Source of the DNA: Desulfocurvibacter africanus subsp. africanus DSM 2603
GTDB taxonomy: Bacteria; Desulfobacterota; Desulfovibrionia; Desulfovibrionales; Desulfovibrionaceae
Direction of reading: 5' to 3'
Assembly: GCF_000422545.1 (NCBI RefSeq)
Contig: NZ_AULZ01000015.1
Span: forward strand, 1-64,000
Length of the DNA stretch: 64,000 bases
Of the stretch, positions 1-64,000 are shown in pieces (position 1 is the first letter of the stretch; every line of letters starts with the position of its first letter). The notes under the pieces are model-generated. The model saw only the letters and a list, made by a program, of their open reading frames with translations. It ran no database searches and was not told the origin of the DNA. Both the position numbers and the translations under genes were made by a program.

Positions 1-1
1 T

Positions 2-130
2 TTAGAGCATTTTGCTTTTGAAAATGCTCTGCGAGCCATGCTTCGGCATGGCTCGCCGCCGCGTAGGCGTAGGCGCAATTCACTTGCGCCGTCAACGCCG
101 GAGCGGGCGTCTTAAAAGCAATCCGCACTA
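2..130 (+). repeat. Dispersed multi-hairpin repeat, copy 1
   Basis: First of nine full copies of a ~130-bp element in the window, here in the orientation that begins TTAGAGCATTTTGC and ends near AAAGCAATCCGC. In order it holds a 10-bp hairpin (AGAGCATTTT/AAAATGCTCT), an 11-bp hairpin, a 6-7-bp hairpin (GCGCAA/TTGCGC) and a GGCGT/ACGCC pair. In this copy the second stem reads GCGAGCCATGC/GCATGGCTCGC with a TTCG loop, a paired A:T to G:C change relative to most copies. The right end (CCGCACTA) has diverged. Non-coding. It lies downstream of ettA. Confidence 0.9.
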
Positions 131-239
131 TTGGTGCTCGCGAAGGATTCGAATCCCCGCGCTGTAGTCATCCCGCAGCATAGGCCGGTCACAAGGGGCT
201 TGCCCGGTTAGCCGGAGTTTGGCCTGTTTTCGTCCGCGC

Positions 240-1928
<1,689 letters not shown>

Positions 1929-2123
1929 GGCTGACCGTCTTATGGTTGGGGTTTGGGACCGCAGTGCGGCTGAAGGCTAATAACGGGAGGGGATGGGGAT
2001 GGCAACGTTGAATTGACCCTGGCGACAATAGGATGAATCAGACGCCCAGACCCGTTTTGCTATGGGCCACGGAGGGTCGTAGCTTAAGGTTGGCGCTAGG
2101 CAGGCATGTATATCGTCGCTGAC

Positions 2124-2152
2124 TTTACCATTTCCTTATTACATACTATATA
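2124..2152 (+). promoter_or_regulatory. Candidate sigma-70 promoter of the ABC importer/ligase/ACP operon
   Basis: TTTACC (2124-2129) and TATATA (2147-2152) are separated by 17 bp in the only AT-rich stretch of the 284-bp gap between divergent ettA and the importer operon. Each hexamer is an imperfect match. No operator or riboswitch was recognised in the rest of the gap. Confidence 0.3.
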
Positions 2153-2212
2153 ACCAACTAACTGGGATCGTTTAAATATTTCCTTTTCTCCTTGAAGTTC
2201 ATGAGGTTTCCC

Positions 2213-2977
2213 GTGCTATCCATTCGCTCTCTGGGGGTTGCGTATCAACGCAATGGCCAGCGTACGACGGTTCTGGATGATATAAGTCTGGATATCGACG
2301 CAGGCGAGTTCGTCTCCATTCTCGGCCCCTCGGGTTGCGGCAAGACGACTCTATTGCGCTGCCTCGCCGGCCTGACAATGCCCACGACTGGCGAGATACT
2401 GCACAACGGCGCGCGGCAAGCCCCCGGCGCAGGCACGGCCATGGTCTTCCAGGATTACATGAACTCGCTCTTCCCTTGGAAGACCGTGCAGGACAACGTG
2501 GCCTTTGCCCTGCACGATCGGAGGCTGTCCCGCCGCGAACGCAAGGAGATCGCTTTGCGACAGCTCGCGACCGTGGGCCTTGCGGAGCATGCAGACCGTC
2601 ATCCCTGGGAGCTTTCCGGCGGCATGCAGCAGCGTGTGGCCATAGCCCGAGCCCTTGCCAGGGAGGCTGGCGCATTGCTAATGGACGAGCCGTTCGCATC
2701 CCTGGATGCCCAGACCCGCTACGCTCTGGAGGACCTGCTCCTCGATGTTTGGCGGCGGTACGCGCAAACCGTCCTCTTCGTCACCCATGATATCGACGAG
2801 TCCATCTACCTATCCGACCGCATAGTCGTCCTCGGGGACAATCCCGGGGTAATACGGGGCATCGTGGCCGTGGACCTGTCCCGACCCAGGCATCAGCTGA
2901 ACACCCGGGCCGACTCCCGCTTCACGGATCTGCGCGCGGCCATTCACGATTTGCTTGCCGTAAGCGGCCAGACATGA
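2213..2977 (+). CDS. ABC transporter ATP-binding protein (nitrate/sulfonate/taurine-type)
   Basis: ATPase of an importer of the NitT/TauT family (SsuB/TauB-like), about 254 aa from the proposed start. Walker A is GPSGCGKTT (residues 38-46), followed by a Q-loop (VFQDYMNSLFPW), the signature LSGGMQQRVAIARAL near 133, Walker B LLMDEPFASLD and the H-loop VTHD. The frame is open upstream to a TTG at 2192 and an ATG at 2201, neither with a Shine-Dalgarno. The GTG at 2213 has GAGG six bases upstream and gives the usual N-terminus of the family, so it was chosen. The stop overlaps the permease start by 4 bp (ATGA). First gene of an operon running to the acyl carrier protein at 7358. The substrate is not predictable from this subunit. 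Confidence 0.9.
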   Translation: MLSIRSLGVAYQRNGQRTTVLDDISLDIDAGEFVSILGPSGCGKTTLLRCLAGLTMPTTGEILHNGARQAPGAGTAMVFQDYMNSLFPWKTVQDNVAFALHDRRLSRRERKEIALRQLATVGLAEHADRHPWELSGGMQQRVAIARALAREAGALLMDEPFASLDAQTRYALEDLLLDVWRRYAQTVLFVTHDIDESIYLSDRIVVLGDNPGVIRGIVAVDLSRPRHQLNTRADSRFTDLRAAIHDLLAVSGQT

Positions 2978-3753
2978 GCGGCTGCATCTTGCGGAGATCG
3001 ACAGTGGCGGGCTTTCTACTCCTTGGCGGGTTATCCCTGGTATGGGAAGTCATTGCCCTGGGTCGATGGAGCAGCGGTCAACTGCCCAGCATCATCGAGG
3101 TGGCAGGCCGCTTGCTGAACTCGGACGCTCGAAACCTCCTGGCCGGCGAGTTGCTCGCCACCGCGCGTCTGTCTTTGCTCGGGTTCACGGTTGGAGGGCT
3201 GGCGGGCATTGCCCTGGGACTAATTCATGGCCTGTATCCCGCCGTGCGCCAGGCCACGGGCATGTTCGTGGAAGGCCTCAGGCCGCTGCCATCAGTGGCG
3301 CTCATCCCCCTGGGCCTGCTCTTCTTGGGTATGGACGAATCGCTCAACGTGGCCATTACCGCTTTTGCCTGCTGCTGGCCTGCATTCGTCGGCACGCGGG
3401 ACGCAGTGCGCGGGGTGAGCCCAATCCTCCTGGAAACGGCCCACGGCCTCGGCCTGAAACCGGGGCGCATCGCCCGTCACGTGATCCTGCCGGCGATCGT
3501 GCCCGAGATTCTGACAGGCTTGCGCATCGGCCTGGGCATCGCCCTTGCCGTGGAAGTTTCTCTGGAAATGGTCGTTTCCACCCGAGGTATTGGCGCCCTG
3601 GCCATGACAGCGGCCTTTTCCGGACGCACGGCGGACCTCTATGCCGCGATTGCCCTGGTCGGCTTGCTCGGATTCACGTTCAATAAAGGTTTTGTCCTGC
3701 TGCAGCGCATGGCCGTGCGCCGCTACGGTCTGCCTGTGGGGGGCAGGGCATGA
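2974..3753 (+). CDS. ABC transporter permease (SsuC/TauC-like), first of two
   Basis: 259-aa inner-membrane permease with about six hydrophobic segments and the cytoplasmic EAA-type loop that contacts the ATPase near residues 154-190 (ETAHGLGLKPGRI then LPAIVPEILTGLRIG). It overlaps the upstream ATPase and the downstream permease by 4 bp each, which implies translational coupling. Most NitT/TauT importers use one permease gene as a homodimer. Two adjacent, clearly different permeases imply a heterodimeric channel. The substrate is unknown; the downstream ligase suggests a carboxylic acid. Confidence 0.88.
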   Translation: MSGCILRRSTVAGFLLLGGLSLVWEVIALGRWSSGQLPSIIEVAGRLLNSDARNLLAGELLATARLSLLGFTVGGLAGIALGLIHGLYPAVRQATGMFVEGLRPLPSVALIPLGLLFLGMDESLNVAITAFACCWPAFVGTRDAVRGVSPILLETAHGLGLKPGRIARHVILPAIVPEILTGLRIGLGIALAVEVSLEMVVSTRGIGALAMTAAFSGRTADLYAAIALVGLLGFTFNKGFVLLQRMAVRRYGLPVGGRA

Positions 3754-4529
3754 GCCGCCGGCCGCGCTGGCAAGGCTTGGCCTTCTGCCTGGCCATGGGT
3801 CTTGCTTGGGAAGCCGTCGCCCTTGTCGGGTTGTTTCCATCCAGGCTGTTCCCCCCATTTTCTCTCGTCCTGACCAAGCTGATGGACTTGAACATCCAGG
3901 GCACGCTTCCCTCGGCTTTGGCGGTGACCCTCGGGCACATGGCCGCCGGTTTCTTTCTGGCGGCAATGCTGTCCATTCCCTGCGGCATAGCCATGGGCCA
4001 CTCTCGGCGCATCGAGGACCTGTTCTCGCCGACAGTCGAGAGTCTGCGCTCCCTTCCACCGGGCGTAGTCGTCCTTCCGGCCATGCTTTTTCTAGGTATC
4101 GGCGGCCTTATGCATGTCTTTGTCGTCTTTTTCGCCTGTGTCTTCCCCATTCTCCTGAACACAGCGGACAGTGTGCGCTCCATTCCCAAGCCATTCCTGG
4201 ATACAGCGCGCAACCTTGGCGTGGGCCGTTTACGCCTTGCCTGCGAAGTCCTCGCACCAGCGGCCTTGCCTGGTCTCTTTTCCGGGCTGAAGACGGCCAT
4301 GCCCGTGGCCTTCATTGTAGCCATGATCAGCGAAATGGTTGGTGGTTCGGAAGGGCTGGGACATTATCTGCTCAGGTCGCAACGGAGCTTCGATATTCCC
4401 GAGATGTACGCGGGGATCATTGAGGCGAGCCTGGCAGGCATGGTCCTGAGCAAAGGGCTTAGCATTCTTGAGATGCGTTGCCTTACTTGGTATTTTGCAA
4501 GAAATAGCTTATTAAGAAATACCCCCTAG
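3750..4529 (+). CDS. ABC transporter permease (SsuC/TauC-like), second of two
   Basis: 259-aa integral membrane protein of the same family and length as its upstream neighbour. The EAA-type loop is near residues 150-185 (DTARNLGVGRLRL, then LAPAALPGLFSGLK). The two permeases are divergent in sequence, so this is an old duplication rather than a recent one. It starts inside the stop of the upstream permease. An 86-bp gap without a recognisable terminator separates it from the binding protein. Confidence 0.88.
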   Translation: MSRRPRWQGLAFCLAMGLAWEAVALVGLFPSRLFPPFSLVLTKLMDLNIQGTLPSALAVTLGHMAAGFFLAAMLSIPCGIAMGHSRRIEDLFSPTVESLRSLPPGVVVLPAMLFLGIGGLMHVFVVFFACVFPILLNTADSVRSIPKPFLDTARNLGVGRLRLACEVLAPAALPGLFSGLKTAMPVAFIVAMISEMVGGSEGLGHYLLRSQRSFDIPEMYAGIIEASLAGMVLSKGLSILEMRCLTWYFARNSLLRNTP

Positions 4530-4614
4530 CATGTTTCAGTTGGTGGATGAATACTGGTTATCCTATTTCAAGACGTAAACCTTCGGCGGCAGGCTAGTCA
4601 GCAAGGAGCCATGC

Positions 4615-5571
4615 ATGAAGAGATGCTTTGTCATTGGCGTTCTCCTGTGCATTGCGGCGCTCTCATTCCATGTTCCGACATGGGCGGAGTGGTTGGGACC
4701 GGTGCGTGTCGGCTACATCCCCATTGGCGACTGCCTGCAGCTATATGTGGCCGACGAGCTCGGCTACTTCCGCGAAAACGGCCTGAAGGTGCACCTGCGC
4801 CCCATCAAGGGCGGTCCGCTCATCGCCATGGCTGTCGAGTCCGGCGACCTGGACGTGGGTTGGTCCAACACGGTTTCTCTTGCCGTGGCCCACGACAAGG
4901 GCTTCGACTTCGCCATCCTAGCGCCCGGTGCCGAGCAGACGACAGGGCCGGACCACTGCACGCACAGCCTACTCGTTGCCCGAAATTCAGGCCTGCGCTC
5001 CATGGGAGATCTCGCCGGCAGAACCGTGGCGGTCAACGCCTTGGCCAACATCAACGATCTAGCCGTAAAGGCTCTGCTTGCGGAGCAAGGTTTGGATTAC
5101 TCCCGCGTCAGGTTGGTGGAGGTGCCTTTCCCGCAGATGGAGGCGGCCCTGGCCAGCGGCTCGGTCCAGGCAGCCCTGCTGACCGAACCATTCATCACCG
5201 CGGCGTTGCGCAAGGGCACTGCGGAAATTCTAGTCAGGACGCCGCACGGAGTCTTCGGGAAGCGTTTCCTCGTGGCCACCTGGTTCTCCAGGCGGGCCTG
5301 GATCAAGGCCGAGCCCGCCAAGGCAGAGGCCTTCAGGAAGGCGGTCCTGCGGGCTTCGGACTACATTGCCGCTAACCCCGAGAGCGCGCGGGACATCTTG
5401 GCCCGTCGCGCGGGGATCGATCCTTCCCTGGCGCGCGGAATCAGCCTGCCACTGTTCCCGGCCGAAAGCCTTGAGCCTGAGTTGCAGGGTGTGATCGATC
5501 AGGCCTACAAATACGGCCTCATCAAGCGGCCTATCTCACCTGGCAGCCTGTTAATGAACGAGTCTCATTGA
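4615..5571 (+). CDS. ABC transporter periplasmic substrate-binding protein (NMT1/SsuA-like)
   Basis: 318-aa exported protein. A cleavable signal peptide covers about residues 1-24 (MKRC, then a hydrophobic core, ending TWA). The mature part begins LGPVRVGYIPIGDCLQLYVADE, typical of NMT1/THI5-like and SsuA/TauA binding proteins: a first strand of the G-Y-x-P type and a helix contacting the ligand. The start at 4615 has AAGGAG six bases upstream; an ATG four bases earlier is out of frame. The protein should deliver the ligand to the two permeases encoded just upstream. The ligase gene begins two bases after its stop, so the import and activation genes are translated as one unit. Confidence 0.88.
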   Translation: MKRCFVIGVLLCIAALSFHVPTWAEWLGPVRVGYIPIGDCLQLYVADELGYFRENGLKVHLRPIKGGPLIAMAVESGDLDVGWSNTVSLAVAHDKGFDFAILAPGAEQTTGPDHCTHSLLVARNSGLRSMGDLAGRTVAVNALANINDLAVKALLAEQGLDYSRVRLVEVPFPQMEAALASGSVQAALLTEPFITAALRKGTAEILVRTPHGVFGKRFLVATWFSRRAWIKAEPAKAEAFRKAVLRASDYIAANPESARDILARRAGIDPSLARGISLPLFPAESLEPELQGVIDQAYKYGLIKRPISPGSLLMNESH

Positions 5572-5572
5572 T

Positions 5573-7063
5573 ATGGCTACATCAGTCGGCCGCTACGCAA
5601 ACGCTGCGGAACGGCTGCTTGAATCGGGGCTCGCGCGAACCCCCGGCAAGGCAGCTCTCATCTTCGACGGCTCGGTCACGAATTATGAACAGCTGTTCCA
5701 CCAGGCGATATCCTTTGGAAATCTGATAAGGACCAAGGGCATCGCGCCTGGGGACCGGGTGGCCATCCTGCTTCCGGACTGCCCGGCCTTTGTTCAGACT
5801 TTCCTTGGAGCCATGCTCGCTGGCGCCGTGCCCGTGCCGATGAGTCCAGCCGCGCCTACGGAGCAGTTGGAGTTCATGCTCGCGGACTCGGGCGCACGGG
5901 CACTGGTGTTGGAGCAGGGTAGGACAGCCATTTCGCCTTTTAGCGGATTCACCATTCAATGCGGCCTCGCAGGAGTCGACGCAAGATTGGACGCATCCGG
6001 CTTCTCACCGCACGTTCCCGCGCACGATGACTTGGCCTTCATGCTCTATACCTCCGGGTCTACGGGCAAGCCCAAGGGTGTGCCGCATAGGCATGCCGAC
6101 TTGGGAGTTCCGCTGGAAGCCTGGGGACGTCCGGTGCTGGGGATAACATCGGATGACGTGCTCCTGAGCGCGAGCAAACTATCCTTCTCTTATGGGCTCC
6201 AGGTGCAGTTAGCGGTGGGTTTGGCTGCCGGAGCCACGATTGTCCTCCATTCCGGCCAATCGGATGGAGACTCGCTTTTGGCCCTTATGACTGAAGTCCG
6301 GCCAACGATCATTTGCGCCGTCCCGTCCGTCTATGCGCTTCTGACTCGCACCTTGTTCGAACCGTGCGATCTCTCTCCGCTACGCCTGTGCGTTTCCTCC
6401 GGCGAGGCCATGCCTGCGGCCTTGCATGAGGCGTGGCGCGGCCTGACGGGACTGGAGGTAGTGGAAGGCTTTGGCTCCACCGAGGCCTTCACCACATGCA
6501 TGTCGAACCGCCCAGGCCACAATAGACCCGGAACCATGGGCACGCCTGTGCCTGGCTTCGATGCGCGCATCGTGGATGAACAGGGACGCGAGGTCGCTCC
6601 GGGTGCGGAGGGCCGGCTGCAAATACGGGGCCCTGGTATCATACCCTACTACTGGAACAGGCCCGACAGCACGGCCAAGTCCTTGCTGCTCGGAGGCTGG
6701 CTGGACACTGGAGATCGTTGCGTGCGGGCGTCCGATGGCTACCGTCACCTGGGGCGCTCGGACGACCTAATTCGTTCTGGCGGGCAATGGGTCTCGCCGT
6801 TCCCAGTGGAGATTTGCCTGCGCGAGCACCCGGCCGTGGCGGACTGCGCGGTGGCGGCCTGCCGTATCCAGGGTCTGGAGTACCCCGGAGCGTTCGTGGT
6901 CCTGCGCTCACAGCACCCCCCCCATGCGGAATTAGCCGGAGAGCTTCGCCGCTATATGGCGGGACGCTTGCCACGCCACATGTGCCCGGTGCGGGTGGCC
7001 TTTGTAGAGGAGTTGCCACGAACCGTCACGGGCAAGGTGCAGCGCCACAGATTACGGCAATGA
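5573..7063 (+). CDS. AMP-dependent acyl ligase, benzoate-CoA-ligase-like
   Basis: 496-aa ANL-superfamily adenylating enzyme. The P-loop motif YTSGSTGKPKG is near residues 160-170, the aryl/acyl-binding region contains GFGSTEA near 299, the adenylate-binding DTGDR is near 378, and the catalytic lysine lies in TVTGKVQRHRL at the extreme C-terminus. Overall it resembles benzoate-CoA ligases (for example the W-x-R-P-V-L-G-I-x-x-D-D segment after the P-loop, and SKLSFSYGL), so an aromatic or other carboxylic acid substrate is likely. The usual acceptor would be CoA. The stand-alone acyl carrier protein 59 bp downstream raises the alternative that the adenylate is transferred to a phosphopantetheine arm. 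The substrate cannot be read from the sequence. Confidence 0.85.
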   Translation: MATSVGRYANAAERLLESGLARTPGKAALIFDGSVTNYEQLFHQAISFGNLIRTKGIAPGDRVAILLPDCPAFVQTFLGAMLAGAVPVPMSPAAPTEQLEFMLADSGARALVLEQGRTAISPFSGFTIQCGLAGVDARLDASGFSPHVPAHDDLAFMLYTSGSTGKPKGVPHRHADLGVPLEAWGRPVLGITSDDVLLSASKLSFSYGLQVQLAVGLAAGATIVLHSGQSDGDSLLALMTEVRPTIICAVPSVYALLTRTLFEPCDLSPLRLCVSSGEAMPAALHEAWRGLTGLEVVEGFGSTEAFTTCMSNRPGHNRPGTMGTPVPGFDARIVDEQGREVAPGAEGRLQIRGPGIIPYYWNRPDSTAKSLLLGGWLDTGDRCVRASDGYRHLGRSDDLIRSGGQWVSPFPVEICLREHPAVADCAVAACRIQGLEYPGAFVVLRSQHPPHAELAGELRRYMAGRLPRHMCPVRVAFVEELPRTVTGKVQRHRLRQ

Positions 7064-7121
7064 GGCTGCGTCGGCACGGGCCGATTGGCGGAGAAAACCT
7101 GCAACGATTAAGGAGAGGCTC

Positions 7122-7358
7122 ATGAGCGTCACCCGCGAAGATTTGAAGAAGCTGCTGCTGGCTGCTGGGATCAAGCAGGACGTTGTTAAGGGAATCGAGC
7201 CTGATGTGCCGCTGACGCAGCAAGGTGTGGATTCCGTGGACTACCCGTCGCTCCTGGAGACCATTAAGGAGCGCCTGGGCGTGGAGATCGCCAACGAGGA
7301 CGCCTGCTCGCTCAAGACGCTGAGCGATTTCGAGAAGTACCTCAATAAGAAGAAGTAG
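7122..7358 (+). CDS. Stand-alone acyl carrier protein
   Basis: 78-aa acyl/peptidyl carrier protein. The phosphopantetheine attachment site is Ser38 in GVDSVDY, the DS-hydrophobic motif at the start of helix II. Residues 60-78 (DACSLKTLSDFEKYLNKKK) form the usual last helix. It has a strong AAGGAG Shine-Dalgarno. It is not a housekeeping AcpP: the motif is DSVD instead of DSLD and it sits next to an adenylating enzyme and an importer rather than fab genes. It is the last gene before the terminator at 7446-7470. Probably the acyl acceptor or delivery partner of the upstream ligase (inference). No phosphopantetheinyl transferase is nearby. Confidence 0.88.
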   Translation: MSVTREDLKKLLLAAGIKQDVVKGIEPDVPLTQQGVDSVDYPSLLETIKERLGVEIANEDACSLKTLSDFEKYLNKKK

Positions 7359-7445
7359 GCAGCCGAAGCACAGGCGGATAGAGCGATCCCACATCTGTTA
7401 CCCCCAGGTTACCCCCAGTCCCAAGCGAGTTACCCCTCCAAGAAA

Positions 7446-7470
7446 AAGCCGGCTTAAGTAGCCGGCTTTT
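7446..7470. terminator. Bidirectional Rho-independent terminator
   Basis: AAGCCGGC/GCCGGCTT stem around a TTAAGTA loop, followed by TTTT on the + strand and by TTTTTCT on the - strand. It lies between the end of the importer/ligase/ACP operon (+) and the 3' end of tRNA-Arg (-), and should serve both. Confidence 0.85.
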
Positions 7471-7481
7471 CTTATCATTCT

Positions 7482-7558
<77 letters not shown>

Positions 7559-7662
7559 GTGAAGCAGGAGACTATATGGGAGCCTTGGGTCGTGGTCAAG
7601 GCCGGAGCTATGCGTAAGTAAGCGTCGCGCAGACGAAACAAGCTCCACGGAGCTGCCATGCA

Positions 7663-9303
7663 TCAGCCATGGTTCAGCGGCACTGCCCGTATCGTCACCA
7701 GGGTCACGTCGTCGGCGAGACGTGGGGCGAAGCGTTCCACGGCGGCGACCACGGCGTTGCGCGTATCCTCGGCCCCTCGGCCCGCCGAACTGCGGACCAC
7801 GGCCCGCAGGCGCTGCTTGCCGAAGAACTCCCCGGACTCGTTGCGTGCTTCGGGAATACCGTCGGTGCCGATGACCAGGACTTGGCCAGGCGCTATTTCC
7901 ATGCGGCCCAGTTCGAAGGTGGCTTCGGGCACAACGCCGAGGGCCATGCCGTTGCCCTCAAGCTCCTCGAAACGGCCGCTGGCTGGATCGTAAAGCAGGG
8001 CGGGCTCATGGCCAGCGCGCACCCAGGATATGCTCTTGCCATCGGGCTCCAGGCGGCAGAGGAACAGGGTGATGAACTGCCCCGTTCCGCCGGCATCGCG
8101 GCACAGGTCGCGATTCAGGGCGGCCACGGCCTCGGCCAGGTCGACCTTGGAAGCGACGTTACGCCGCAGGAGCGCGCGCACCGAGACCATGAACAGAGCG
8201 GCTGGCACGCCATGGCCCGAAACATCCGCCACGGCCACGCCCACGGCTCCATTGTCCAGGTCGAGGTAATCGTAAAAGTCGCCGCCTGTCTCCTCGCTGT
8301 ACAGGCAGGTCGCGGCAAGTTCCCAGCCATCGGCCTTGGGCGGCCTGGCCGGCAGCAGATTCTGCTGGATCTCCTTGGCAAGGGCCAGTGAATGGCGCAT
8401 GCGCTCGCGCTCCTCCAGCCCCGCGGCCATTTCGTTGATGACTTCGCTTACGTAGCCCATCTCGTCGTTGCGCAGCACGCTCACCCGCGCCGACAGGTCC
8501 CCGCGCCGTATGCGCTCCAAGGCGTCGATCATGGCCGTGAAGTGTCGGCGCATGGTGTGACCCATGAACATGCTGAGGCTTATGCCGATGGTCAGGAAGA
8601 CCAATGTGTGCGAGCGGATGTGCTGAGAAACGTCCTGCCATACGGAACCCATGCCCGGGAGGCGTATGTAGGTCAGCTCCACGAAAGAGAGCAGCGGGAT
8701 GAGGCTGGTGGCCGCGAAGAGCATGAGCATGCGCACGCTCAACGACATACGCACTGCGCCGGAAGCGGATACCGGGCTGCTCGCGGGCAGGACATGCTGC
8801 GCCAGAAAGCGCTGCACCGCGTATTCCGAGAGGAAAAATACGGCAGCGGCCGTTACGAGGCCGACGTTCAGACCCATGAACAGCACGGCCGTGAGTAGTT
8901 CGCTATCCTCGCCATGAAGCGTGAGATGCGGCACCACGGCCAGCGTCAGCCCGAACCATACGACCAGATTGAGGACCGCGACGAAGTAGGGTTCGTTGAG
9001 CAGCCGTCGGCGCACCTGCACGGAGGAATCTTCCGGCCGGGCCAAGCCGGTTGCGGTTCGGCGCAGGTGGCGGCGCACGGGGCGTTCGTACAGGTAGACC
9101 AGCAGATAGATGCCGCCCAGGACGAAGGGCCGCAGCCAAGCCTCTGTACGCTCCAGGAAGGCCATGGACTCGGATGAGAGGGCCAGCAGGCCGTCGTGGA
9201 ACATGGCCTCGCTGAACAGGTCGCTAAACAGATTGGCTGCCAGTACGGACAAGAATATGGCATTGGCGCGCAGATAATAGCGCAGCCTTTGGGCAAGGGT
9301 CAT
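7663..9303 (-). CDS. Membrane-bound HAMP-SpoIIE/RsbU-type PP2C protein phosphatase
   Basis: 546 aa. The N-terminal ~250 residues contain several hydrophobic segments. A HAMP domain follows (about residues 260-310, containing RRGDLSARVSVLRNDEMG) and then a C-terminal SpoIIE/PP2C domain (about 330-545). Metal-site motifs visible are ETGGDFYDY and VADVSGHGVPA, with GTDGIPEARN near the C-terminus. Family members dephosphorylate anti-anti-sigma (STAS) proteins in partner-switching cascades. No STAS or anti-sigma gene is adjacent, so the partner is encoded elsewhere. AGAGGA precedes the ATG. Repeat copy 2 ends immediately upstream, leaving only about 10 bp between the repeat and the start codon, so any promoter must be in or beyond the repeat. 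Confidence 0.88.
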   Translation of the reverse strand: MTLAQRLRYYLRANAIFLSVLAANLFSDLFSEAMFHDGLLALSSESMAFLERTEAWLRPFVLGGIYLLVYLYERPVRRHLRRTATGLARPEDSSVQVRRRLLNEPYFVAVLNLVVWFGLTLAVVPHLTLHGEDSELLTAVLFMGLNVGLVTAAAVFFLSEYAVQRFLAQHVLPASSPVSASGAVRMSLSVRMLMLFAATSLIPLLSFVELTYIRLPGMGSVWQDVSQHIRSHTLVFLTIGISLSMFMGHTMRRHFTAMIDALERIRRGDLSARVSVLRNDEMGYVSEVINEMAAGLEERERMRHSLALAKEIQQNLLPARPPKADGWELAATCLYSEETGGDFYDYLDLDNGAVGVAVADVSGHGVPAALFMVSVRALLRRNVASKVDLAEAVAALNRDLCRDAGGTGQFITLFLCRLEPDGKSISWVRAGHEPALLYDPASGRFEELEGNGMALGVVPEATFELGRMEIAPGQVLVIGTDGIPEARNESGEFFGKQRLRAVVRSSAGRGAEDTRNAVVAAVERFAPRLADDVTLVTIRAVPLNHG

Positions 9304-9313
9304 GAGCGGTCCT

Positions 9314-9444
9314 CTAGAGCAGATTGCTTTTAATACGCCCGCTCCGGCGTTGACGGCGCAAGTGAATTGCGCCTACGCCGAAGCTAGCGGCAAGCCATGC
9401 CGTCGCATGGCTTGCAGAGCATTTTCAAAAGCAAAATGCTCTAA
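9314..9444 (-). repeat. Dispersed multi-hairpin repeat, copy 2
   Basis: Reverse-oriented full copy with ends CTAGAGCAGATTGC and GCAAAATGCTCTAA. The main stem is GCAAGCCATGC/GCATGGCTTGC with a CGTC loop. It separates the divergent SpoIIE phosphatase and folC genes; the left end lies directly against the phosphatase Shine-Dalgarno. The remaining 170 bp to folC hold no recognised gene. Confidence 0.9.
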
Positions 9445-9613
9445 TGTACGCCGTTCAGGGCGAGGTGGTAGATGGGCTTAGCCCCTGAGGCCGAGAGCGT
9501 CAAGGCCGGCTGCGCTGGACATCCGAACCGATCCGGCGCTTGGTGGAACCGTTGCCTGGCCTGGGGAAACGGGGTATGCAAACCGATCCGTATTCCCTCT
9601 CAGCGAGGCTGCC

Positions 9614-10882
9614 TTGTCAGAACGATTTGTGACCTTCGCGGAGTTCTCGGCCTATCTCGACAGGCTGGGCCTGTTCCACATGGACCTGACCCTGGACAGG
9701 GTTCGCGAGTTCGCCCGTCGAGCCGGTCTCGGCCGGCCGCCCTTTGCCGTGGCCCATGTGCTGGGCACCAACGGCAAGGGCTCCACATCGACTTTCCTTG
9801 AATCCATCGCCCGCGAGCACAGCCTGAAAACGGGCCTGTACACCTCACCGCACTTTCTCTCCTTCCGCGAGCGCATCAAAGTCGGCGGCCGCATGTTGCC
9901 GGAGGAACGCTGGACCTGCCTGGCCAATCGGGCCATGTCCATCGGCGGCGACCTGGGCTTGACCTACTTCGAGCTTTTGACCTGCATGGCCGTGCTGGCC
10001 TTTGCCGAAGACGGCGTGGAGCTGGCGGTCATGGAGGCCGGCCTCGGCGGCCGCTACGACGCGGTAAGCGCTTTCGAAACGGACCTGACGCTGTTCACGC
10101 CCATCGGGTTGGACCACATGCGCATTTTGGGCGACACGCTCGTGGAGATCGCGGCGGACAAGGCCGATGCCATGCCCCAGCGCGAGGGGGGAGGGCTGGC
10201 CGTGACCGGCTGGCAGGAGCCCGAAGCCTTGGCCGTACTCAGGTCCGTGGCCGAGCGCAAGTCCGCGCGGCTGCTTATGGCCGACTGGCTGGCCGTTTTG
10301 CCGGACGGCCTGCGCCTACGCCTGGCAGGTCCGCACCAGCGTCAGAACGCCTTGCTGGCCCTGGCCGGTTGGCGGCTGATTACAACTGCTCTGGGGCGCG
10401 AACCGGATGCCTTGGCCGAGGCCAGGGGCCTGGAGCGGGCCTTCATACCCGGCAGGTTACAGCATTGCCCCGGCGTTTCCGGCGTGAGTCCCGATCTGCT
10501 GCTGGACGGCGCGCACAACGAGCCGGGCCTGCGCGCGCTGCTGGCCGCGGTGGAGGAGTTGCATCCTCGGCCGGCGGCACTACTTTTCTCCTGCCTCAAG
10601 GACAAGGAGCTGTCGGTCATGGCCCCTCTGGCCGCGGGGCTTACGGACGGCCCCATCCTGGTGACGGGCCTGCCGGGCTGCGAGCGATCCAGGGACCCGG
10701 TCGAGATAGCAACGTTTTTTGCCGCTCTAGGACGCGAAACGTGGCCTTTTCCCGATCCCGAAGCTGCCCTGGCCGACTTGGCGACCTTCGACGGCCCTGT
10801 ATTGGCCTGCGGTTCCTTGTATTTGCTGGCCGCTTTGTATACAAAACGGCCCGAGTGCCTGGAAAACGCCGCCTCGGCGTGA
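9614..10882 (+). CDS. folC: Bifunctional folylpolyglutamate synthase/dihydrofolate synthase
   Basis: 422 aa, Mur-ligase fold. The ATP-binding P-loop is GTNGKGSTS (residues 51-59), followed by the folate-binding TSPHFLSFRERI and the metal-site region EAGLGGRYDAVSAF. A C-terminal Mur-ligase domain starts near residue 280 (LLDGAHNEPGL). The enzyme adds glutamate to dihydropteroate and to folates in the cytosol. Translation most likely starts at a TTG preceded by GAGG five bases upstream; no better ATG exists. Next on the same strand is selA, 29 bp away. Confidence 0.9.
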   Translation: MSERFVTFAEFSAYLDRLGLFHMDLTLDRVREFARRAGLGRPPFAVAHVLGTNGKGSTSTFLESIAREHSLKTGLYTSPHFLSFRERIKVGGRMLPEERWTCLANRAMSIGGDLGLTYFELLTCMAVLAFAEDGVELAVMEAGLGGRYDAVSAFETDLTLFTPIGLDHMRILGDTLVEIAADKADAMPQREGGGLAVTGWQEPEALAVLRSVAERKSARLLMADWLAVLPDGLRLRLAGPHQRQNALLALAGWRLITTALGREPDALAEARGLERAFIPGRLQHCPGVSGVSPDLLLDGAHNEPGLRALLAAVEELHPRPAALLFSCLKDKELSVMAPLAAGLTDGPILVTGLPGCERSRDPVEIATFFAALGRETWPFPDPEAALADLATFDGPVLACGSLYLLAALYTKRPECLENAASA

Positions 10883-10911
10883 CTTTTGCTTGAACGTAAG
10901 GACAGACAGCC

Positions 10912-12345
10912 GTGCCCAATCTTTTTCGACTGCTGCCTCCGGTGGATCAGGCCCTGCATCGTTTGGCCGGTGAACCGGAACTGGCCGCCATGCCCCGGCC
11001 GCTGTTGCGCGACCTTGTGAACAAGTTCCTGGATCTGTGCCGCGAGGAGATCAAGGCCGGCGTCATCGCCTCGGAAGAGCAGCTTGTGTCCGATACGTTC
11101 TTCCGGCGCATGACCTGCTTCGTGCGCTCGCAGTCCCGGCCCCATTTCCGGCGCGTGCTCAACGCGACAGGCGTGGTCATCCACACCAATCTCGGGCGCT
11201 CGCTGCTGGCCGAGTCGGCCATCGAGGCCGTGACCGAGGCCTGCCGCAACTATTCGAACCTTGAGTTCAATCTGGATACGGGCAAGCGCGGCAGCCGCTA
11301 CAGCCATGTGGAAGAGCTGCTGTGCCGCCTTACCGGGGCCGAAGCTGCCCTGGTGGTCAACAACAACGCTTCGGCGGTGCTGCTCTGCCTGGAGACGCTG
11401 GCCAAAGGCCGGGAGACCATCGTTTCCCGTGGACAGCTGGTGGAGATCGGCGGCTCGTTCCGCATCCCGGACGTCATGGCCCGCTCGGGCTCCATCCTGG
11501 TGGAGGTCGGGGCCACCAACCGCACCCATCCGCGCGACTATGAGAACGCCATCAACGAGAATACGGCCCTGCTGCTGCGGGTGCACACCTCCAACTACCG
11601 CATGATCGGTTTCACCCTCGAGACCACGGCGGAGGAGTTGGTGGAAATCGGCCGTCGCCGGAACATTCCGGTAATGGAGGACTTGGGCTCGGGTTGCTTC
11701 TTCGACCTGCGGCCCATGGGCTTTCAGTTCGAGCCCATGGTCCAGGACGTGGTGGCCTCGGGCGCGGACGTGGTGACCTTCAGCGGCGACAAGGTCCTGG
11801 GCGGACCCCAGGCCGGCATCATCGTGGGCCGGCGCGAATACATCGAGAAGATCAAGCGCAACCCCATCAACCGGGCCATGCGCATCGACAAGATGACCCT
11901 GGCCGCGTTGGAGGCCACGCTGCGCCTCTATCTGGATCCGGAGCTGGCCCGGCGCGAGATTCCGACCATCGCCATGATCACGGCCGAGCCGGACGAATTG
12001 AAGAAAAAGGCCCAGGCCCTGGCCCGGCTGCTCAAACGCGAATTATCCGGCCGTTTGGACATCGCCACGCGGCCCGGCGTGTCCCGCGTGGGCGGCGGCT
12101 CCTTCCCGGAGCGCGACCTGCCCACCACCGTGGTGACCGTGAAGCCCACGTCCGGCGGCGCCCAAGCCCTGGAGACCCTAAAGTACAATCTGCGCACCGC
12201 CGAGCCGCCACTCATCGGCTACATCGAGGAAGACGCCTTTTGCCTCGACCCGCGCACCCTGAGAAACGACGAATTCCGCCTCGTCTCCGCGTCCCTGGCC
12301 CAGGCCCTGGACATGGCGGGAGACGGGAGCGCCTGCCATAACTGA
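10912..12345 (+). CDS. selA: L-seryl-tRNA(Sec) selenium transferase
   Basis: 477-aa PLP enzyme, close to the usual ~465 aa of SelA. It converts seryl-tRNA(Sec) to selenocysteyl-tRNA(Sec) using selenophosphate. The PLP lysine is Lys294 in FSGDKVLGGPQ. The N-terminal domain (FRLLPPVDQAL) and the segment VIHTNLGRSLL are characteristic. GTG start with AAGGA upstream. It is separated from selB by one aminopeptidase gene. selD and tRNA-Sec were not found in the window. A probable target, the UGA-containing DsrE-like gene at 32583-32903, is 20 kb away. Confidence 0.95.
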   Translation: MPNLFRLLPPVDQALHRLAGEPELAAMPRPLLRDLVNKFLDLCREEIKAGVIASEEQLVSDTFFRRMTCFVRSQSRPHFRRVLNATGVVIHTNLGRSLLAESAIEAVTEACRNYSNLEFNLDTGKRGSRYSHVEELLCRLTGAEAALVVNNNASAVLLCLETLAKGRETIVSRGQLVEIGGSFRIPDVMARSGSILVEVGATNRTHPRDYENAINENTALLLRVHTSNYRMIGFTLETTAEELVEIGRRRNIPVMEDLGSGCFFDLRPMGFQFEPMVQDVVASGADVVTFSGDKVLGGPQAGIIVGRREYIEKIKRNPINRAMRIDKMTLAALEATLRLYLDPELARREIPTIAMITAEPDELKKKAQALARLLKRELSGRLDIATRPGVSRVGGGSFPERDLPTTVVTVKPTSGGAQALETLKYNLRTAEPPLIGYIEEDAFCLDPRTLRNDEFRLVSASLAQALDMAGDGSACHN

Positions 12346-12369
12346 CAATCACCGCAAGGAGCATCGTAC

Positions 12370-13776
12370 GTGACCAAAAAGAAGAATGCCGTCCCGGCCG
12401 GTCTCGAGTCCGAGCCCAAGAGCTGCTGGGAAATCTACGATACCCCGGCCCACGAAAAGGCCATGGAAAAGCTGGCCCGATCCTACGTGGACTTCCTGTC
12501 CCGCTGCAAGACCGAGCGCGAGAGCGTCGAGTACGTGGTGGAGCGCCTCAAGCAGGCCGGTTTCAAGCCCGACCTGAGCGAGGCTGCCTGCTACCGCGTC
12601 AAGCGCGACAAAACCATCTTCATCGCCCGCAAGGGCAAGCGGCCGCTGTCCGATGGCTTCCGCTTCCTGGGCGCGCACGCCGACACCCCGCGCCTGGATC
12701 TCAAGCAGCATCCGCTCTACCAGGAGGCCGAGGTGGGCCTGGCCAAGACCCACTATTACGGCGGCATCCGCAAGCACCAGTGGCTGGCGCGGCCTCTGGC
12801 CCTGCACGGCGTGGCCGTGAAGAAGAACGGCCAGGCCGTGACCATAGTCATCGGCGAGGACCCGAACGATCCGGTATTGACCATTGCCGACCTGCTGCCG
12901 CACCTGGCCTACAAGCAGGTGGAGCAGAAGCTTTCCGACGCCTTCGAGGCCGAGAAGCTCAACGTCATCTTCGGCCATTCGCCCGCCGAGAACAGCGACG
13001 AGGAAAATGGCAACGGCACCGGCAAGAAGCGCATCAAGCGCCGCATGCTGGAAATCCTCGACGAGCGCTACGGCTTGGTGGAGGACGACCTGTACAGCGC
13101 CGAAATGCACATTGTGCCGGCCGGTCCGGCGCGTTTCGTGGGGCTGGACCGCGCGCTCATCGGTGGCTACGGCCACGACGACCGCGTATGCCTGTTTGCG
13201 GCTCTGGAGGCCTTCTTGCGCGCCGACCAGCCCGAGTACACCCAGGTCGTGGTCTTCTGGGACAAGGAGGAGATCGGCTCCGAAGGCTCCACAGGCGCCA
13301 AGTCCAAGTTCTTCGAGTACTGCCTCATGGATATGCTCGAAGCCTGGGAACCCAAGACCAAGCTGCACCACGTAATGGAACTGTCCAAGGCCGTGTCCGC
13401 CGACGTGCATGGAGCCCTGGACCCGGACTTCCAGGAACTGCACGACAAGCTCAACGCCGCGTTGCTGGGCTACGGCCCCTGCTTCTGCAAGTTCACCGGC
13501 CATCGCGGCAAGGTCGGCGCCAACGACGCGCACCCCGAGTACGTGGCCTGGCTGCGCAACGTGCTGGACGAGGCCGGCGTGCCCTGGCAGATGGCTGAAC
13601 TGGGCAGGGTGGACTTGGGCGGCGGCGGCACCGTGGCCAAGTATCTGGCCGAGTACGGCATGGACATTATCGACTTCGGCACGCCCGTGCTGTCCATGCA
13701 CAGCCCCTTCGAGATCATCAGCAAGGTCGACCTGTACGCCACGACGCTGGCGTATGAAGCGTTTTTGAAGAAGTAG
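12370..13776 (+). CDS. M18-family zinc aminopeptidase
   Basis: 468-aa cytosolic aminopeptidase of peptidase family M18 (aspartyl aminopeptidase/ApeB-like). Metal and catalytic motifs visible are FLGAHADTPRLDLK (His and catalytic Asp), GGYGHDDRV, DKEEIGSEGSTG (paired Glu) and a C-terminal SMHSPFEI with the last His ligand. The start is GTG with AAGGAG eight bases upstream. It lies 24 bp after selA and about 240 bp before selB, so the selenium genes sandwich it, with no known functional link. The insert ENSDEENGNGTGKKRIK near residues 212-228 is typical of anaerobic-bacterial M18 members. Confidence 0.88.
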   Translation: MTKKKNAVPAGLESEPKSCWEIYDTPAHEKAMEKLARSYVDFLSRCKTERESVEYVVERLKQAGFKPDLSEAACYRVKRDKTIFIARKGKRPLSDGFRFLGAHADTPRLDLKQHPLYQEAEVGLAKTHYYGGIRKHQWLARPLALHGVAVKKNGQAVTIVIGEDPNDPVLTIADLLPHLAYKQVEQKLSDAFEAEKLNVIFGHSPAENSDEENGNGTGKKRIKRRMLEILDERYGLVEDDLYSAEMHIVPAGPARFVGLDRALIGGYGHDDRVCLFAALEAFLRADQPEYTQVVVFWDKEEIGSEGSTGAKSKFFEYCLMDMLEAWEPKTKLHHVMELSKAVSADVHGALDPDFQELHDKLNAALLGYGPCFCKFTGHRGKVGANDAHPEYVAWLRNVLDEAGVPWQMAELGRVDLGGGGTVAKYLAEYGMDIIDFGTPVLSMHSPFEIISKVDLYATTLAYEAFLKK

Positions 13777-13805
13777 GAGAATCGGGGCTGGCTGCCCCGA
13801 ACCCC

Positions 13806-13985
13806 GCGTGGGGGAGTGCGACTCCCCCACGCCCCCATCTTTGCGGCGCTGCGTTCGCGGAGGACCGCGAACGCAGCGCCGCGAGCTTGGGTAGAGTCCC
13901 ATGTCGCGTGCTTGCTGACGCGAAATAAAAAGTTTTAGGAAAGGGGTCCGGGGGAAAGCCCTTTTCCCAAAAGGGTTTCCCCCGG
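13806..13985. repeat. Three consecutive long hairpins between the M18 peptidase and selB
   Basis: The 243-bp gap contains GCGTGGGGGAGT/ACTCCCCCACGC (13806-13832), an 18-bp perfect stem GCGGCGCTGCGTTCGCGG with its complement (13843-13882, loop AGGA), and CCGGGGGAAAGCCCTTTT with AAAAGGGTTTCCCCCGG (13948-13985, one bulge). The last resembles the second dispersed repeat family in composition. They could attenuate or terminate between the peptidase and selB. No T-tract follows any of them on the + strand. Confidence 0.75.
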
Positions 13986-14019
13986 CTTCTTCCTTCTCAT
14001 CCCAGTAAAGGAGTCCTCC

Positions 14020-15924
14020 ATGCCAATTATCATGGGTACCGCCGGGCATATCGACCACGGCAAGACGAGCCTCGTGCGCGCGCTCACGGGCATCGACTGC
14101 GACCGGCTGGAGGAGGAGAAGCGCCGGGGCATTACCATCGAGCTCGGCTTCGCCTACCTGGACCTGCCGGGCATTGACCGTCTGGGTATCGTGGACGTGC
14201 CGGGCCATGAACGCTTCGTGAAAAACATGGTCGCGGGCGCGGCGGGCATCGACTTCGTCATGCTGGTCATCGCCGCGGACGAGGGCGTCATGCCTCAGAC
14301 CCGCGAGCATCTGGAAATCTGCTCCCTTTTGGGCACGGACACGGGCCTGGTGGCTCTGACCAAGGTGGACATGGTGGACGAGGAAATGCTGGAGCTGGTC
14401 CAGGAGGACATCAGCGAGTTCCTGCAGGGCACCTTCCTCGAAGGCGCGCCGGTCATGCCTGTGTCCTCGCACACGGGCCAGGGCATGGACGCGCTCAAGG
14501 CCAAGCTGGCCGAGATCGCCACGAGCTTCAAGCCCAGGCGGCGCACGGACCTCTTCCGCCTGCCCATTGACCGCATCTTCTCCATGAAGGGCTACGGCAC
14601 GGTCATCACCGGCACGCTTATCGCCGGCGCGGTCGGCGTGGGTCAGGATGTGCTGGTTTATCCGCAGCAGAAGCCCACCAAGGTGCGCACCATCCAGGTC
14701 CATGGCCGCGCGGCCGAAAAGGCCCTGGCCGGGCAGCGCACGGCCGTGAACCTGGCCGGCGTGGAAGTGGAGGAGTTGGAGCGCGGGCAGGTGCTGGCCG
14801 TGCCGGGCTCGCTTTTTCCGTCCCTGACTTGGGACATCGAGTTGACCTTGCTCAAGAGCGCGTCCAAGCCGCTCAAGCACCGCAAGGAAGTGCACTTCCA
14901 TCACGGCAGCCGCGAAGTGCTCGCGCGCGTCTACCTGCTGGACCGCGACCAGCTCATGCCGGGCGAGACCTGCGCCTGCCAGGTGCGCTTCGAGGAACCG
15001 CTCGTGGGCGTATATGGCGACCGCGTGGTGCTGCGCTCCTATTCGCCCCTGCGCACCATCGGCGGCGGCAAGCTCATCAACCCCCTGGGCCGCAAGGTCA
15101 AGCGCCGCTCGGAGCAGGTGCAGGTGCTGTACTCGCTTGCGGGCGGCGAGCCCGAGGCGCTGGCCTTGGGCCAACTGCGTCTGGCCGGACCAGAGGGCCT
15201 GAGCTTCGCACAGCTCGTGACCATGACCAACCTGGAGAGCAAGGCCCTGGAGAAGATGCTGGGGCAGCTCGGCGGCCAGCAGAAGGCCTTCCTGTTCGAC
15301 AAGGATGCGCGCGTGTACGTTTCCGGCGCGCTGCTGGACGAGCTTTGCGCTTCGGCCGCGGCCTTCACGACTGAGTACCACCGCAAGAATCCCCTCAAGC
15401 CGGGCTTGTCACGAAGTGAGCTGGCTTCGGATTGGGGCAAGGGGCTTCCTGCCAAGCTGTTCCACTTCGTTGTGGAACGGCTTTTGAAGAGAGGAGAGCT
15501 GATCGCTGATCAGGAAGTGTTGCGCCTGCCTGGCCACAAGGTTTCACTCGCCTCGGACGAGGCGAAAATGAGGGGCTCCATCCTCGCGGCTTACGAGCAG
15601 GGCGGCATTACGCCACCCAACCTCAAGGACGTGCTCGATCCACTCGGGGTGGATTTCAAGCAGGCCGCGCCGGTGTTCAAGCTCCTGCAGGATCAAGGCG
15701 AATTGCTGAAGATCAAGGAAGACATGTATTTCAGCCGTTCGGCCATGGAGAAGCTCAAGGGCATGATCGTGGGTTTCTTCGAGAAGCAGGAAGAGATGGG
15801 TCCTCCTGATTTCAAGGAACTCACGAGCCTGTCGCGCAAGTACGCCATCCCCGTGCTGGAGTACCTGGACAAGGAAAAGATCACCGTGCGCGTGGGCGAC
15901 AAGCGCCGCTTGCGCAAGAGATAG
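14020..15924 (+). CDS. selB: Selenocysteine-specific translation elongation factor SelB
   Basis: 634-aa GTPase that carries selenocysteyl-tRNA to UGA codons marked by a SECIS hairpin. The N-terminal G domain has [13 protein letters not shown] (G1), RGITIELGF (G2), DVPGHERF (G3) and TKVD (G4). EF-Tu-like domains II and III follow, then a C-terminal series of winged helices from about residue 380 that reads the SECIS (for example [16 protein letters not shown]-type segments near the end). The length agrees with bacterial SelB (610-640 aa). ATG with GGAG upstream. Confidence 0.96.
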
Positions 15925-15972
15925 GGCTGGAATGCAAGCCAGCCTGTCGGTCGGTGAACCCAAAAGAGGTGG

Positions 15973-17352
15973 ATGCCGATGAAAGCGTACGGGAGGAGGG
16001 GAGCTTGCCTCGATTTAGCGCCCCTTGACCAGGCGTATTTCCGCAGGGTCGATGCGTACGTTGCATATAACGGCAGTCACATCCTCGTTGAGAACGACTT
16101 GAACAGGCTGCTGCGTGTAAAGAATTTTGCAGGTGTCTTGGCCTTGCTGGATACCAGGATAGACAGGCACGGCTGCTCCAGGCTGAACCTCATCCGGGCC
16201 GAGACGCTCCACCAACTCGGTCGCTCGGACGAGGCTTATGCCGAGTGCCAGAGGATCGCCAAGGTCCATGATGCCGACCCCGACGTATGGGCGCTGTTGG
16301 GATGGCTGGAGATGGCCGCAGGGCGTTCCTCCATGGCGCTCAGTCTCTTCAAGCGAGCCCTGCGCGTGGATCCGGGTCACGTCATGAGTCTGGTTAACAG
16401 CGCCTACTTGTCGCGTTCCCAGGCTTGCCATGCTCATGACGGTCCGTCCGAAGTCTTGGGCAGGCGCGTGTGCATCGCCACGAGCATTCCGCCCAAGCAC
16501 ACGGAGATTACTAGAGCCTGCGTGTCCACCTGGCTTTCCGCTGGTTTCGAAGTGCTCTCCGTGAACCCCGCCGAGGAGCTTCCGCTCCTGGAGCCGCGGT
16601 TCCCTGAAGTGCGCTTCGTGGCGGCCCCGCGAGACGGCCGCGAGCATTTCGGCAAGCCTCTGGTCTACATCGAGGACATGCTCAAGGCGCTCGAGGAGAC
16701 CGGCGCCGATGTGTTGGGCATTGTCAACGCCGACATCGCCTTTTGCCGTGGCGGCGACTTCCTGGGCTTCGTAATTCGCCAGGCCGAAGGCGGCATGCTT
16801 TTCGGGCCCAGAGTGGACATCGCCAGACCTGATGCACAGGCTGCCGGCCTGTACCATTGTGGTTTCGACTATTTCTTTTTTGACCGCGAGGCCGTGCCGG
16901 ACCTTGCTGACTCGGGGTTTTGCATCGGCGTGCCCTGGTGGGACATCTTTTTCCCGTACGCCTTTCTGCTGCAGGGCCTGCCAGTGCGCATGAATCTCTC
17001 GCCCGTGGCCTACCATCTCGCCCATGACGTGAACTGGTCGGTCAGGGACTTCAATCGCATGGGGCTGCGCTTCGCCCAGATGACCAGTGGCTTGTTTGGC
17101 GTGCAGGATCCCGCCGCTGTCATGGCCAAATGCACAGCTTCGACCTTGAATACGTTCATCCACAGCCAGGCCCGCTCGGCCTGCGAGGTGCTGTTCAAGC
17201 GTTGCGCGAGTGTCTACTACGACGACTCGCTGTTCACCGAGGTCATGGCTCCAGTGGACGCCGGCAGGCACCTGGATTACATGCGCACTCTACTCTGGCT
17301 GAAAAGCGGGCAGCCATCGCCTTACGAGCGGATCATGGGCGGCAGGGCGTGA
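15973..17352 (+). CDS. TPR protein with a C-terminal glycosyltransferase-like domain
   Basis: 459 aa. Residues ~60-150 form TPR-like helical repeats (YAECQRIAKVHDADPDVWALLGW, MALSLFKRALRVDPGH; each shown only in part). From about residue 165 the sequence reads like a GT-A nucleotide-diphospho-sugar transferase: a start strand RVCIATSIPPKHTEIT, and GIVNADIAF (DxD-like) near residue 255, with WWDIFFPYAFLLQG further on. No signal peptide, so probably cytoplasmic. Function unassigned; a polysaccharide or glycoprotein role is a guess. GAGG precedes the ATG. The gene stands between selB and tRNA-His. Confidence 0.6.
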   Translation: MPMKAYGRRGACLDLAPLDQAYFRRVDAYVAYNGSHILVENDLNRLLRVKNFAGVLALLDTRIDRHGCSRLNLIRAETLHQLGRSDEAYAECQRIAKVHDADPDVWALLGWLEMAAGRSSMALSLFKRALRVDPGHVMSLVNSAYLSRSQACHAHDGPSEVLGRRVCIATSIPPKHTEITRACVSTWLSAGFEVLSVNPAEELPLLEPRFPEVRFVAAPRDGREHFGKPLVYIEDMLKALEETGADVLGIVNADIAFCRGGDFLGFVIRQAEGGMLFGPRVDIARPDAQAAGLYHCGFDYFFFDREAVPDLADSGFCIGVPWWDIFFPYAFLLQGLPVRMNLSPVAYHLAHDVNWSVRDFNRMGLRFAQMTSGLFGVQDPAAVMAKCTASTLNTFIHSQARSACEVLFKRCASVYYDDSLFTEVMAPVDAGRHLDYMRTLLWLKSGQPSPYERIMGGRA

Positions 17353-17381
17353 TGCAGGTCGTGGACTGCGCCGTGAAAACG

Positions 17382-17407
17382 AAAAAGGCGGAACCGAAGT
17401 TCCGCCT
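17382..17407 (-). terminator. Rho-independent terminator of tRNA-His
   Basis: On the - strand AGGCGGAAC-TTCG-GTTCCGCCT is followed by TTTTCG, 12 bp downstream of the tRNA 3' end. Confidence 0.88.
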
Positions 17408-17418
17408 GAATCATCAAG

Positions 17419-17495
17419 TGGGGCGAACGGAGGGACTTGAACCCTCGGCATCAAGAGCCACAATCTTGCGCTCTGCCACCTGAGCTACGTCCGCC
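17419..17495 (-). tRNA. tRNA-His (anticodon GTG)
   Basis: 77 nt including G(-1) and an encoded CCA. G(-1) pairs with C73, the identity feature of bacterial tRNA-His. Acceptor stem GCGGACG/CGTTCGC with one G:U, D-arm AGCTCAGGTGGCAGAGC, anticodon stem CAAGA/TCTTG with loop TTGTGGC (GTG), T-arm GAGGGTTCAAGTCCCTC. Confidence 0.95.
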
Positions 17496-17611
17496 ACAAG
17501 AGGAAGAGGCATATACCCGAGTTATTCGTCGCAGGTCAAGTGGGTTTTTTCGGCCTTTCGTTGCGCCGCAGCCGGGGAGGGCGGTCGCTTATACATATCT
17601 AAGGGGAATTT

Positions 17612-18862
17612 ATGGATAAATTGATCATTCGGGGCGGCAAGCCGTTGCATGGAACTATCCGCGTAAGCGGGTCCAAGAACGCGGCCCTGCCCATTCTCAT
17701 GGCCTGCATTCTGCCCAAGGGCCGGATTGAGCTGACCAACGTGCCCAGGCTGGCCGATATTCGCACCACGCTCAAGCTCCTGAACATCCTGGGCTGCCAG
17801 ACCTGGTTCCAGGACGGCACGGTCACCGTGCAGTGCGACGAGCTCAATTCGCACGCGCCGTATGAGCTGGTCAAGACCATGCGCGCCTCGGTGCTCTGCC
17901 TGGGGCCGCTTCTGGCCCTGTTGGGCGAGGCGCGAGTGGCCCTGCCGGGCGGTTGCGCCATCGGCTCGCGCCCCGTGGATCTGCACCTTAAGGGTCTGGA
18001 GAAGATGGGCGCCAAGTTCGAGCTGGCCGAGGGCTACATCAACGGCACGACCAACGGCCTCAAGGGCGCGCGGATTGCTTTGGACATGCCCACCGTGGGC
18101 GGCACCGAGCATCTCATGATGGCCGCGGCTCTGGCCGATGGCGAAACAATCCTCGAAAACGCGGCCCGCGAGCCCGAAGTAGTGGACCTGGCCAATTTCC
18201 TCAACGCCTGCGGAGCGCGCGTCACCGGCCACGGAACGAGCGTGGTGCGCATCCAGGGCGTGAGCAGGCTCAAGGGCTGCTCATACACGGTCATGCCCGA
18301 CCGCATAGAGGCCGGCACGTATTTGGCCGCCGCGCCCATTACCGGCGGTGAGTTGCGCCTGGAAAATTGCCCGGCCGCCGCGCTGGACGCCGTGATCATG
18401 AAGATGCGCGAGATGGGCGTTTCCATCGAGCCGGACGGCGACGCCGTGATCGTGAAGCGCGACGGCGAACTGCGCTGCGTGGATGTGTCCACCACGTACT
18501 ATCCCGGCTTCCCCACGGACATGCAGGCCCAGATCATGGCCCTCATGTGCCTGGGCAAGGGTGCGGGCATGGTGGAGGAGAACATCTTCGAGAACCGCTT
18601 CATGCACGTCATGGAGCTTGCGCGCATGGGCGCGGACATCAAGCTCAAGGGCCGCACGGCCTTGGTGCGCGGAGTGGACAGGCTCGTGGGCGCTCCGGTC
18701 ATGGCCTCGGACCTGCGCGCCAGCGCCTCTCTCGTGCTGGCCGGCCTGGCCGCGCAGGGCACTACTGAGGTGCAGCGCATCTATCATCTGGACCGCGGCT
18801 ACGAGCGGATCGAGGAAAAGCTGCGCGCCGTTGGAGCAGATATCGAGCGCGCCAAGGAATAA
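17612..18862 (+). CDS. murA: UDP-N-acetylglucosamine 1-carboxyvinyltransferase
   Basis: 416-aa cytosolic enzyme, inside-out alpha/beta barrel, catalysing the first committed step of peptidoglycan synthesis (enolpyruvyl transfer from PEP to UDP-GlcNAc). The N-terminus [20 protein letters not shown] includes the catalytic-site Lys/Asn region. The active-site loop is [10 protein letters not shown] with Cys115, the residue alkylated by fosfomycin, at the same number as in E. coli. AAGGGG precedes the ATG. Monocistronic; the 600 bp downstream contain two long palindromes and a repeat fragment but no recognised gene. Confidence 0.96.
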
Positions 18863-18977
18863 GGCAGCCTGCGCAGGGGTTGATGGCGAGGCCTCCCGGA
18901 CTCCATGCGCCCGGGCTGCCCGGCATGGGCTGACCGGCCCCGTGCGTTGCAACGACATATCGTTCGGCCTGTACAGC

Positions 18978-19007
18978 GCGGCCGGGAGATGCGCATCTCC
19001 CGGCCGC
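18978..19007. repeat. 30-bp perfect palindrome A
   Basis: GCGGCCGGGAGATGC followed directly by its reverse complement, no loop. It is followed by ATCCGTTTGAAGCC. A homologous palindrome lies at 19223-19252. Could act as a terminator stem for murA, a cruciform or a protein-binding site; there is no T-tract. Confidence 0.85.
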
Positions 19008-19093
19008 ATCCGTTTGAAGCCGCCAGCATTTGAACGGAGAGGGGCGCTGCCAGCCAGGGCGGCTCGTCCTTCTCTCCGACTCTCTCCCGGCTG

Positions 19094-19125
19094 GGAGCGG
19101 GCGTCTTAAAAGCAATCTGCTTTAG
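19094..19125 (+). repeat. Fragment of the dispersed multi-hairpin repeat
   Basis: Only the right end is present (GGAGCGGGCGTC, then TTAAAAGCAATCTGCTTTAG). The hairpin part is missing, replaced on the left by CTCTCTCCCGGCT. A one-ended remnant or a recombination product. Confidence 0.75.
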
Positions 19126-19222
19126 GCGCTTGCGCACCTGGTCGGTCGTCCTGACCGCCTCTGACCAAGCCACCGTGTGGGACATCTTTAGCGGCCTACA
19201 CAGTAGAATATGCATATCCCTT

Positions 19223-19252
19223 GCGGCCTGGAGATTCGAATCTCCAGGCCGC
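19223..19252. repeat. 30-bp perfect palindrome B
   Basis: GCGGCCTGGAGATTC followed directly by its reverse complement. Relative to palindrome A it carries two base changes on the left arm, each matched by the complementary change on the right arm. Followed by ATCCATTTAAGCCC, similar to the flank of A. The rest of the 18863-19464 gap holds nothing else recognised. Confidence 0.85.
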
Positions 19253-19464
19253 ATCCATTTAAGCCCTTCATGCTCACCTTCCGGAAATTTTTCTTTTTAT
19301 CACAGTAACGTAGCAGGAAAGGTGCATTGTCAAGCAAGGTACGTTGTCTGATAGATGCTTGGATGGAATTGATTATTCAGCTGAAAGCAGTTAGCTTTTC
19401 ATGAAAGCCACACTATACAAGTCATCCCTGTGGAAGGGAGCCTTGTTCAACTCAGGAGGTCTTG

Positions 19465-20295
19465 ATGCGTCGAATCCTGTTGTCTTGTCTGCTGTCTATT
19501 GCCCTATTATCGTTCGCATGTGCTCCTATCGTCAAAAAGCCAGAGATCGATCAAGTGAAAAAAGTGGCTGTCGTCAGCCTATATGCTCCTGCATTGGTAC
19601 CTGGTGTCGGCGGCTTTGGCATGATTACTAACATCAACCGCGTGAAGAAGACGGTAGCCAAAGATGCATACGACATCTACGTCAAGGAGCTCACCAAGCT
19701 TGGCTGGAGCGTAATACCCGCGCAAGTGGTGGTTAAGAACAAGCTGTATGCCAAGACTTTCGATGCCGCACGGTTATACAAGGATAATGATTCCGGTGCC
19801 TCCAACTTTATGACCAAGCTCATGAATGCTGGAGCAAAGCTGGCGGAGTATGGAGAGATTCTGCCAGCGGGCATGAAATCCGGCAGCGAGATGCATGTGA
19901 TGAGGAAAGAGGATGCCGAGGCGCTCGGCAAGCTGGCCAAGGGGTTGGGCGTCGATGCAGTGCTCATCGTGCAACTCGACTACTGCTACAGGCCGCGCAA
20001 TCCGACTATCGCCAGAGTTTCGGGAACAGGACACGCGCACCTGAACTGCTCGTCGAGCGTCAGGGCCGTGGACAAGAACGGCGTGGCTGTGGTGACAATG
20101 CCCGAGCTCGATCAGTGCAATGATCAGGCTAGGACCAAGGCCGAGTCGGAAAAAGCCATCCTCATGCTCGGTGGCCAGATTTCCATAATGAATGCCGAAC
20201 AGGTCACGGTCATAACCGAGATGTTCCGTGATTCGACCCGAAAGAGCGCCGCCAATGCGGTGGCCCAGCTCCAGAAGGCCATGCAGCAGCCCTGA
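19465..20295 (+). CDS. Putative outer-membrane lipoprotein of unknown function
   Basis: 276 aa. Lipoprotein signal peptide MRRILLSCLLSIALLSFAC with a lipobox (LSFA|C) at Cys19. The mature part begins APIVKKPEIDQVKKVAVVSLYAP, a pattern shared by small lipoproteins that build a beta-strand after the lipid anchor. No transmembrane segment after the signal. AGGAGG lies five bases before this ATG; an in-frame TTG one codon earlier is less likely. Family not recognised. Followed by a strong terminator. GC content looks lower than that of the neighbours murA and comEC. Confidence 0.7.
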   Translation: MRRILLSCLLSIALLSFACAPIVKKPEIDQVKKVAVVSLYAPALVPGVGGFGMITNINRVKKTVAKDAYDIYVKELTKLGWSVIPAQVVVKNKLYAKTFDAARLYKDNDSGASNFMTKLMNAGAKLAEYGEILPAGMKSGSEMHVMRKEDAEALGKLAKGLGVDAVLIVQLDYCYRPRNPTIARVSGTGHAHLNCSSSVRAVDKNGVAVVTMPELDQCNDQARTKAESEKAILMLGGQISIMNAEQVTVITEMFRDSTRKSAANAVAQLQKAMQQP

Positions 20296-20412
20296 TACTT
20301 TAGGCTTGCCAGGACGACCAGGCTCGACGCGGCTTGCCTATTGACCAATCGGGCTGATGGCCCTGTCGAGGGCCATCGGGTCAACTCGGTGTCAGCCATC
20401 TACGCAAAGCGA

Positions 20413-20441
20413 CCCCGCCAGGATATCCCTGGCGGGGTTTT
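20413..20441 (+). terminator. Rho-independent terminator after the lipoprotein gene
   Basis: CCCCGCCAGG-ATATC-CCTGGCGGGG followed by TTTT. A further 9-bp hairpin (GATGGCCCT/AGGGCCATC) lies at 20356-20377. Confidence 0.92.
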
Positions 20442-20522
20442 CGTTGCTATGAACTTAGTTTCCGTGGATAATTTCTGAGATTGGCCATACCAATGGAGAG
20501 TCCAATTCAAGCTTGAGGGGCC

Positions 20523-23015
20523 ATGCCCAGAACCGATCCCATTACAACCCGGCGCTCCACGGCCCCGCCTCTGCTGCCCTGGCAGGTGCATCTGTTGGCG
20601 GTGGTGCTGGGCATATTGGCCTACCGCCACTCGCTGGCTGCCGGAATCTGTGCCGGGTTGCTCTATGTGGGCGTTGCGCTCGTGCGGGGCAGGTGGTCGG
20701 CGCCGCTCCCGTTCTTGCTGGCGTTCGCGCTGGGGCTGCTGCTGGCCTGGTGGCGCATGCCGACCGCACCTCTGGTGGAGCCGGAGTGGATGCTGGCGGG
20801 CGAGAAGGTGCGCATCGCGGGTCGGGTGCTCTCGGTGGAGGCTCGCGAGGACCAGCGTCTACAGATTGTCCTGGATCGGGTGCGCTGCACTCGGCCCACC
20901 GGAGCGTTTCAGGATTTGCCCGGTCGGCTCGTATGGACCTGGCAGTATCCCGGCGCGTGGCCGGGGCCGGGCCAGGAGGTGTCATTCACGGCCAAGGTCT
21001 GGCCCGCGCGCAGCTTCGCCAACCCCGGAACCTGGGACACCCGCTTCTACTGGGCCAGACAGGGCGTCTTCCACCGCGCCTATACGCGCGGGCAGGATGG
21101 AGGCCGAGGCGCCGATGTGCGTCTGGCTGGCGAAGCGAGTTGGTCATGGCAGACACGGTTTGCACTGCGCGAGCGGCTGCTGGAACTGACGGAGCTCCTG
21201 GAGGGCTCGCAAGGCAGGGCCCTGCTCATGGCCCTGATCATGGGTGATCGTTTTCTTTTGGACCGCGCCACGCGCGAGGACATGGCCGATGCTTCCCTGG
21301 CGCATACCCTGGCCTTGTCCGGCCTGCACCTGGGCATCGTGGCCGGCATGGGCTGGCTTGCAGCTTGGATCGCGGGCCATGCCAGGCCAAGTATCCACCT
21401 GCGCCTGCCGCGGCCCAGACTGGCGGTGCTTCTGGGGCTGCCGCCGGTGCTCCTTTACCTGTGGCTCGGCGGGGCCACTCCGTCGCTGCTGCGTGCCGCG
21501 GTCATGTACGCATCCTGGGGCCTGCTCCTGTGGCTTGGGCGCGGGCGGGTGCTTCTGGACGGCCTATTTCTGGCACTGGCTCTCATTCTGGCCTGGAACC
21601 CGCTCATGGCCTTCGACCTGGGTCTGCAGATGTCGGCCGTGGCCGTGGCAGGCATGGCTCTGACCTTGCCGCGTTTTTTCTCCTGGGCCGAGGCCCTGGC
21701 CGACTCCGGGGCGTACATCCCGAGTCCGCTGAGCAAGGCCGTGCGGTTCCTGGCCAAGTCCGCGGCCGTGACCGTCGCGGCCAACCTGGCGCTGCTGCCC
21801 ATCGTGCTGGCCAATTTCGGGCAGATCGGCGTCGGTCTGTACTGGAACCTGCTCTGGGTGCCGCTGCTCGGCCTGCTCATCATGCCTCTGGGCTTTTGCG
21901 GCATGTTGCTGGCCTTGCTTCCCGCGCTTGGGCCTGTCGCGGCCCAGTGCTTTAGCCTGGACGCAGCCATCCTGGAAGCGCTTACGGACTTGCTGACAGC
22001 GGCCAAGCATTGGGGCCTGACGCCCGTGCTCACGGCCAGCATTCCCCTCTGGCCTCAGATGGCCGGATATTGGCTGCTGCTGGCTTACATGTTCGTTCGC
22101 AGGGGACTGACTCCCGAGCGAGAGCGAGTTCTTGTGCTGCTGGTCTTTGTTCTGTTGGCCGGCCCGACTTTGTGGCAGAACCTACAGCCTGTCAGATCCT
22201 TGCGAATGACTATGTTGGATGTGGGACAGGGCCAGTGCATCCTGCTGGAGACGCCCCAGGGCAGGCGCTACCTCATTGACGGCGGCGGGACATCCGGGTC
22301 GGGTTTCGATGTGGGTGAGGCCGTGGTGGCCAAGGTCCTGGCCAGGAATGCTCCGGCTGCCCTGGACGGCATCATCCTGAGCCATGCCGATACCGACCAT
22401 GCCCGCGGACTGATCCATATCGTGCGCAACTTCCGGGTGGGCTTCTTCGCCAGCAACGGGGATTGGGGCGATTCGGCCCATGCCGCGCAGCTTCGGGAAG
22501 CGCTGGCGGACAAGGGCGTGGAGCAGCGCCAGTGGCGTGCGGGGCAGGCCTACCGCATCGGGCAGGATGTCGTTCTGGAAGCGTTGCATCCCATGCCGGA
22601 CCAGGGTGACAACCTGGAGCGTAACGACGCATCATTGGCCTTGCGCCTCGTCTGGCGCGGCAAGGGAATGGCCCTCATCTCTGGCGACCTGCACCAGTCT
22701 GGCCTCAAAATCCTGTTGGCGCGCGGTGCGGATTTGCGTTGCGAGGCATTGATCCTGCCACACCACGGCAGTGATTCGAGTCTGAGTCCTGAGTTGTACC
22801 AGAGGGCATCGCCCAGGCTGGTTCTGGCCTCCTCGGGCTACCTCAACCGCTGGGGCTTCCCAGGACCCAAGGTGCGCAAGGCGCTGGCTGAAAGCAGCCT
22901 GCCGCTTTGGACTACCGCGGATTGCGGAGCCATGACGCTGAGCTGGGACGATCCGGCCGAGAAAGCCCGGTTGGAGACCTACCTGGCTTGTCAGCCGGCC
23001 TCTTCGCAGCCTTGA
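20523..23015 (+). CDS. comEC: ComEC/Rec2-family DNA-uptake channel protein
   Basis: 830-aa inner-membrane protein. N-terminal membrane segments with an OB-like DUF4131 region (about 60-200), a Competence domain of many hydrophobic helices (about 230-530, with LAHTLALSGLHLGI, the family hallmark ALSGLH), and a C-terminal metallo-beta-lactamase-like domain (from about 560: MLDVGQGQCILLETPQG, SHADTDHARG, LPHHGSDSS). In competent bacteria ComEC carries single-stranded DNA across the inner membrane. No other com genes lie nearby. The Shine-Dalgarno (GAGGGG) is unusually close to the ATG. Confidence 0.92.
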   Translation: MPRTDPITTRRSTAPPLLPWQVHLLAVVLGILAYRHSLAAGICAGLLYVGVALVRGRWSAPLPFLLAFALGLLLAWWRMPTAPLVEPEWMLAGEKVRIAGRVLSVEAREDQRLQIVLDRVRCTRPTGAFQDLPGRLVWTWQYPGAWPGPGQEVSFTAKVWPARSFANPGTWDTRFYWARQGVFHRAYTRGQDGGRGADVRLAGEASWSWQTRFALRERLLELTELLEGSQGRALLMALIMGDRFLLDRATREDMADASLAHTLALSGLHLGIVAGMGWLAAWIAGHARPSIHLRLPRPRLAVLLGLPPVLLYLWLGGATPSLLRAAVMYASWGLLLWLGRGRVLLDGLFLALALILAWNPLMAFDLGLQMSAVAVAGMALTLPRFFSWAEALADSGAYIPSPLSKAVRFLAKSAAVTVAANLALLPIVLANFGQIGVGLYWNLLWVPLLGLLIMPLGFCGMLLALLPALGPVAAQCFSLDAAILEALTDLLTAAKHWGLTPVLTASIPLWPQMAGYWLLLAYMFVRRGLTPERERVLVLLVFVLLAGPTLWQNLQPVRSLRMTMLDVGQGQCILLETPQGRRYLIDGGGTSGSGFDVGEAVVAKVLARNAPAALDGIILSHADTDHARGLIHIVRNFRVGFFASNGDWGDSAHAAQLREALADKGVEQRQWRAGQAYRIGQDVVLEALHPMPDQGDNLERNDASLALRLVWRGKGMALISGDLHQSGLKILLARGADLRCEALILPHHGSDSSLSPELYQRASPRLVLASSGYLNRWGFPGPKVRKALAESSLPLWTTADCGAMTLSWDDPAEKARLETYLACQPASSQP

Positions 23016-23162
23016 GTTGGCTCGGTCTGGCAGGCGGAAGCCGATGAGCGGCTTGTCGGGACGGGAATCACGAGGCTGTCTGCTTTGCGGGCGCGTCCGA
23101 GAACCGCCCGAAAGCTGTTGCGATCCATTTCTAACCCGCGCGGGCCCAGAGCGGCATCTCTC

Positions 23163-23274
23163 TATAGCAGATTGCATTTGAAATGGGGGTCCAGGGGAAT
23201 CATTTCCCTGTTGGGAGGGTCTGGGAGGGCAAAGCCCTTCCCAGTTTCTGCCAGTTCTTGCGCAAAACGCTCTA
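23163..23274 (+). repeat. Second dispersed repeat family, copy 1
   Basis: The ends (TATAGCAGATTGCATTTG and CGCAAAACGCTCTAG) match the ends of the multi-hairpin family. The core differs: GGGGGTCCAGGGG, then TTTCCCTG, and GGGAGGGCAAAGCCCTTCCC. Its right end supplies the TAG stop of the minus-strand gene at 23272-23853. Confidence 0.85.
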
Positions 23275-23853
23275 GCCGCCGATGGTGCGCAGATACAGGG
23301 CCTTGAGATCGTAGTAGAGCGTGCTGGACAGGCGGTCGTCGCTGTCGGAGATGACGAGCTGGCGGGTCTGGCTGTTGTGTTCCGCCTGGACCATGCCCCG
23401 GATTTCGCCGCCTTTGGTGCGCAGGGCGACGGCCACCAGCAGTTCGGTTGTGACGTAGCGCGAATAGACCTTTTGGACTTCATCCCCACCGCTTCGATCA
23501 TAGAGATGAGACTCCACGGTCTTGGTCTCGTAGCGCACGGGATTGGACGTCGTGGCCGTGACGAAACCAGAGGCTATCAGCCCCCGCTGATACCTGTCCC
23601 GGCGTTCCAGCAACTCCAGGCGCAACCTGAGCACCGGTTCGAACTGGGGCATGACCATCCTGCGCACTTTCACCTCGTCGATGGCTTCCATGGGCACCTT
23701 GTGCAGGATGGAGACTATCTGTCCCAAGGTGAATTGAGGATAGCGCGCCTGCATGTCCAGGGCCGAGCGGAGTTGCTCGACACTGATGAGGCCTTCGGAT
23801 ACCAGGGCCGGTCCGATGCGCAGTCTGATGGGTTCGCGGATGTCTTCTGTCAT
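23272..23853 (-). CDS. Stand-alone protein with an N-terminal MshEN/GspE-N-like domain
   Basis: 193 aa, no signal peptide. Residues 12-60 (RIGPALVSEGLISVEQLRSAL, shown in part) match the N-terminal helical domain of type II secretion/type IV pilus ATPases that in MshE binds c-di-GMP, but the ATPase part is absent. The remaining 130 residues contain predicted strands and no recognised family. It could be a c-di-GMP or protein-interaction module (inference). The stop codon coincides with the end of a dispersed repeat. Repeat copy 3 lies about 80 bp upstream of the start. Confidence 0.6.
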   Translation of the reverse strand: MTEDIREPIRLRIGPALVSEGLISVEQLRSALDMQARYPQFTLGQIVSILHKVPMEAIDEVKVRRMVMPQFEPVLRLRLELLERRDRYQRGLIASGFVTATTSNPVRYETKTVESHLYDRSGGDEVQKVYSRYVTTELLVAVALRTKGGEIRGMVQAEHNSQTRQLVISDSDDRLSSTLYYDLKALYLRTIGG

Positions 23854-23932
23854 GGCGGTTTGTAAACCGTAGAATACGGTGAAGGCCGGAAAGAATCAAT
23901 CGGGGGCAGGGGTGCACGCTTCAGCGGTTTGA

Positions 23933-24060
23933 CTAGTGCGGATTGCTTTTAAGACGCCCCCTTCGGCGTTGACGGCGGAATTACATTCCGCCTACGCCTG
24001 CGGGGCGGCAAGCCATGCCGACGCATGGCTTGCCGAGCATTTTCAAAAGCAAAATGCTCT
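23933..24060 (-). repeat. Dispersed multi-hairpin repeat, copy 3
   Basis: Reverse-oriented full copy. The third hairpin reads GGCGGAAT-TAC-ATTCCGCC, whereas other copies have GGCGCAA/TTGCGCC: both arms changed together. The ends have diverged (CTAGTGCGGATTGC; ATGCTCTTG). It lies in the 250-bp gap between two genes. Confidence 0.9.
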
Positions 24061-24106
24061 TGTCACTTCAAATCACGGGCGCGCCTCGAGGAGCGGCCAG
24101 TCCGGA

Positions 24107-25054
24107 TTACGCGGGTTTATCCTGTCGTGGAATGGCCTTCCAGAACTTGATCCAAACGATGCCTGTCAGGTTCTGCGCCAGGGAGAATATCGCGCCGGGC
24201 AGAGCAACGGCCGCTCCGAAATAGCGCATGGCCAGGGTCACGCCCAGCCCGGAGTTCTGCATGCCCACCTCCACGCCCATGGTGCGCGCGTCGCGCACGG
24301 ACAGACCCGCCAACCGCCCTCCGAAGTAGCCCAAACCAAAGCCCAGACCGTTGTGCAGGAGCACTGCCAGTATGACCAGCGCCGGAAAACCAAGCAACGT
24401 GGTGCGGTTGAGGCCGATGACGCATGCGATGATGGCCGAAATGGTCAGGATGGAAATCGCGGGGAACACGCGCACGACCCGCTCCAGGGCATGCCTGGCC
24501 AGGGTTCTGCCCCGGCTGCGCACGAACAGGCCGGCCAGGACCGGGAAAAGCACGATGCTGGCCACGGAGCGCACCATGGACGCCAGCGGCACGTCGATTC
24601 GCTCGCCCAGGAGCAGCCAGACGATGCCGGGCGTGGCCAGCGGCGCCAGCAGTGTGGAGACCGTAGTCATGAGCACGGACAGGGGCACGTTGCCCCGGCC
24701 CAGATACACGATGACGTTGGAGGCCGTGCCGCCGGGGCAGGCTCCCACGATGACCAGCCCCAGAGCCGCCTCGGGCGGCAGCCGCAAAAGCCAAGCCAAG
24801 GTCAGGGCCATAAGGGGCATGATGCTGAATTGGAGAAACGCGCCAAGAGTTACGGCCTTCCATTGCCGGGCCGCTGCCGTGAAGTCGCCCACGTCCTGGG
24901 TCAGGCCCATGCCGAACATGATGATGCCCAGGCCTACGGGAATATGCGGCGCGATCCAGGTGAAGGCCTCGGGCCTCCAGAGGGCCACGGCCGAGAAGAG
25001 CAGGGCGATGGGCAGAAACAGACGTTCGATGGCGACCGCCACGGATGCTAACAT
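24107..25054 (-). CDS. Bile acid:sodium symporter (BASS/SBF) family transporter
   Basis: 315 aa, about ten membrane segments. The family signature is visible as GVGLIMFGMGL-type residues near 55-65 (here GLGIIMFGMGLTQD) and GACPGGTASNVIVYLGRGN near 120-138, then EVGMQNSGLGVTLA near 270. BASS-family proteins move organic anions (bile acids, pantoate, pyruvate, sulfated compounds) with Na+. The ORF is open to 25111, but the ATG at 25054 has AGGAGA five bases upstream and starts just before the first membrane helix, so it was chosen. Monocistronic. Confidence 0.85.
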   Translation of the reverse strand: MLASVAVAIERLFLPIALLFSAVALWRPEAFTWIAPHIPVGLGIIMFGMGLTQDVGDFTAAARQWKAVTLGAFLQFSIMPLMALTLAWLLRLPPEAALGLVIVGACPGGTASNVIVYLGRGNVPLSVLMTTVSTLLAPLATPGIVWLLLGERIDVPLASMVRSVASIVLFPVLAGLFVRSRGRTLARHALERVVRVFPAISILTISAIIACVIGLNRTTLLGFPALVILAVLLHNGLGFGLGYFGGRLAGLSVRDARTMGVEVGMQNSGLGVTLAMRYFGAAVALPGAIFSLAQNLTGIVWIKFWKAIPRQDKPA

Positions 25055-25692
25055 GGGATCTCCTGTTGGAAAGCCAAGCGGATCGTGGGCTTGCATAGAC
25101 TGTATGGGCATGCGTGTAAAGCCGCCAGATCGAGTCTCTTGGAAGTGATAATAATGGGAGTGACCGGTGGAGGAGTACTAAAAAGACCTTTGGGGGAGCA
25201 GTGCGATAGGGAGGTCCGCCTTGCCTAGCAAACCGACACGGGGGATGGCTTCCCTGGCCGGCAGGGGCAGCCTGCTGGCCGGGTTGACGTTGCCCACGCG
25301 AGCCATGACCAATAGCGAATTCAATCCGCCGCCACAGACGCGCGAGCAGCGCTGTAAGCGAAGCCGAAGCCGCCGGTGCCCAAACAGTGAAACCCTGCCG
25401 GAGACCCTCGCGGATAAGTTCATCCTGGACGTCCTGCGCTGCTAAGACCACGCTACTAAGGCAGATTGCTTTTATGACGCCCGCTCCGGCGTTGACGGCG
25501 CAAGTGAATTGCGCCTACGCCTACGCGGCGGCAAGCCATGCCGACGCATGGCTTGCAGAGCATTTTCAAAAGCAAAATGCTCTAAATAATCCCGGATTTT
25601 TACATATATCGGCCGAGCGAACCCTTTCCCATGCAATTCCTGGCGGAGACGATTGTAAATGACGCGGGTTTTCTCTTTGCGTCAGGCGGATT
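25055..25692. other. Intergenic region with a repeat and no supported gene
   Basis: Repeat copy 4 occupies 25456-25585. Overlapping ORFs of up to about 80 codons on both strands here lack Shine-Dalgarno sequences and recognisable domains, so none is called. Confidence 0.6.
25456..25585 (-). repeat. Dispersed multi-hairpin repeat, copy 4
   Basis: Reverse-oriented full copy, ends CTAAGGCAGATTGC and GCAAAATGCTCTAA, main stem GCAAGCCATGC/GCATGGCTTGC with a CGAC loop. Confidence 0.9.
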
Positions 25693-25848
25693 CTAATCTT
25701 CGTCATCGCGCTTGCCCGTGAGCCAACGGCGGATAGGGTTCTCCTCGCGCGGCGCGCGCCGGTCCCGACGTTCCTCCATGCGGTTGAAAAAGATGAGGTA
25801 GAGCACGCCGATGGCCAGGATGACGAGCAGGAACACGGTCGTGGACAT
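25693..25848 (-). CDS. 51-aa single-pass membrane protein
   Basis: A small gene with an excellent Shine-Dalgarno (AAGGAGG, five bases before ATG). The protein starts MSTTVFLLVILAIGVLYLIF, one transmembrane segment of about 18 residues, followed by a highly charged tail (NRMEERRDRRAPREENPIRR, then WLTGKRDDED). Topology is probably N-out/C-in because the tail is rich in Arg. No family recognised. It diverges from the AraC-type regulator gene at 26024. Confidence 0.75.
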   Translation of the reverse strand: MSTTVFLLVILAIGVLYLIFFNRMEERRDRRAPREENPIRRWLTGKRDDED

Positions 25849-26023
25849 GGCCGCCTCCTTATGCGGATTGCAGGACGGTCAAAGACAGCATATCTGCCCG
25901 GCATTGCTGCGGCAAGGATTGTCGTGGAATCATGGCTGATGCATATAAAACTGGTCGAAGATGGCAAGAAACGTCAAGCAGTCCATGATACCCGCAGGTA
26001 TGGTTCGTCTCCGGGGGGAAACG

Positions 26024-26893
26024 ATGAATAGGGTCTGTAGCGTGGATTATCGCATGCGGCTGGTGCGCGTCATGAACTACATCGACGCCAATCTGGACCG
26101 CGATCTGCCTCTGGAGGAGCTGGCAGCCGAAGCCTGCTTCTCGGCCTTCCATTTCCACCGCGTGTTCCGGTCCATGCTGGGCATGACCGTGGCAGGCTAC
26201 GTGCGGCGCAGGAAGCTGGTCCGGGCTGCCCGAAGGCTGTCCGATACGGGAGATCCCGTGGTGGATATCGCCCTGGAGGCCGGCTATGGCGCGCACGAGT
26301 CTTTTACCAGGGCGTTTAGAAGCATGTACGGCTTGTCGCCCAGCGAATTCCGCGAGCAGTCCAGGCTGAAACCGGTAATTTCCCCCGATGCATTGGAACT
26401 CATACCCTTGCTGCCCCCTGGAGGTATCGACATGGACATCAGCATCAAAACTTTTGAGCCCATCAGTGTGGCCTGTGTGCGCCATGTGGGACCGTATGCA
26501 GCCTGCGAGCCGGCCTGGCAGAAATTGTGCGGCTGGGCCGGACAGAAAGGCCTGCTCGGCCCGGACACCTTGGCCATCGGCGTAAGCTATGACGAGCCGT
26601 CCTCCACGCCGGCGGAGCTGCTGCGTTTCGACGCCTGCGTGAGTGTGCCCGACTCGGTTCAGGGCGAAGGAGAAGTCGGCATCAAGACTATCCCCGGCGG
26701 AAAGTATGCCGTGGCCGTGCACGTGGGCTCTTACAGCGGTTTGGAGCAGGCCTACAAGGAACTCTATGGCCGTTGGCTGCCGGAGCAGGGCCTCAAACCG
26801 CGTGACGAACCCGCTTTCGAGATCTATCGCACCGATCCGAGCATTACACCTGCGGACAAATTGATAACGGAGATATGCGTGCCTTTGGAGTAG
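26024..26893 (+). CDS. AraC-family transcriptional regulator with a GyrI-like effector domain
   Basis: About 289 aa from the ATG at 26024. N-terminal AraC-type double helix-turn-helix (residues ~10-105: ANLDRDLPLEELAAEACFS, then FHRVFRSMLG, and a second HTH AYGAHESFTRAFRSMYG-type segment). C-terminal GyrI-like small-molecule-binding domain (~130-289: FEPISVACVRHVGPY, then GGKYAVAVHVGSYSGL, ending ICVPLE). This Rob/BltR-like architecture usually senses amphipathic or cationic compounds and controls efflux or stress genes. The open frame extends to 25961; 26024 was preferred because of the GGGGG stretch six bases upstream. A cupin gene follows. Confidence 0.85.
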   Translation: MNRVCSVDYRMRLVRVMNYIDANLDRDLPLEELAAEACFSAFHFHRVFRSMLGMTVAGYVRRRKLVRAARRLSDTGDPVVDIALEAGYGAHESFTRAFRSMYGLSPSEFREQSRLKPVISPDALELIPLLPPGGIDMDISIKTFEPISVACVRHVGPYAACEPAWQKLCGWAGQKGLLGPDTLAIGVSYDEPSSTPAELLRFDACVSVPDSVQGEGEVGIKTIPGGKYAVAVHVGSYSGLEQAYKELYGRWLPEQGLKPRDEPAFEIYRTDPSITPADKLITEICVPLE

Positions 26894-26982
26894 CGCGGAC
26901 GGCCTGCGCAAGCGGCCCCTCCCTTGCAAAAGCTCATGGGAGGGGCCTTGCGGCCCATACGCGAACCATGAAGGATTACCGC

Positions 26983-27366
26983 ATGTCCATACGCAAGATC
27001 GAGCGGCCGGAGGCCGGGCTGTATCTTTGGGGGCTGGCCGAGGAAGGCTGGTCTCACCTGACTGAGTCGGGCTTGTGCTCACGCCTGGAGCGCATACAGC
27101 CAAAGTCAATGGAGAAAATGCTTATTCCCGGTGAACGCAGGTTATTCCTCTTCGTGCTCTGCGGCGTGCTGCGAGTGGCCGGCGAGCAGAGCGAGCTGCG
27201 CGTCGAGCAGGGAGAGGCCCTGGAAGTCGCGCCGGCAACCGTGTTGCACGTGCGCAATCCATCGGCCAGGACTGTGCAATATCTGCTCATCAATGCTCCG
27301 CTTGCCGCACAGCAGTCTCTTTGTTTGGAGCCAGGCTGCACGGATGCCATAATTAGGGCGGCCTGA
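26983..27366 (+). CDS. Small cupin-fold protein
   Basis: 127 aa from the ATG with AAGGA eight bases upstream (the frame is open to 26875, overlapping the regulator's end). The core matches a single-domain RmlC-like cupin: MLIPGERRLFLFVLCGVLRV, then EQGEALEVAPATVLHVRNPS. The metal-binding His residues of classical cupins are largely missing, so it may be a binding rather than a catalytic cupin. Function unknown. Flanked by two AraC-family regulators on the same strand. Confidence 0.65.
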   Translation: MSIRKIERPEAGLYLWGLAEEGWSHLTESGLCSRLERIQPKSMEKMLIPGERRLFLFVLCGVLRVAGEQSELRVEQGEALEVAPATVLHVRNPSARTVQYLLINAPLAAQQSLCLEPGCTDAIIRAA

Positions 27367-27586
27367 AGCTCCCCGTATGTCTTGACTGCCTCTTGAAAAG
27401 GCACTGTAACGGATTGCAGGCTTGGCAATAGTCGGGCAAAGCCCATTCGCAGCTTAGGGATGCTTTGCATACGACGGATCTTTGGGATCTACATGGTCAG
27501 TTTGTTACGAGTTTTCAGGATCTAGCGGTTTTTGGATAGGCACCCAGGCGTCTGGACTTCTCCGAGCCGATGAGCGACTGTCCGAC

Positions 27587-28426
27587 ATGAGCGAAAGCGC
27601 CGAGTTCAATCGCCTGCCGATCCTGGGCGGAGTGGAGTGGCTGCGCGCCACCTACGTAACCCAGACCTTCTCCCGCCATACGCATGAGGGCTATGCTCTA
27701 GGGGTCATCGAGCGCGGCGCGCTGCGCTTCCGCTATCGCGGCGAGACATTGCGCGCCGACGCAGGCAGCATCAACCTGGTCATACCCGGCGAGGCCCACG
27801 ACGGTCAGGCGGACGGAGAGCAGGGCTGGAGTTACAGCATGTTCTATCTGCCGCCGGAAGCCCTGCTGGAAGTTGCCGGAGACCTTGCCCCGCGCCCGAG
27901 TTTGCCCCATTTCCGCTCCGGTGTGCTGCACGACCCCGACTTGGCGCAAGACATTCTGCGTGCCCACGCGACAGTCGCCCAGGCAGGCGCGCCTGCCCTG
28001 GCCGGTGAAACGCTCGTGCGGCGCATGCTGGCGGCCTGGGTGGAGCGACACGCCGACGGCTTCTGGCGCTGGCCCAGGCTTGGCGACGAGCGTGGGGCCG
28101 TGCGCCGGGTGCGTCAGCTCATCCACGAACGTTACCGCGAGGACCTGCATCTTGCCGAGCTGGCCGAAACCGCCCGGCTGAGCCCCTTTCATCTGTTGCG
28201 CGTTTTCGAGCGCGAGACCGGCCTGACTCCCCACGTCTATCTCGTGCAGATTCGCGTGCAGTCCGCGCGGGAACTGCTTGCCGGGCCGCTGCCCCTGGCC
28301 CAGGTGGCTGCCGAGACCGGCTTCGCGGACCAGAGCCACCTGACTCGGGCCTTCAAACGTAGGCATGGCCTGACTCCGGGACGTTACCGCAAGATCGTTC
28401 AAGATTCTCCAGCCATCGCCAAGTAG
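27587..28426 (+). CDS. AraC-family transcriptional regulator with N-terminal cupin sensor
   Basis: About 279 aa. The N-terminal AraC-binding cupin (residues ~15-150) contains FSRHTHEGYALGVIERGALRF-type residues (metal or ligand His pair HTHE), and the C-terminal AraC HTH pair spans ~175-275 (LHLAELAETARLSPFHLLRVF, in part; then VAAETGFADQSHLTRAFKR). Frame open to 27482; the ATG at 27587 (MSESAEF) fits the family length, but its Shine-Dalgarno is weak, so the start is uncertain. The most likely target is the DMT exporter gene 150 bp downstream, a common AraC/EamA pairing (inference), although repeat copy 5 separates them. Confidence 0.85.
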   Translation: MSESAEFNRLPILGGVEWLRATYVTQTFSRHTHEGYALGVIERGALRFRYRGETLRADAGSINLVIPGEAHDGQADGEQGWSYSMFYLPPEALLEVAGDLAPRPSLPHFRSGVLHDPDLAQDILRAHATVAQAGAPALAGETLVRRMLAAWVERHADGFWRWPRLGDERGAVRRVRQLIHERYREDLHLAELAETARLSPFHLLRVFERETGLTPHVYLVQIRVQSARELLAGPLPLAQVAAETGFADQSHLTRAFKRRHGLTPGRYRKIVQDSPAIAK

Positions 28427-28440
28427 GGTACGCCTTCCAA

Positions 28441-28570
28441 TTAGAGCATTTTGCTTTTGAAAATGCTCTGCAAGCCATGCGTCGGCATGGCTTGCCGCTA
28501 GCTTCGGTGTAGGCGCAATTCACTTGCGCCGTCAACGCCGGAGCGGGCGTTTTAAAGCAATCTGCTCTAG
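28441..28570 (+). repeat. Dispersed multi-hairpin repeat, copy 5
   Basis: Forward full copy filling almost the entire gap between the AraC regulator and the DMT exporter. It ends in CTGCTCTAG, and the last AG together with GAGG forms the AGGAGG Shine-Dalgarno of the exporter. Confidence 0.9.
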
Positions 28571-28579
28571 GAGGCGTAC

Positions 28580-29566
28580 ATGCGCGATTCATCCCGTATC
28601 ACTTCCATGGGTTCGCTGGTGCTGGCCATGTTCATGGTGGGCAGCTCCGTGGTGGCCGGCCGGCTCATGGTCGAGGAACTGCCCGTATTCCTGGGCTCGG
28701 CCCTGCGCTTCGCGCTGGCCTCGGCCTTGCTCGTCCCCGCTCTGCTGTTCGTGGAGGGTGGCCTGCCCAGGCTGGGCAGGCGCACGTGGGCCATGCTGAC
28801 GGCCCAGTCCTTTCTTGGCTCCTTCGCCTTTACCGTGTTCCTGCTCAAGGGCCTGGCCCTGACCAGCCCGGCTTCGGCCGGCATCATCACCAGCGCCACT
28901 CCGGCCTTCATGGGCCTGGCCGCCTGGCTGTTCTTCAGAGAGCGGCCGCGCGGCAGGTCGCTGGCCGGCATCATTCTGGCCGTGATCGGCGTGCTGGCCA
29001 TCAACCTGGACAGCGTGGCGGGCGGAAGCGAGCTGGCTTCCCGGCCCGTGCTCGGCAACCTGCTGGTCCTGGCCGCCGTGGGCTGCGAAACGTTGTTCCT
29101 GCTCGTGCGCAAGGCCCTGCCCGAAGATAGGCGGCATTTGTCGCCCCTGGCAGTGTCCACGCTTTTGTCGCTGCTGGGCTTGGCCTTCTTCCTGCCCGCC
29201 GGCCTGTGGGAAGCCTGGCATTACGGCTGGCCGGTGGCCGGCCTGGAAGCCTGGCTGGCCGTGGTCTGGTATGCAGTGGTCATCACCGTGGGCGCATACT
29301 TCTTCTGGTTCTGGGGCGTGATGCGCGTGGACGGCTCCATGGCCGGCGTGGCCACGGCGGCTTTGCCCCTAAGCTCCGTGGGTCTGTCGGCTCTGGTACT
29401 AGGCGAAAGGCCCACGGCAGGCATGCTGGTCGGCTGCGCACTGGTGCTGGCGGGCATCCTGGCCGTCTCCGGCGTGCGCCTTCCAAAGCGGTTCGGCGCA
29501 GGCAATCCGAATGGCTTGCGCACGAGAGAAGCACGCGCCGAAAGCTGTAAGTCGGAGAAATGCTGA
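28580..29566 (+). CDS. DMT-superfamily (EamA) transporter
   Basis: 328-aa inner-membrane protein with ten predicted membrane segments in two EamA repeats (about 10-145 and 165-300; GLALTSPASAGIITSATPAF, and a second half with GVATAALPLSSVGLSALVLGE, in part). Such proteins export amino acids, nucleosides or other metabolites; the substrate is not predictable. The strong AGGAGG Shine-Dalgarno overlaps the end of repeat copy 5. Likely controlled by the upstream AraC regulator (inference). The C-terminal tail after residue 305 is charged and cytoplasmic. Confidence 0.88.
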   Translation: MRDSSRITSMGSLVLAMFMVGSSVVAGRLMVEELPVFLGSALRFALASALLVPALLFVEGGLPRLGRRTWAMLTAQSFLGSFAFTVFLLKGLALTSPASAGIITSATPAFMGLAAWLFFRERPRGRSLAGIILAVIGVLAINLDSVAGGSELASRPVLGNLLVLAAVGCETLFLLVRKALPEDRRHLSPLAVSTLLSLLGLAFFLPAGLWEAWHYGWPVAGLEAWLAVVWYAVVITVGAYFFWFWGVMRVDGSMAGVATAALPLSSVGLSALVLGERPTAGMLVGCALVLAGILAVSGVRLPKRFGAGNPNGLRTREARAESCKSEKC

Positions 29567-29733
29567 CAGCCCATCTTCAGCCGATAGTGCGGCGGCCCAG
29601 CCTCATGCCTGCGTAATACTCGGTCCGACAGCGATTCGATCCTGCGGCCTATTGCCTGGCCAAGCCATTATGGCAGTGTAGTCTCGCGGCCTCCCTCCCG
29701 GCAGGCCGTAAGGTGTGCACAGGAGGAGCTGGC

Positions 29734-29886
29734 ATGGGTCTGCAGTCACGCACAAGCGGCCGGTACAGTCTTGAAAGAGGCGATCCGCCCCGTAACGACA
29801 TCTTCGGCTTGCTGCGGGCCATACTGGCTCTGGTGGCCTACGCCGTGCTTACGGGCTTGGCCGCCGAAGCGGCCCTGCCGTTCTGA
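29734..29886 (+). CDS. 50-aa membrane-anchored small protein
   Basis: Small gene with AGGAGG seven bases before ATG. Residues 1-22 are polar (MGLQSRTSGRYSLERGDPPR), and residues ~23-48 form one hydrophobic segment (DIFGLLRAILALVAYAVLTG) ending in PF. No family recognised. It stands alone between the DMT exporter and a minus-strand lipoprotein gene; the rest of 29567-29987 holds nothing recognised. Confidence 0.65.
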   Translation: MGLQSRTSGRYSLERGDPPRNDIFGLLRAILALVAYAVLTGLAAEAALPF

Positions 29887-29987
29887 GCCCGGTTCGCGTT
29901 CCGCGTAGGCCATGGCGCCTTGCCTCGGGCCATTCGGGCCCAAGGGGCTTGCGGGCGGAATATAATCGCTGACGGCCTCTGCAGGAC

Positions 29988-30096
29988 TTAGAGCGTTTTG
30001 CGCAAGAACCGGCAAAAACCGGAAGGGCTTTGCCCTCCCGGACCCTCCCGCCAGGGACATGATTCCCCTGGATCCCCTCAAAAGCAATCTCCCCTA
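29988..30096 (-). repeat. Second dispersed repeat family, copy 2
   Basis: Ends TTAGAGCGTTTTGCGC and AAAAGCAATCTCCCCTAG. The core has AAGGGCTTTGCCCTCCC and CCAGGGACATGATTCCCCTGG, i.e. the same core as the copy at 23163-23274 read from the other strand. Its right end supplies the TAG stop codon of the gene at 30094-30933. Confidence 0.85.
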
Positions 30097-30933
30097 GCGT
30101 GCAGCCTTGGTCACGTATCTGATGTGCATCTTGCCGAACTCCGCCTCGTTGCTCAAAACCATACCGGCTTCCCCCAGCAAGGGGAGCATCGTTTCAGCAT
30201 CGAATACGGTATAGGAAGACAAGCTCATGTCAAAGGGCAGGCCTTGCCCGTCCGCAGCCGTCCGCCTTGCTCTCTTTTCCTCGAAATGTCCTTTTACAAG
30301 CAAGGATTTCCTGCCCTCATGGTAGGTGAACCCATCGAGAATCTCAGGAATCTTACCATTTCCATTTATCGGCTTGAAGACTTCCGCGGATGCTCCGAAA
30401 TCAAAATGCAGGAGAGTATCACCACTTTTCACGGCGTTTGGATTCAGCGGAGCGATGTTCTTCCTGGGATCGAAACTGGCGACCAGCTCCGCATATTCCG
30501 CACTGCCCCGTCTCAGGCCATTACGCTCGAAGGCCGGCAGCGAGATTTCATATTCGTGCACATTGCCCAGAGCGTCAGTCAGAATCCGGCAAATAAAGAT
30601 GGGGATATCGGCATGCATTGTTTTCCCGTTCCGGGTCAGCTTGTGGCTTGTCGTTGTCCAGAGCAGCTTGTCGCCGGACTGCTCGGCACGGGACTCCATG
30701 TCCATCTCGAAATCCGTGAAGGTTTCCTCGCCCGTCAGCAGGTTCCGCGTATACATGCGCAGCTCGAAGAGCATGGCTGAAGAGGCGGGCTTGTAGCGGA
30801 ATGCCTGCGGGACCGTGATGGGGGAGACATGTCCGGTGTATGACGGCTGCTCCATTGACAGCAGCCGCTCCTGCCTGGAGAGCCCGCATCCGGCCAGCAA
30901 GAGCACGAGCGCGCAGAGAAGAGCTTGCCTCAT
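30094..30933 (-). CDS. Putative lipoprotein of unknown function
   Basis: 279 aa. Lipoprotein signal MRQALLCALVLLLAGC with lipobox LLAG|C at Cys16. The mature protein has an extended beta-rich composition (for example TTTSHKLTRNGKTMHADIPI, then EYEISLPAFERNG) and no further membrane segment. Family not recognised. AGGAGG precedes the ATG. The stop codon is the terminal TAG of a dispersed repeat, so the C-terminus may have been set by the insertion. Confidence 0.7.
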   Translation of the reverse strand: MRQALLCALVLLLAGCGLSRQERLLSMEQPSYTGHVSPITVPQAFRYKPASSAMLFELRMYTRNLLTGEETFTDFEMDMESRAEQSGDKLLWTTTSHKLTRNGKTMHADIPIFICRILTDALGNVHEYEISLPAFERNGLRRGSAEYAELVASFDPRKNIAPLNPNAVKSGDTLLHFDFGASAEVFKPINGNGKIPEILDGFTYHEGRKSLLVKGHFEEKRARRTAADGQGLPFDMSLSSYTVFDAETMLPLLGEAGMVLSNEAEFGKMHIRYVTKAAR

Positions 30934-31547
30934 GGTTAATCCTCCTTTTTTGGAGTTATAGGCAAATGATTGGGAGCAATCAATAAAAGCTATTTAGCAT
31001 TGCCTTGAGCGTTGAAAGACGTGTTTTGCACGTAGCGGGGAGCCAGCTTCTCTACTTTTTATGAACGTCTTTCCAGCCCTACATCAGGCCTCCGGGTGTA
31101 AGACAAGAGCACATGGCTCTCCAAGCGCGTTTCAGCTTGTGTTCCGGCCATAGAGCATGCATCTCGCCCGGCCGAAGATGCTAACCTGAAAGTCAATGGC
31201 CGGTGGCAACTCTTGGCGGAGCAGAAGAGGTTCAGCGCGGGCAACTAATTAGGCCAACAAGGTAGGAAGAAAAACATGGTCAGCAGGAGCAGCAGCCCCA
31301 TGGCGGACACTTTGGCTGTCTCCAGATGGAGGCAACTGCAGAAGCAGGAGATAGACACTCGGCAGATATGACAGGTAGAGGGCCAACATGATGGCTAAAC
31401 CAGGCAGATGCTGGATTGCTAAATGTGCATTCTGATAAGGTTTCTGTGAGGTTGCGTATTTATTTTTGCTCACATATCTACGGAGCTCCATGAAATTGAT
31501 CTAGCCAAGACAATCTATCATACTCCTAAATATAAAAAGGAGAGACA
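30934..31547. other. 614-bp intergenic region, no supported gene
   Basis: Relatively AT-rich. Two minus-strand ORFs (61 and 80 codons) lack Shine-Dalgarno sequences and recognisable domains; the second has a hydrophobic stretch, but nothing else supports it. The region ends in the strong ribosome-binding site of the next gene. Confidence 0.6.
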
Positions 31548-31565
31548 ATGCCTCTTCCATAAGCC

Positions 31566-32444
31566 TTGCAAGGCGACAAATGGACAGCGGTCACTGCCCG
31601 CAATGCGCTACCCCTGCTCATATGGTGCGCCAAGAACGGTAGAGCTATCACCTATGGCCGGCTTGATCGGGAGATTGTGAACAGGGGGCTTGGGCATCAT
31701 GTCATGGCTGTTCAGTATGGATATCCTGCGGGAGCAATCGGAGATGCCTTGATCGAAACAGGAGCAGAGTGGGGCGAGCCGATACCGCCTCTCAATGCTC
31801 TAGTAGTCAATGCAAAGGATGGTCTTCCCGGCAGAGGGGTAAATTACTACCTGAGAAGATATTCCAAGTCTGAAAACGTTGACTATATGTCGGAAGACGA
31901 GAAGCGAGCCGTTGTCGACGAGATTCAAGGGGAAATCTTTTCTTATGGCCGCTGGGATGAAATCCTGAAGAAGTATGGCCTGCGGCCTGTCCGAGACGGC
32001 CTAGCAGATGAAGCAGCGGACCATGACGAGATTGCGCCACCGGTGAGAGGGGGTTGGTCTTCCGAGGGGGAGAGCAAGGAACATAAAGCCTTGAAGGATT
32101 TCGTCGCAACAAATCCGCACGTTGTAGGCCTCCCACGCAATTGCAGGAACTGTCGCAAGGAATACCTGTTCGCTACTGGCGATAAAGCGGATGTCGTATT
32201 CGAGACTGAGAACGGATATCTTGGCGTTGAAGTCAAATCCAACATTTCCAATGACGCTGATATCAACCGCGGACTGTTTCAGGCAATAAAGTATCAGGCA
32301 TTGCTCCGGTCTGAGCAAAAGGCGGCACTTTTGCCACCAACAGCACGCGCAGTGCTCGTAACCGAAAGGGACCTCCCTGCTGAATTGCAAAATCTCGCCG
32401 ATATCCTCGGAATATTCGTGTACATAGTATCGGTGAACAGTTGA
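31566..32444 (+). CDS. PD-(D/E)XK-like nuclease-fold protein with an early in-frame stop
   Basis: 292 aa if read from the TTG at 31566. The N-terminal part (residues ~1-110) contains ITYGRLDREIVNRG and PPLNALVVNAKDGLPGRGVN, a winged-helix-like module seen in restriction-type proteins. The C-terminal part (~165-292) has the features of a PD-(D/E)XK core: EHKALKDF (Glu), GDKADVVF (Asp) and YLGVEVKSN (E-x-K). A role in DNA cleavage or defence is an inference. A near-perfect ribosome-binding site (AAGGAG, five bases, ATG at 31548) points to an original start six codons upstream, but codon 5 of that frame is TAA (31560-31562). The gene is either a fresh nonsense mutant or restarts at TTG. GC content is lower than in neighbours. 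Confidence 0.55.
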   Translation: MQGDKWTAVTARNALPLLIWCAKNGRAITYGRLDREIVNRGLGHHVMAVQYGYPAGAIGDALIETGAEWGEPIPPLNALVVNAKDGLPGRGVNYYLRRYSKSENVDYMSEDEKRAVVDEIQGEIFSYGRWDEILKKYGLRPVRDGLADEAADHDEIAPPVRGGWSSEGESKEHKALKDFVATNPHVVGLPRNCRNCRKEYLFATGDKADVVFETENGYLGVEVKSNISNDADINRGLFQAIKYQALLRSEQKAALLPPTARAVLVTERDLPAELQNLADILGIFVYIVSVNS

Positions 32445-32540
32445 AGCTTGAGGCGGCTGCCGCCTTACAGCCGAGCTCCGTCGATAGCCTTCAACGGAGT
32501 ACCCGGGTTTGGCCGCCAACGTTGCCATCATCCGTGCATT

Positions 32541-32561
32541 TGCATAGATAAAATCTATGCA
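32541..32561. promoter_or_regulatory. Hairpin/inverted repeat upstream of the selenoprotein gene
   Basis: TGCATAGAT-AAA-ATCTATGCA, a perfect 9-bp stem 21 bp before the ATG at 32583 and just ahead of the Shine-Dalgarno GGAGG. It could be an operator, a 5'-UTR hairpin, or the terminator of the gene upstream (no T-tract). Confidence 0.5.
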
Positions 32562-32582
32562 ATTCACTGGAGGTTATCGGTA

Positions 32583-32903
32583 ATGCAAATACTCATCGTG
32601 CTGTCCAGCCAGGATCCCGAGATCAAATGGAATGCCTTGCGCTTGGGCAATTTCCTGCTCAACGAGGGCGAGGAGGTAACTGTTTTCCTCAATGGCGGGG
32701 CAACCGACCTGCTGGTCGGCGACTGCGAGACATTCCCCATCGCCGAACAGGCCAAGCTGTTCACGCTTTCCGAAGGCGTGTTGGCTGCCTGAGGCAAGTG
32801 CATGGCCCTCCACGGCGTGGAGGAGAACGGACTCATCACTTTGTCCAACATGAAATTTCTTTATGAGCAGGTGCAGAAGGCTGACAAAATACTGAACTAC
32901 TGA
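32583..32903 (+). CDS. DsrE-like selenoprotein (UGA read as selenocysteine at residue 70)
   Basis: 106 aa when the in-frame TGA at 32790-32792 is read as Sec70. The protein starts MQILIVLSSQDPEIKWNALR and has the alpha/beta fold of DsrE/YchN-type small sulfur-relay proteins: a first strand ILIVLSS, the helix after DPEIKWNALRLG, the strand EVTVFLNGG, and then the redox loop EGVLAA-U-GKC at the position where relatives have a Cys. The codons after TGA stay in frame for 36 residues (GKCMALHGVEENGLITLSNM, in part) to a TGA at 32901-32903, giving the normal length of the family. A SECIS-like hairpin follows the TGA. selA and selB lie in the same window. DsrE-like selenoproteins have been described in other deltaproteobacteria. 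Without UGA decoding the product would stop at 69 aa, losing the redox motif. GGAGG precedes the ATG. The alternative is a nonsense mutation; the preserved frame and SECIS argue against it. Confidence 0.85.
32793..32830 (+). promoter_or_regulatory. SECIS-like element of the DsrE-like selenoprotein
   Basis: A 7-bp perfect stem CCTCCAC/GTGGAGG at 32807-32823 closes a GGC loop. The loop begins 21 nt after the UGA, within the 16-37-nt distance of bacterial SECIS elements, and the first two loop bases are G, as SelB requires. Confidence 0.75.
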
Positions 32904-33033
32904 CGCCCAGGCGCGGTTTCCCTCTTGGCCTGATTGACCCGCGCCGCTCTTGACCATTGCTTGCTCCTTGGCCTAACTATTACTTTTCTCGAATCTCTTA
33001 GCCAACCAACCGACCTGCCAAGGGGTTTCACTC

Positions 33034-33957
33034 ATGGTTCAGAAGTCCGATAAGATCTGGTTCGACGGCAAGCTAGTCCCCTGGGGCGAAGCGAACGTGC
33101 ATGTGCTCACCCACACCTTGCACTACGGCGTGGGCGTGTTCGAGGGCATCCGGGCTTACAAGTGCACGGACGGCCGTTCGGCTGTCTTCCGCCTCAAGGA
33201 GCACATGGACCGGCTTTTCGACTCGGCCAAGATCCTGCACATAACGATCCCCTACACCCGCGAGGCGATCATCAAGGCCATCGTGGAGACCCTGCAGGCC
33301 AATCAGATGGCCGAAGGCTACATCCGGCCCATCGTCTTCATCGGCGACGGCATGATGGGCGTGCATCCCGGCGATAACCCCATCCGCGTGGCCATCGCCA
33401 CCTGGCCCTGGGGCGCGTACCTGGGCGCCGAGGCCCTGGAGAAGGGCATCCGTGTGGCCACCTCCTCCTATATCCGCCATCACGTGAACATCATGATGAC
33501 CAAGGCCAAGGCCAGCGGCAATTACCTGAACTCGGTGCTTGCCAAGATGGAAGCCAAGGCCAACGGCTACGACGAGGCCGTCCTGCTCGATCCCGACGGC
33601 TATGTGGCCGAAGGCTCGGGCGAAAACATATTCCTCGTGCGCTCGGGCTACCTCAAGACCCCGCCACTGACCTCCATCCTGGAGGGCATCACGCGCAACT
33701 CGGTCATGACCCTGGCCGCCGACCTGGGCTACAAGGTCGTCGAGGAGCGCTTCACCCGCGACTACCTCTACGTGGCCGACGAGGCCTTTTTCACCGGCAC
33801 CGCGGCCGAGATCACGCCCATCCGCGAAGTGGACCGCCGCGTCATCGGCGAAGGCAAGGCCGGTCCCGTGGGCAAGAAGCTTCAGACCGAGTACTTCAAG
33901 GTGGTCAAGGGCGAAAACAAGAAATACGAGTCCTGGCTGCATTACTACAGCCTGTAG
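33034..33957 (+). CDS. ilvE: Branched-chain-amino-acid aminotransferase
   Basis: 307-aa fold-type IV PLP enzyme, the standard IlvE length. It interconverts Leu/Ile/Val and their 2-oxo acids with 2-oxoglutarate/glutamate. Visible motifs are [16 protein letters not shown] near the N-terminus, the PLP-lysine stretch [17 protein letters not shown] near residues 155-170, [14 protein letters not shown] and [18 protein letters not shown] precedes the ATG. A second class IV aminotransferase is encoded at 61227-62168. Convergent with the 3D-domain gene; a shared terminator lies between. Confidence 0.93.
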
Positions 33958-33981
33958 TCTGCAAGTCGGCGATTTCACACA

Positions 33982-34013
33982 ACGGGGGGAAGCGGCAACG
34001 CTTTCTCCCGTTC
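33982..34013. terminator. Hairpin between convergent ilvE and the 3D-domain gene
   Basis: AACGGGGGGAAGCG-GCAA-CGCTTTCTCCCGTT with a few G:T pairs, followed by CGTCTTTT on the + strand. A likely bidirectional terminator without a strong T-tract. Confidence 0.65.
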
Positions 34014-34024
34014 GTCTTTTGGGG

Positions 34025-34594
34025 CTATGCATCTTTCTCGAGCGCAGTCTTCTCTGATTCGGCCTCCAGGATGTGGTGGCCCCATTCGATCTGAACCTTC
34101 TTTTTTCCCCAGCGCCTGGCGGCCTTGATGTCCTTTCCGTGATAGATGTCGATCCGCTTGGCGTAGCGTTTGTTCAACTTGTCCTTGACCAGATAGATGC
34201 CGGGCAGGCCCTTGATCCTCACGGGCGTATTGTGCTTGAGACCCAGCTTGATGAGGTCGCGGGACACGGCGATGCACTTCATGCCGGGCTTGAGCCTGTC
34301 ACCCCAGGCCGCGATGTCGGGCGTACTGTCGGTCTGTCCGCGGTGCGAGGTGTAGGCCGTGGCCGTGACAGTGAGCGCGCGCTGCTTGGACTTCTTGGCC
34401 AGGGATTCGCTGGGGGCGGGCTTTGGGCGTGCTGGTTTGGACGCCACGCTGTCTGGCGGGGCGGAGGGTATGATGGCAGGCTTGGCAGGCATGGGCTCAG
34501 CGGGTGGCGCGGTGAGCGTGGAACAGGCATTCAGGACGAGCAGCATGCAGGACAGGCTCAGTAAAAGCCGGAAACGTGATAGCGAACCGTTCAT
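34025..34594 (-). CDS. 3D-domain lipoprotein (copy B of a tandem pair)
   Basis: 189 aa. Lipoprotein signal with lipobox LNA|C at about Cys24, a Pro/Ala/Ser-rich linker (residues ~28-72), then a 3D (three-Asp, double-psi beta-barrel) domain from about 74 to 165: TVTATAYTSHRGQTDSTPDI, GDRLKPGMKCIAVSRDL and KRIDIYHG. 3D domains occur in resuscitation-promoting factors, MltA-like murein hydrolases and related cell-wall proteins, and the three Asp residues are present. A homologous gene lies immediately upstream on the same strand. Confidence 0.82.
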   Translation of the reverse strand: MNGSLSRFRLLLSLSCMLLVLNACSTLTAPPAEPMPAKPAIIPSAPPDSVASKPARPKPAPSESLAKKSKQRALTVTATAYTSHRGQTDSTPDIAAWGDRLKPGMKCIAVSRDLIKLGLKHNTPVRIKGLPGIYLVKDKLNKRYAKRIDIYHGKDIKAARRWGKKKVQIEWGHHILEAESEKTALEKDA

Positions 34595-34830
34595 GGCAGC
34601 GCTTCCTCGATGTGTTTGTGCGCACGAGTTGGGCGCGATGTGCAGGTATCGTCCGCGAAACGGGTCTGCGGACGTGTTTTGCGGGTAGTAGTGCAGCAGG
34701 TGTGCCGAATAGAGACCGCGGAAAACACGATGCAGGCCTGTAGGGGCGTGGTTCGTCAGAGCCGATCGCGTGGCGGATCAAAAGTGCGTGCTGACTATCC
34801 CGGCAAAACTGGTGGATTGTCCGCGTGGAT

Positions 34831-34960
34831 CTAGAGCAGATTGCTTTTAAGACGCCCTCTCCGGCGTTGACGGCGCAAGTGAATTGCGCCTACGCCTACA
34901 CGGCGGCAAACCATGCCGCCGCATGGTTTGCAGAGCATTTTCAAAAGCAAAATGCTCTAT
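34831..34960 (-). repeat. Dispersed multi-hairpin repeat, copy 6
   Basis: Reverse-oriented full copy. Main stem GCAAACCATGC/GCATGGTTTGC, a paired G:C to A:T change relative to most copies. It sits between the two 3D-domain genes, and its end provides the TAG stop codon of copy A. The 230 bp between it and copy B contain the duplicated upstream region of copy B. Confidence 0.9.
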
Positions 34961-35574
34961 TGAAGAGCCCCATGAAAAGGGTATGGGGGAGGTCGATGGG
35001 TGGATTGGAAGTAAAGGAAGTGGCGGATCGCGGGAATTGGAGCAGGCTTCAATTCCGCAGTCGCCTCCAGCCATTCAATCAGCACCTTTCTCTTTCCCCA
35101 CTGCTTCGCGGCCTGCACGTCCAGCCCATGATAGATGTCGATGCGCTTGGTCCAGCGCTTGTGCAGCTTGTCCTTGACCAGGTACACTCCAGGTAATCCC
35201 TTAATCCGCACGGGCGTGTTGCGCGTCAGCCCCATTTTGAGCAAATCACGCGATACGGCGATGCATCGCATGCCTGGCTTCAGCGTGTCGCCCCAGGCGG
35301 CGAGAGAGGGATTCTGGTTGGTTTGGTAGCGGTGAGAGGTGTAGGCCGTGGCCGTTACCGCAAGGGTCCGCTTGGTCGCGCCGGCCGGAGAGCCGTTCGT
35401 CTCGGGTTGAGGTTGGACAGGCTGCTTGGACGGACTGGATCGGTCGGATGTGTGTGGAAGTTTGTCACGAGGCACAGAGGGTGGAGGCGCGGCCATGCTG
35501 GCGCATACATGCAGGACGAGCAGCATGCAGGACAGACCCAGCAGAAGCAGAAAGCGAAAGAGCGGACCGTTCAT
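34957..35574 (-). CDS. 3D-domain lipoprotein (copy A of a tandem pair), C-terminus altered by a repeat
   Basis: 205 aa, same layout as copy B: signal peptide with lipobox near LHV|C, a low-complexity linker, then a 3D domain (VTATAYTSHRYQTNQNPSLA, GDTLKPGMRCIAVSRDL, KRIDIYHGLDV). After the domain (IEWLEATAELKPAPIP onward) the sequence is unlike copy B and runs about 35 residues to a TAG that is the terminus of repeat copy 6. The 5' flanks of both genes are also similar over more than 100 bp, so the duplication included the promoter. Confidence 0.8.
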   Translation of the reverse strand: MNGPLFRFLLLLGLSCMLLVLHVCASMAAPPPSVPRDKLPHTSDRSSPSKQPVQPQPETNGSPAGATKRTLAVTATAYTSHRYQTNQNPSLAAWGDTLKPGMRCIAVSRDLLKMGLTRNTPVRIKGLPGVYLVKDKLHKRWTKRIDIYHGLDVQAAKQWGKRKVLIEWLEATAELKPAPIPAIRHFLYFQSTHRPPPYPFHGALQ

Positions 35575-35777
35575 GGCAGCGCTTCCTCAATGTGGTTGGT
35601 GCGCACGAGGTGGGCGCGATGTGCAAGTATCGTCCGCAAAGCAGGCTCACGGATGTGTCTTGCGTAGGTAATGCAGCAGGTATGCCGATATGCCGCATCA
35701 CTGCGGGTATGCAGCGGCTGCGCATCGGGGGGAGTTAGCGCTATGGAAAGGGATGAGGAAGGAGAAAGCCGAGGGGC

Positions 35778-35812
35778 GAAAAAAAGCCCCGTCCGGCTGA
35801 CCGGACGGGGCT
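35778..35812 (-). terminator. Rho-independent terminator of the RRM gene
   Basis: On the - strand AAGCCCCGTCCGG-TCAG-CCGGACGGGGCTT is followed by TTTTTCG. A 13-bp perfect stem, 40 bp after the stop codon. Confidence 0.93.
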
Positions 35813-35850
35813 TGGGATAGCCTATGCGTGCGCTTAGTCCGCGCCTGCGA

Positions 35851-36165
35851 CTACCAGCGCTCGCGACGCTGGCCGCCGGCTCCGCCGCCGAAGCCGCCGC
35901 CGCTGCCGCCTTCGCGACGGGGCTTCTGCTGGGCCTCGTTCACTTTGAGGGTGCGGCCGCCAAAGCTGGCGCCGTTCAAAGCCTGCTCAGCAGAAGTGGC
36001 GCCGTCGGCATCCATTTCCACGAAACCGAAGCCGCGGGGACGGCCCGTCTCGCGGTCCGAGATGAGCTTCACGGAGTTAACGTTGCCATGGGTGGCAAAC
36101 AGGTTGCGGATGTCGTCCTCGGTGGCGGTAAAAGGCAGGTTGCCGACGTACAGATTCTTGGTCAT
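35851..36165 (-). CDS. Glycine-rich RNA-binding protein (RRM)
   Basis: 104 aa from the ATG at 36165; the longer open frame to 36288 is non-homologous. A single RRM spans residues 1-80 with RNP2 (LYVGNLPF, residues 4-11) and RNP1 (RGFGFVEM, residues 44-51), then a glycine-rich tail (GGSGGGFGGGAGGQRRERW). Such bacterial RRM proteins (Rbp type) are abundant, often cold-induced RNA chaperones. The 5' region from 36166 to 36433 is AT-rich and could hold a long 5' UTR. Followed by a strong terminator. Confidence 0.9.
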   Translation of the reverse strand: MTKNLYVGNLPFTATEDDIRNLFATHGNVNSVKLISDRETGRPRGFGFVEMDADGATSAEQALNGASFGGRTLKVNEAQQKPRREGGSGGGFGGGAGGQRRERW

Positions 36166-36433
36166 CGAGCTGTGCTCCATTCGAAATTTTCCGCATTCTT
36201 CGTAGTCATCTGGAGCGAAGCACGGCTTGTCCAAGAATCGACTCGAATACTGCGCGAATTCAACTGGCGGGGAAAATAAGACCTTCACGAAAAACTTGCA
36301 AGAGGAAAAACGTATTTCTGGTAACTATTTTCTGAAATTGAAGGGACATGCAAGCAGGGCAAGGCCTGGCCGAGAAAAACAGCGGGACAGCCACTTTATA
36401 ATGCGAGGCAAAAAGCCGAAATAGTTCAACGCG

Positions 36434-36462
36434 AAAAGGCGGAGAGCATTGCCCTCCGCCTT
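36434..36462 (-). terminator. Rho-independent terminator of glnS
   Basis: On the - strand AAGGCGGAG/CTCCGCCTT (9 bp) is followed by TTTTCG, 50 bp after the glnS stop. The remaining 270 bp up to the RRM gene hold no gene. Confidence 0.85.
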
Positions 36463-36513
36463 GAGATATCATGAGGCGTCGACCTCGGATCAGAGTGCTG
36501 AACGTCGCCTGCG

Positions 36514-38205
<1,692 letters not shown>

Positions 38206-38254
38206 GGGAGGTCCTTTTGTTGCTGCAGTCCTGGGTTCAGGGCCCAGGCCTTAA

Positions 38255-38387
38255 CTGACTGTTGAAAAAAGCCGTCCTGGCTATTTTCAACTCCGCAATG
38301 CTTGAGCAAAGCTCAAGCATTGCTCACGGATGCTTCGCATCCGGCGGGCCATTCTGGCCCGCACAGCCTGTTTTCAGCAGGCTGCTA
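38255..38387. repeat. Five-hairpin intergenic element
   Basis: Five hairpins in a row: GTTGAAAA/TTTTCAAC extended by AGCC/GGCT (38261-38291), AATGCTTGAGC/GCTCAAGCATT with loop AAA (38297-38321), GGATGC/GCATCC with loop TTC (38328-38342), GCGGGCCA/TGGCCCGC with loop TTC (38344-38362) and AGCCTG/CAGGCT (38365-38383). Single copy in this window, between divergent glnS and the lipoprotein gene's downstream side. Confidence 0.8.
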
Positions 38388-38423
38388 ATGATGGGTCGGG
38401 AATACGGAAAATCAAGCCCCCGG

Positions 38424-39215
38424 TCAAATAGGGCTGAAGGTGGGATCATGCGAGGGGTAGCAGGCCGGTCCAGCCGGGGTTTCTTGGCCTCCGGACTCTT
38501 CCGCCGGAGCCTCGCCAGGCAGGCCTTCGGAAGGCTCCACGGCCTGTATGCTGCCTTGCAGGCGTTTGGAGATGGTCAACACCTGATTCGTGCGCTCATC
38601 ATTCAGTGCATTGACTGATTCCCAGTCCTCCAGAGCGCCGTCCACGGCCTCGGCATAGCTGATGAGGAAAACACCGGTATCGTCCACCAGCAGACCCAGT
38701 TCGCGCACCAGCAGCAGGTCTGGGAACGAGTAGCCGCTCAAGCCGGCCTGCTGGCGCAGATAGAAGTTCTCGTCCACGGGCACGGCCACGGTGCGGCCGC
38801 GGAAGTCCAGACCGCCGAAAACCTCGCCGCCGTAAACGAGTTGATCCGCTGGCACCCAGATGAGTTCGTTGAAACTCGCGCCTTCCGGCGGAAGCATGGT
38901 GCCGATGGTCAAGGCGCGCGTTACGCGTCCGCGTTGATCGACATCAAAAAATACTTGCTCCTCCAAGCTTAGGCCCAAGGGTTCGCCTGTGGTCTCGGGC
39001 CCCAGGCTGACCTCGCCGACGTAGACGAATTCCTTGTCCACCTTGAGCACCAGCGGCGGCGTGGGCGAAACCACCAGCGTATCCTCGGCCATGGAGCTTG
39101 AGGCATTGCGGGGAGCGCAGGCAGGAGCCAGAAGCACGGCAAGGGCGGCCAGGAGGATAATGATCGAACGGCCGGTTTGGGAGAGCTTTGGGAGAGGCTT
39201 CCGGGACGGCGGCAT
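38424..39215 (-). CDS. Putative lipoprotein of unknown function
   Basis: 263 aa from the ATG at 39215 (GGAG eight bases upstream; the open frame extends to 39257 without a ribosome-binding site). Lipoprotein signal around residues 15-33 with lipobox LAPA|C. The mature part contains TLVVSPTPPLVLKVDKEFVY, then a beta-rich region (VGEVSLGPETTGEPLGLSL, in part). The C-terminal 35 residues are Pro/Glu-rich. No family recognised. Confidence 0.7.
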   Translation of the reverse strand: MPPSRKPLPKLSQTGRSIIILLAALAVLLAPACAPRNASSSMAEDTLVVSPTPPLVLKVDKEFVYVGEVSLGPETTGEPLGLSLEEQVFFDVDQRGRVTRALTIGTMLPPEGASFNELIWVPADQLVYGGEVFGGLDFRGRTVAVPVDENFYLRQQAGLSGYSFPDLLLVRELGLLVDDTGVFLISYAEAVDGALEDWESVNALNDERTNQVLTISKRLQGSIQAVEPSEGLPGEAPAEESGGQETPAGPACYPSHDPTFSPI

Positions 39216-39296
39216 GCAGTGCGCTCCGGGTAAGGGGTTGCTCCAGTAAAGAAGCATAGCCCCATTCCGGACCTGCGGCTGTTAGAAATAACGCCT

Positions 39297-39611
39297 TCAG
39301 GATAGAAAATGCTCCAGCCGTCGCAGCACGGCCAGGAAGCTGCCTTTCCGCACAGCCCGGCTCAAGGTGCCGGGTCGGTATTGGTCGGAACGCACCAGGA
39401 AGGTCATGAGCCGTATGGTCGTGCCGCGATCCGCCTCGCCAATCAGCTTTTGCTCGGCGAGCAGTCGGAAGGCTTCCTTGTGCCATGCGGCCCAATCGAA
39501 GAAATCGAGGCTTTGGTGGCGCTTGAGGTCCTCCACCAGTTCGGGAATGGCCATGAGCCGGCCCTGCTCCAGGGCCTCGATGTGCTTGCGCAGGATATTG
39601 CGGGGAATCAT
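39297..39611 (-). CDS. Conserved-looking 104-aa protein
   Basis: 104 aa, no signal or membrane segment, largely helical and basic. Contains LKRHQSLDFFDWAAWHKEAF and LMTFLVRSDQYRPGTLSRAV, which recall small DUF6508-like proteins, although this assignment is weak. It lies 64 bp after the sigma-54 regulator on the same strand and could be its last co-transcribed gene. Confidence 0.55.
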   Translation of the reverse strand: MIPRNILRKHIEALEQGRLMAIPELVEDLKRHQSLDFFDWAAWHKEAFRLLAEQKLIGEADRGTTIRLMTFLVRSDQYRPGTLSRAVRKGSFLAVLRRLEHFLS

Positions 39612-39675
39612 GCTGGCGGTGCGAACGGATGGCCGCGCGCCGGACGGGAATGGTCCCGTCCGGCGCGCCGGCGCA

Positions 39676-41256
39676 TCATGCCGGACCCCTGCGTCGGCGC
39701 AGGCTGCCCGTGAATTTCTTGGGATCTATGCGGTACTTCTTCACCTTGTAATTCACGATGCGATAGGAGACGCGCAGGTCGCGCGCGGCCTGGAGCATGT
39801 TGCCCTTGGCTTTCTTGAGCGCATCCACGAGGATTTCCTGCTCGAACTTTGCCACGGACTCGCCGAAGGACAGGCTGGAGTCGGTGGCCGAGCTCTCCGC
39901 GGTCTGCAGCGTGGGCGGCAGATGGTAGGAGCGGATGACCTCCTCGTCGCAGATGAGCACGGCGCGCTCCATGCAGTTGCGCAACTCGCGCACGTTGCCC
40001 GGCCAGTGGTACTGCACGAGCAGGTCGATGGCCGGCGTGGAGATGCGCTTGATCTTCTTGGCGTACTCCTGGGCGAAGGACCCCAGGAAATGCTCGGCGA
40101 TGGGCAGGATGTCCTCGCGTCGCTCCCGCAAGGAAGGGATGAATATGGGGAAGACGTTGATGCGATAGTAGAGGTCTTCGCGGAAACGGCCCTCGGTCAG
40201 CAATTCCTCCAGCGGCTGGTGCGTGGCCGTGATGAGCCGCACGTCCACGCTGAGGGTCTGCTCGCTGCCCAGGCGCTGAATCTCCTTTTCCTGGATGGCC
40301 CGCAGCACCTTGGCCTGGGCCTCCAGGGACAGTTCTCCGATCTCGTCCAGGAAAAGGCTGCCCTTGTGGCCCAACTCGAAGAGACCCTTCTTGATGGCCA
40401 CGGCGCCCGTGAAGGCGCCTTTTTCATGGCCGAACAGTTCGCTCTCGATGAGTTCCGAGGGCAGGGCGGCGCAGTTGAGCTTGATGAGCGGCCTGTCCTT
40501 GCGCGGGCTGCCGGCGTGGATGGCCTCGGCGAGCAATTCCTTGCCTGTGCCGGATTCGCCGCGCAGGAGCACCGTGGCCCGACTGGGCGCCACTTGGGCC
40601 ACCTGCTGCAGGACCAGGCGCATGGACTTTGAGGTAGCCACGATATCGGGCGCGGTGATGTTGACCTCGCCCGTGTGGTGCATCATGAGGCCTTGGGCGA
40701 TGAGGTGGCGCTGCAGGGCCATCTCCTCCTGCAGGCGGGCCACTTGCGTGGCCACCAGTCCGGCAACGACCTCCAGAAACTGGCAGTGCGAGTCCAGGAC
40801 TTCCTGGGACTGAGTCGGTATGTCCACGCTCAAGGTTCCCAGGGTTTCGCGTTCTCCCGATCGTACCGGCAGGAGCACGGGTACGCTGATGAAGGCCAGG
40901 CTGGCCAATTCTTCCTGGCTGCGGCCGAAGGCTTTGTTCAGGAATTCGGCATGGTCCTTCATGCGCGGGATGACGATGGGCCGGCCGGTCTGGAAGACCT
41001 GGCCGATGATGCCCTGCCCCGGCGTGTAAGTGGCCTGGGTGACTTTCGGCTGGCTGTAGGTCAGGCCGATCTTGAGCGTGCCTGTTTCGGTGTCGAAGAT
41101 GGCCAGGAAGGCCCGCTTGTAGCCGAAGGTTTCCGCCAGTATCTCCAACAGCCTTTTCATGCTCGGTTGCAAGGCTGCGTGCGGACCCATCTCGTCCATC
41201 ATCTGGCGAAGGGCCCGCAAGTAGCTGGCGGCATCCGTGCTTTTGATCAAATCCAT
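39676..41256 (-). CDS. Sigma-54-dependent transcriptional regulator with N-terminal GAF domain
   Basis: 526 aa from the ATG at 41256. GAF domain at ~40-175 (LEILAETFGYKRAFLAIFDTE), a AAA+ domain at ~205-430 with Walker A GESGTGKE near 230, the sigma-54 contact GAFTGA near 279 and Walker B SLFLDEIGEL, and a Fis-type HTH at the C-terminus (NMLQAARDLRVSYRIVNYKV). NifA-like layout. It starts 14 bp after the iorB stop with no Shine-Dalgarno of its own, so translation may depend on iorB. It probably regulates the ior genes or linked amino-acid catabolism (inference). The frame is open further upstream inside iorB, but homologous domains begin at the chosen start. Confidence 0.88.
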   Translation of the reverse strand: MDLIKSTDAASYLRALRQMMDEMGPHAALQPSMKRLLEILAETFGYKRAFLAIFDTETGTLKIGLTYSQPKVTQATYTPGQGIIGQVFQTGRPIVIPRMKDHAEFLNKAFGRSQEELASLAFISVPVLLPVRSGERETLGTLSVDIPTQSQEVLDSHCQFLEVVAGLVATQVARLQEEMALQRHLIAQGLMMHHTGEVNITAPDIVATSKSMRLVLQQVAQVAPSRATVLLRGESGTGKELLAEAIHAGSPRKDRPLIKLNCAALPSELIESELFGHEKGAFTGAVAIKKGLFELGHKGSLFLDEIGELSLEAQAKVLRAIQEKEIQRLGSEQTLSVDVRLITATHQPLEELLTEGRFREDLYYRINVFPIFIPSLRERREDILPIAEHFLGSFAQEYAKKIKRISTPAIDLLVQYHWPGNVRELRNCMERAVLICDEEVIRSYHLPPTLQTAESSATDSSLSFGESVAKFEQEILVDALKKAKGNMLQAARDLRVSYRIVNYKVKKYRIDPKKFTGSLRRRRGPA

Positions 41257-41270
41257 AAGGGGTGTTCCAA

Positions 41271-41870
41271 TTAGGCTGGCTTGACGGCGGCGGCGCCGAG
41301 TTCGACGGCCTTGTTGTTGATCTCCAGGAAACGGGCCTTGAGCCGGCGAGCCATGGTCGTCTTGAGGTCTTCCAGGCTCAGCGGGGCAAGCCCCAGGGCG
41401 CACAGCGCGCCCAGAAGCACCATGTTGGCGCTCTGCGTCGTACCGGCCTGGCGACCCAGGCTCAGGCAGGGCAGGAAATGGGCGCTCGCCGCGCACTGCC
41501 GGGTCTTGGTCTCGATATCGGCCAATTCCGGATAGCGCTCGCGGCCCAGGGACACGCCGATAGGCAGGATCGGCTCGGAGCTGGAGACCACCACGCCGCC
41601 CGACGCCAGGTAAGGCAGGGCGCGCAGGGTTTCCAGCGGCTCGAAGCCAAGCAGCACGTCGGCCTCGCCATAGCCGAGCTTGGGGCTCAGATAGCCGCCG
41701 ATGAGCACCGCGGATTCCACCACGCCGCCGCGTTGAGCCATGCCGTGGATTTCTCCGGCCGTGACGTGCAGACCCTTGTCCAGGGCCGCCTCGGCCAGGA
41801 TCTTGGTGGCCGTGAGCGTGCCTTGGCCGCCCACGCCGGTCAGCAGGATTCGCACCTTGTCCTTGGCCAT
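41271..41870 (-). CDS. iorB: Indolepyruvate:ferredoxin oxidoreductase, beta subunit
   Basis: 199 aa from the ATG at 41870, which overlaps the iorA stop (TAATG). It contains LLTGVGGQGTLTATKILAEAA and GEIHGMAQRGGVVESAVLIG, the signature of the gamma-type domain of 2-oxoacid:ferredoxin oxidoreductases. With IorA it converts aryl pyruvates (indolepyruvate, phenylpyruvate, p-hydroxyphenylpyruvate) to aryl-acetyl-CoA, reducing ferredoxin, in anaerobic amino-acid catabolism. Cytoplasmic. Confidence 0.92.
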   Translation of the reverse strand: MAKDKVRILLTGVGGQGTLTATKILAEAALDKGLHVTAGEIHGMAQRGGVVESAVLIGGYLSPKLGYGEADVLLGFEPLETLRALPYLASGGVVVSSSEPILPIGVSLGRERYPELADIETKTRQCAASAHFLPCLSLGRQAGTTQSANMVLLGALCALGLAPLSLEDLKTTMARRLKARFLEINNKAVELGAAAVKPA

Positions 41871-43753
41871 TACTCGCCCCTCCCCTTGGCTTTGATGCCG
41901 GGCGCCATCTGCAGGCAGACCATACAGCCCGAACACTGGTCTTCGTCGATGCGCACCTCGCCGCCGGCCCCGCCTACCAGGGAGAAGGCCGGACAGGCCA
42001 GGGTCTCCAGGCAGGCCAGCACGTCCTCGCCCTGCTGGGCCACGTAGGCCACGCGAGTGACCTTGCGACCCTCAAGCCTGCGGGCGTGCAGTGGGCAGGC
42101 CTCGCGGGCGATGAGCACGCGCACGCCGCTGGCGGCCTTCATCTCTTCCAGGGCTTGATTGAAGGCCTTGAGCTTGAGCGGGTTGACGGTCTGCACGTTG
42201 CACACGCCGCAGCCGCGCACGATGGCTTCGATGTCCACCTGGGAGTCGCAGGCGCCCTGAATGGTCACGTCCACGCCTGGATTGGGCTGGTGACCGGTCA
42301 TGGCCGTGGTGCGGTTGTCCACGATGACCACCAGGATATCATGCTTGTTGAACACGGCGTTGACCAGGCCGGTGATGCCCGAGTGGTAGAAGGTCGAATC
42401 GCCGATGAAGGCGATCGTGGTCTGGCCCGAGGCCTTGGACACGCCGGAGCCGGCCGAGATGCTCGAGCCCATGCACAGCAGGAAATCCGCCGCGGACAGA
42501 GGTGGCAGGATGCCCAGGGTATAGCAGCCGATATCCGAGGAATACACGGCGTTGTCGCCGAAAATCTTGCGCACGGCGAAGTACGTGGCCCGGTGAGGGC
42601 AACCGGCGCACAGGTTGGGCGGCCGCTGGGGCAGGTTTTCGGGTACGGCGCAGGTCGGCGAGCCCGTGAGGCCTTCCGGCAGGTTCACGCCGAGGACCTC
42701 GGCCAGGGCGCGGCGCACCAGCCCGGTGGCGTACTCGCCCATGCGCGAAAGCCCGGCCGTTCCCTTGCCGCGAATGTCCAGGCTGTTGAATGCCTTGCCG
42801 CTACGCTGGACCAAGGCGCGGATCTCGTTTTCAAGGATCGGCTCGCCCTCTTCAAGCACCAGCAGCGTTTGCAGCCCGGACATGAAGGAGAGCAGGCGCT
42901 TCTCGGGCAGGGGCCAGCTCATGCCGAGCTCGAACACGCGGGCCTTGCCGGCCAAAGCCGAGTCCTGCAGCGCGTCCGCCAGGTAGGCCCGGCTGATGCC
43001 CGAGGCGACCACGCCCACTTTCCCTTCGCCGTGCACGCGGTTCAAGGATGTGGATTCGGATGTCTCGGCGGCCTCGGCCAGCTTCTTGAGCAGCTCGCCA
43101 TGGCGCACGCGGGCCACGGCCGGGATGGGCACGAAACGCCGGGGATTCTTCTGGAAGCCGGCCGGAGCCTGCTTGGCCGCACGCTCCCCTAAAGCAACGG
43201 GGCCGCGCAGGTGGTTGAGCCGGGTGGTCGTGCGCAGCAGCACGGGCTGCTGCCACTGCCTGGACAGGAGCAGGGCCTCGCGGACCATGTCCTTGGCTTC
43301 CTGAGCCGTAGCCGGCTCGAAGCAAGGCAGTCCGGCCAGGCGGGCGTAGTAACGGTTGTCCTGTTCGTTCTGGCTGGAGTGGCAGCCCGGATCATCGGCG
43401 GACAGGAGCACCAGCCCGCCGGGCGTGCCGATATAGGCCAGGGTCATGAGCGGGTCGGCGGCCACGTTCACGCCGACGTGCTTCATGGTCACCAGGGTCA
43501 TGGCTCCGGCCAGGGTCGCGCCGCCGCCGACTTCCAGGGCAACCTTCTCGTTTACCGAGTACTCGAAGTAGTAGTCGTCCCCGCCCTGGGCACCGCTCAG
43601 GGCAAAGAAGGTGTCCGGGACCTCGGAGGAGGGCGTGCCGGGGTAGCAGGACACCACGTCGATGCCGGCCTCCAGCGCTCCGCGCACGATGGCCTCGTTA
43701 CCCAGCAGCAGGTGCGTTTCGCCGGCCTTGCCGGTCAGAATCGGTTTGCTCAT
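41870..43753 (-). CDS. iorA: Indolepyruvate:ferredoxin oxidoreductase, alpha subunit (one predicted Fe-S cluster)
   Basis: 627 aa. N-terminal pyrimidine-binding domain (GNEAIVRGALEAGIDVVSCY), central domain, TPP-binding domain with GDSTFYHSGITGLVNAV-type residues and NAVFNKHDILVVIVDN near 450-470, and a C-terminal ferredoxin-like region. Archaeal and other bacterial IorA proteins carry two 4Fe-4S motifs there. Here motif 1 has only Cys581 and Cys587 (the positions expected for the first two Cys are Gly575 and Val578), and motif 2 has Cys607, Cys610, Cys613 but Ala617 in place of the fourth. Because ferredoxin clusters share ligands between motifs, the remaining Cys set can hold exactly one cluster. 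Good Shine-Dalgarno (AAGGATG). The yfgM-like gene lies 12 bp upstream. Confidence 0.92.
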   Translation of the reverse strand: MSKPILTGKAGETHLLLGNEAIVRGALEAGIDVVSCYPGTPSSEVPDTFFALSGAQGGDDYYFEYSVNEKVALEVGGGATLAGAMTLVTMKHVGVNVAADPLMTLAYIGTPGGLVLLSADDPGCHSSQNEQDNRYYARLAGLPCFEPATAQEAKDMVREALLLSRQWQQPVLLRTTTRLNHLRGPVALGERAAKQAPAGFQKNPRRFVPIPAVARVRHGELLKKLAEAAETSESTSLNRVHGEGKVGVVASGISRAYLADALQDSALAGKARVFELGMSWPLPEKRLLSFMSGLQTLLVLEEGEPILENEIRALVQRSGKAFNSLDIRGKGTAGLSRMGEYATGLVRRALAEVLGVNLPEGLTGSPTCAVPENLPQRPPNLCAGCPHRATYFAVRKIFGDNAVYSSDIGCYTLGILPPLSAADFLLCMGSSISAGSGVSKASGQTTIAFIGDSTFYHSGITGLVNAVFNKHDILVVIVDNRTTAMTGHQPNPGVDVTIQGACDSQVDIEAIVRGCGVCNVQTVNPLKLKAFNQALEEMKAASGVRVLIAREACPLHARRLEGRKVTRVAYVAQQGEDVLACLETLACPAFSLVGGAGGEVRIDEDQCSGCMVCLQMAPGIKAKGRGE

Positions 43754-43765
43754 GTCATATCATCC

Positions 43766-44443
43766 TTATGAAGCTGATGCGGCCTGGCCGGCCTGAGCTT
43801 GCTTGACTTGAAGCTCGGCGATCTTGGCCGCGATGAATTCCGCGTTGGCGGGCTCCAGCTCGCGCAACGCCTCATAGGCTGCGATGGCCTCGTTCCATTG
43901 GCCGGCCGCCTCGGCGGCCTGGGCGCGTGCGCGGGTCAGGGGCGCCTGGTAGGCTTCGGGGATGCCGGATGCGGCCTTGAGGCCTTGCAGAGCCTCGTCT
44001 GGCTTGCCCGTGGCCATGAGCGCGTTGGCCATGCCCAGCTCGGCCGTGGCGCGCAATTCGTCGCCGGCGGTGTCGCGCAGCTTGCGGAAAGCCTCCAGGG
44101 CCACTGCCTGGTTGTCCTCCTCGACAGCGGCGTTGGCCAGCTCAAACAGGACCGCCGTGCGCAGGGCCGAGGGAGCCTGCTCGGCAAAAGCCTGCAGGTT
44201 CGTCAGGCGATTCTCGCCGCTGGCGGCCACAAGCTTGCCTAGCTCTTCCCTGGCGTCGGCCAGGCGGGAATCGCGCCAGGCTCGGTAGCCCGAGGCGAGG
44301 GCTACGACCAGAATCAGTCCACCTACGGCAAAGGCTATGACCTTGAGATTGTCGGTCAAGAATCGCAGGATGGGGTGCAGCTCATCATGTTCAACGGCCG
44401 CAGTCAGGCCGGGTTCGGGCTGCGCAGGACGCTTGTCAGCCAT
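43766..44443 (-). CDS. YfgM-like membrane-anchored TPR protein
   Basis: 225 aa from the ATG at 44443 (AAGGAG upstream). A short cytosolic start, one transmembrane helix at about residues 35-55 (NLKVIAFAVGGLILVVALAS), then a periplasmic part of repeated helical pairs (tetratricopeptide_1 type: AVLFELANAAVEEDNQAVAL, LRATAELGMANALMATGKPD). YfgM-like proteins work near the SecYEG/periplasmic chaperone network. First gene of the transcription unit continuing to iorA, iorB and the sigma-54 regulator, with no obvious functional link. Confidence 0.82.
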   Translation of the reverse strand: MADKRPAQPEPGLTAAVEHDELHPILRFLTDNLKVIAFAVGGLILVVALASGYRAWRDSRLADAREELGKLVAASGENRLTNLQAFAEQAPSALRTAVLFELANAAVEEDNQAVALEAFRKLRDTAGDELRATAELGMANALMATGKPDEALQGLKAASGIPEAYQAPLTRARAQAAEAAGQWNEAIAAYEALRELEPANAEFIAAKIAELQVKQAQAGQAASAS

Positions 44444-44725
44444 AATAGAGGCTCCTTCGAATTTGTTTTCAATTTCGCGGATGCGAGTGGATGGTTGTAC
44501 GAGCATATGACAAAAAGATCAAAATAATCCTGGAGCCATTCCTGTCATCCAATTGTTTGCACGTCTAGGGCCGTGAGCAAGTTTAGCAAAATTAGGAGGC
44601 TCGATTCCGCTTTTGCCTTAACAAAAGCGTACAACCTGCTCGTCGCAGCTCCCGGCTGGCTGGTGGCGTTTCTCGGCACGGTCTGCTAGACAATCGGCAG
44701 AAAGACCAGCCTCATGGAGACGAAT

Positions 44726-45985
44726 ATGGAACTGAAGATGCAGATGCGCGCACTGGCCGAAGCGGCCAGGCAGGCGGCCCGAGGCATGGCCAAGGCAGGC
44801 GGAGTGGCCAAGAACGAAGCCCTCCTGGTCCTCGCGGAAATGCTCCACGAACGGCGCGAGGAAATCTTCGCCGCGAATGGCAAGGATGTGCGGCAAGCCA
44901 GGCAGAACGGCCTGGACGAACCCAAGATAGACCGGCTGACCATCACGGCCAAGGTCGTGGATTCCATGATCCAGGCCTGCCGCGAAGTGGCGGCCCAGGA
45001 TGACCCGGTGGGCGCCATCGAAACCATGTGGCAGCGGCCCAACGGACTGCTCGTGGGACGCATGCGCATCCCCCTGGGCGTCATCTGCATGATCTACGAG
45101 TCCCGGCCCAACGTGACCGTGGACGCGGCCATCCTGTGCCTCAAGGCCGGCAACGCGGTCATCCTGCGCGGCGGCTCCGAGGCCTTCCACTCCAATACGC
45201 TGCTGGCTGCCATGCTGGGCGAGGCTCTGGCCAAGGCCGGGCTGCCCGCGGCCGCCGCGACCCTGGTGCCCACCACCGAGCGCGCCGCCGTAACGGCCCT
45301 GCTCAAGATGGACGACCTCATCGACGTGGTCATCCCGCGCGGCGGCGAAGGGCTCATTCGCGCCGTGGTTGAACAGGCCACCATGCCCGTGCTCAAGCAC
45401 TACAAGGGCGTGTGTCACGCCTATGTGGATCAGGGCGCGGACCTGGGACAGGCCCTGGAGATCGTCTTCAACGGCAAATGCCAGCGGCCAGGGGTGTGCA
45501 ACGCCCTGGAAGGCCTGCTCGTGCATGCGGCCGAGGCCGGGGAATTCCTGCCCAAGGTAGCCGCCAAACTCGGCGAAGCCGGAGTGGAATTCCGCGCCTG
45601 CCCCCGGGCCCTGCCGCTGTTAGGTCAACACGCCAAGCCCGCGCAGGAGTCCGATTGGGGCTTCGAGTTCCATGACCTGATCATGGCCGTGAAGGTCGTG
45701 GACAGCCAGGATGAGGCCCAGGAGCATATCGCGCGCTATGGCTCCAACCATACCGAGGTCATTATCTCCCGCGACCACGAGCGCATCATGCGCTTCTTGC
45801 GTGAAGTGGACGCCTCCCTGGTTGCGGCCAACGCTTCCTCACGCTTCAATGACGGCAGCGAACTCGGTTTGGGCGCGGAGATCGGCATCTCCACCTCCAA
45901 GTTGCACGCCTACGGGCCCATGGGCGCGCGCGAGCTGACCAGTTCCAAGTTCGTGATTCTGGGCAAGGGGCAGGTCAGGACCTGA
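44726..45985 (+). CDS. proA: Gamma-glutamyl phosphate reductase
   Basis: 419 aa, aldehyde-dehydrogenase fold. It reduces gamma-glutamyl phosphate to glutamate semialdehyde in proline synthesis. The catalytic Cys258 lies in KCQRPGVCNALEG, with NADP-binding and hinge motifs around AVILRGGSEAFHSN. An upstream in-frame ATG (44714) exists, but GGAG six bases before 44726 favours the latter. The 280-bp gap upstream is AT-rich and should contain its promoter. The stop overlaps the nadD start by one base (TGATG), so the two are coupled. Confidence 0.94.
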   Translation: MELKMQMRALAEAARQAARGMAKAGGVAKNEALLVLAEMLHERREEIFAANGKDVRQARQNGLDEPKIDRLTITAKVVDSMIQACREVAAQDDPVGAIETMWQRPNGLLVGRMRIPLGVICMIYESRPNVTVDAAILCLKAGNAVILRGGSEAFHSNTLLAAMLGEALAKAGLPAAAATLVPTTERAAVTALLKMDDLIDVVIPRGGEGLIRAVVEQATMPVLKHYKGVCHAYVDQGADLGQALEIVFNGKCQRPGVCNALEGLLVHAAEAGEFLPKVAAKLGEAGVEFRACPRALPLLGQHAKPAQESDWGFEFHDLIMAVKVVDSQDEAQEHIARYGSNHTEVIISRDHERIMRFLREVDASLVAANASSRFNDGSELGLGAEIGISTSKLHAYGPMGARELTSSKFVILGKGQVRT

Positions 45986-46722
45986 TGCGCCTGGGCATTT
46001 TCGGCGGCAGCTTCAACCCGGTCCATGTGGGTCATTTGCGCATCGCCATCGAGGTCCGCGAGACGCTCGAACTCGACCAGGTGGATATGGTGCCCGTGGC
46101 TTCGCCGCCGCACAAGGAGGCCTCGGACCTCCTGCCTTTCTGGCTGCGCTGCCTGATCCTCAAGGCCGCCGTGAAGCAGGCTCCGGGTCTGGCCCTCAAC
46201 GATCTGGAGGCCTTGCTCCCGGAGCCGTCCTACACCCATCGCACTTTGTCGGCCTATCGGGAGATTCTGCCCGATGCCGAGCTGTATTTCATCCTGGGGG
46301 CCAGCGATCTGCTTCTGCTCGACTTATGGCACCGGGGCCGCGAGATGCACGAGTTGGCCAACTTCGTGGTGGTGCCGCGCTTTGGCAAGGATCTGCAGGC
46401 TGTGGCGGATTTCGTGCCGCGATTCTGGCCCGACGCCGAGCGTCTATCCGCTTGCGCGCACTCCGCGCAGCCGAGCAACTGCCAAGCCTGCTGGCGGCTG
46501 CCCAGCGGCAATCTCTTGCAGTACGTGCATGCGCCGGGCCTGGATGTGAGCGCCACGGATATCCGGTATCGTTTTCTGGACGGCCGGTCCCTGGTTTATC
46601 TGGTGCCCAGCGAGGTCGAGCAAGTGCTCATGGAGCGTCGGGAGGAAGTTCGGCGCATCTGGAGCGTACGGCCCGAGGGCAAGCACACGCGTTGCCGGGC
46701 GGAGGACGACGGGGAGGAATAA
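45985..46722 (+). CDS. nadD: Nicotinate-nucleotide adenylyltransferase
   Basis: 245 aa. N-terminal nucleotidyltransferase motif GGSFNPVHVGHLRIA (residues 5-19), then PHKEASDLLPF near 37 and the C-terminal SATDIRYRFLDGRSLVYLVP (the S-x-T-x-I/L-R motif). It adenylates nicotinate mononucleotide in NAD synthesis. The central region is longer than in E. coli NadD, and the last 15 residues (KHTRCRAEDDGEE) are an extra charged tail. Confidence 0.93.
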   Translation: MRLGIFGGSFNPVHVGHLRIAIEVRETLELDQVDMVPVASPPHKEASDLLPFWLRCLILKAAVKQAPGLALNDLEALLPEPSYTHRTLSAYREILPDAELYFILGASDLLLLDLWHRGREMHELANFVVVPRFGKDLQAVADFVPRFWPDAERLSACAHSAQPSNCQACWRLPSGNLLQYVHAPGLDVSATDIRYRFLDGRSLVYLVPSEVEQVLMERREEVRRIWSVRPEGKHTRCRAEDDGEE

Positions 46723-46851
46723 GGCAAGTTCCGCCTGCTCCGTGCCTCCGCGCGCCGAATCTCAATATGGTTCAGCCGTTGCGCAGGCCTTGCCGTTCGG
46801 AACCCAGCGTGTCCCAGGGCGTACCACGAGTCGAGGCGGACAGTCTGGCGG

Positions 46852-46958
46852 TTAAAGCAATACGCACATGAAATGTGGGGTCCAGGGGGCCTGGCTCCCT
46901 GGTGGGTGGGGTCTGGGGAGGGCGAAGCCCTTCCCGGTTCATCTGCAAGTTGCTTTAG
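46852..46958 (-). repeat. Second dispersed repeat family, copy 3
   Basis: Ends TTAAAGCAATACGC and GCAAGTTGCTTTAG. The core has GGGGTCCAGGGGGCC, TCCCTGG and GGGAGGGCGAAGCCCTTCCC. Its right end supplies the TAA stop codon of the CBS protein gene. The rest of 46723-46851 holds nothing recognised. Confidence 0.85.
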
Positions 46959-47410
46959 CCTAGCGGCAGTCTCATGCCGGCCCGGGCGATTGCGCGCAGA
47001 ATGCTGTAACGGCTGATCTCCCCGCGAAGCTTGTTGTCGCTGGCCACGGGCAGGGCCAGAATGCGCTTTTGGGAGATGATCTCCATGGCCCGGGTGACGT
47101 TTTCATACGGGGCGACGCTCAAGTAGTTGGTGATCATCAGGTCCGCGGCGGTAAGGTGCTTGTGCTGTTCGATGCCGTCCTTGATGTCGAACACCGTGCG
47201 CCGACCGAGCAGCTTGTTGAGGCCGGTTCCGCCCACGAGCTTGGTGAGAATATCGAAGCTCGATATGATCCCGAGCAGCCCTTCCTTCTTGTCAACCACA
47301 TAGACCAGCCGGGATATCTCGTCGTGGCGATAGGTGCTGAGCAGCGCTTCCAGTTTGGTATCCGGCTCAACAGTGAGCACCTTCTTGGTCATGGCCTCGT
47401 CGACTAGCAT
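46955..47410 (-). CDS. Two-CBS-domain protein
   Basis: 151 aa consisting of a CBS pair and nothing else. CBS1 covers ~1-60 (MTKKVLTVEPDTKLEALL) and CBS2 ~90-148 (DLMITNYLSVAPYENVTRAM). Stand-alone CBS pairs usually bind adenine nucleotides and regulate a partner protein. GAGG precedes the ATG. The stop codon is part of a dispersed repeat end, so its last residues (RAGMRLPLG) may be altered relative to relatives. Confidence 0.82.
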   Translation of the reverse strand: MLVDEAMTKKVLTVEPDTKLEALLSTYRHDEISRLVYVVDKKEGLLGIISSFDILTKLVGGTGLNKLLGRRTVFDIKDGIEQHKHLTAADLMITNYLSVAPYENVTRAMEIISQKRILALPVASDNKLRGEISRYSILRAIARAGMRLPLG

Positions 47411-47665
47411 GGCGGGGACCTCGTTATGGTTGCGAATCAGGATGAATGTCCTGAGTTATGTTCTAGTAATACAATCGGCTGTTCGGCCGAAAAGTTTATC
47501 CGGCCGGGCAAGAGCAGCGAGAATCCTTCGCACACAAGGAACGGGAGCGGGTTTTCAGCCTGTTCCGGTGAGGCAGACAGCTTCAGAGTAGAGCCGTCAG
47601 GGCGAAATCACCCGCGTGAAACTGTCTGCACGGCTTAAGTCTATTGCAAAAGGAAGGACTAGGAG

Positions 47666-48463
47666 ATGTTGAAAGAGCTGCGCTTTCCGCCTGAAGTCGC
47701 TGAAAAGCTCAAGTGTTATGTCTACCGTTTGATTGACCCGCGTAATGGAGAAACATTTTACGTTGGGCGTGGCCAAGGTGATCGAATTTTCGAACATGTT
47801 CGCGCTGCATTGAACGTGAATGGAGTTACTTTGCTGGAAGATGCAGGAGAAGACGTTAAATTTGAGCGCATCCGCCAGATAGATGCCGAGGGCTTTGATG
47901 TCCACCACGTGATTCATTGCCATGGGTTATCCGAAGAGCAGGCCAAAGCTGTTGAATCGGCGTTGATCGATGTCTACCCAGGGTTGACCAATAAGCAGTT
48001 AGGTGCTGGATCTGTTGAATTTGGTCCTAAACATGTAAATCAGATTATTGTAAAATATGCTGCAGAAGAGGCGGTCTTTGATGATAGTTGCAACTATATG
48101 CTTATCAACATCAATAAAAGCATAGGGAATCGACCAAATGTTTATGAATGTGTTCGGCATGCTTGGGGAGTAGAGAGGTCACGTGCAGAAGGAAGTGACT
48201 ATGTGCTTGCTGTAGCTTGGGGTATAATCCGTGGCGTTTATGTGGCTGAAAGGTGGCTTGAAGCTACAGTCGAAAACTTTCCCGAGCAAGGTGCGTCTTG
48301 GAATAAAGAAGGTAAGCTCAATTTGGGCTTCGAAGGTAAAATGGCCAATCAGACAATTTGGGATTCCTTCGTAGGCAAGCGAGTGAATCTTTGGAGGAAA
48401 AGAGGAGCGCAGTATTCAGTACGTTATGTTGATAATAGGAGTAGGGCCAAAAACGCACGTTGA
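47666..48463 (+). CDS. GIY-YIG nuclease-family protein (LEM-3-like)
   Basis: 265 aa. N-terminal GIY-YIG domain at ~15-110 (YVYRLIDPRNGETFYVGRGQ, with a Gly-Arg-Gly replacing the usual catalytic context, GDRIFEHV). The remaining 150 residues are unassigned. The gene is AT-rich with codon use unlike the surrounding GC-rich genes, and no recognised partner is adjacent, so horizontal gain is likely. Domain-only restriction, repair or mobile-element functions are possible. AAGGA and AGGAG lie immediately upstream of the ATG. Confidence 0.75.
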   Translation: MLKELRFPPEVAEKLKCYVYRLIDPRNGETFYVGRGQGDRIFEHVRAALNVNGVTLLEDAGEDVKFERIRQIDAEGFDVHHVIHCHGLSEEQAKAVESALIDVYPGLTNKQLGAGSVEFGPKHVNQIIVKYAAEEAVFDDSCNYMLININKSIGNRPNVYECVRHAWGVERSRAEGSDYVLAVAWGIIRGVYVAERWLEATVENFPEQGASWNKEGKLNLGFEGKMANQTIWDSFVGKRVNLWRKRGAQYSVRYVDNRSRAKNAR

Positions 48464-48824
48464 TCGCAATGCCTTGTAATATCGACTTTTATTGATATGG
48501 CTCACGTGATGATCACGACCTGGTTACTGGAGCGTACGTTGCCCACACGCCCAATGCGTGCCTTGTTCGCTTTCTCATCGACGATAGGGGAGAGCTGACC
48601 ACGTCTTGAACTCCTGACTCCAAACAGGTAACCCTATCCACAAACAGGCATCCGGCAGACACGTAAGGACGCATCAGGGCGTCATGTCCCATGCTGGATC
48701 GCCTGGCCATTGACGCGAGCAGGGGATTTTGCCCTTCTCCGTACTGCCATCCAACCCACGGGAGACATCCCAAGGACCAGCAGCGCCACGGGCCACGCGC
48801 CCGTGCCCGCGCCACACATCGACC
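48464..48824. other. 361-bp intergenic region upstream of the PAS-LuxR regulator
   Basis: It contains an inverted repeat CGTGAT-G-ATCACG (48505-48517), which could be an operator. The open frame of the following gene extends to 48729, but that part looks non-coding. Nothing else recognised. Confidence 0.5.
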
Positions 48825-50156
48825 ATGCACAACACCCTCTCCATCCTTCGCACGCTGCCCGAGCACATGGAGTCCTTCCTGGCCCTGTGGGCCGAAGGCA
48901 TGCGCAAGGCCGGCTACCTCGAACACACCACGGCCAAGCGGGAAGACTGCATCGTGTCCTTGCAGATCTTCCTGCAGCCCATGCTGGCCACCCTGGAAGC
49001 GCAGGGCAGGGTGCCGGAGTTCGGGGAACTGGCGCGCGACACTGTCTGGTGCGGGCATCTGCTGGAGGCTGCCCGGAGGCACCGCTTCCGCGGCGTGACC
49101 CAGGACATGTTCATCGGCTGCTTCAAGACCATGGTGCAGGCCGTGGTCGACCTGCTGCCTGCCATCGCCGCGCCCCATGCCGCGCGCCTTGCCTGCGCGC
49201 GGGTGATCCAGCGCTTTGCCGACGCCTTCGAGACCGCGCTCGTGGCCGAGTGGACAGCCCTGTCCCGGCGCGAGGCCGACGAGCGCCTGGAAGGCTCGAA
49301 CCGCCTGCTGACCCTGGAGAAGAACAAGTACGAGAACATCCTGGCCGCTATCTCGGACCTCGTGCTGGTCGTGGCCGAGGACGGCACGGTGCTGGAGGCC
49401 AACCTCGCGGCGCGCAGGATCTTTGGCGAGCGCCTGGCCGGCGGGCTCGCGGTCTGGGATGCCCTGGGGCTGGAAGGCGGGTCCATGGCCGAGGTCCTGC
49501 GCTACTACCCCTCGGAGCAGGCCCACGAGATCCATGCCCCTGAGTCCGGGCCGCAGGGCGAGGAGCGTTACTTCGAACTCAAGATCATTCCGCTGTCCCT
49601 GGTCAGCCTGGCCTCCAGAGGCTACATCCTCGTGCTCAACGACATCACGGCGCACGTGCGCCAGCGCGACAGGCTTGAACAAGTGGTGGCCGAGCGCACC
49701 GAGGCCCTGCGCGCCGAGAAGACGCAGCTGCAGGAGATGAATATCACCCTGCGCCACGTCATGAGCAGCGTGGAAAAGGAGCGCGAGTCCGATCGCCACG
49801 CGATCGCGCACATCGTGGAGACCGTGCTGCTGCCGGCCCTGGAGCGCGTGCGCCGGGAAAGCGCGGCCGAGGTGCGCAAGGGCTACCTGGACATCCTGGG
49901 AGACCAGCTCGTGAAGCTGGCCCCGGGCGTGGGGCCTGACGGCGATGCGCGGCTGCTCAAGCTCACGCCCATGGAGATGAAGATCTGCCGCTTCATCCGC
50001 GCGGGCAGCTCCAGCAAGGACATCGCCGAGGCCATGAACCTCTCGTCCGGAACCATCCAGACCCACCGCAAGAACATACGCAAGAAGCTGGCCCTCCAGG
50101 GCCAGGACATCAACCTGTACACCTACCTGCAGTCCCTCGCCCCGTCGGCGTCCTGA
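48825..50156 (+). CDS. PAS-domain LuxR-family transcriptional regulator
   Basis: About 443 aa from the ATG at 48825. The N-terminal ~165 residues are helical (ALWAEGMRKAGYLEHTTAKR, in part) and resemble a small sensory domain. A PAS-like domain covers ~180-300 (ENILAAISDLVLVVAEDGTV), a coiled-coil linker ~300-355 follows, then a LuxR-type HTH at ~385-440 (LTPMEMKICRFIRAGSSSKD, then IQTHRKNIRKKLAL). The output HTH is of the GerE type, with no receiver domain. Placed upstream of a Tat-exported molybdoenzyme operon, so it probably regulates that operon (inference). A weak Shine-Dalgarno makes the start tentative. Confidence 0.82.
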   Translation: MHNTLSILRTLPEHMESFLALWAEGMRKAGYLEHTTAKREDCIVSLQIFLQPMLATLEAQGRVPEFGELARDTVWCGHLLEAARRHRFRGVTQDMFIGCFKTMVQAVVDLLPAIAAPHAARLACARVIQRFADAFETALVAEWTALSRREADERLEGSNRLLTLEKNKYENILAAISDLVLVVAEDGTVLEANLAARRIFGERLAGGLAVWDALGLEGGSMAEVLRYYPSEQAHEIHAPESGPQGEERYFELKIIPLSLVSLASRGYILVLNDITAHVRQRDRLEQVVAERTEALRAEKTQLQEMNITLRHVMSSVEKERESDRHAIAHIVETVLLPALERVRRESAAEVRKGYLDILGDQLVKLAPGVGPDGDARLLKLTPMEMKICRFIRAGSSSKDIAEAMNLSSGTIQTHRKNIRKKLALQGQDINLYTYLQSLAPSAS

Positions 50157-50336
50157 GCCCCTAGTACCGGCGGCCCAGGGCCGTTGCAGCCCCTTATGCG
50201 GCCCGCGAACGAACCGCGCGGGCTCTGGAGGACGTGCCGGGGCCGCGCCCCCTTGCGGGTGGCGTCCGGGGAGGGCGGCGCCCTGCCCGGTTCAAGGGAG
50301 ATCCGCCGCAGCGCCGCGCGCTTGCTTGCTGCGGCC

Positions 50337-50467
50337 CTAGAACTGAGTGCTTTTAAGACGCACGCTCCAGCGTTGACGGCGCAAGTGAATTGCGCCTACG
50401 CCGAAGCTGGCGGCAAGCCATGCCGACGCATGGCTTGCAGAGCATTTTCAAAAGCAAAATGCGCTAT
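50337..50467 (-). repeat. Dispersed multi-hairpin repeat, copy 7
   Basis: Reverse-oriented full copy with divergent ends (CTAGAACTGAGTGC; AATGCGCTA). A degenerate second-family sequence (GTCCGGGGAGGGCGGCGCCCTGCCC) lies just upstream at about 50265-50290. Confidence 0.85.
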
Positions 50468-50468
50468 T

Positions 50469-50486
50469 GGGTATATGAATATACCC
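50469..50486. promoter_or_regulatory. Palindrome upstream of the molybdoenzyme operon
   Basis: GGGTATAT-GA-ATATACCC directly after repeat copy 7, 59 bp before the torD-like start. A candidate operator for the adjacent LuxR-type regulator. Confidence 0.5.
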
Positions 50487-50524
50487 ATTCTTTCCCCAAT
50501 ACCTCTCCTTGTGACAGCTGCCCT

Positions 50525-50546
50525 ATGGTCCCTATTGGTGGACCAT
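50525..50546 (+). promoter_or_regulatory. Hairpin over the torD-like start codon
   Basis: ATGGTCC-CTATTGGT-GGACCAT. The first two bases of the start codon (50545-50547) lie in the 3' arm. There is no Shine-Dalgarno, so this could reduce translation of the first gene. Confidence 0.45.
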
Positions 50547-51147
50547 GCACACACACTGCCCTGAATCCCTTGGCGAACTCAGGCGGCCTCTGGCGCAGGA
50601 CGTACGTCGTGCCTGCGCGTTGCGAGACTTCTTCCTGGCCTCAGGCGGCGCGGACATGGTCCGGGCCGCGCGGCTCCTGGCCTGCGAGGACGCCGCCGGT
50701 CCGGACCTGGCTGCAGCCGATCCGGCGCAGGTCGAGTTCGCCTTCAACCGGCTTTTCGTGGGGCCCATGGCCCTGGAGGCCCCGCCGTTCGCCTCGGTTT
50801 ACCTGGAGCCCGAGCCCCTGGTCATGGGCAAAACGACCCTGAGCGTGCGCGGCGTCTATCACGCCCTGGGCCTGGCCTCCTTTCTGGAGGGCAGCCTGCC
50901 CGACGACCACCTGGGCCTGGAGCTGGACTGCGCGGCGATCATGCACGCGGCCCTGGAGCAAAGGCCCGACCGGACATTGAGCGAGCTGTACGCCTGGTTC
51001 GTGGGCGAGCACATGGCGGCCTGGGTGCCTGCCTTTGCCGCGCGGGTGGAGGCGGCCGCCTCGACAACCCCGGTCATCGCGTATTGCGTCCGCCAGCTCC
51101 TGCGCTGGCTGGATGAGGGAGTCGCCGCCACGAGCGGCAAAGCCTGA
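50545..51147 (+). CDS. TorD/DmsD-family molybdoenzyme chaperone
   Basis: 200-aa all-helical cytoplasmic chaperone. The family motifs are EFAFNRLFVGPMALEAPPFA, SVYLEPEPLVMG and PDDHLGLELDCAAIMHAAL. TorD-family proteins bind the twin-arginine signal and the apo form of a cognate molybdoenzyme until the cofactor is inserted. The cognate enzyme is surely the product of the next gene, 49 bp downstream. No Shine-Dalgarno and a hairpin at the start codon. Confidence 0.85.
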   Translation: MHTHCPESLGELRRPLAQDVRRACALRDFFLASGGADMVRAARLLACEDAAGPDLAAADPAQVEFAFNRLFVGPMALEAPPFASVYLEPEPLVMGKTTLSVRGVYHALGLASFLEGSLPDDHLGLELDCAAIMHAALEQRPDRTLSELYAWFVGEHMAAWVPAFAARVEAAASTTPVIAYCVRQLLRWLDEGVAATSGKA

Positions 51148-51196
51148 GCGTATGAGCAAATTGCCTGAGCGTAAGCATAAATCGGAGGATGACAGC

Positions 51197-53476
51197 ATGA
51201 CCCGAACCAAGGCGAATGGAAGTCCGCAGGCCTCCGGGGGCGGCCTGTCCCGGAGACGCTTCCTCGAAGGGCTGTTGGCCGCAGGCGCGCTGGCCGCCGT
51301 GCCGGGCAGCTTCCTGCGCCCGCTGAGCGCCCCGGCGGGCGGCGCCTACCTGGACGGCTATGAGGTGTTCCGCAACGCCTGCCCGCGCAACTGCTACGAC
51401 ACATGCAGCATCAAGACCTTCGTCAAGGACGGCGTGATCCAGTTCATCGAGGGCGCGCCCGAATCGAGCTTCACCCGGGGCGGAACCTGCGTGAAGGGCT
51501 ATGCCTACACGCGCCGGCCCTACAGCCCGGACCGCATCAAGTATCCCATGGTCCAGGAGGGCCGCGGCAGCGGCAACTGGAAGCGCGTGTCCTGGGACGA
51601 GGCCATGGAGCGCATCGCCAAAAAGCTCCTGGACATGGAGGCGCTGGACGGCAACCTGCTGGGCCTTGCGCTGACCAAGTATTCGGGCAACTTCGGCATC
51701 ACCAACTACGGCGTGGAGGGGTTGCTGACCTCCCTGGGCTACACCACGCGCCTGACCGGCACTCCCTGCTGGCCAGCGGGCATCGACGCCCAGAACTACG
51801 ATATGGGCGACATGTGGTGCAACGACCCCGAGGACATGGCGCAGTCCCGCTACATCATCCTGTGGGGCGCGAACCCGGCCTGGAATTCGGTGCATTCGGT
51901 CAAGTACATCTACGAGGCCCGCGAGCGCGGGGCCAAGGTCGTGTGCATCGACCCGGTGCTGACCCAGACCGCGGTCAAGGCGGACGAGTACTGGCAGGTC
52001 AAGGCCTCCACCGACGGCGCGCTGGCGCTGGGCATGGCCCGCCACATCCTGGATAAGGGCCTGGTGGACGAGCAGTGGGTCCGGGCGAATTCCGTGGGCT
52101 TTGAGGAGTTCGCCGCCTACCTGCGCGAAAGCGTCAGCGTGGAATGGGCCGCGCAGGAGTCCGGCATCCCGGCCGAGAGGCTCGCCCGCGTGGCCGAGGA
52201 GTTCGCCCAGGCCAAGCCGGCCACCATCTGGATCGGCTACGGCATGCAGCGCCACGCCAATGGTGGAGCCTCGGTGCGCGCCGTGGACGCCCTGGTGGCC
52301 ATGACGGGCAACGTGGGCAAGGTCGGCGGCGGGGCGCGCTACGGCCATTTGCGGACCTGGGGCTTCAACTACCACGCCATGCTGCAGAAGCGGCCCGAGG
52401 GCAAGAAGGGCGTGCCCGGCAAGGTCGAGGTCAAGGGCGACTTCCACTTCACCGGCGACGAGGGCCAGGGCGTGTCCTACTCGGACCGCCTCCTGAACAT
52501 CAACAAGACCGCCCAGGAGCTGCTCGACGCGCAGAACCCGCCCGTGCGCATGCTGTGGGTCTCCTGCAAGAACCCCTTCAGCCAGGACTTCGACCGCAAC
52601 AAGCTGCAGAAGGCCTTCGAGAAGCTGGAGACGGTGGTCGTGGTGGACCAGTTCTTCAACCAGACCGCGGCCATGGCCGACATCGTCCTGCCTGTGACCA
52701 CCCTGTTCGAGGAGTGGAGCGTCAACGTCTCCTACTGGCACTACTGGCTGTCCATCAACGAACAGGCCATCAAGCCCATGTACGAGGCCAAGTCGAACAT
52801 CGAGATCGCCGCGGCGCTGTCCAGGAAGATGAACGCGCTTGCTCCGGGCTCCTGCACCTTCCCCACGGACATCGACACCAAGGAGTGGATGGAGAAGGAG
52901 TTCAACCAGGGCATCCACGACCTGTTCGGCATCACCTCCTGGGAGGAGCTGAAGGCCGGTCCCAGGAAGGCGCGCATGCCCTCGTCGGCGGCGTGGCATG
53001 ACCTGAAGTTCGGCACCCCTTCGGGCAAGTACGAGTTCAAGTCCGAGCTGGCAGCCTCCCATGGCCACGCGGCCCTGCCCATGTACGTGCAGCCGCGCAA
53101 GCCCACGGCCAGGCTGCGGCTGCTGACTCCCCACACCAAGTTCGGCCTGCACTCGCAGTTCGTGAACCTGGACTGGATGGAGGACTTCAATCCCGAACCC
53201 TTTGTCTACATCCACCCGAGGACGGCGGCGGAACACGGCATCGAGGAAGGCGACATGGTCCGGGTCTTCAACGACATCGGCCAGGAGAGGCTGCGCTGCA
53301 AGCTCACGGACAACGTGCCGGCCGACACGATCATGATGTACGAGGCCTGGTTCCGCAGGATGTCCTACAACTGCCAGAATCTGGTCGACGACACGCCCGC
53401 CGACATGGGCGCATACAAGACCGGGCAGCCCGGCGTGGCCATTCACGACCAGTTCGCCAACCTGGCCAAGGCCTAA
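51197..53476 (+). CDS. Molybdopterin oxidoreductase catalytic subunit (DMSO-reductase family, Tat-exported)
   Basis: 759 aa from the ATG at 51197 (GGAGG eight bases upstream; the frame is open to 51035). Twin-arginine signal SRRRFLEGLL at residues 18-27. An N-terminal 4Fe-4S site has Cys62, Cys66, Cys70 and Cys98 (CPRNCYDTC and GGTC). The Mo-bis-PGD domain contains LTGTPCWPAGIDA with Cys191 as the probable Mo ligand, WGANPAWNSVHS and a C-terminal dinucleotide-binding domain. A Cys ligand resembles thiosulfate/polysulfide reductases (PhsA, PsrA) more than DmsA (Ser). No TGA is present, so it is not a selenoprotein. The substrate is undefined (DMSO, polysulfide, thiosulfate and others are possible). 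First structural gene of the A-B-C set. Confidence 0.88.
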   Translation: MTRTKANGSPQASGGGLSRRRFLEGLLAAGALAAVPGSFLRPLSAPAGGAYLDGYEVFRNACPRNCYDTCSIKTFVKDGVIQFIEGAPESSFTRGGTCVKGYAYTRRPYSPDRIKYPMVQEGRGSGNWKRVSWDEAMERIAKKLLDMEALDGNLLGLALTKYSGNFGITNYGVEGLLTSLGYTTRLTGTPCWPAGIDAQNYDMGDMWCNDPEDMAQSRYIILWGANPAWNSVHSVKYIYEARERGAKVVCIDPVLTQTAVKADEYWQVKASTDGALALGMARHILDKGLVDEQWVRANSVGFEEFAAYLRESVSVEWAAQESGIPAERLARVAEEFAQAKPATIWIGYGMQRHANGGASVRAVDALVAMTGNVGKVGGGARYGHLRTWGFNYHAMLQKRPEGKKGVPGKVEVKGDFHFTGDEGQGVSYSDRLLNINKTAQELLDAQNPPVRMLWVSCKNPFSQDFDRNKLQKAFEKLETVVVVDQFFNQTAAMADIVLPVTTLFEEWSVNVSYWHYWLSINEQAIKPMYEAKSNIEIAAALSRKMNALAPGSCTFPTDIDTKEWMEKEFNQGIHDLFGITSWEELKAGPRKARMPSSAAWHDLKFGTPSGKYEFKSELAASHGHAALPMYVQPRKPTARLRLLTPHTKFGLHSQFVNLDWMEDFNPEPFVYIHPRTAAEHGIEEGDMVRVFNDIGQERLRCKLTDNVPADTIMMYEAWFRRMSYNCQNLVDDTPADMGAYKTGQPGVAIHDQFANLAKA

Positions 53477-53493
53477 GGGTAGGGAGGAAGGCA

Positions 53494-54063
53494 ATGCAAC
53501 GGCAACTCGCATTCTACGTCGACGCCGAGCGCTGCATCGGCTGCTTCACATGCGCCATGGCGTGCAAGAACCAGTATCACCAGGAAAACGGGGTCGTCTG
53601 GCGCATGGTCCACGACCTCAAGGCAGAGATCTACCCCCATCGGGAGCGGGCCTTCTATTCCCTGGCCTGCAATCACTGTGAAAATCCGACCTGCCTGAAT
53701 GTCTGTCCCGTGAAGGCCTATTACAAGCGGGACAAGGACGGAATCGTTGTCCACGAGCAGGAGAAGTGCATCGGCTGCGGCAACTGCATCCGCTCCTGTC
53801 CCTACGGCGCGCCCAAGTACAACCCGGTGGGCAAGCACGCCGAGAAATGCAGCTTCTGCTGGCAGCGCGTCGACGCCGGGCTCCTGCCCGCCTGCGTGCA
53901 GTCCTGCCCGGTATCGGCGCTACGCATGGTCGATCTGGCGGATCTGGATGAGACGGGGTTGGTCCGGTTCCCTCCAGGCTTCCCCAAGTTCCCGGCCCTC
54001 AACCCGTCCGTGCGTTTCCGCGCGCCCAAGCTGCCCACATTCATCAGGAGGGACGAAGCATGA
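53494..54063 (+). CDS. Four-cluster ferredoxin subunit (DmsB/PhsB-like)
   Basis: 189 aa with four 4Fe-4S motifs: CIGCFTCAMACK (17-28 or so), CNHCENPTCLNVCP, CIGCGNCIRSCP and CSFCWQR followed by CVQSCP. It passes electrons between the membrane anchor and the molybdoenzyme. It lies 17 bp after the catalytic gene with a GGAGG Shine-Dalgarno, and its stop overlaps the anchor gene's ATG. Confidence 0.92.
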   Translation: MQRQLAFYVDAERCIGCFTCAMACKNQYHQENGVVWRMVHDLKAEIYPHRERAFYSLACNHCENPTCLNVCPVKAYYKRDKDGIVVHEQEKCIGCGNCIRSCPYGAPKYNPVGKHAEKCSFCWQRVDAGLLPACVQSCPVSALRMVDLADLDETGLVRFPPGFPKFPALNPSVRFRAPKLPTFIRRDEA

Positions 54064-54857
54064 GTTCCCTGGAAATCCCCCTTGTCCTGTTCACCGTGCT
54101 GGCACAAGCGGCCGTCGGCACGGTGCTGGTCAGCGGCCTGCGCCAGCACGCCGCCCCGGGTCTCGCGGGCGACGTGCGCAGGGAGTGGTTCACGGCCTCG
54201 GGCATCCTGCTCCTGGGGCTCGCCGCGTCCCTGTTCCACCTCGGGCATCCGCTGGGCGCGCTGGGTGCCATCAAGCACCTGAGCAGGGCCTGGCTGTCCC
54301 GCGAGGTTCTGGGCACGGGTCTGTTCCTGGCCCTGGCCGTGGCGGGCGCACTGACGGCCAGGGAGAAGATCGGCAAGGTCCTTGTCCTGACGGCCTCGCT
54401 CGTTGGGCTGCTGGCCGTGTTCGCCATGGGCATGACCTATGCGCCGCCCAGCTATCCGGCCTTGAACAACGCCCTGCCGCTGGTCTTCTTCCTGCTGACG
54501 GCCCTGTTGCTCGGATCCGGAGTGGCCGCCTTGTTCAGCCCCGAATCCAGGCAGCCCATGCTGTGCTCCATCCTGGGCGTGAGCCTGATCATCGCCCTGG
54601 TGGTCTACCTGGTCGTGCCCTGCGTCTGGCTGTCCGGCTCAACGGTCATGGCCGCCACGGGCAAGGCCTGGATGTCCTCGCCCCTGTACTGGGGCCGCAT
54701 CGTCGTCGGTCTGGTCCTGCCGCTCGTGGTGCTGTGGAAGGCCAGGCGCGTGCCGGCCTGGCTGCTGGCGCCGCTGCTGGCGGGTGAACTCATGGGCCGC
54801 ATGATCTTCTTTGCCGCAACCGTGCACACCGCCACCAGCATCGGCGGCCTCTATTAG
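54060..54857 (+). CDS. DmsC-family membrane anchor subunit
   Basis: 265-aa inner-membrane protein with eight predicted segments (start SLEIPLVLFTVLAQAAVG, then LVSGLRQHAAPGLAG; RREWFTASGILLLGLAASLF, in part). DmsC-type anchors oxidise menaquinol and tether the A-B subunits. Together with the TorD-like, A and B genes this is a complete respiratory molybdoenzyme operon. The family fits DmsC better than PsrC/NrfD. Confidence 0.88.
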   Translation: MSSLEIPLVLFTVLAQAAVGTVLVSGLRQHAAPGLAGDVRREWFTASGILLLGLAASLFHLGHPLGALGAIKHLSRAWLSREVLGTGLFLALAVAGALTAREKIGKVLVLTASLVGLLAVFAMGMTYAPPSYPALNNALPLVFFLLTALLLGSGVAALFSPESRQPMLCSILGVSLIIALVVYLVVPCVWLSGSTVMAATGKAWMSSPLYWGRIVVGLVLPLVVLWKARRVPAWLLAPLLAGELMGRMIFFAATVHTATSIGGLY

Positions 54858-54869
54858 GGTCGTTCGCGA

Positions 54870-55448
54870 ATGAGATGCGCGGTTCAGGAGCGTACCCGCT
54901 TCTGGTGGGAGGGAGCCGGGGAGGGTAAAACCCTTCCCGGCTCCCATGTCCCGAGTCCTTGGAGCCGGGCCAGCCTCGCCCGCTGGGCCGTGTGCCTGGC
55001 GGCGTGTCTGGGCCTCGCGGTTGCGCCGGCCCCGATACGACCGCAGGCCTTGGCAGGAACGCCCGGCACGGCTGCCGGCGAGACGACGCAGGGCAGGGCG
55101 GAGGCCTGCCCCCTGACCACGCCGCGCCACAAAGCGCAGCTGAAGACGCCGAGAGTGGAAGGCCGCGTGGAGGAGGCGGTCATGCTCGAACTGGCCCTGA
55201 CGCCTCCCGACGTGCCCATGGGCTTCTTCGTCACCAGCCTGGCCGACGTGCTGGAGGCCCCGGCCGGGGCCACGGGCGAGCGCCGGCCCAGACTGCTGAC
55301 CGGCTTCCCGCGCATCCGCTTCGTCGCAGCCGTGCCCGGGGACTACCGCCTGGCCATCCGCCTGAGCCTGGTCGCCAAATCCAGCTGCGGCGGAGTAAAG
55401 GCCGCCACGCTCCTGGAGCAGGAGGCCCTGGTGCGCATCCGCCCCTGA
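54870..55448 (+). CDS. Putative exported protein at the end of the molybdoenzyme operon
   Basis: Up to 192 aa. The first ~25 residues of the ORF are encoded by a second-family-like repeat (54890-54948: GGGAGGGAGCCGGGGAGGG, AAACCCTTCCCGGCTCCC), so the real start may be the GTG at 54990, which would begin MCLAACLGLAVAPAP, a signal-peptide-like sequence. The mature part has no known family (contains LALTPPDVPMGFFVTSLADV, then FPRIRFVAAVPGDYRLAIRL). Possibly a periplasmic accessory factor of the upstream enzyme (inference). The 54858-55675 region otherwise holds nothing recognised. Confidence 0.5.
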   Translation: MRCAVQERTRFWWEGAGEGKTLPGSHVPSPWSRASLARWAVCLAACLGLAVAPAPIRPQALAGTPGTAAGETTQGRAEACPLTTPRHKAQLKTPRVEGRVEEAVMLELALTPPDVPMGFFVTSLADVLEAPAGATGERRPRLLTGFPRIRFVAAVPGDYRLAIRLSLVAKSSCGGVKAATLLEQEALVRIRP

Positions 55449-55675
55449 GCAGCGAGCGGCCCTTGGCCCATCGCACAACTCGCCCTCAGCCTCTATCTCG
55501 CCACCACCTAGGCAAGCAATCACCATTTCCATCACCGCAACACCCTTCGCGCACGGCCTCATGCTCAGCCTGGTGCACGTTTGCGGCCTGGTCCGCAACA
55601 CCTGCTGGAAAGACCCGCGCCTGGATCTGGAGCTGCTCGGGCCTTTTCAGGCCGCGCCGCTTCTCGCGCCCTTGC

Positions 55676-56359
55676 TCAACAGAAATTGTGCGTTATGTAG
55701 ACGGTCTTGTTGCCCGGCGAGTAGGCCAGCCCCAGGCCGTCCTTGGTGAAGTGCTTGTTGAGTATGATGGCCCTGTGCGGAGGGGAGTTCATCCAGCCGG
55801 TGACGATCTTCTCGGCCATCTCCTCGGGCGTGAACCAGGTGTACTCCTCGGAGACCTGCTGCCCGCCGCGCATGGTGCGCCGGATGTTCTTGTAGGCCGT
55901 GACCTGGAAGATGTTCTCGCCGATGCCCTGGTACCTGTTGCCGCCCACGGGCACGCGGCATTCGTAGCCATACTTGTCGGCCCGGTCCGAGGGTGTCCGG
56001 CCTTCGGGGCTGTTGTGGCTGAAGTAGTTGCGTCGGGCCATGTCCTGGCTGTGGCTAAGTGCTATGGCCGCCAGCTCCTTGGTATGGGTCAGGGTTTTCA
56101 GTCCGTGCTCGGCCCTGATCTGGTTGATGCGCTTGTGCACGGCATCGGCCACGGCCTTGAGGTTGACGGGCGCCTGGGAGCCGGGAGGTGTCGCCGCCGT
56201 GGCCTGAATTGCCGGGAAAGCCGACCAGACAAGGGCAGCCATCAATATTATCAAGGCCAGGCACAGCAGGCGGACGCATGGTTTGAGGGCATATGCGGAC
56301 GTGCTGCTTGCGTGCCTTGGCCATCTTGTCCATTCGGCCCAACCGGTCCATTTGGGCAT
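55676..56359 (-). CDS. CAP-domain (SCP-like) exported protein
   Basis: 227 aa. A signal or membrane-anchor segment lies around residues 28-52 (VRLLCLALIILMAALVWSAF), then a CAP/SCP domain from about 75 to 227: INQIRAEHGL, SHSQDMARRNYFSHNSPEG, GENIFQV and WMNSPPHRAIILN. The Asp/Glu/His residues of the CAP cavity are visible (HSQDMARRNYFSH, GEN, SPPHR). Bacterial CAP proteins (YkwD-like) are extracellular, with unclear activity. AGGAGG precedes the ATG. The stop codon is TAA-type, unrelated to any repeat. Confidence 0.85.
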   Translation of the reverse strand: MPKWTGWAEWTRWPRHASSTSAYALKPCVRLLCLALIILMAALVWSAFPAIQATAATPPGSQAPVNLKAVADAVHKRINQIRAEHGLKTLTHTKELAAIALSHSQDMARRNYFSHNSPEGRTPSDRADKYGYECRVPVGGNRYQGIGENIFQVTAYKNIRRTMRGGQQVSEEYTWFTPEEMAEKIVTGWMNSPPHRAIILNKHFTKDGLGLAYSPGNKTVYITHNFC

Positions 56360-56519
56360 CGATTTTTCCTCCTGTTTCCCGTGCGGCGGGCTTCGGCACG
56401 AGGCCTTGAAGGCCCGACGGATTCGGGTTATTTGATTCGACTTGGCCCGACGGATTCTCGTCTCATTTTAACACCATGACAGAAACGCGTCTCGCGTTCA
56501 ACATACGGCGAAGCGACCA

Positions 56520-58493
56520 ATGTCCATTCTGACACTTGTTGATGTGACCAAGTCCTATGCGGGCCATGACCTGTTCAGCGGCATCTGCCTGGAAGTGGAC
56601 CACGGCGAACGTGTGGCCGTGGTGGGACCCAACGGCTGCGGCAAGTCCACCCTGCTGCGCGCGATCACGGGTGATGTGGAGCCTGATTCGGGCAAGATCA
56701 AGATAGCCCAGGGCGCGCGCGTGGGCTATGCGGCCCAGGAATTGGGTGACCTGGACCTGGAGAGCGGATTGCTGTCCTGGGTCCTGGAAGCGCTGCCCTC
56801 GTGGGCCGATTTTTGGCATGAGTGGGAGCAGGCGGCCCAGTCCGGAGACAAGAACAAGCTGGAGAAGCTCGCCGCGCGCCAAGCCCACCTGGAGCAGACC
56901 TTCGGCTACAACCCCGAGCACAAGGCCGGGGCCATTCTGCTGGGCCTGGGCTTCGCCATGGAGCAATTCGAGCAGCCCATGCGCCGGCTCTCGGGCGGCT
57001 GGCGAGAGCGGGCCAAGCTGGCCCGCGTGCTGCTGGCCGGGGCCGACCTGCTCATCCTGGACGAGCCGACCAACCACTTGGACCTTGAAGCCGTGGAGTG
57101 GCTGGAGCAGTTCCTGCTCGCCTTCCAGGGCGCGCTCATCTTCGTGGTCCACGAGCGGACCTTTCTGGACAACGTGGCCAGCCACGTGCTCTTCCTGGGC
57201 GGCAGCAAGCCGGTGGTCAAGAGAGGCAACTTCACCTCCTTTCTTGAATGGTTCGTTGAGAACGAGAAGCACAAGGAGCGCCAGGCCGCCAAGATCAGCG
57301 CGCGCATCGAGCACAATCTGGACTATGTGCGGCGTTTTAGGGCCCAGGCCCGCAAGGCCAGCCAGGCCCAGAGCAAGCTTAAGCAGGCCGAGCGGCTGCG
57401 CGGCGAGTTGGACGACTTCACCTTGGAGAAGCGGCGCAAGACCCTGAGCTTCACGCTGCCCAAGCCCGACCGGAGCGACAAGGTCGTGGCCCATGCCAAG
57501 GACCTGGAGTTCGCCTTTCCCGGCAAGCCAGCCTTGTGGCCTGCGCTGACTTTCGACATTTTCCGCGGCCAGAGCATCGCCCTGGCCGGCCCCAACGGCG
57601 CGGGCAAGTCCACGCTGCTCAAGCTCATGGTCGGCGAACTGCACCCCAACAAAGGCCAGGTGCTGCTGGGTCCGTCCACGCGAATGGCCTATTTCAGCCA
57701 GCATCAGGCCGAGGTGCTGGTGGGCTCCAACACCGTGCGCGCCGAGTTGCGTCGCCTGCTGGACCCGCGCACCACCGAGGAAGAGCTGTGCGGCGTGCTG
57801 GGCCTGTTCCTGCTTGGCGAGGACTACTTCGACCGGCCCGTATCCAAGCTCTCGGGCGGAGAGAAGAGCCGCCTGGCTCTGGCCAGCCTGTTCATGAACA
57901 GGGCCAACTTCATCGTCATGGACGAGCCCACCAACCACCTGGACATGGAGTCCCGCGAGGGGCTCATCGAGGCGCTCAACGGCTACGAGGGCACGCTGCT
58001 CCTGGTAGCCCACGACCGCTTCCTGCTCACCGAAGCCGTGGACGAGGTCTGGGCCGTCGGTCCCGAGGGCTTGCGAGTCTTCGAGAACGGCTTCGGCGAG
58101 TACGACGACTGGCGCAGGGCCGAGGCTGTCAGAGCTGCTCAGGCTGGGCCGGCGGGGGTCATCCTGGAGCCGGGCAGGCGTCGTCCCGACAAGGAAGAGC
58201 GTCGCCGCAGGGCCGAGATCCGCAATGCCGTCTCCAAGGAGCTGGCGCCCAAGAAAGAGGCCTACGCCCGCGTGGAGCGCGAGCTGGAGTCCATCATGGC
58301 CCGGCAGACCGAGCTGGAGACTCTGCTGGCCGATCCGGCCACGTATTCCAAGACCGAGGAGTTCGTGCGGCTGACCAGCGAGTACAAGCAGGCCAAGGAG
58401 CGCGAGGAGCAGCTTTTCATGGATTTCTCCAGCCTGGAGGAATCCATCACCGAGCTCGAGCGTCGGCGCGACGAACTGCTGGCGGAGGAGTAG
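56520..58493 (+). CDS. ABC-F family ATPase (Uup/YheS-like)
   Basis: 657 aa. Two nucleotide-binding domains with Walker A GPNGCGKST near residue 37 and GPNGAGKST near 358, signatures LSGGWRERAKL and LSGGEKSRLAL, Walker B motifs ending LDEPTNHLD and MDEPTNHLD, and a C-terminal coiled-coil extension (~555-657, Lys/Glu/Arg-rich) that is absent from EttA. The extension and length fit the Uup/YheS class. ABC-F proteins act on ribosomes. Start of an operon with the hypothetical gene, mutT, metF, asd and an aminotransferase. Confidence 0.9.
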   Translation: MSILTLVDVTKSYAGHDLFSGICLEVDHGERVAVVGPNGCGKSTLLRAITGDVEPDSGKIKIAQGARVGYAAQELGDLDLESGLLSWVLEALPSWADFWHEWEQAAQSGDKNKLEKLAARQAHLEQTFGYNPEHKAGAILLGLGFAMEQFEQPMRRLSGGWRERAKLARVLLAGADLLILDEPTNHLDLEAVEWLEQFLLAFQGALIFVVHERTFLDNVASHVLFLGGSKPVVKRGNFTSFLEWFVENEKHKERQAAKISARIEHNLDYVRRFRAQARKASQAQSKLKQAERLRGELDDFTLEKRRKTLSFTLPKPDRSDKVVAHAKDLEFAFPGKPALWPALTFDIFRGQSIALAGPNGAGKSTLLKLMVGELHPNKGQVLLGPSTRMAYFSQHQAEVLVGSNTVRAELRRLLDPRTTEEELCGVLGLFLLGEDYFDRPVSKLSGGEKSRLALASLFMNRANFIVMDEPTNHLDMESREGLIEALNGYEGTLLLVAHDRFLLTEAVDEVWAVGPEGLRVFENGFGEYDDWRRAEAVRAAQAGPAGVILEPGRRRPDKEERRRRAEIRNAVSKELAPKKEAYARVERELESIMARQTELETLLADPATYSKTEEFVRLTSEYKQAKEREEQLFMDFSSLEESITELERRRDELLAEE

Positions 58494-58496
58494 GGC

Positions 58497-58808
58497 ATGC
58501 GCAAGGGTTGCAGGGTCTGGGGCAATGCCGAGCGGCTGCCGGAAGAGGGCTTTTCGCGCATACGGCGCGAGCTGCCCTTCGAGGTCGTCGAGTTTTCGAA
58601 GGGGTCGCTGAATATCGAGCACGAGGCCTGGTCAGTTGATCCGGCCATGGTGGAGCAGGCCGCCGAGGCCATTGCCCGCGAGTTGGCCCCGACCGGTTTC
58701 GGCCAGATCGATCTTATTGACCACAACGAGGGTTTTATCCTGCGTTTTTCCATCGAACACGGCGCAGTGAAGTCCCGCAAGACCGGCATTGACGACCTGC
58801 TGGGCTGA
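58497..58808 (+). CDS. Hypothetical 103-aa protein
   Basis: 103 aa, acidic-basic mixture, no signal or membrane segment. Contains RRELPFEVVEFSKGSLNIEH and ARELAPTGFGQIDLIDHNEG. No family recognised. It begins 3 bp after the ABC-F stop and ends 5 bp before mutT, so it is co-transcribed. Confidence 0.7.
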   Translation: MRKGCRVWGNAERLPEEGFSRIRRELPFEVVEFSKGSLNIEHEAWSVDPAMVEQAAEAIARELAPTGFGQIDLIDHNEGFILRFSIEHGAVKSRKTGIDDLLG

Positions 58809-58813
58809 AGGGC

Positions 58814-59209
58814 ATGAACACCGCTAAGCTTACTGACGTTGTGGCCGGGATCATCTGGCGCGACGGACGTTTCCTGGCCGTGGATCGTCCCGAGGGCAAG
58901 GCCATGGCCGGCTGGTGGGAGTTTCCCGGAGGCAAGGTGAACGAGGGCGAGACGTACGGTCAAGCCCTCGCGCGTGAATTGCATGAGGAGTTGGGCATTA
59001 CGCCCACTGAATTCGACTACTGGCGGGAGAAGGTCCACGCCTACGAGCATGCCACTGTCAGGTTGCGCTTCTATCACGTGCGCGTCTTTCTGGGCGAGCC
59101 TCGCGGCCTTGAAGGGCAGCGGCTCAAGTGGCTGTCCCCGCACGAGCCGCCGAATGTGCCGTTCCTGCCTGCGGACGAGGAAGTGCTTGCGCAACTGGCC
59201 CGCTTGTGA
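58814..59209 (+). CDS. Nudix hydrolase, MutT-like
   Basis: 131 aa. The Nudix box runs through PGGKVNEGETYGQALARELH and continues EELGI, with REL-x-EEL-G residues in place. The region before it (GWWEFPGGK) matches MutT. MutT-type enzymes hydrolyse 8-oxo-dGTP; other Nudix substrates are possible. It follows the hypothetical gene within 5 bp. Confidence 0.88.
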   Translation: MNTAKLTDVVAGIIWRDGRFLAVDRPEGKAMAGWWEFPGGKVNEGETYGQALARELHEELGITPTEFDYWREKVHAYEHATVRLRFYHVRVFLGEPRGLEGQRLKWLSPHEPPNVPFLPADEEVLAQLARL

Positions 59210-59243
59210 CACCTAACCTTCCCACCTACGAGAGGGGTGCACC

Positions 59244-60116
59244 GTGCGTATCAGCGATCTCATGAGAAAGAGGAGACCTTTCGTCTCCTTGGAATTTTTC
59301 CCGCCTAAAGACCAAAATGCCTGGCCGCTTTTCTTCGAAGAGGCCGAGCGTCTCAAGGCCGCCAAACCGCTTTACGCTTCCGTGACCTACGGGGCCGGCG
59401 GCTCCGGTCAGGCCAATACCCTGGAGATCGCCAAGCGGCTCAAGAATGAAGTGGGCATCGAACCGCTGGTGCATCTGACCTGCGTGGGCGCGAGCAAAGA
59501 GAAAATTTCCGAGTTCCTTACCGAGCTGCGCAAGGCCGGCATCGAGAACATCTTGGCCCTGCGCGGCGACCCGCCCAAAGGCTCTTGCGACTTCGTGCCC
59601 GACAACGAGGAGTTTCAACACGCCTCCGATCTGATCACCTTCGTGCGCAGGCATTTCCCCGAATTCTGCATCGGCGCGGCCGGCTACCCCTCGCCGCACC
59701 CGCAGTCGCCGAGCATCGAGGAAGAGCTCAAGTGGACCAAGTTCAAGATCGATCGCGGAGCCGATTTCATCCTCACCCAGCTTTTCTTCGATCACCGCCT
59801 GTACGAGGACTTCGTGACGCGACTGCGCAACATGGGCGTATCCGTGCCCATCATACCGGGCGTGCTGCCCATTATGAGCCTGCAGTCCATCCGGCACATC
59901 CTGGCCTTGTGCGGGGCGAATATCCCCGGCAACCTCTACCTGGACCTGGAAAAGGCCCATGAGCAGGGAGGCAGTGAAGCCGTGCGTCGCATCGGCATCC
60001 AATTCGCGACCTCGCTGTCCAAGAAGCTTTTCGAGCTGGGCGCGCCGGGAGTGCACCTGTACACGCTGAACAAGGCTGACGCTTGTCTGGAGATCGTGGA
60101 CGGCCTCAAATTGTAG
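59244..60116 (+). CDS. metF: 5,10-methylenetetrahydrofolate reductase
   Basis: 290-aa FAD-dependent TIM-barrel enzyme, typical MetF length. Motifs: FVSLEFFPPKDQ (active-site Glu region), VTYGAGGSG, HLTCVGASK, LALRGDPPKG and KIDRGADFILTQLFFD. It forms 5-methyl-THF for methionine synthesis, and in acetogenic or C1 metabolism could run in the same direction with ferredoxin-coupled partners. GTG start with GAGAGGGG upstream. Confidence 0.94.
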   Translation: MRISDLMRKRRPFVSLEFFPPKDQNAWPLFFEEAERLKAAKPLYASVTYGAGGSGQANTLEIAKRLKNEVGIEPLVHLTCVGASKEKISEFLTELRKAGIENILALRGDPPKGSCDFVPDNEEFQHASDLITFVRRHFPEFCIGAAGYPSPHPQSPSIEEELKWTKFKIDRGADFILTQLFFDHRLYEDFVTRLRNMGVSVPIIPGVLPIMSLQSIRHILALCGANIPGNLYLDLEKAHEQGGSEAVRRIGIQFATSLSKKLFELGAPGVHLYTLNKADACLEIVDGLKL

Positions 60117-60189
60117 GTCTTACCCGCAACAAGCCGTGGACCGTCCGCGAGCAGCGGCCGGAAAACTATATTTTTTCAAGGAGCTGCAT

Positions 60190-61215
60190 ATGAGCAAGCA
60201 GTGGAAAGTCGCAGTGGTCGGCGCCACGGGCGCCGTAGGCCGGGAGATGCTCAAGACGCTGGAGCAGCGGGAGTTCCCCTGCGAGGTGACCCCCTTCTCC
60301 TCGTCCAGGTCCGCCGGGAGCAAGGTGCCGTTTCGTGACGGCGAGCTGACCGTCAAGGAGCTCAAGGAAGACTCGTTCAAGGGCTTCGATCTGGCCCTGT
60401 TCTCGGCCGGCGGAGGCACTTCCCTCAAGTTCGCGCCTCTCGCGGCCCAGCAGGGCTGCGTGGTCGTGGACAACTCCAGCGCCTGGCGCATGGACCCCAA
60501 GATTCCGCTGGTTGTGCCCGAGGTCAACGCGCACGACCTGGAATGGCATCCGGGCATCATCGCCAACCCAAACTGCTCGACCATCCAGATGGTTGTGGTG
60601 CTCAAGCCTCTGCACGATGTGGCCACCATCAAGCGCGTGGTGGTTTCCACCTACCAGGCCGTGTCCGGCACGGGCCAGAAGGCCATCGTCGAACTGGAGA
60701 ACCAAGTGCGCCGGCTCATGAGCGGCCATGAGGCCAACCCCGAAGTTTATCCGCACCAGATCGCCTTCAACTGCCTGCCGCAGATCGACGTCTTCCTTGA
60801 GAACGAGTACACCAAGGAAGAGATGAAGATGGTTCACGAAACGCAGAAGATCATGGGCGACGACTCCATCAAGGTCACGGCCACCGCCGTGCGCGTGCCG
60901 GTTTTTTACGGCCACAGCGAGTCCGTGAACGTTGAGTTCGAGAAGCCCATCACGCCGCAGGGAGCGCGGGCCATCCTGTCCCAGGCCCCCGGTGTGCGCG
61001 TGTTCGACAATCCGAGCGAGAAGATTTATCCAATGGCCATTGTGGCAGCGGGCGAGGACGATACCTTCGTCGGCCGCATCCGCAAGGACGAAACAATCGA
61101 TAACGGCCTGAACATGTGGATCGTCGCCGACAACATCCGCAAGGGCGCGGCCCTCAACGCGGTGCAGATCGCCGAGGAACTCGTGCGGCGCGAACTGCTG
61201 CGGGTCAAGAAGTAG
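60190..61215 (+). CDS. asd: Aspartate-semialdehyde dehydrogenase
   Basis: 341 aa from the ATG at 60190 with AAGGAG six bases upstream (the frame is open to 60136). N-terminal NADP-binding KVAVVGATGAVGREMLKTLE; the catalytic Cys129 in NPNCSTIQMV; GHSESVNVEFE near residue 240; and the C-terminal IAEELVRREL. It makes aspartate semialdehyde for Lys/Met/Thr synthesis. Followed 11 bp later by an aminotransferase. Confidence 0.95.
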   Translation: MSKQWKVAVVGATGAVGREMLKTLEQREFPCEVTPFSSSRSAGSKVPFRDGELTVKELKEDSFKGFDLALFSAGGGTSLKFAPLAAQQGCVVVDNSSAWRMDPKIPLVVPEVNAHDLEWHPGIIANPNCSTIQMVVVLKPLHDVATIKRVVVSTYQAVSGTGQKAIVELENQVRRLMSGHEANPEVYPHQIAFNCLPQIDVFLENEYTKEEMKMVHETQKIMGDDSIKVTATAVRVPVFYGHSESVNVEFEKPITPQGARAILSQAPGVRVFDNPSEKIYPMAIVAAGEDDTFVGRIRKDETIDNGLNMWIVADNIRKGAALNAVQIAEELVRRELLRVKK

Positions 61216-61226
61216 GGACAAATCAC

Positions 61227-62168
61227 GTGTTGCGCATCGCCGATACGGATGAATACCTGAAGCGCATGCTGGACGCCCGGCGTCCCGGCGCCGAGAAGAT
61301 CTACTCTTTCTACGAGCACCGCGTGGGGCTCATCTGCCGTGATCCTCGGCTCATGCTTCTGCCCCTGGATGACCATCTGGTGCATCGGGGCGACGGCGTA
61401 TTCGAAACCATGAAGTGGATCGACCGCAAGATGTACCAGCTCGATCCGCACCTGCGGCGCATGAAGCGCTCCTGCACGGCCATCTACATGGCCCCGCCCT
61501 GCCCGTGGGAGGAGATTCGCGAAATGTGCCTTGAGGTAGCCAAGGCCGCGGAGCACGACGAAGGCTACCTGCGCGTGCTCATCGGACGCGGCCCCGGCGG
61601 TTTCGGCATTGATCCCACCGAGTGCCCGGTGCCGAGCCTGCATATCGTGGCCTACAGGTTCAAGCCCAAGCCCGAGGAGACGTTCGAGCAGGGCGTCACG
61701 GGCTTCCGCACGAGCATCCCGGCCAAGGAAGCCCACATGGCAACCATCAAGTCCACGGACTACCTGCCGAACGTGCTCATGCGTCGCGAGGCCCTGGAGA
61801 AGGGCTACGACCAGCCCGTGTGCTTCGACCGCGACAGTTTCCTGGCCGAGGGCGCCACGGAGAACATTTGCATCGTGGATCAGACCGGCACGCTCATCGT
61901 GCCGGAGTTCACCAATTGCCTGGCCGGCACGACCATGGTCCGCGCCGTGGAGCTCATCGAGCCCGAGATTGAAGTCCGCTTCCGCAAGGTGCGCGAGGAT
62001 GAGCTGATGGACGCCAAGGAAGTCATTGTGGTGGGCACCTCGAACGACGCCATCAGCATGGTGCGCTACAACGACAAGCCTATCCACAACGCCAAACCCG
62101 GCCCGGTGAGCAAGCGCATGCGCCAGCTCCTGCAGCAGGATTTGGTGGAGAACGGAACGCCGTTCTAG
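61227..62168 (+). CDS. Fold-type IV aminotransferase (IlvE/Dat/PabC family)
   Basis: 313 aa from the GTG at 61227 (AGGGA nine bases upstream; the ORF overlaps asd further upstream). Class IV PLP enzyme: DDHLVHRGDGVFETMKW, the PLP-lysine stretch TIKSTDYLPNVLMR, and FLAEGATENICIVD, with NAKPGPVSKRMRQLL at the end. It could be D-amino-acid aminotransferase, branched-chain aminotransferase or aminodeoxychorismate lyase; the context (asd) does not decide. It ends before a hairpin terminator. Confidence 0.8.
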   Translation: MLRIADTDEYLKRMLDARRPGAEKIYSFYEHRVGLICRDPRLMLLPLDDHLVHRGDGVFETMKWIDRKMYQLDPHLRRMKRSCTAIYMAPPCPWEEIREMCLEVAKAAEHDEGYLRVLIGRGPGGFGIDPTECPVPSLHIVAYRFKPKPEETFEQGVTGFRTSIPAKEAHMATIKSTDYLPNVLMRREALEKGYDQPVCFDRDSFLAEGATENICIVDQTGTLIVPEFTNCLAGTTMVRAVELIEPEIEVRFRKVREDELMDAKEVIVVGTSNDAISMVRYNDKPIHNAKPGPVSKRMRQLLQQDLVENGTPF

Positions 62169-62194
62169 CCCGGATTCGACGCAACGAGAAACGA

Positions 62195-62223
62195 AGGCCC
62201 CGACAGACAAGCTGCCGGGGCCT
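62195..62223 (+). terminator. Hairpin after the aminotransferase gene
   Basis: AGGCCCCG/CGGGGCCT (8 bp) with a 13-nt loop, 26 bp after the stop. No T-tract, so moderate confidence. Confidence 0.55.
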
Positions 62224-62276
62224 CATCGCATTGAGTGAGCCCAGCCCCGCCATCGAGTTCTCCAGGCCGCGATCAA

Positions 62277-62362
62277 AGCAGCTTGCCAATGTAATAGGGA
62301 GCAGGGGACCTTATTCGGAATGGGCTCTTGCTGGGAGCTAGGCAGAGCAAAGCTCTTCCATG
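62277..62362 (+). repeat. Degenerate second-family repeat next to copy 8
   Basis: CAAAGCAGCTTGCCAATGTA, GGGAGCAGGGGACC, and GAGCAAAGCTCTTCC resemble the core of the copies at 23163 and 46852 with many substitutions. Confidence 0.5.
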
Positions 62363-62492
62363 CTAGAGCAGATTGTTTTTAAGACGCCCGCTCCGGCGTT
62401 GACGGCGCAAGTGAATTGCGCCTGCGCCTGCGCGGCGGCAAGCCATGCCGACGCATGGCTTGCAGAGCATTTTCAAAAGCAAAATGCTCTAA
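62363..62492 (-). repeat. Dispersed multi-hairpin repeat, copy 8
   Basis: Reverse-oriented full copy. Immediately after it a second copy of its end (AAATGCTCTAAG, 62498-62509) is present, as after a partial duplication. It sits upstream of the glycosyltransferase gene. Together with the degenerate element it fills most of the 62169-62535 gap. Confidence 0.9.
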
Positions 62493-62535
62493 TAAGCTAA
62501 ATGCTCTAAGCCTGTTTTCTTTAAGGAAGTACAGC

Positions 62536-63336
62536 ATGCACCAAGTCTCCTTGCCGCTGTCAGTAGCGGTGGTCACGCTCAACGAGGAACGCAACCTTCC
62601 GCGCTGCCTGGAGAGCGTCAAGGACATCGCCGCGGAGATCGTGATAGTGGATTCGGGTTCTACGGACAGGACACTAGAGATAGCCGAAGCCTACGGGGCC
62701 AAGGTCGTGCACAATCCCTGGCCGGGCTTTCTGGCCCAGAAGAATATCGCCCACGACCATTGCACCCAGGAATGGGTCTTGGCCTTGGATGCCGATGAGT
62801 GGCTGACTCTCGAGCTGGCGCAGGCAATTAAAAGCCGGCTGACGGCTGACGGCCCCGCCAAGCCGGACGGATATTGGCTCAACCGGCGCAATCTGTATCT
62901 GGGCGACTGGATCTGGCATGCTTGGTATCCCGAGTGGCGCATCCGGCTGGCGCGCCGCGAGAAGGGCCGCTGGACCGGCCGCGATCCGCACGCCTTCATG
63001 GAGGTCGACGGCGCCAGCGAACGGATACGCGAGGGCGATTTCCTCCATGATTCCTATCGCGATCTGGCACACCATCTATCGGTCACGATCAGCTACGCCA
63101 AGGTCGGGGCACAGGCCTACGAGGAGCAGGGCAAGGGCTTCCGCTGGCATAAATTTCTCTTCTCACCCATGGCGCGTTTTTTTAAGACGCTAATCCTCAA
63201 GCAGGCTTGGCGTGATGGATGGCGTGGAGTGCTTATCAGCTACACGAGCGCCTTCTCTGTATTCGCCAAGTACGCATTCCTCCTGGAGGGGCGTTTCAAG
63301 CGCGCACGGGAGCGCCAGCCGAATAAACGGCTGTAA
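62536..63336 (+). CDS. Family-2 glycosyltransferase (WaaE/KdtX-like)
   Basis: 266 aa from the ATG at 62536 with AAGGA eight bases upstream (the frame extends upstream into repeat copy 8). GT-A fold: VAVVTLNEERNLPRCLESVK, IVDSGSTDRTLEIAE, ALDADEW (DxD at about residues 80-90), and RLARREKGRWTGRDPHAFME. The WaaE/KdtX subgroup adds a hexose or heptose to the LPS inner core. The C-terminus is basic and probably membrane-associated (KARERQPNKRL-type). Confidence 0.85.
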   Translation: MHQVSLPLSVAVVTLNEERNLPRCLESVKDIAAEIVIVDSGSTDRTLEIAEAYGAKVVHNPWPGFLAQKNIAHDHCTQEWVLALDADEWLTLELAQAIKSRLTADGPAKPDGYWLNRRNLYLGDWIWHAWYPEWRIRLARREKGRWTGRDPHAFMEVDGASERIREGDFLHDSYRDLAHHLSVTISYAKVGAQAYEEQGKGFRWHKFLFSPMARFFKTLILKQAWRDGWRGVLISYTSAFSVFAKYAFLLEGRFKRARERQPNKRL

Positions 63337-63391
63337 TGTACATGAATGCCACACCTGCAGGGATCGCCTGGCACGCGTTGGGTAACGTGGA

Positions 63392-63522
63392 TTAGAGCAT
63401 TTTGCTTTTGAAAATGCTCTGCTAGCCATGTGTCGGCATGGCTAGCCGCTAGCTTCGGCGTAGGTGCAATTTACTTGCGCCGTCAACGCCGGAGCGGGCG
63501 TCTTAAAAGCAATTTGCTTTAG
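63392..63522 (+). repeat. Dispersed multi-hairpin repeat, copy 9
   Basis: Forward copy. The main stem is GCTAGCCATG/CATGGCTAGC with loop TGTCGG, a paired A:T to T:A change at the third base pair; the third hairpin has a G:T pair. It lies 25 bp after the deacetylase stop (convergent). Confidence 0.9.
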
Positions 63523-63546
63523 AATCGAGTCACTTCGTCAAGAAAG

Positions 63547-64000
63547 CTATTCCGACGGCCAAGCGATTTCAAGCCGTTGTTTCAGGAACGCCTCGTCCCA
63601 TTCGCGTGTGACCATGAACCGCTTTATGCTGTACGGATAAAAGCCGCGGTTATTGTATGTGGATCTGCCGACGGACAGGCTCGCCAATCCGGCGATACGG
63701 GCCATGGCCTGACAGAGCAGGCTGCTGCGGTTATAAGGTGCTGCAAAGTGACGCACTGTGCAGCCAACAGCGTCCTCTATCTTGCGCTTGGAGCCGGCGA
63801 TCTCTCTCCACTTCCGCCTGAACCCCGCGCGCTTGAGGCTGCAATGAGTCTCGCCGTGGGCTCCGATGGCGAACAATCCGGTTTCGTGCAACTCCCGAAG
63901 CTGTCGCCAAGTCAAAAAATCCGAATAGGCATCTTTGTCCTGTGGCTTCAGACGGCCGGCGCTCCAAGCGCTGACCACAAATATAGTCGAGGGAATGCCT
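63547..64000 (-). CDS. Polysaccharide deacetylase (NodB homology), 5' part beyond the window
   Basis: The C-terminal ~150 residues of a carbohydrate esterase family 4 protein: GIPSTIFVVSAWSAGR at the window edge, TWRQLRELHETGLFAIGAHGE (the H-x-x-H/S-type metal motif HGETHCSL), and FAAPYNRSS, as in NodB domains. The gene continues past 64000, so its start is unseen. Probably involved in surface polysaccharide modification together with the glycosyltransferase. Confidence 0.75.
   Translation of the reverse strand, partial: GIPSTIFVVSAWSAGRLKPQDKDAYSDFLTWRQLRELHETGLFAIGAHGETHCSLKRAGFRRKWREIAGSKRKIEDAVGCTVRHFAAPYNRSSLLCQAMARIAGLASLSVGRSTYNNRGFYPYSIKRFMVTREWDEAFLKQRLEIAWPSE

Follow-up and report, generated by a model that had tools for sequence, protein, structure and literature searches.

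Comparative sequence analysis indicates that the window (the whole 64,000-nucleotide stretch analysed here, from Desulfocurvibacter africanus subsp. africanus DSM 2603) almost certainly contains a gene for a 106-residue protein of the DsrE/YchN family with selenocysteine at residue 70. A DsrE-like selenoprotein with an in-frame UGA and a SECIS hairpin had been proposed from the DNA letters of the window (the original prediction), and this overall reading is supported by the comparison of both the protein and the hairpin among relatives. The features of the locus are as follows:

32570 to 32574, plus strand: probable Shine-Dalgarno sequence GGAGG, inferred by reading the sequence
32583 to 32903, plus strand: DsrE-like selenoprotein gene, 106 aa, Sec as residue 70, stop codon TGA at 32901-32903, recognised by its DsrE domain and its homologues
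32790 to 32792, plus strand: in-frame TGA, predicted to be read as selenocysteine (Sec70, in Sec-Gly-Lys-Cys), with TGA or a Cys codon in homologues and YchN Cys78 aligned to it
32799 to 32801, plus strand: codon of Cys73, the second residue of the UxxC motif, from the translation and kept in most homologues
32807 to 32823, plus strand: bacterial SECIS hairpin CCTCCAC-GGC-GTGGAGG, 7-bp stem, GGC loop, -10.0 kcal/mol, by the bSECIS model

Read from the ATG at 32583, the frame runs through 69 codons to its single internal TGA at 32790-32792 and continues for 36 sense codons to the stop TGA at 32901-32903, in agreement to the base with the frame first proposed (69 residues, the TGA at 32790, 36 codons and a normal stop). 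The motif so read is U70-G-K-C73, and its proposed equivalence to a site of the Cys-x-x-Cys type is consistent with the Cys or Sec found at residue 70 in relatives. The longest mechanical ORF ending at the internal TGA is 114 aa long and starts from TTG 32448; the ATG at 32583 is favoured because GGAGG lies ahead of it and because the homologues have a common N-terminus, beginning at the same Met. A gene caller could therefore also over-extend the N-terminus, so that the expected truncation to 69 aa stands as to the cut before the active site, while the 114-aa ORF from TTG 32448 is a possible outcome as well. No NCBIfam model matched the protein, and the family is for this reason likely to be mis-annotated in many genomes. 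Just upstream, a 292-aa ORF (31566-32444) matched nothing in Pfam, NCBIfam or PADLOC; towards its C-terminus it has the sequence ...VVFETENGYLGVEVKSN..., in which a likeness to a restriction-endonuclease-like motif is seen by eye only. A PADLOC scan of the two unassigned upstream ORFs gave no match.

The interrupted frame recurs among relatives of the gene. Codon 70 is TGA in each of the 12 close relatives from named genomes (58-77% identity), and matches are present in 56 of 199 genomes of the taxonomic family of the window, 66 of 297 of the order and 78 of 395 of the phylum, most of them with exactly one internal TGA. Alignment of 148 homologues across the phylum gave 128 with TGA (Sec) and 20 with Cys (TGC or TGT) at this codon. 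In more than 100 genomes the homologues are collinear over residues 1-106, with similarity continuous on both sides of residue 70; homologues extending past residue 69, and Cys or Sec in relatives at residue 70, were the points on which the original prediction had staked its case. A sequencing error is excluded, as over 100 other genomes carry the same TGA. The family tree contains at least seven changes between the Sec and Cys states, and one Cys copy (L052; CGKC, 56% identical) falls within the Sec clade, next to a Sec-containing copy (SH-aLRT 90%), the arrangement suggesting a probable Sec-to-Cys change.

Further variation was seen around the active site. Cys73 is kept in most homologues, and some Sec copies have Leu, Ser, Ala or Arg instead, keeping Sec and losing the second Cys: UGKL (L131, L138, L135, L139, L128, L132, L136, L137 and others), UQKS (L192-L196), UGKS (L058, L134), UKKA (L148, L175) and UGKR (L110). 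The SECIS stem, too, is present in the UGKL, UQKS, UGKS and UGKR copies, intact but for a single mismatched pair in L139. In two copies (L080 in genome G121 and L079 on contig 55 of genome G132) the N-terminus is apparently frame-shifted or truncated while the TGA and hairpin region are kept, a state that may reflect decay, an assembly end or sequencing error.

The hairpin of the window satisfies all constraints of the published bSECIS model. Its parts (32807-32813, 32814-32816 and 32817-32823) start at a distance of 14 nt from the TGA and its loop at 21 nt, exactly the hairpin sequence and spacing that had been described. Taken from the window sequence alone, it is weak evidence, such a hairpin being expected by chance in about 3% of cases: its folding z-scores against shuffled sequence are ordinary (-0.4 to 0.05), 3.5% of synonymous recodings with the codon usage of the window give as good a stem, and of the 1571 TGA triplets that the window contains, 44 are followed by a 7-bp hairpin at the SECIS spacing. 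A loose SECIS filter is passed by 25 TGA-interrupted frames in the window and is thus weak by itself, and an Rfam search of the window at the gathering threshold returned two tRNAs only. As a hairpin in a single sequence is unconvincing, the proof must be comparative.

For this comparison we used 85 Sec copies of the clade to which the gene belongs, with 77 distinct sequences for the pairing statistics. Six of the seven stem pairs are formed in at least 84 of the 85 copies, and the strongly variable pair, between the first base of codon 76 and the third of codon 80, is formed in 78 of 85 (A-U 43, C-G 29, G-C 5). This pair is at times held where the residues have changed (Thr ACC with Gly GGT, Ala GCC with Gly GGC, Leu CTC with Gly GGG, Phe TTC with Glu GAA) and is also visible in synonymous choice: Asp80 is encoded by GAT where the partner is A (40/40) and by GAC where it is G (4/4), GAC being 2.5 times commoner than GAT elsewhere in the same genes. 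Val79 is GTG in 83 of 83 cases, other GTN codons making up more than half of Val elsewhere in these genes. Across the 77 distinct Sec sequences 98.3% of stem cells are paired, as against 28-54% when the partner is slid by 1-3 nt, and there are 41 two-sided changes, where shuffles, which ignore relatedness, give 12 on average and 19 at most. A tree-based independent-pairs test agrees in direction with the covariation, with too few supported branches for significance. The loop is GGN in all Sec copies compared, matching the published G[G|U] rule. In the 20 Cys homologues, 45% of stem cells pair and none of the hairpins reaches -7.5 kcal/mol or below. By these measures, the hairpin is under selection in the Sec copies and lost in the Cys copies, and it is the covariation at the level of codons that argues for selection on the hairpin. 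This bears directly on the view taken in gene callers' output, that translation really ends at the TGA, leaving a pseudogene or a 69-residue protein followed by a relic frame, a view with which a hairpin within chance expectation, taken alone, would agree. However, decay would not preserve downstream homology and hairpin, whereas the same TGA with full-length homology downstream is found phylum-wide, with selection acting on both protein and hairpin; comparison therefore refutes the true stop, which we regard as extremely improbable.

Genes for the decoding of selenocysteine are encoded in the same genome, two of them within the window:

10912 to 12345, plus strand: selA, L-seryl-tRNA(Sec) selenium transferase (TIGR00474, 620.8 bits against a cut-off of 267.9)
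14020 to 15924, plus strand: selB, selenocysteine-specific elongation factor (TIGR00475, 391.3 bits against a cut-off of 242.25; SelB winged-helix domains)

The two family models thereby confirm the selA and selB assignments made earlier at 10.9-15.9 kb, and a tRNA-Sec with anticodon TCA (86 bits) is found on a further contig of this genome (C15:91515-91604). We suggest that the hairpin 21 nt 3' of the UGA would recruit SelB-GTP with Sec-tRNA(Sec), and that the UGA would then be decoded as Sec with no termination, read-through being inferred. That the UGA is instead read as another residue, such as Trp by suppression, is hardly credible, as no point in its favour was found, relatives without the TGA have Cys and never Trp at codon 70, and selA, selB and tRNA-Sec are present together with a SECIS after the TGA. 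SelB exceeds its cut-off in 167 of the 199 genomes of the taxonomic family, and its co-occurrence with the selenoprotein gene is thus uninformative. In one genome (G008; 4.0 Mb, 3 contigs, 95% complete), SelA and SelB above cut-off and a convincing tRNA-Sec were not found, reflecting either an assembly gap or a recent loss; its copy of the gene (L063) has the TGA, and the SECIS stem is intact.

With Sec read as Cys, the Pfam domain DsrE (PF02635) spans the TGA, covering residues 1-105 (E=4.7e-7, 30.4 bits against a cut-off of 22.7). A profile built from Sec and Cys forms matched the whole length of E. coli YchN (E=2.3e-13), with Sec70 aligned to Cys78 of the YchN CKTC motif (position counted from the printed alignment), and the alignment to DsrE/YchN proteins suggested as a check on the original prediction is thus significant. 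Searches of the PDB with phmmer, using the protein alone, and with a narrow profile gave chance matches only, the broader profile then finding YchN. An AlphaFold model built from eight sequences is of moderate quality (pLDDT 68, pTM 0.69) and is poor at residues 46-72 (pLDDT below 50), so that the active site is not shown by the model and the fold match depends on the remaining residues. Foldseek with this model gave no match below E=0.001. Structure alignment of the Foldseek candidates placed DsrE-family proteins on top (3mc3, Z 8.5; YchN, 8.1; DsrE of DsrEFH, 7.3; TusD, 7.2); however, Rossmann-like folds unrelated to DsrE reach Z 7.7 against the model, and it is therefore the sequence profile, and not the fold, that makes the family assignment firm. 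In every sequence character tested, the gene agrees with the DsrE-like UxxC selenoprotein family.

That family is already on record, and the novelty implied by the original prediction is not borne out. DsrE-like UxxC selenoproteins were described from the Sargasso Sea in 2005 (PMC1088965), in Desulfovibrio vulgaris in 2006 (PMC1794560) and in ocean metagenomes in 2008 (PMC2398784); they are listed in a 2022 review (PMC9312934), and a 2026 review counts them among the high-confidence predictions and notes that, as for most such proteins, their function has not been characterised (PMC13188914). The published proteins have the same PF02635 domain, the UxxC motif, a Desulfovibrio-like host and a Sec codon followed by a bacterial SECIS, and comparison by description revealed no essential difference. 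The gene in the window thus adds a member, correct and ordinary, to a family catalogued since 2005.

Among better known relatives, E. coli YchN (PDB 1jx7) shares with the protein the profile and fold matches given above and the equivalence of its Cys78 to Sec70, but it has Cys in place of Sec and is about 11 residues longer, with insertions across several loops. DsrE of DsrEFH and TusD of TusBCD have the same fold by the model, and their active site is probably at the same position, via the Cys78 numbering common with YchN; Cys78 of DsrE binds and transfers sulfur, and Cys78 of TusD is essential (PMC3397948). DsrEFH and TusBCD, however, are hexamers with DsrF/H or TusB/C and use Cys, whereas the gene studied here stands alone and uses Sec, no DsrF/DsrH or TusB/TusC partner being conserved beside it at about 25 loci. 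DsrE type II of sulfate reducers, with an active Cys67, is encoded together with DsrF, DsrH, TusA and YeeE/YedE (PMC13293266); it resembles the protein in its DsrE fold, its occurrence in sulfate reducers and its single active Cys, differing in its partners, none of which is conserved at the loci examined of either the clade of this gene or a second Sec subfamily. This second, divergent subfamily of Sec-containing DsrE proteins (L056, L152-L187 and others) is widespread in the phylum, with proteins of about 103 aa that read DFYV-U-GVC and have Sec near residue 67. Its assignment to DsrE type II was considered and rejected, its neighbours including no conserved DsrF/DsrH/TusA/YeeE. The neighbours do include an ORF cluster represented by an ArsR-family regulator (11 of 39 loci) and, at three loci, an ArsP-type permease.

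As to function, we see about an even chance that the protein acts as a sulfane-sulfur/thiol relay in which Sec70 handles sulfane sulfur and Cys73 is the resolving residue. By analogy with Cys78 in DsrE and TusD, Sec70 would carry sulfane sulfur or attack a persulfide, and Cys73 would resolve the selenium adduct as an Se-S bond. Genomic context gives no help, as no conserved neighbour gene was found at about 25 loci apart from dispersed paralogues and ORFs that overlap the gene. The main rival to sulfur handling is a thiol/selenol redox role with no sulfur transfer, in which Sec-x-x-Cys would serve as a selenenylsulfide switch or a disulfide reductase. UxxC has been given as a thiol-redox motif for DsrE-like selenoproteins (PMC1088965), Cys73 is conserved in most homologues, and a DsrF/DsrH or TusA-type partner is absent beside the gene, all of which make this role a serious possibility, if one we would back only with reserve. 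Against it, Sec copies of the UGKL, UQKS, UGKS, UKKA and UGKR types lack the second Cys, so that not all members of the family need an Se-S bond within the molecule, and the best-characterised family members transfer sulfur with one Cys (PMC3397948). The binding of a metal or metalloid by Sec70 in a detoxification role, as proposed for other poorly understood selenoproteins, seems improbable: the ArsR-type cluster and ArsP-type permeases that could suggest it belong to the UGVC sister subfamily, and the gene in the window and its own clade are without such neighbours.

The confirmation of a full-length selenoprotein where gene callers cut ahead of the active site is useful for annotation. Returning to the reading as a sulfur relay, the loss of the second Cys in several Sec copies leads us to propose, speculatively and as a rather unlikely extension, that the clade's DsrE proteins, both in Desulfovibrio-like bacteria and across the phylum, may be predominantly Sec sulfur carriers that work with one selenium atom. 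If true, sulfate reducers would possess a sulfur relay that is based on selenium, stands alone and is more extensive than one would judge from the few examples published, and a settled role for these proteins would tell whether selenium serves sulfur trafficking in sulfate reducers.
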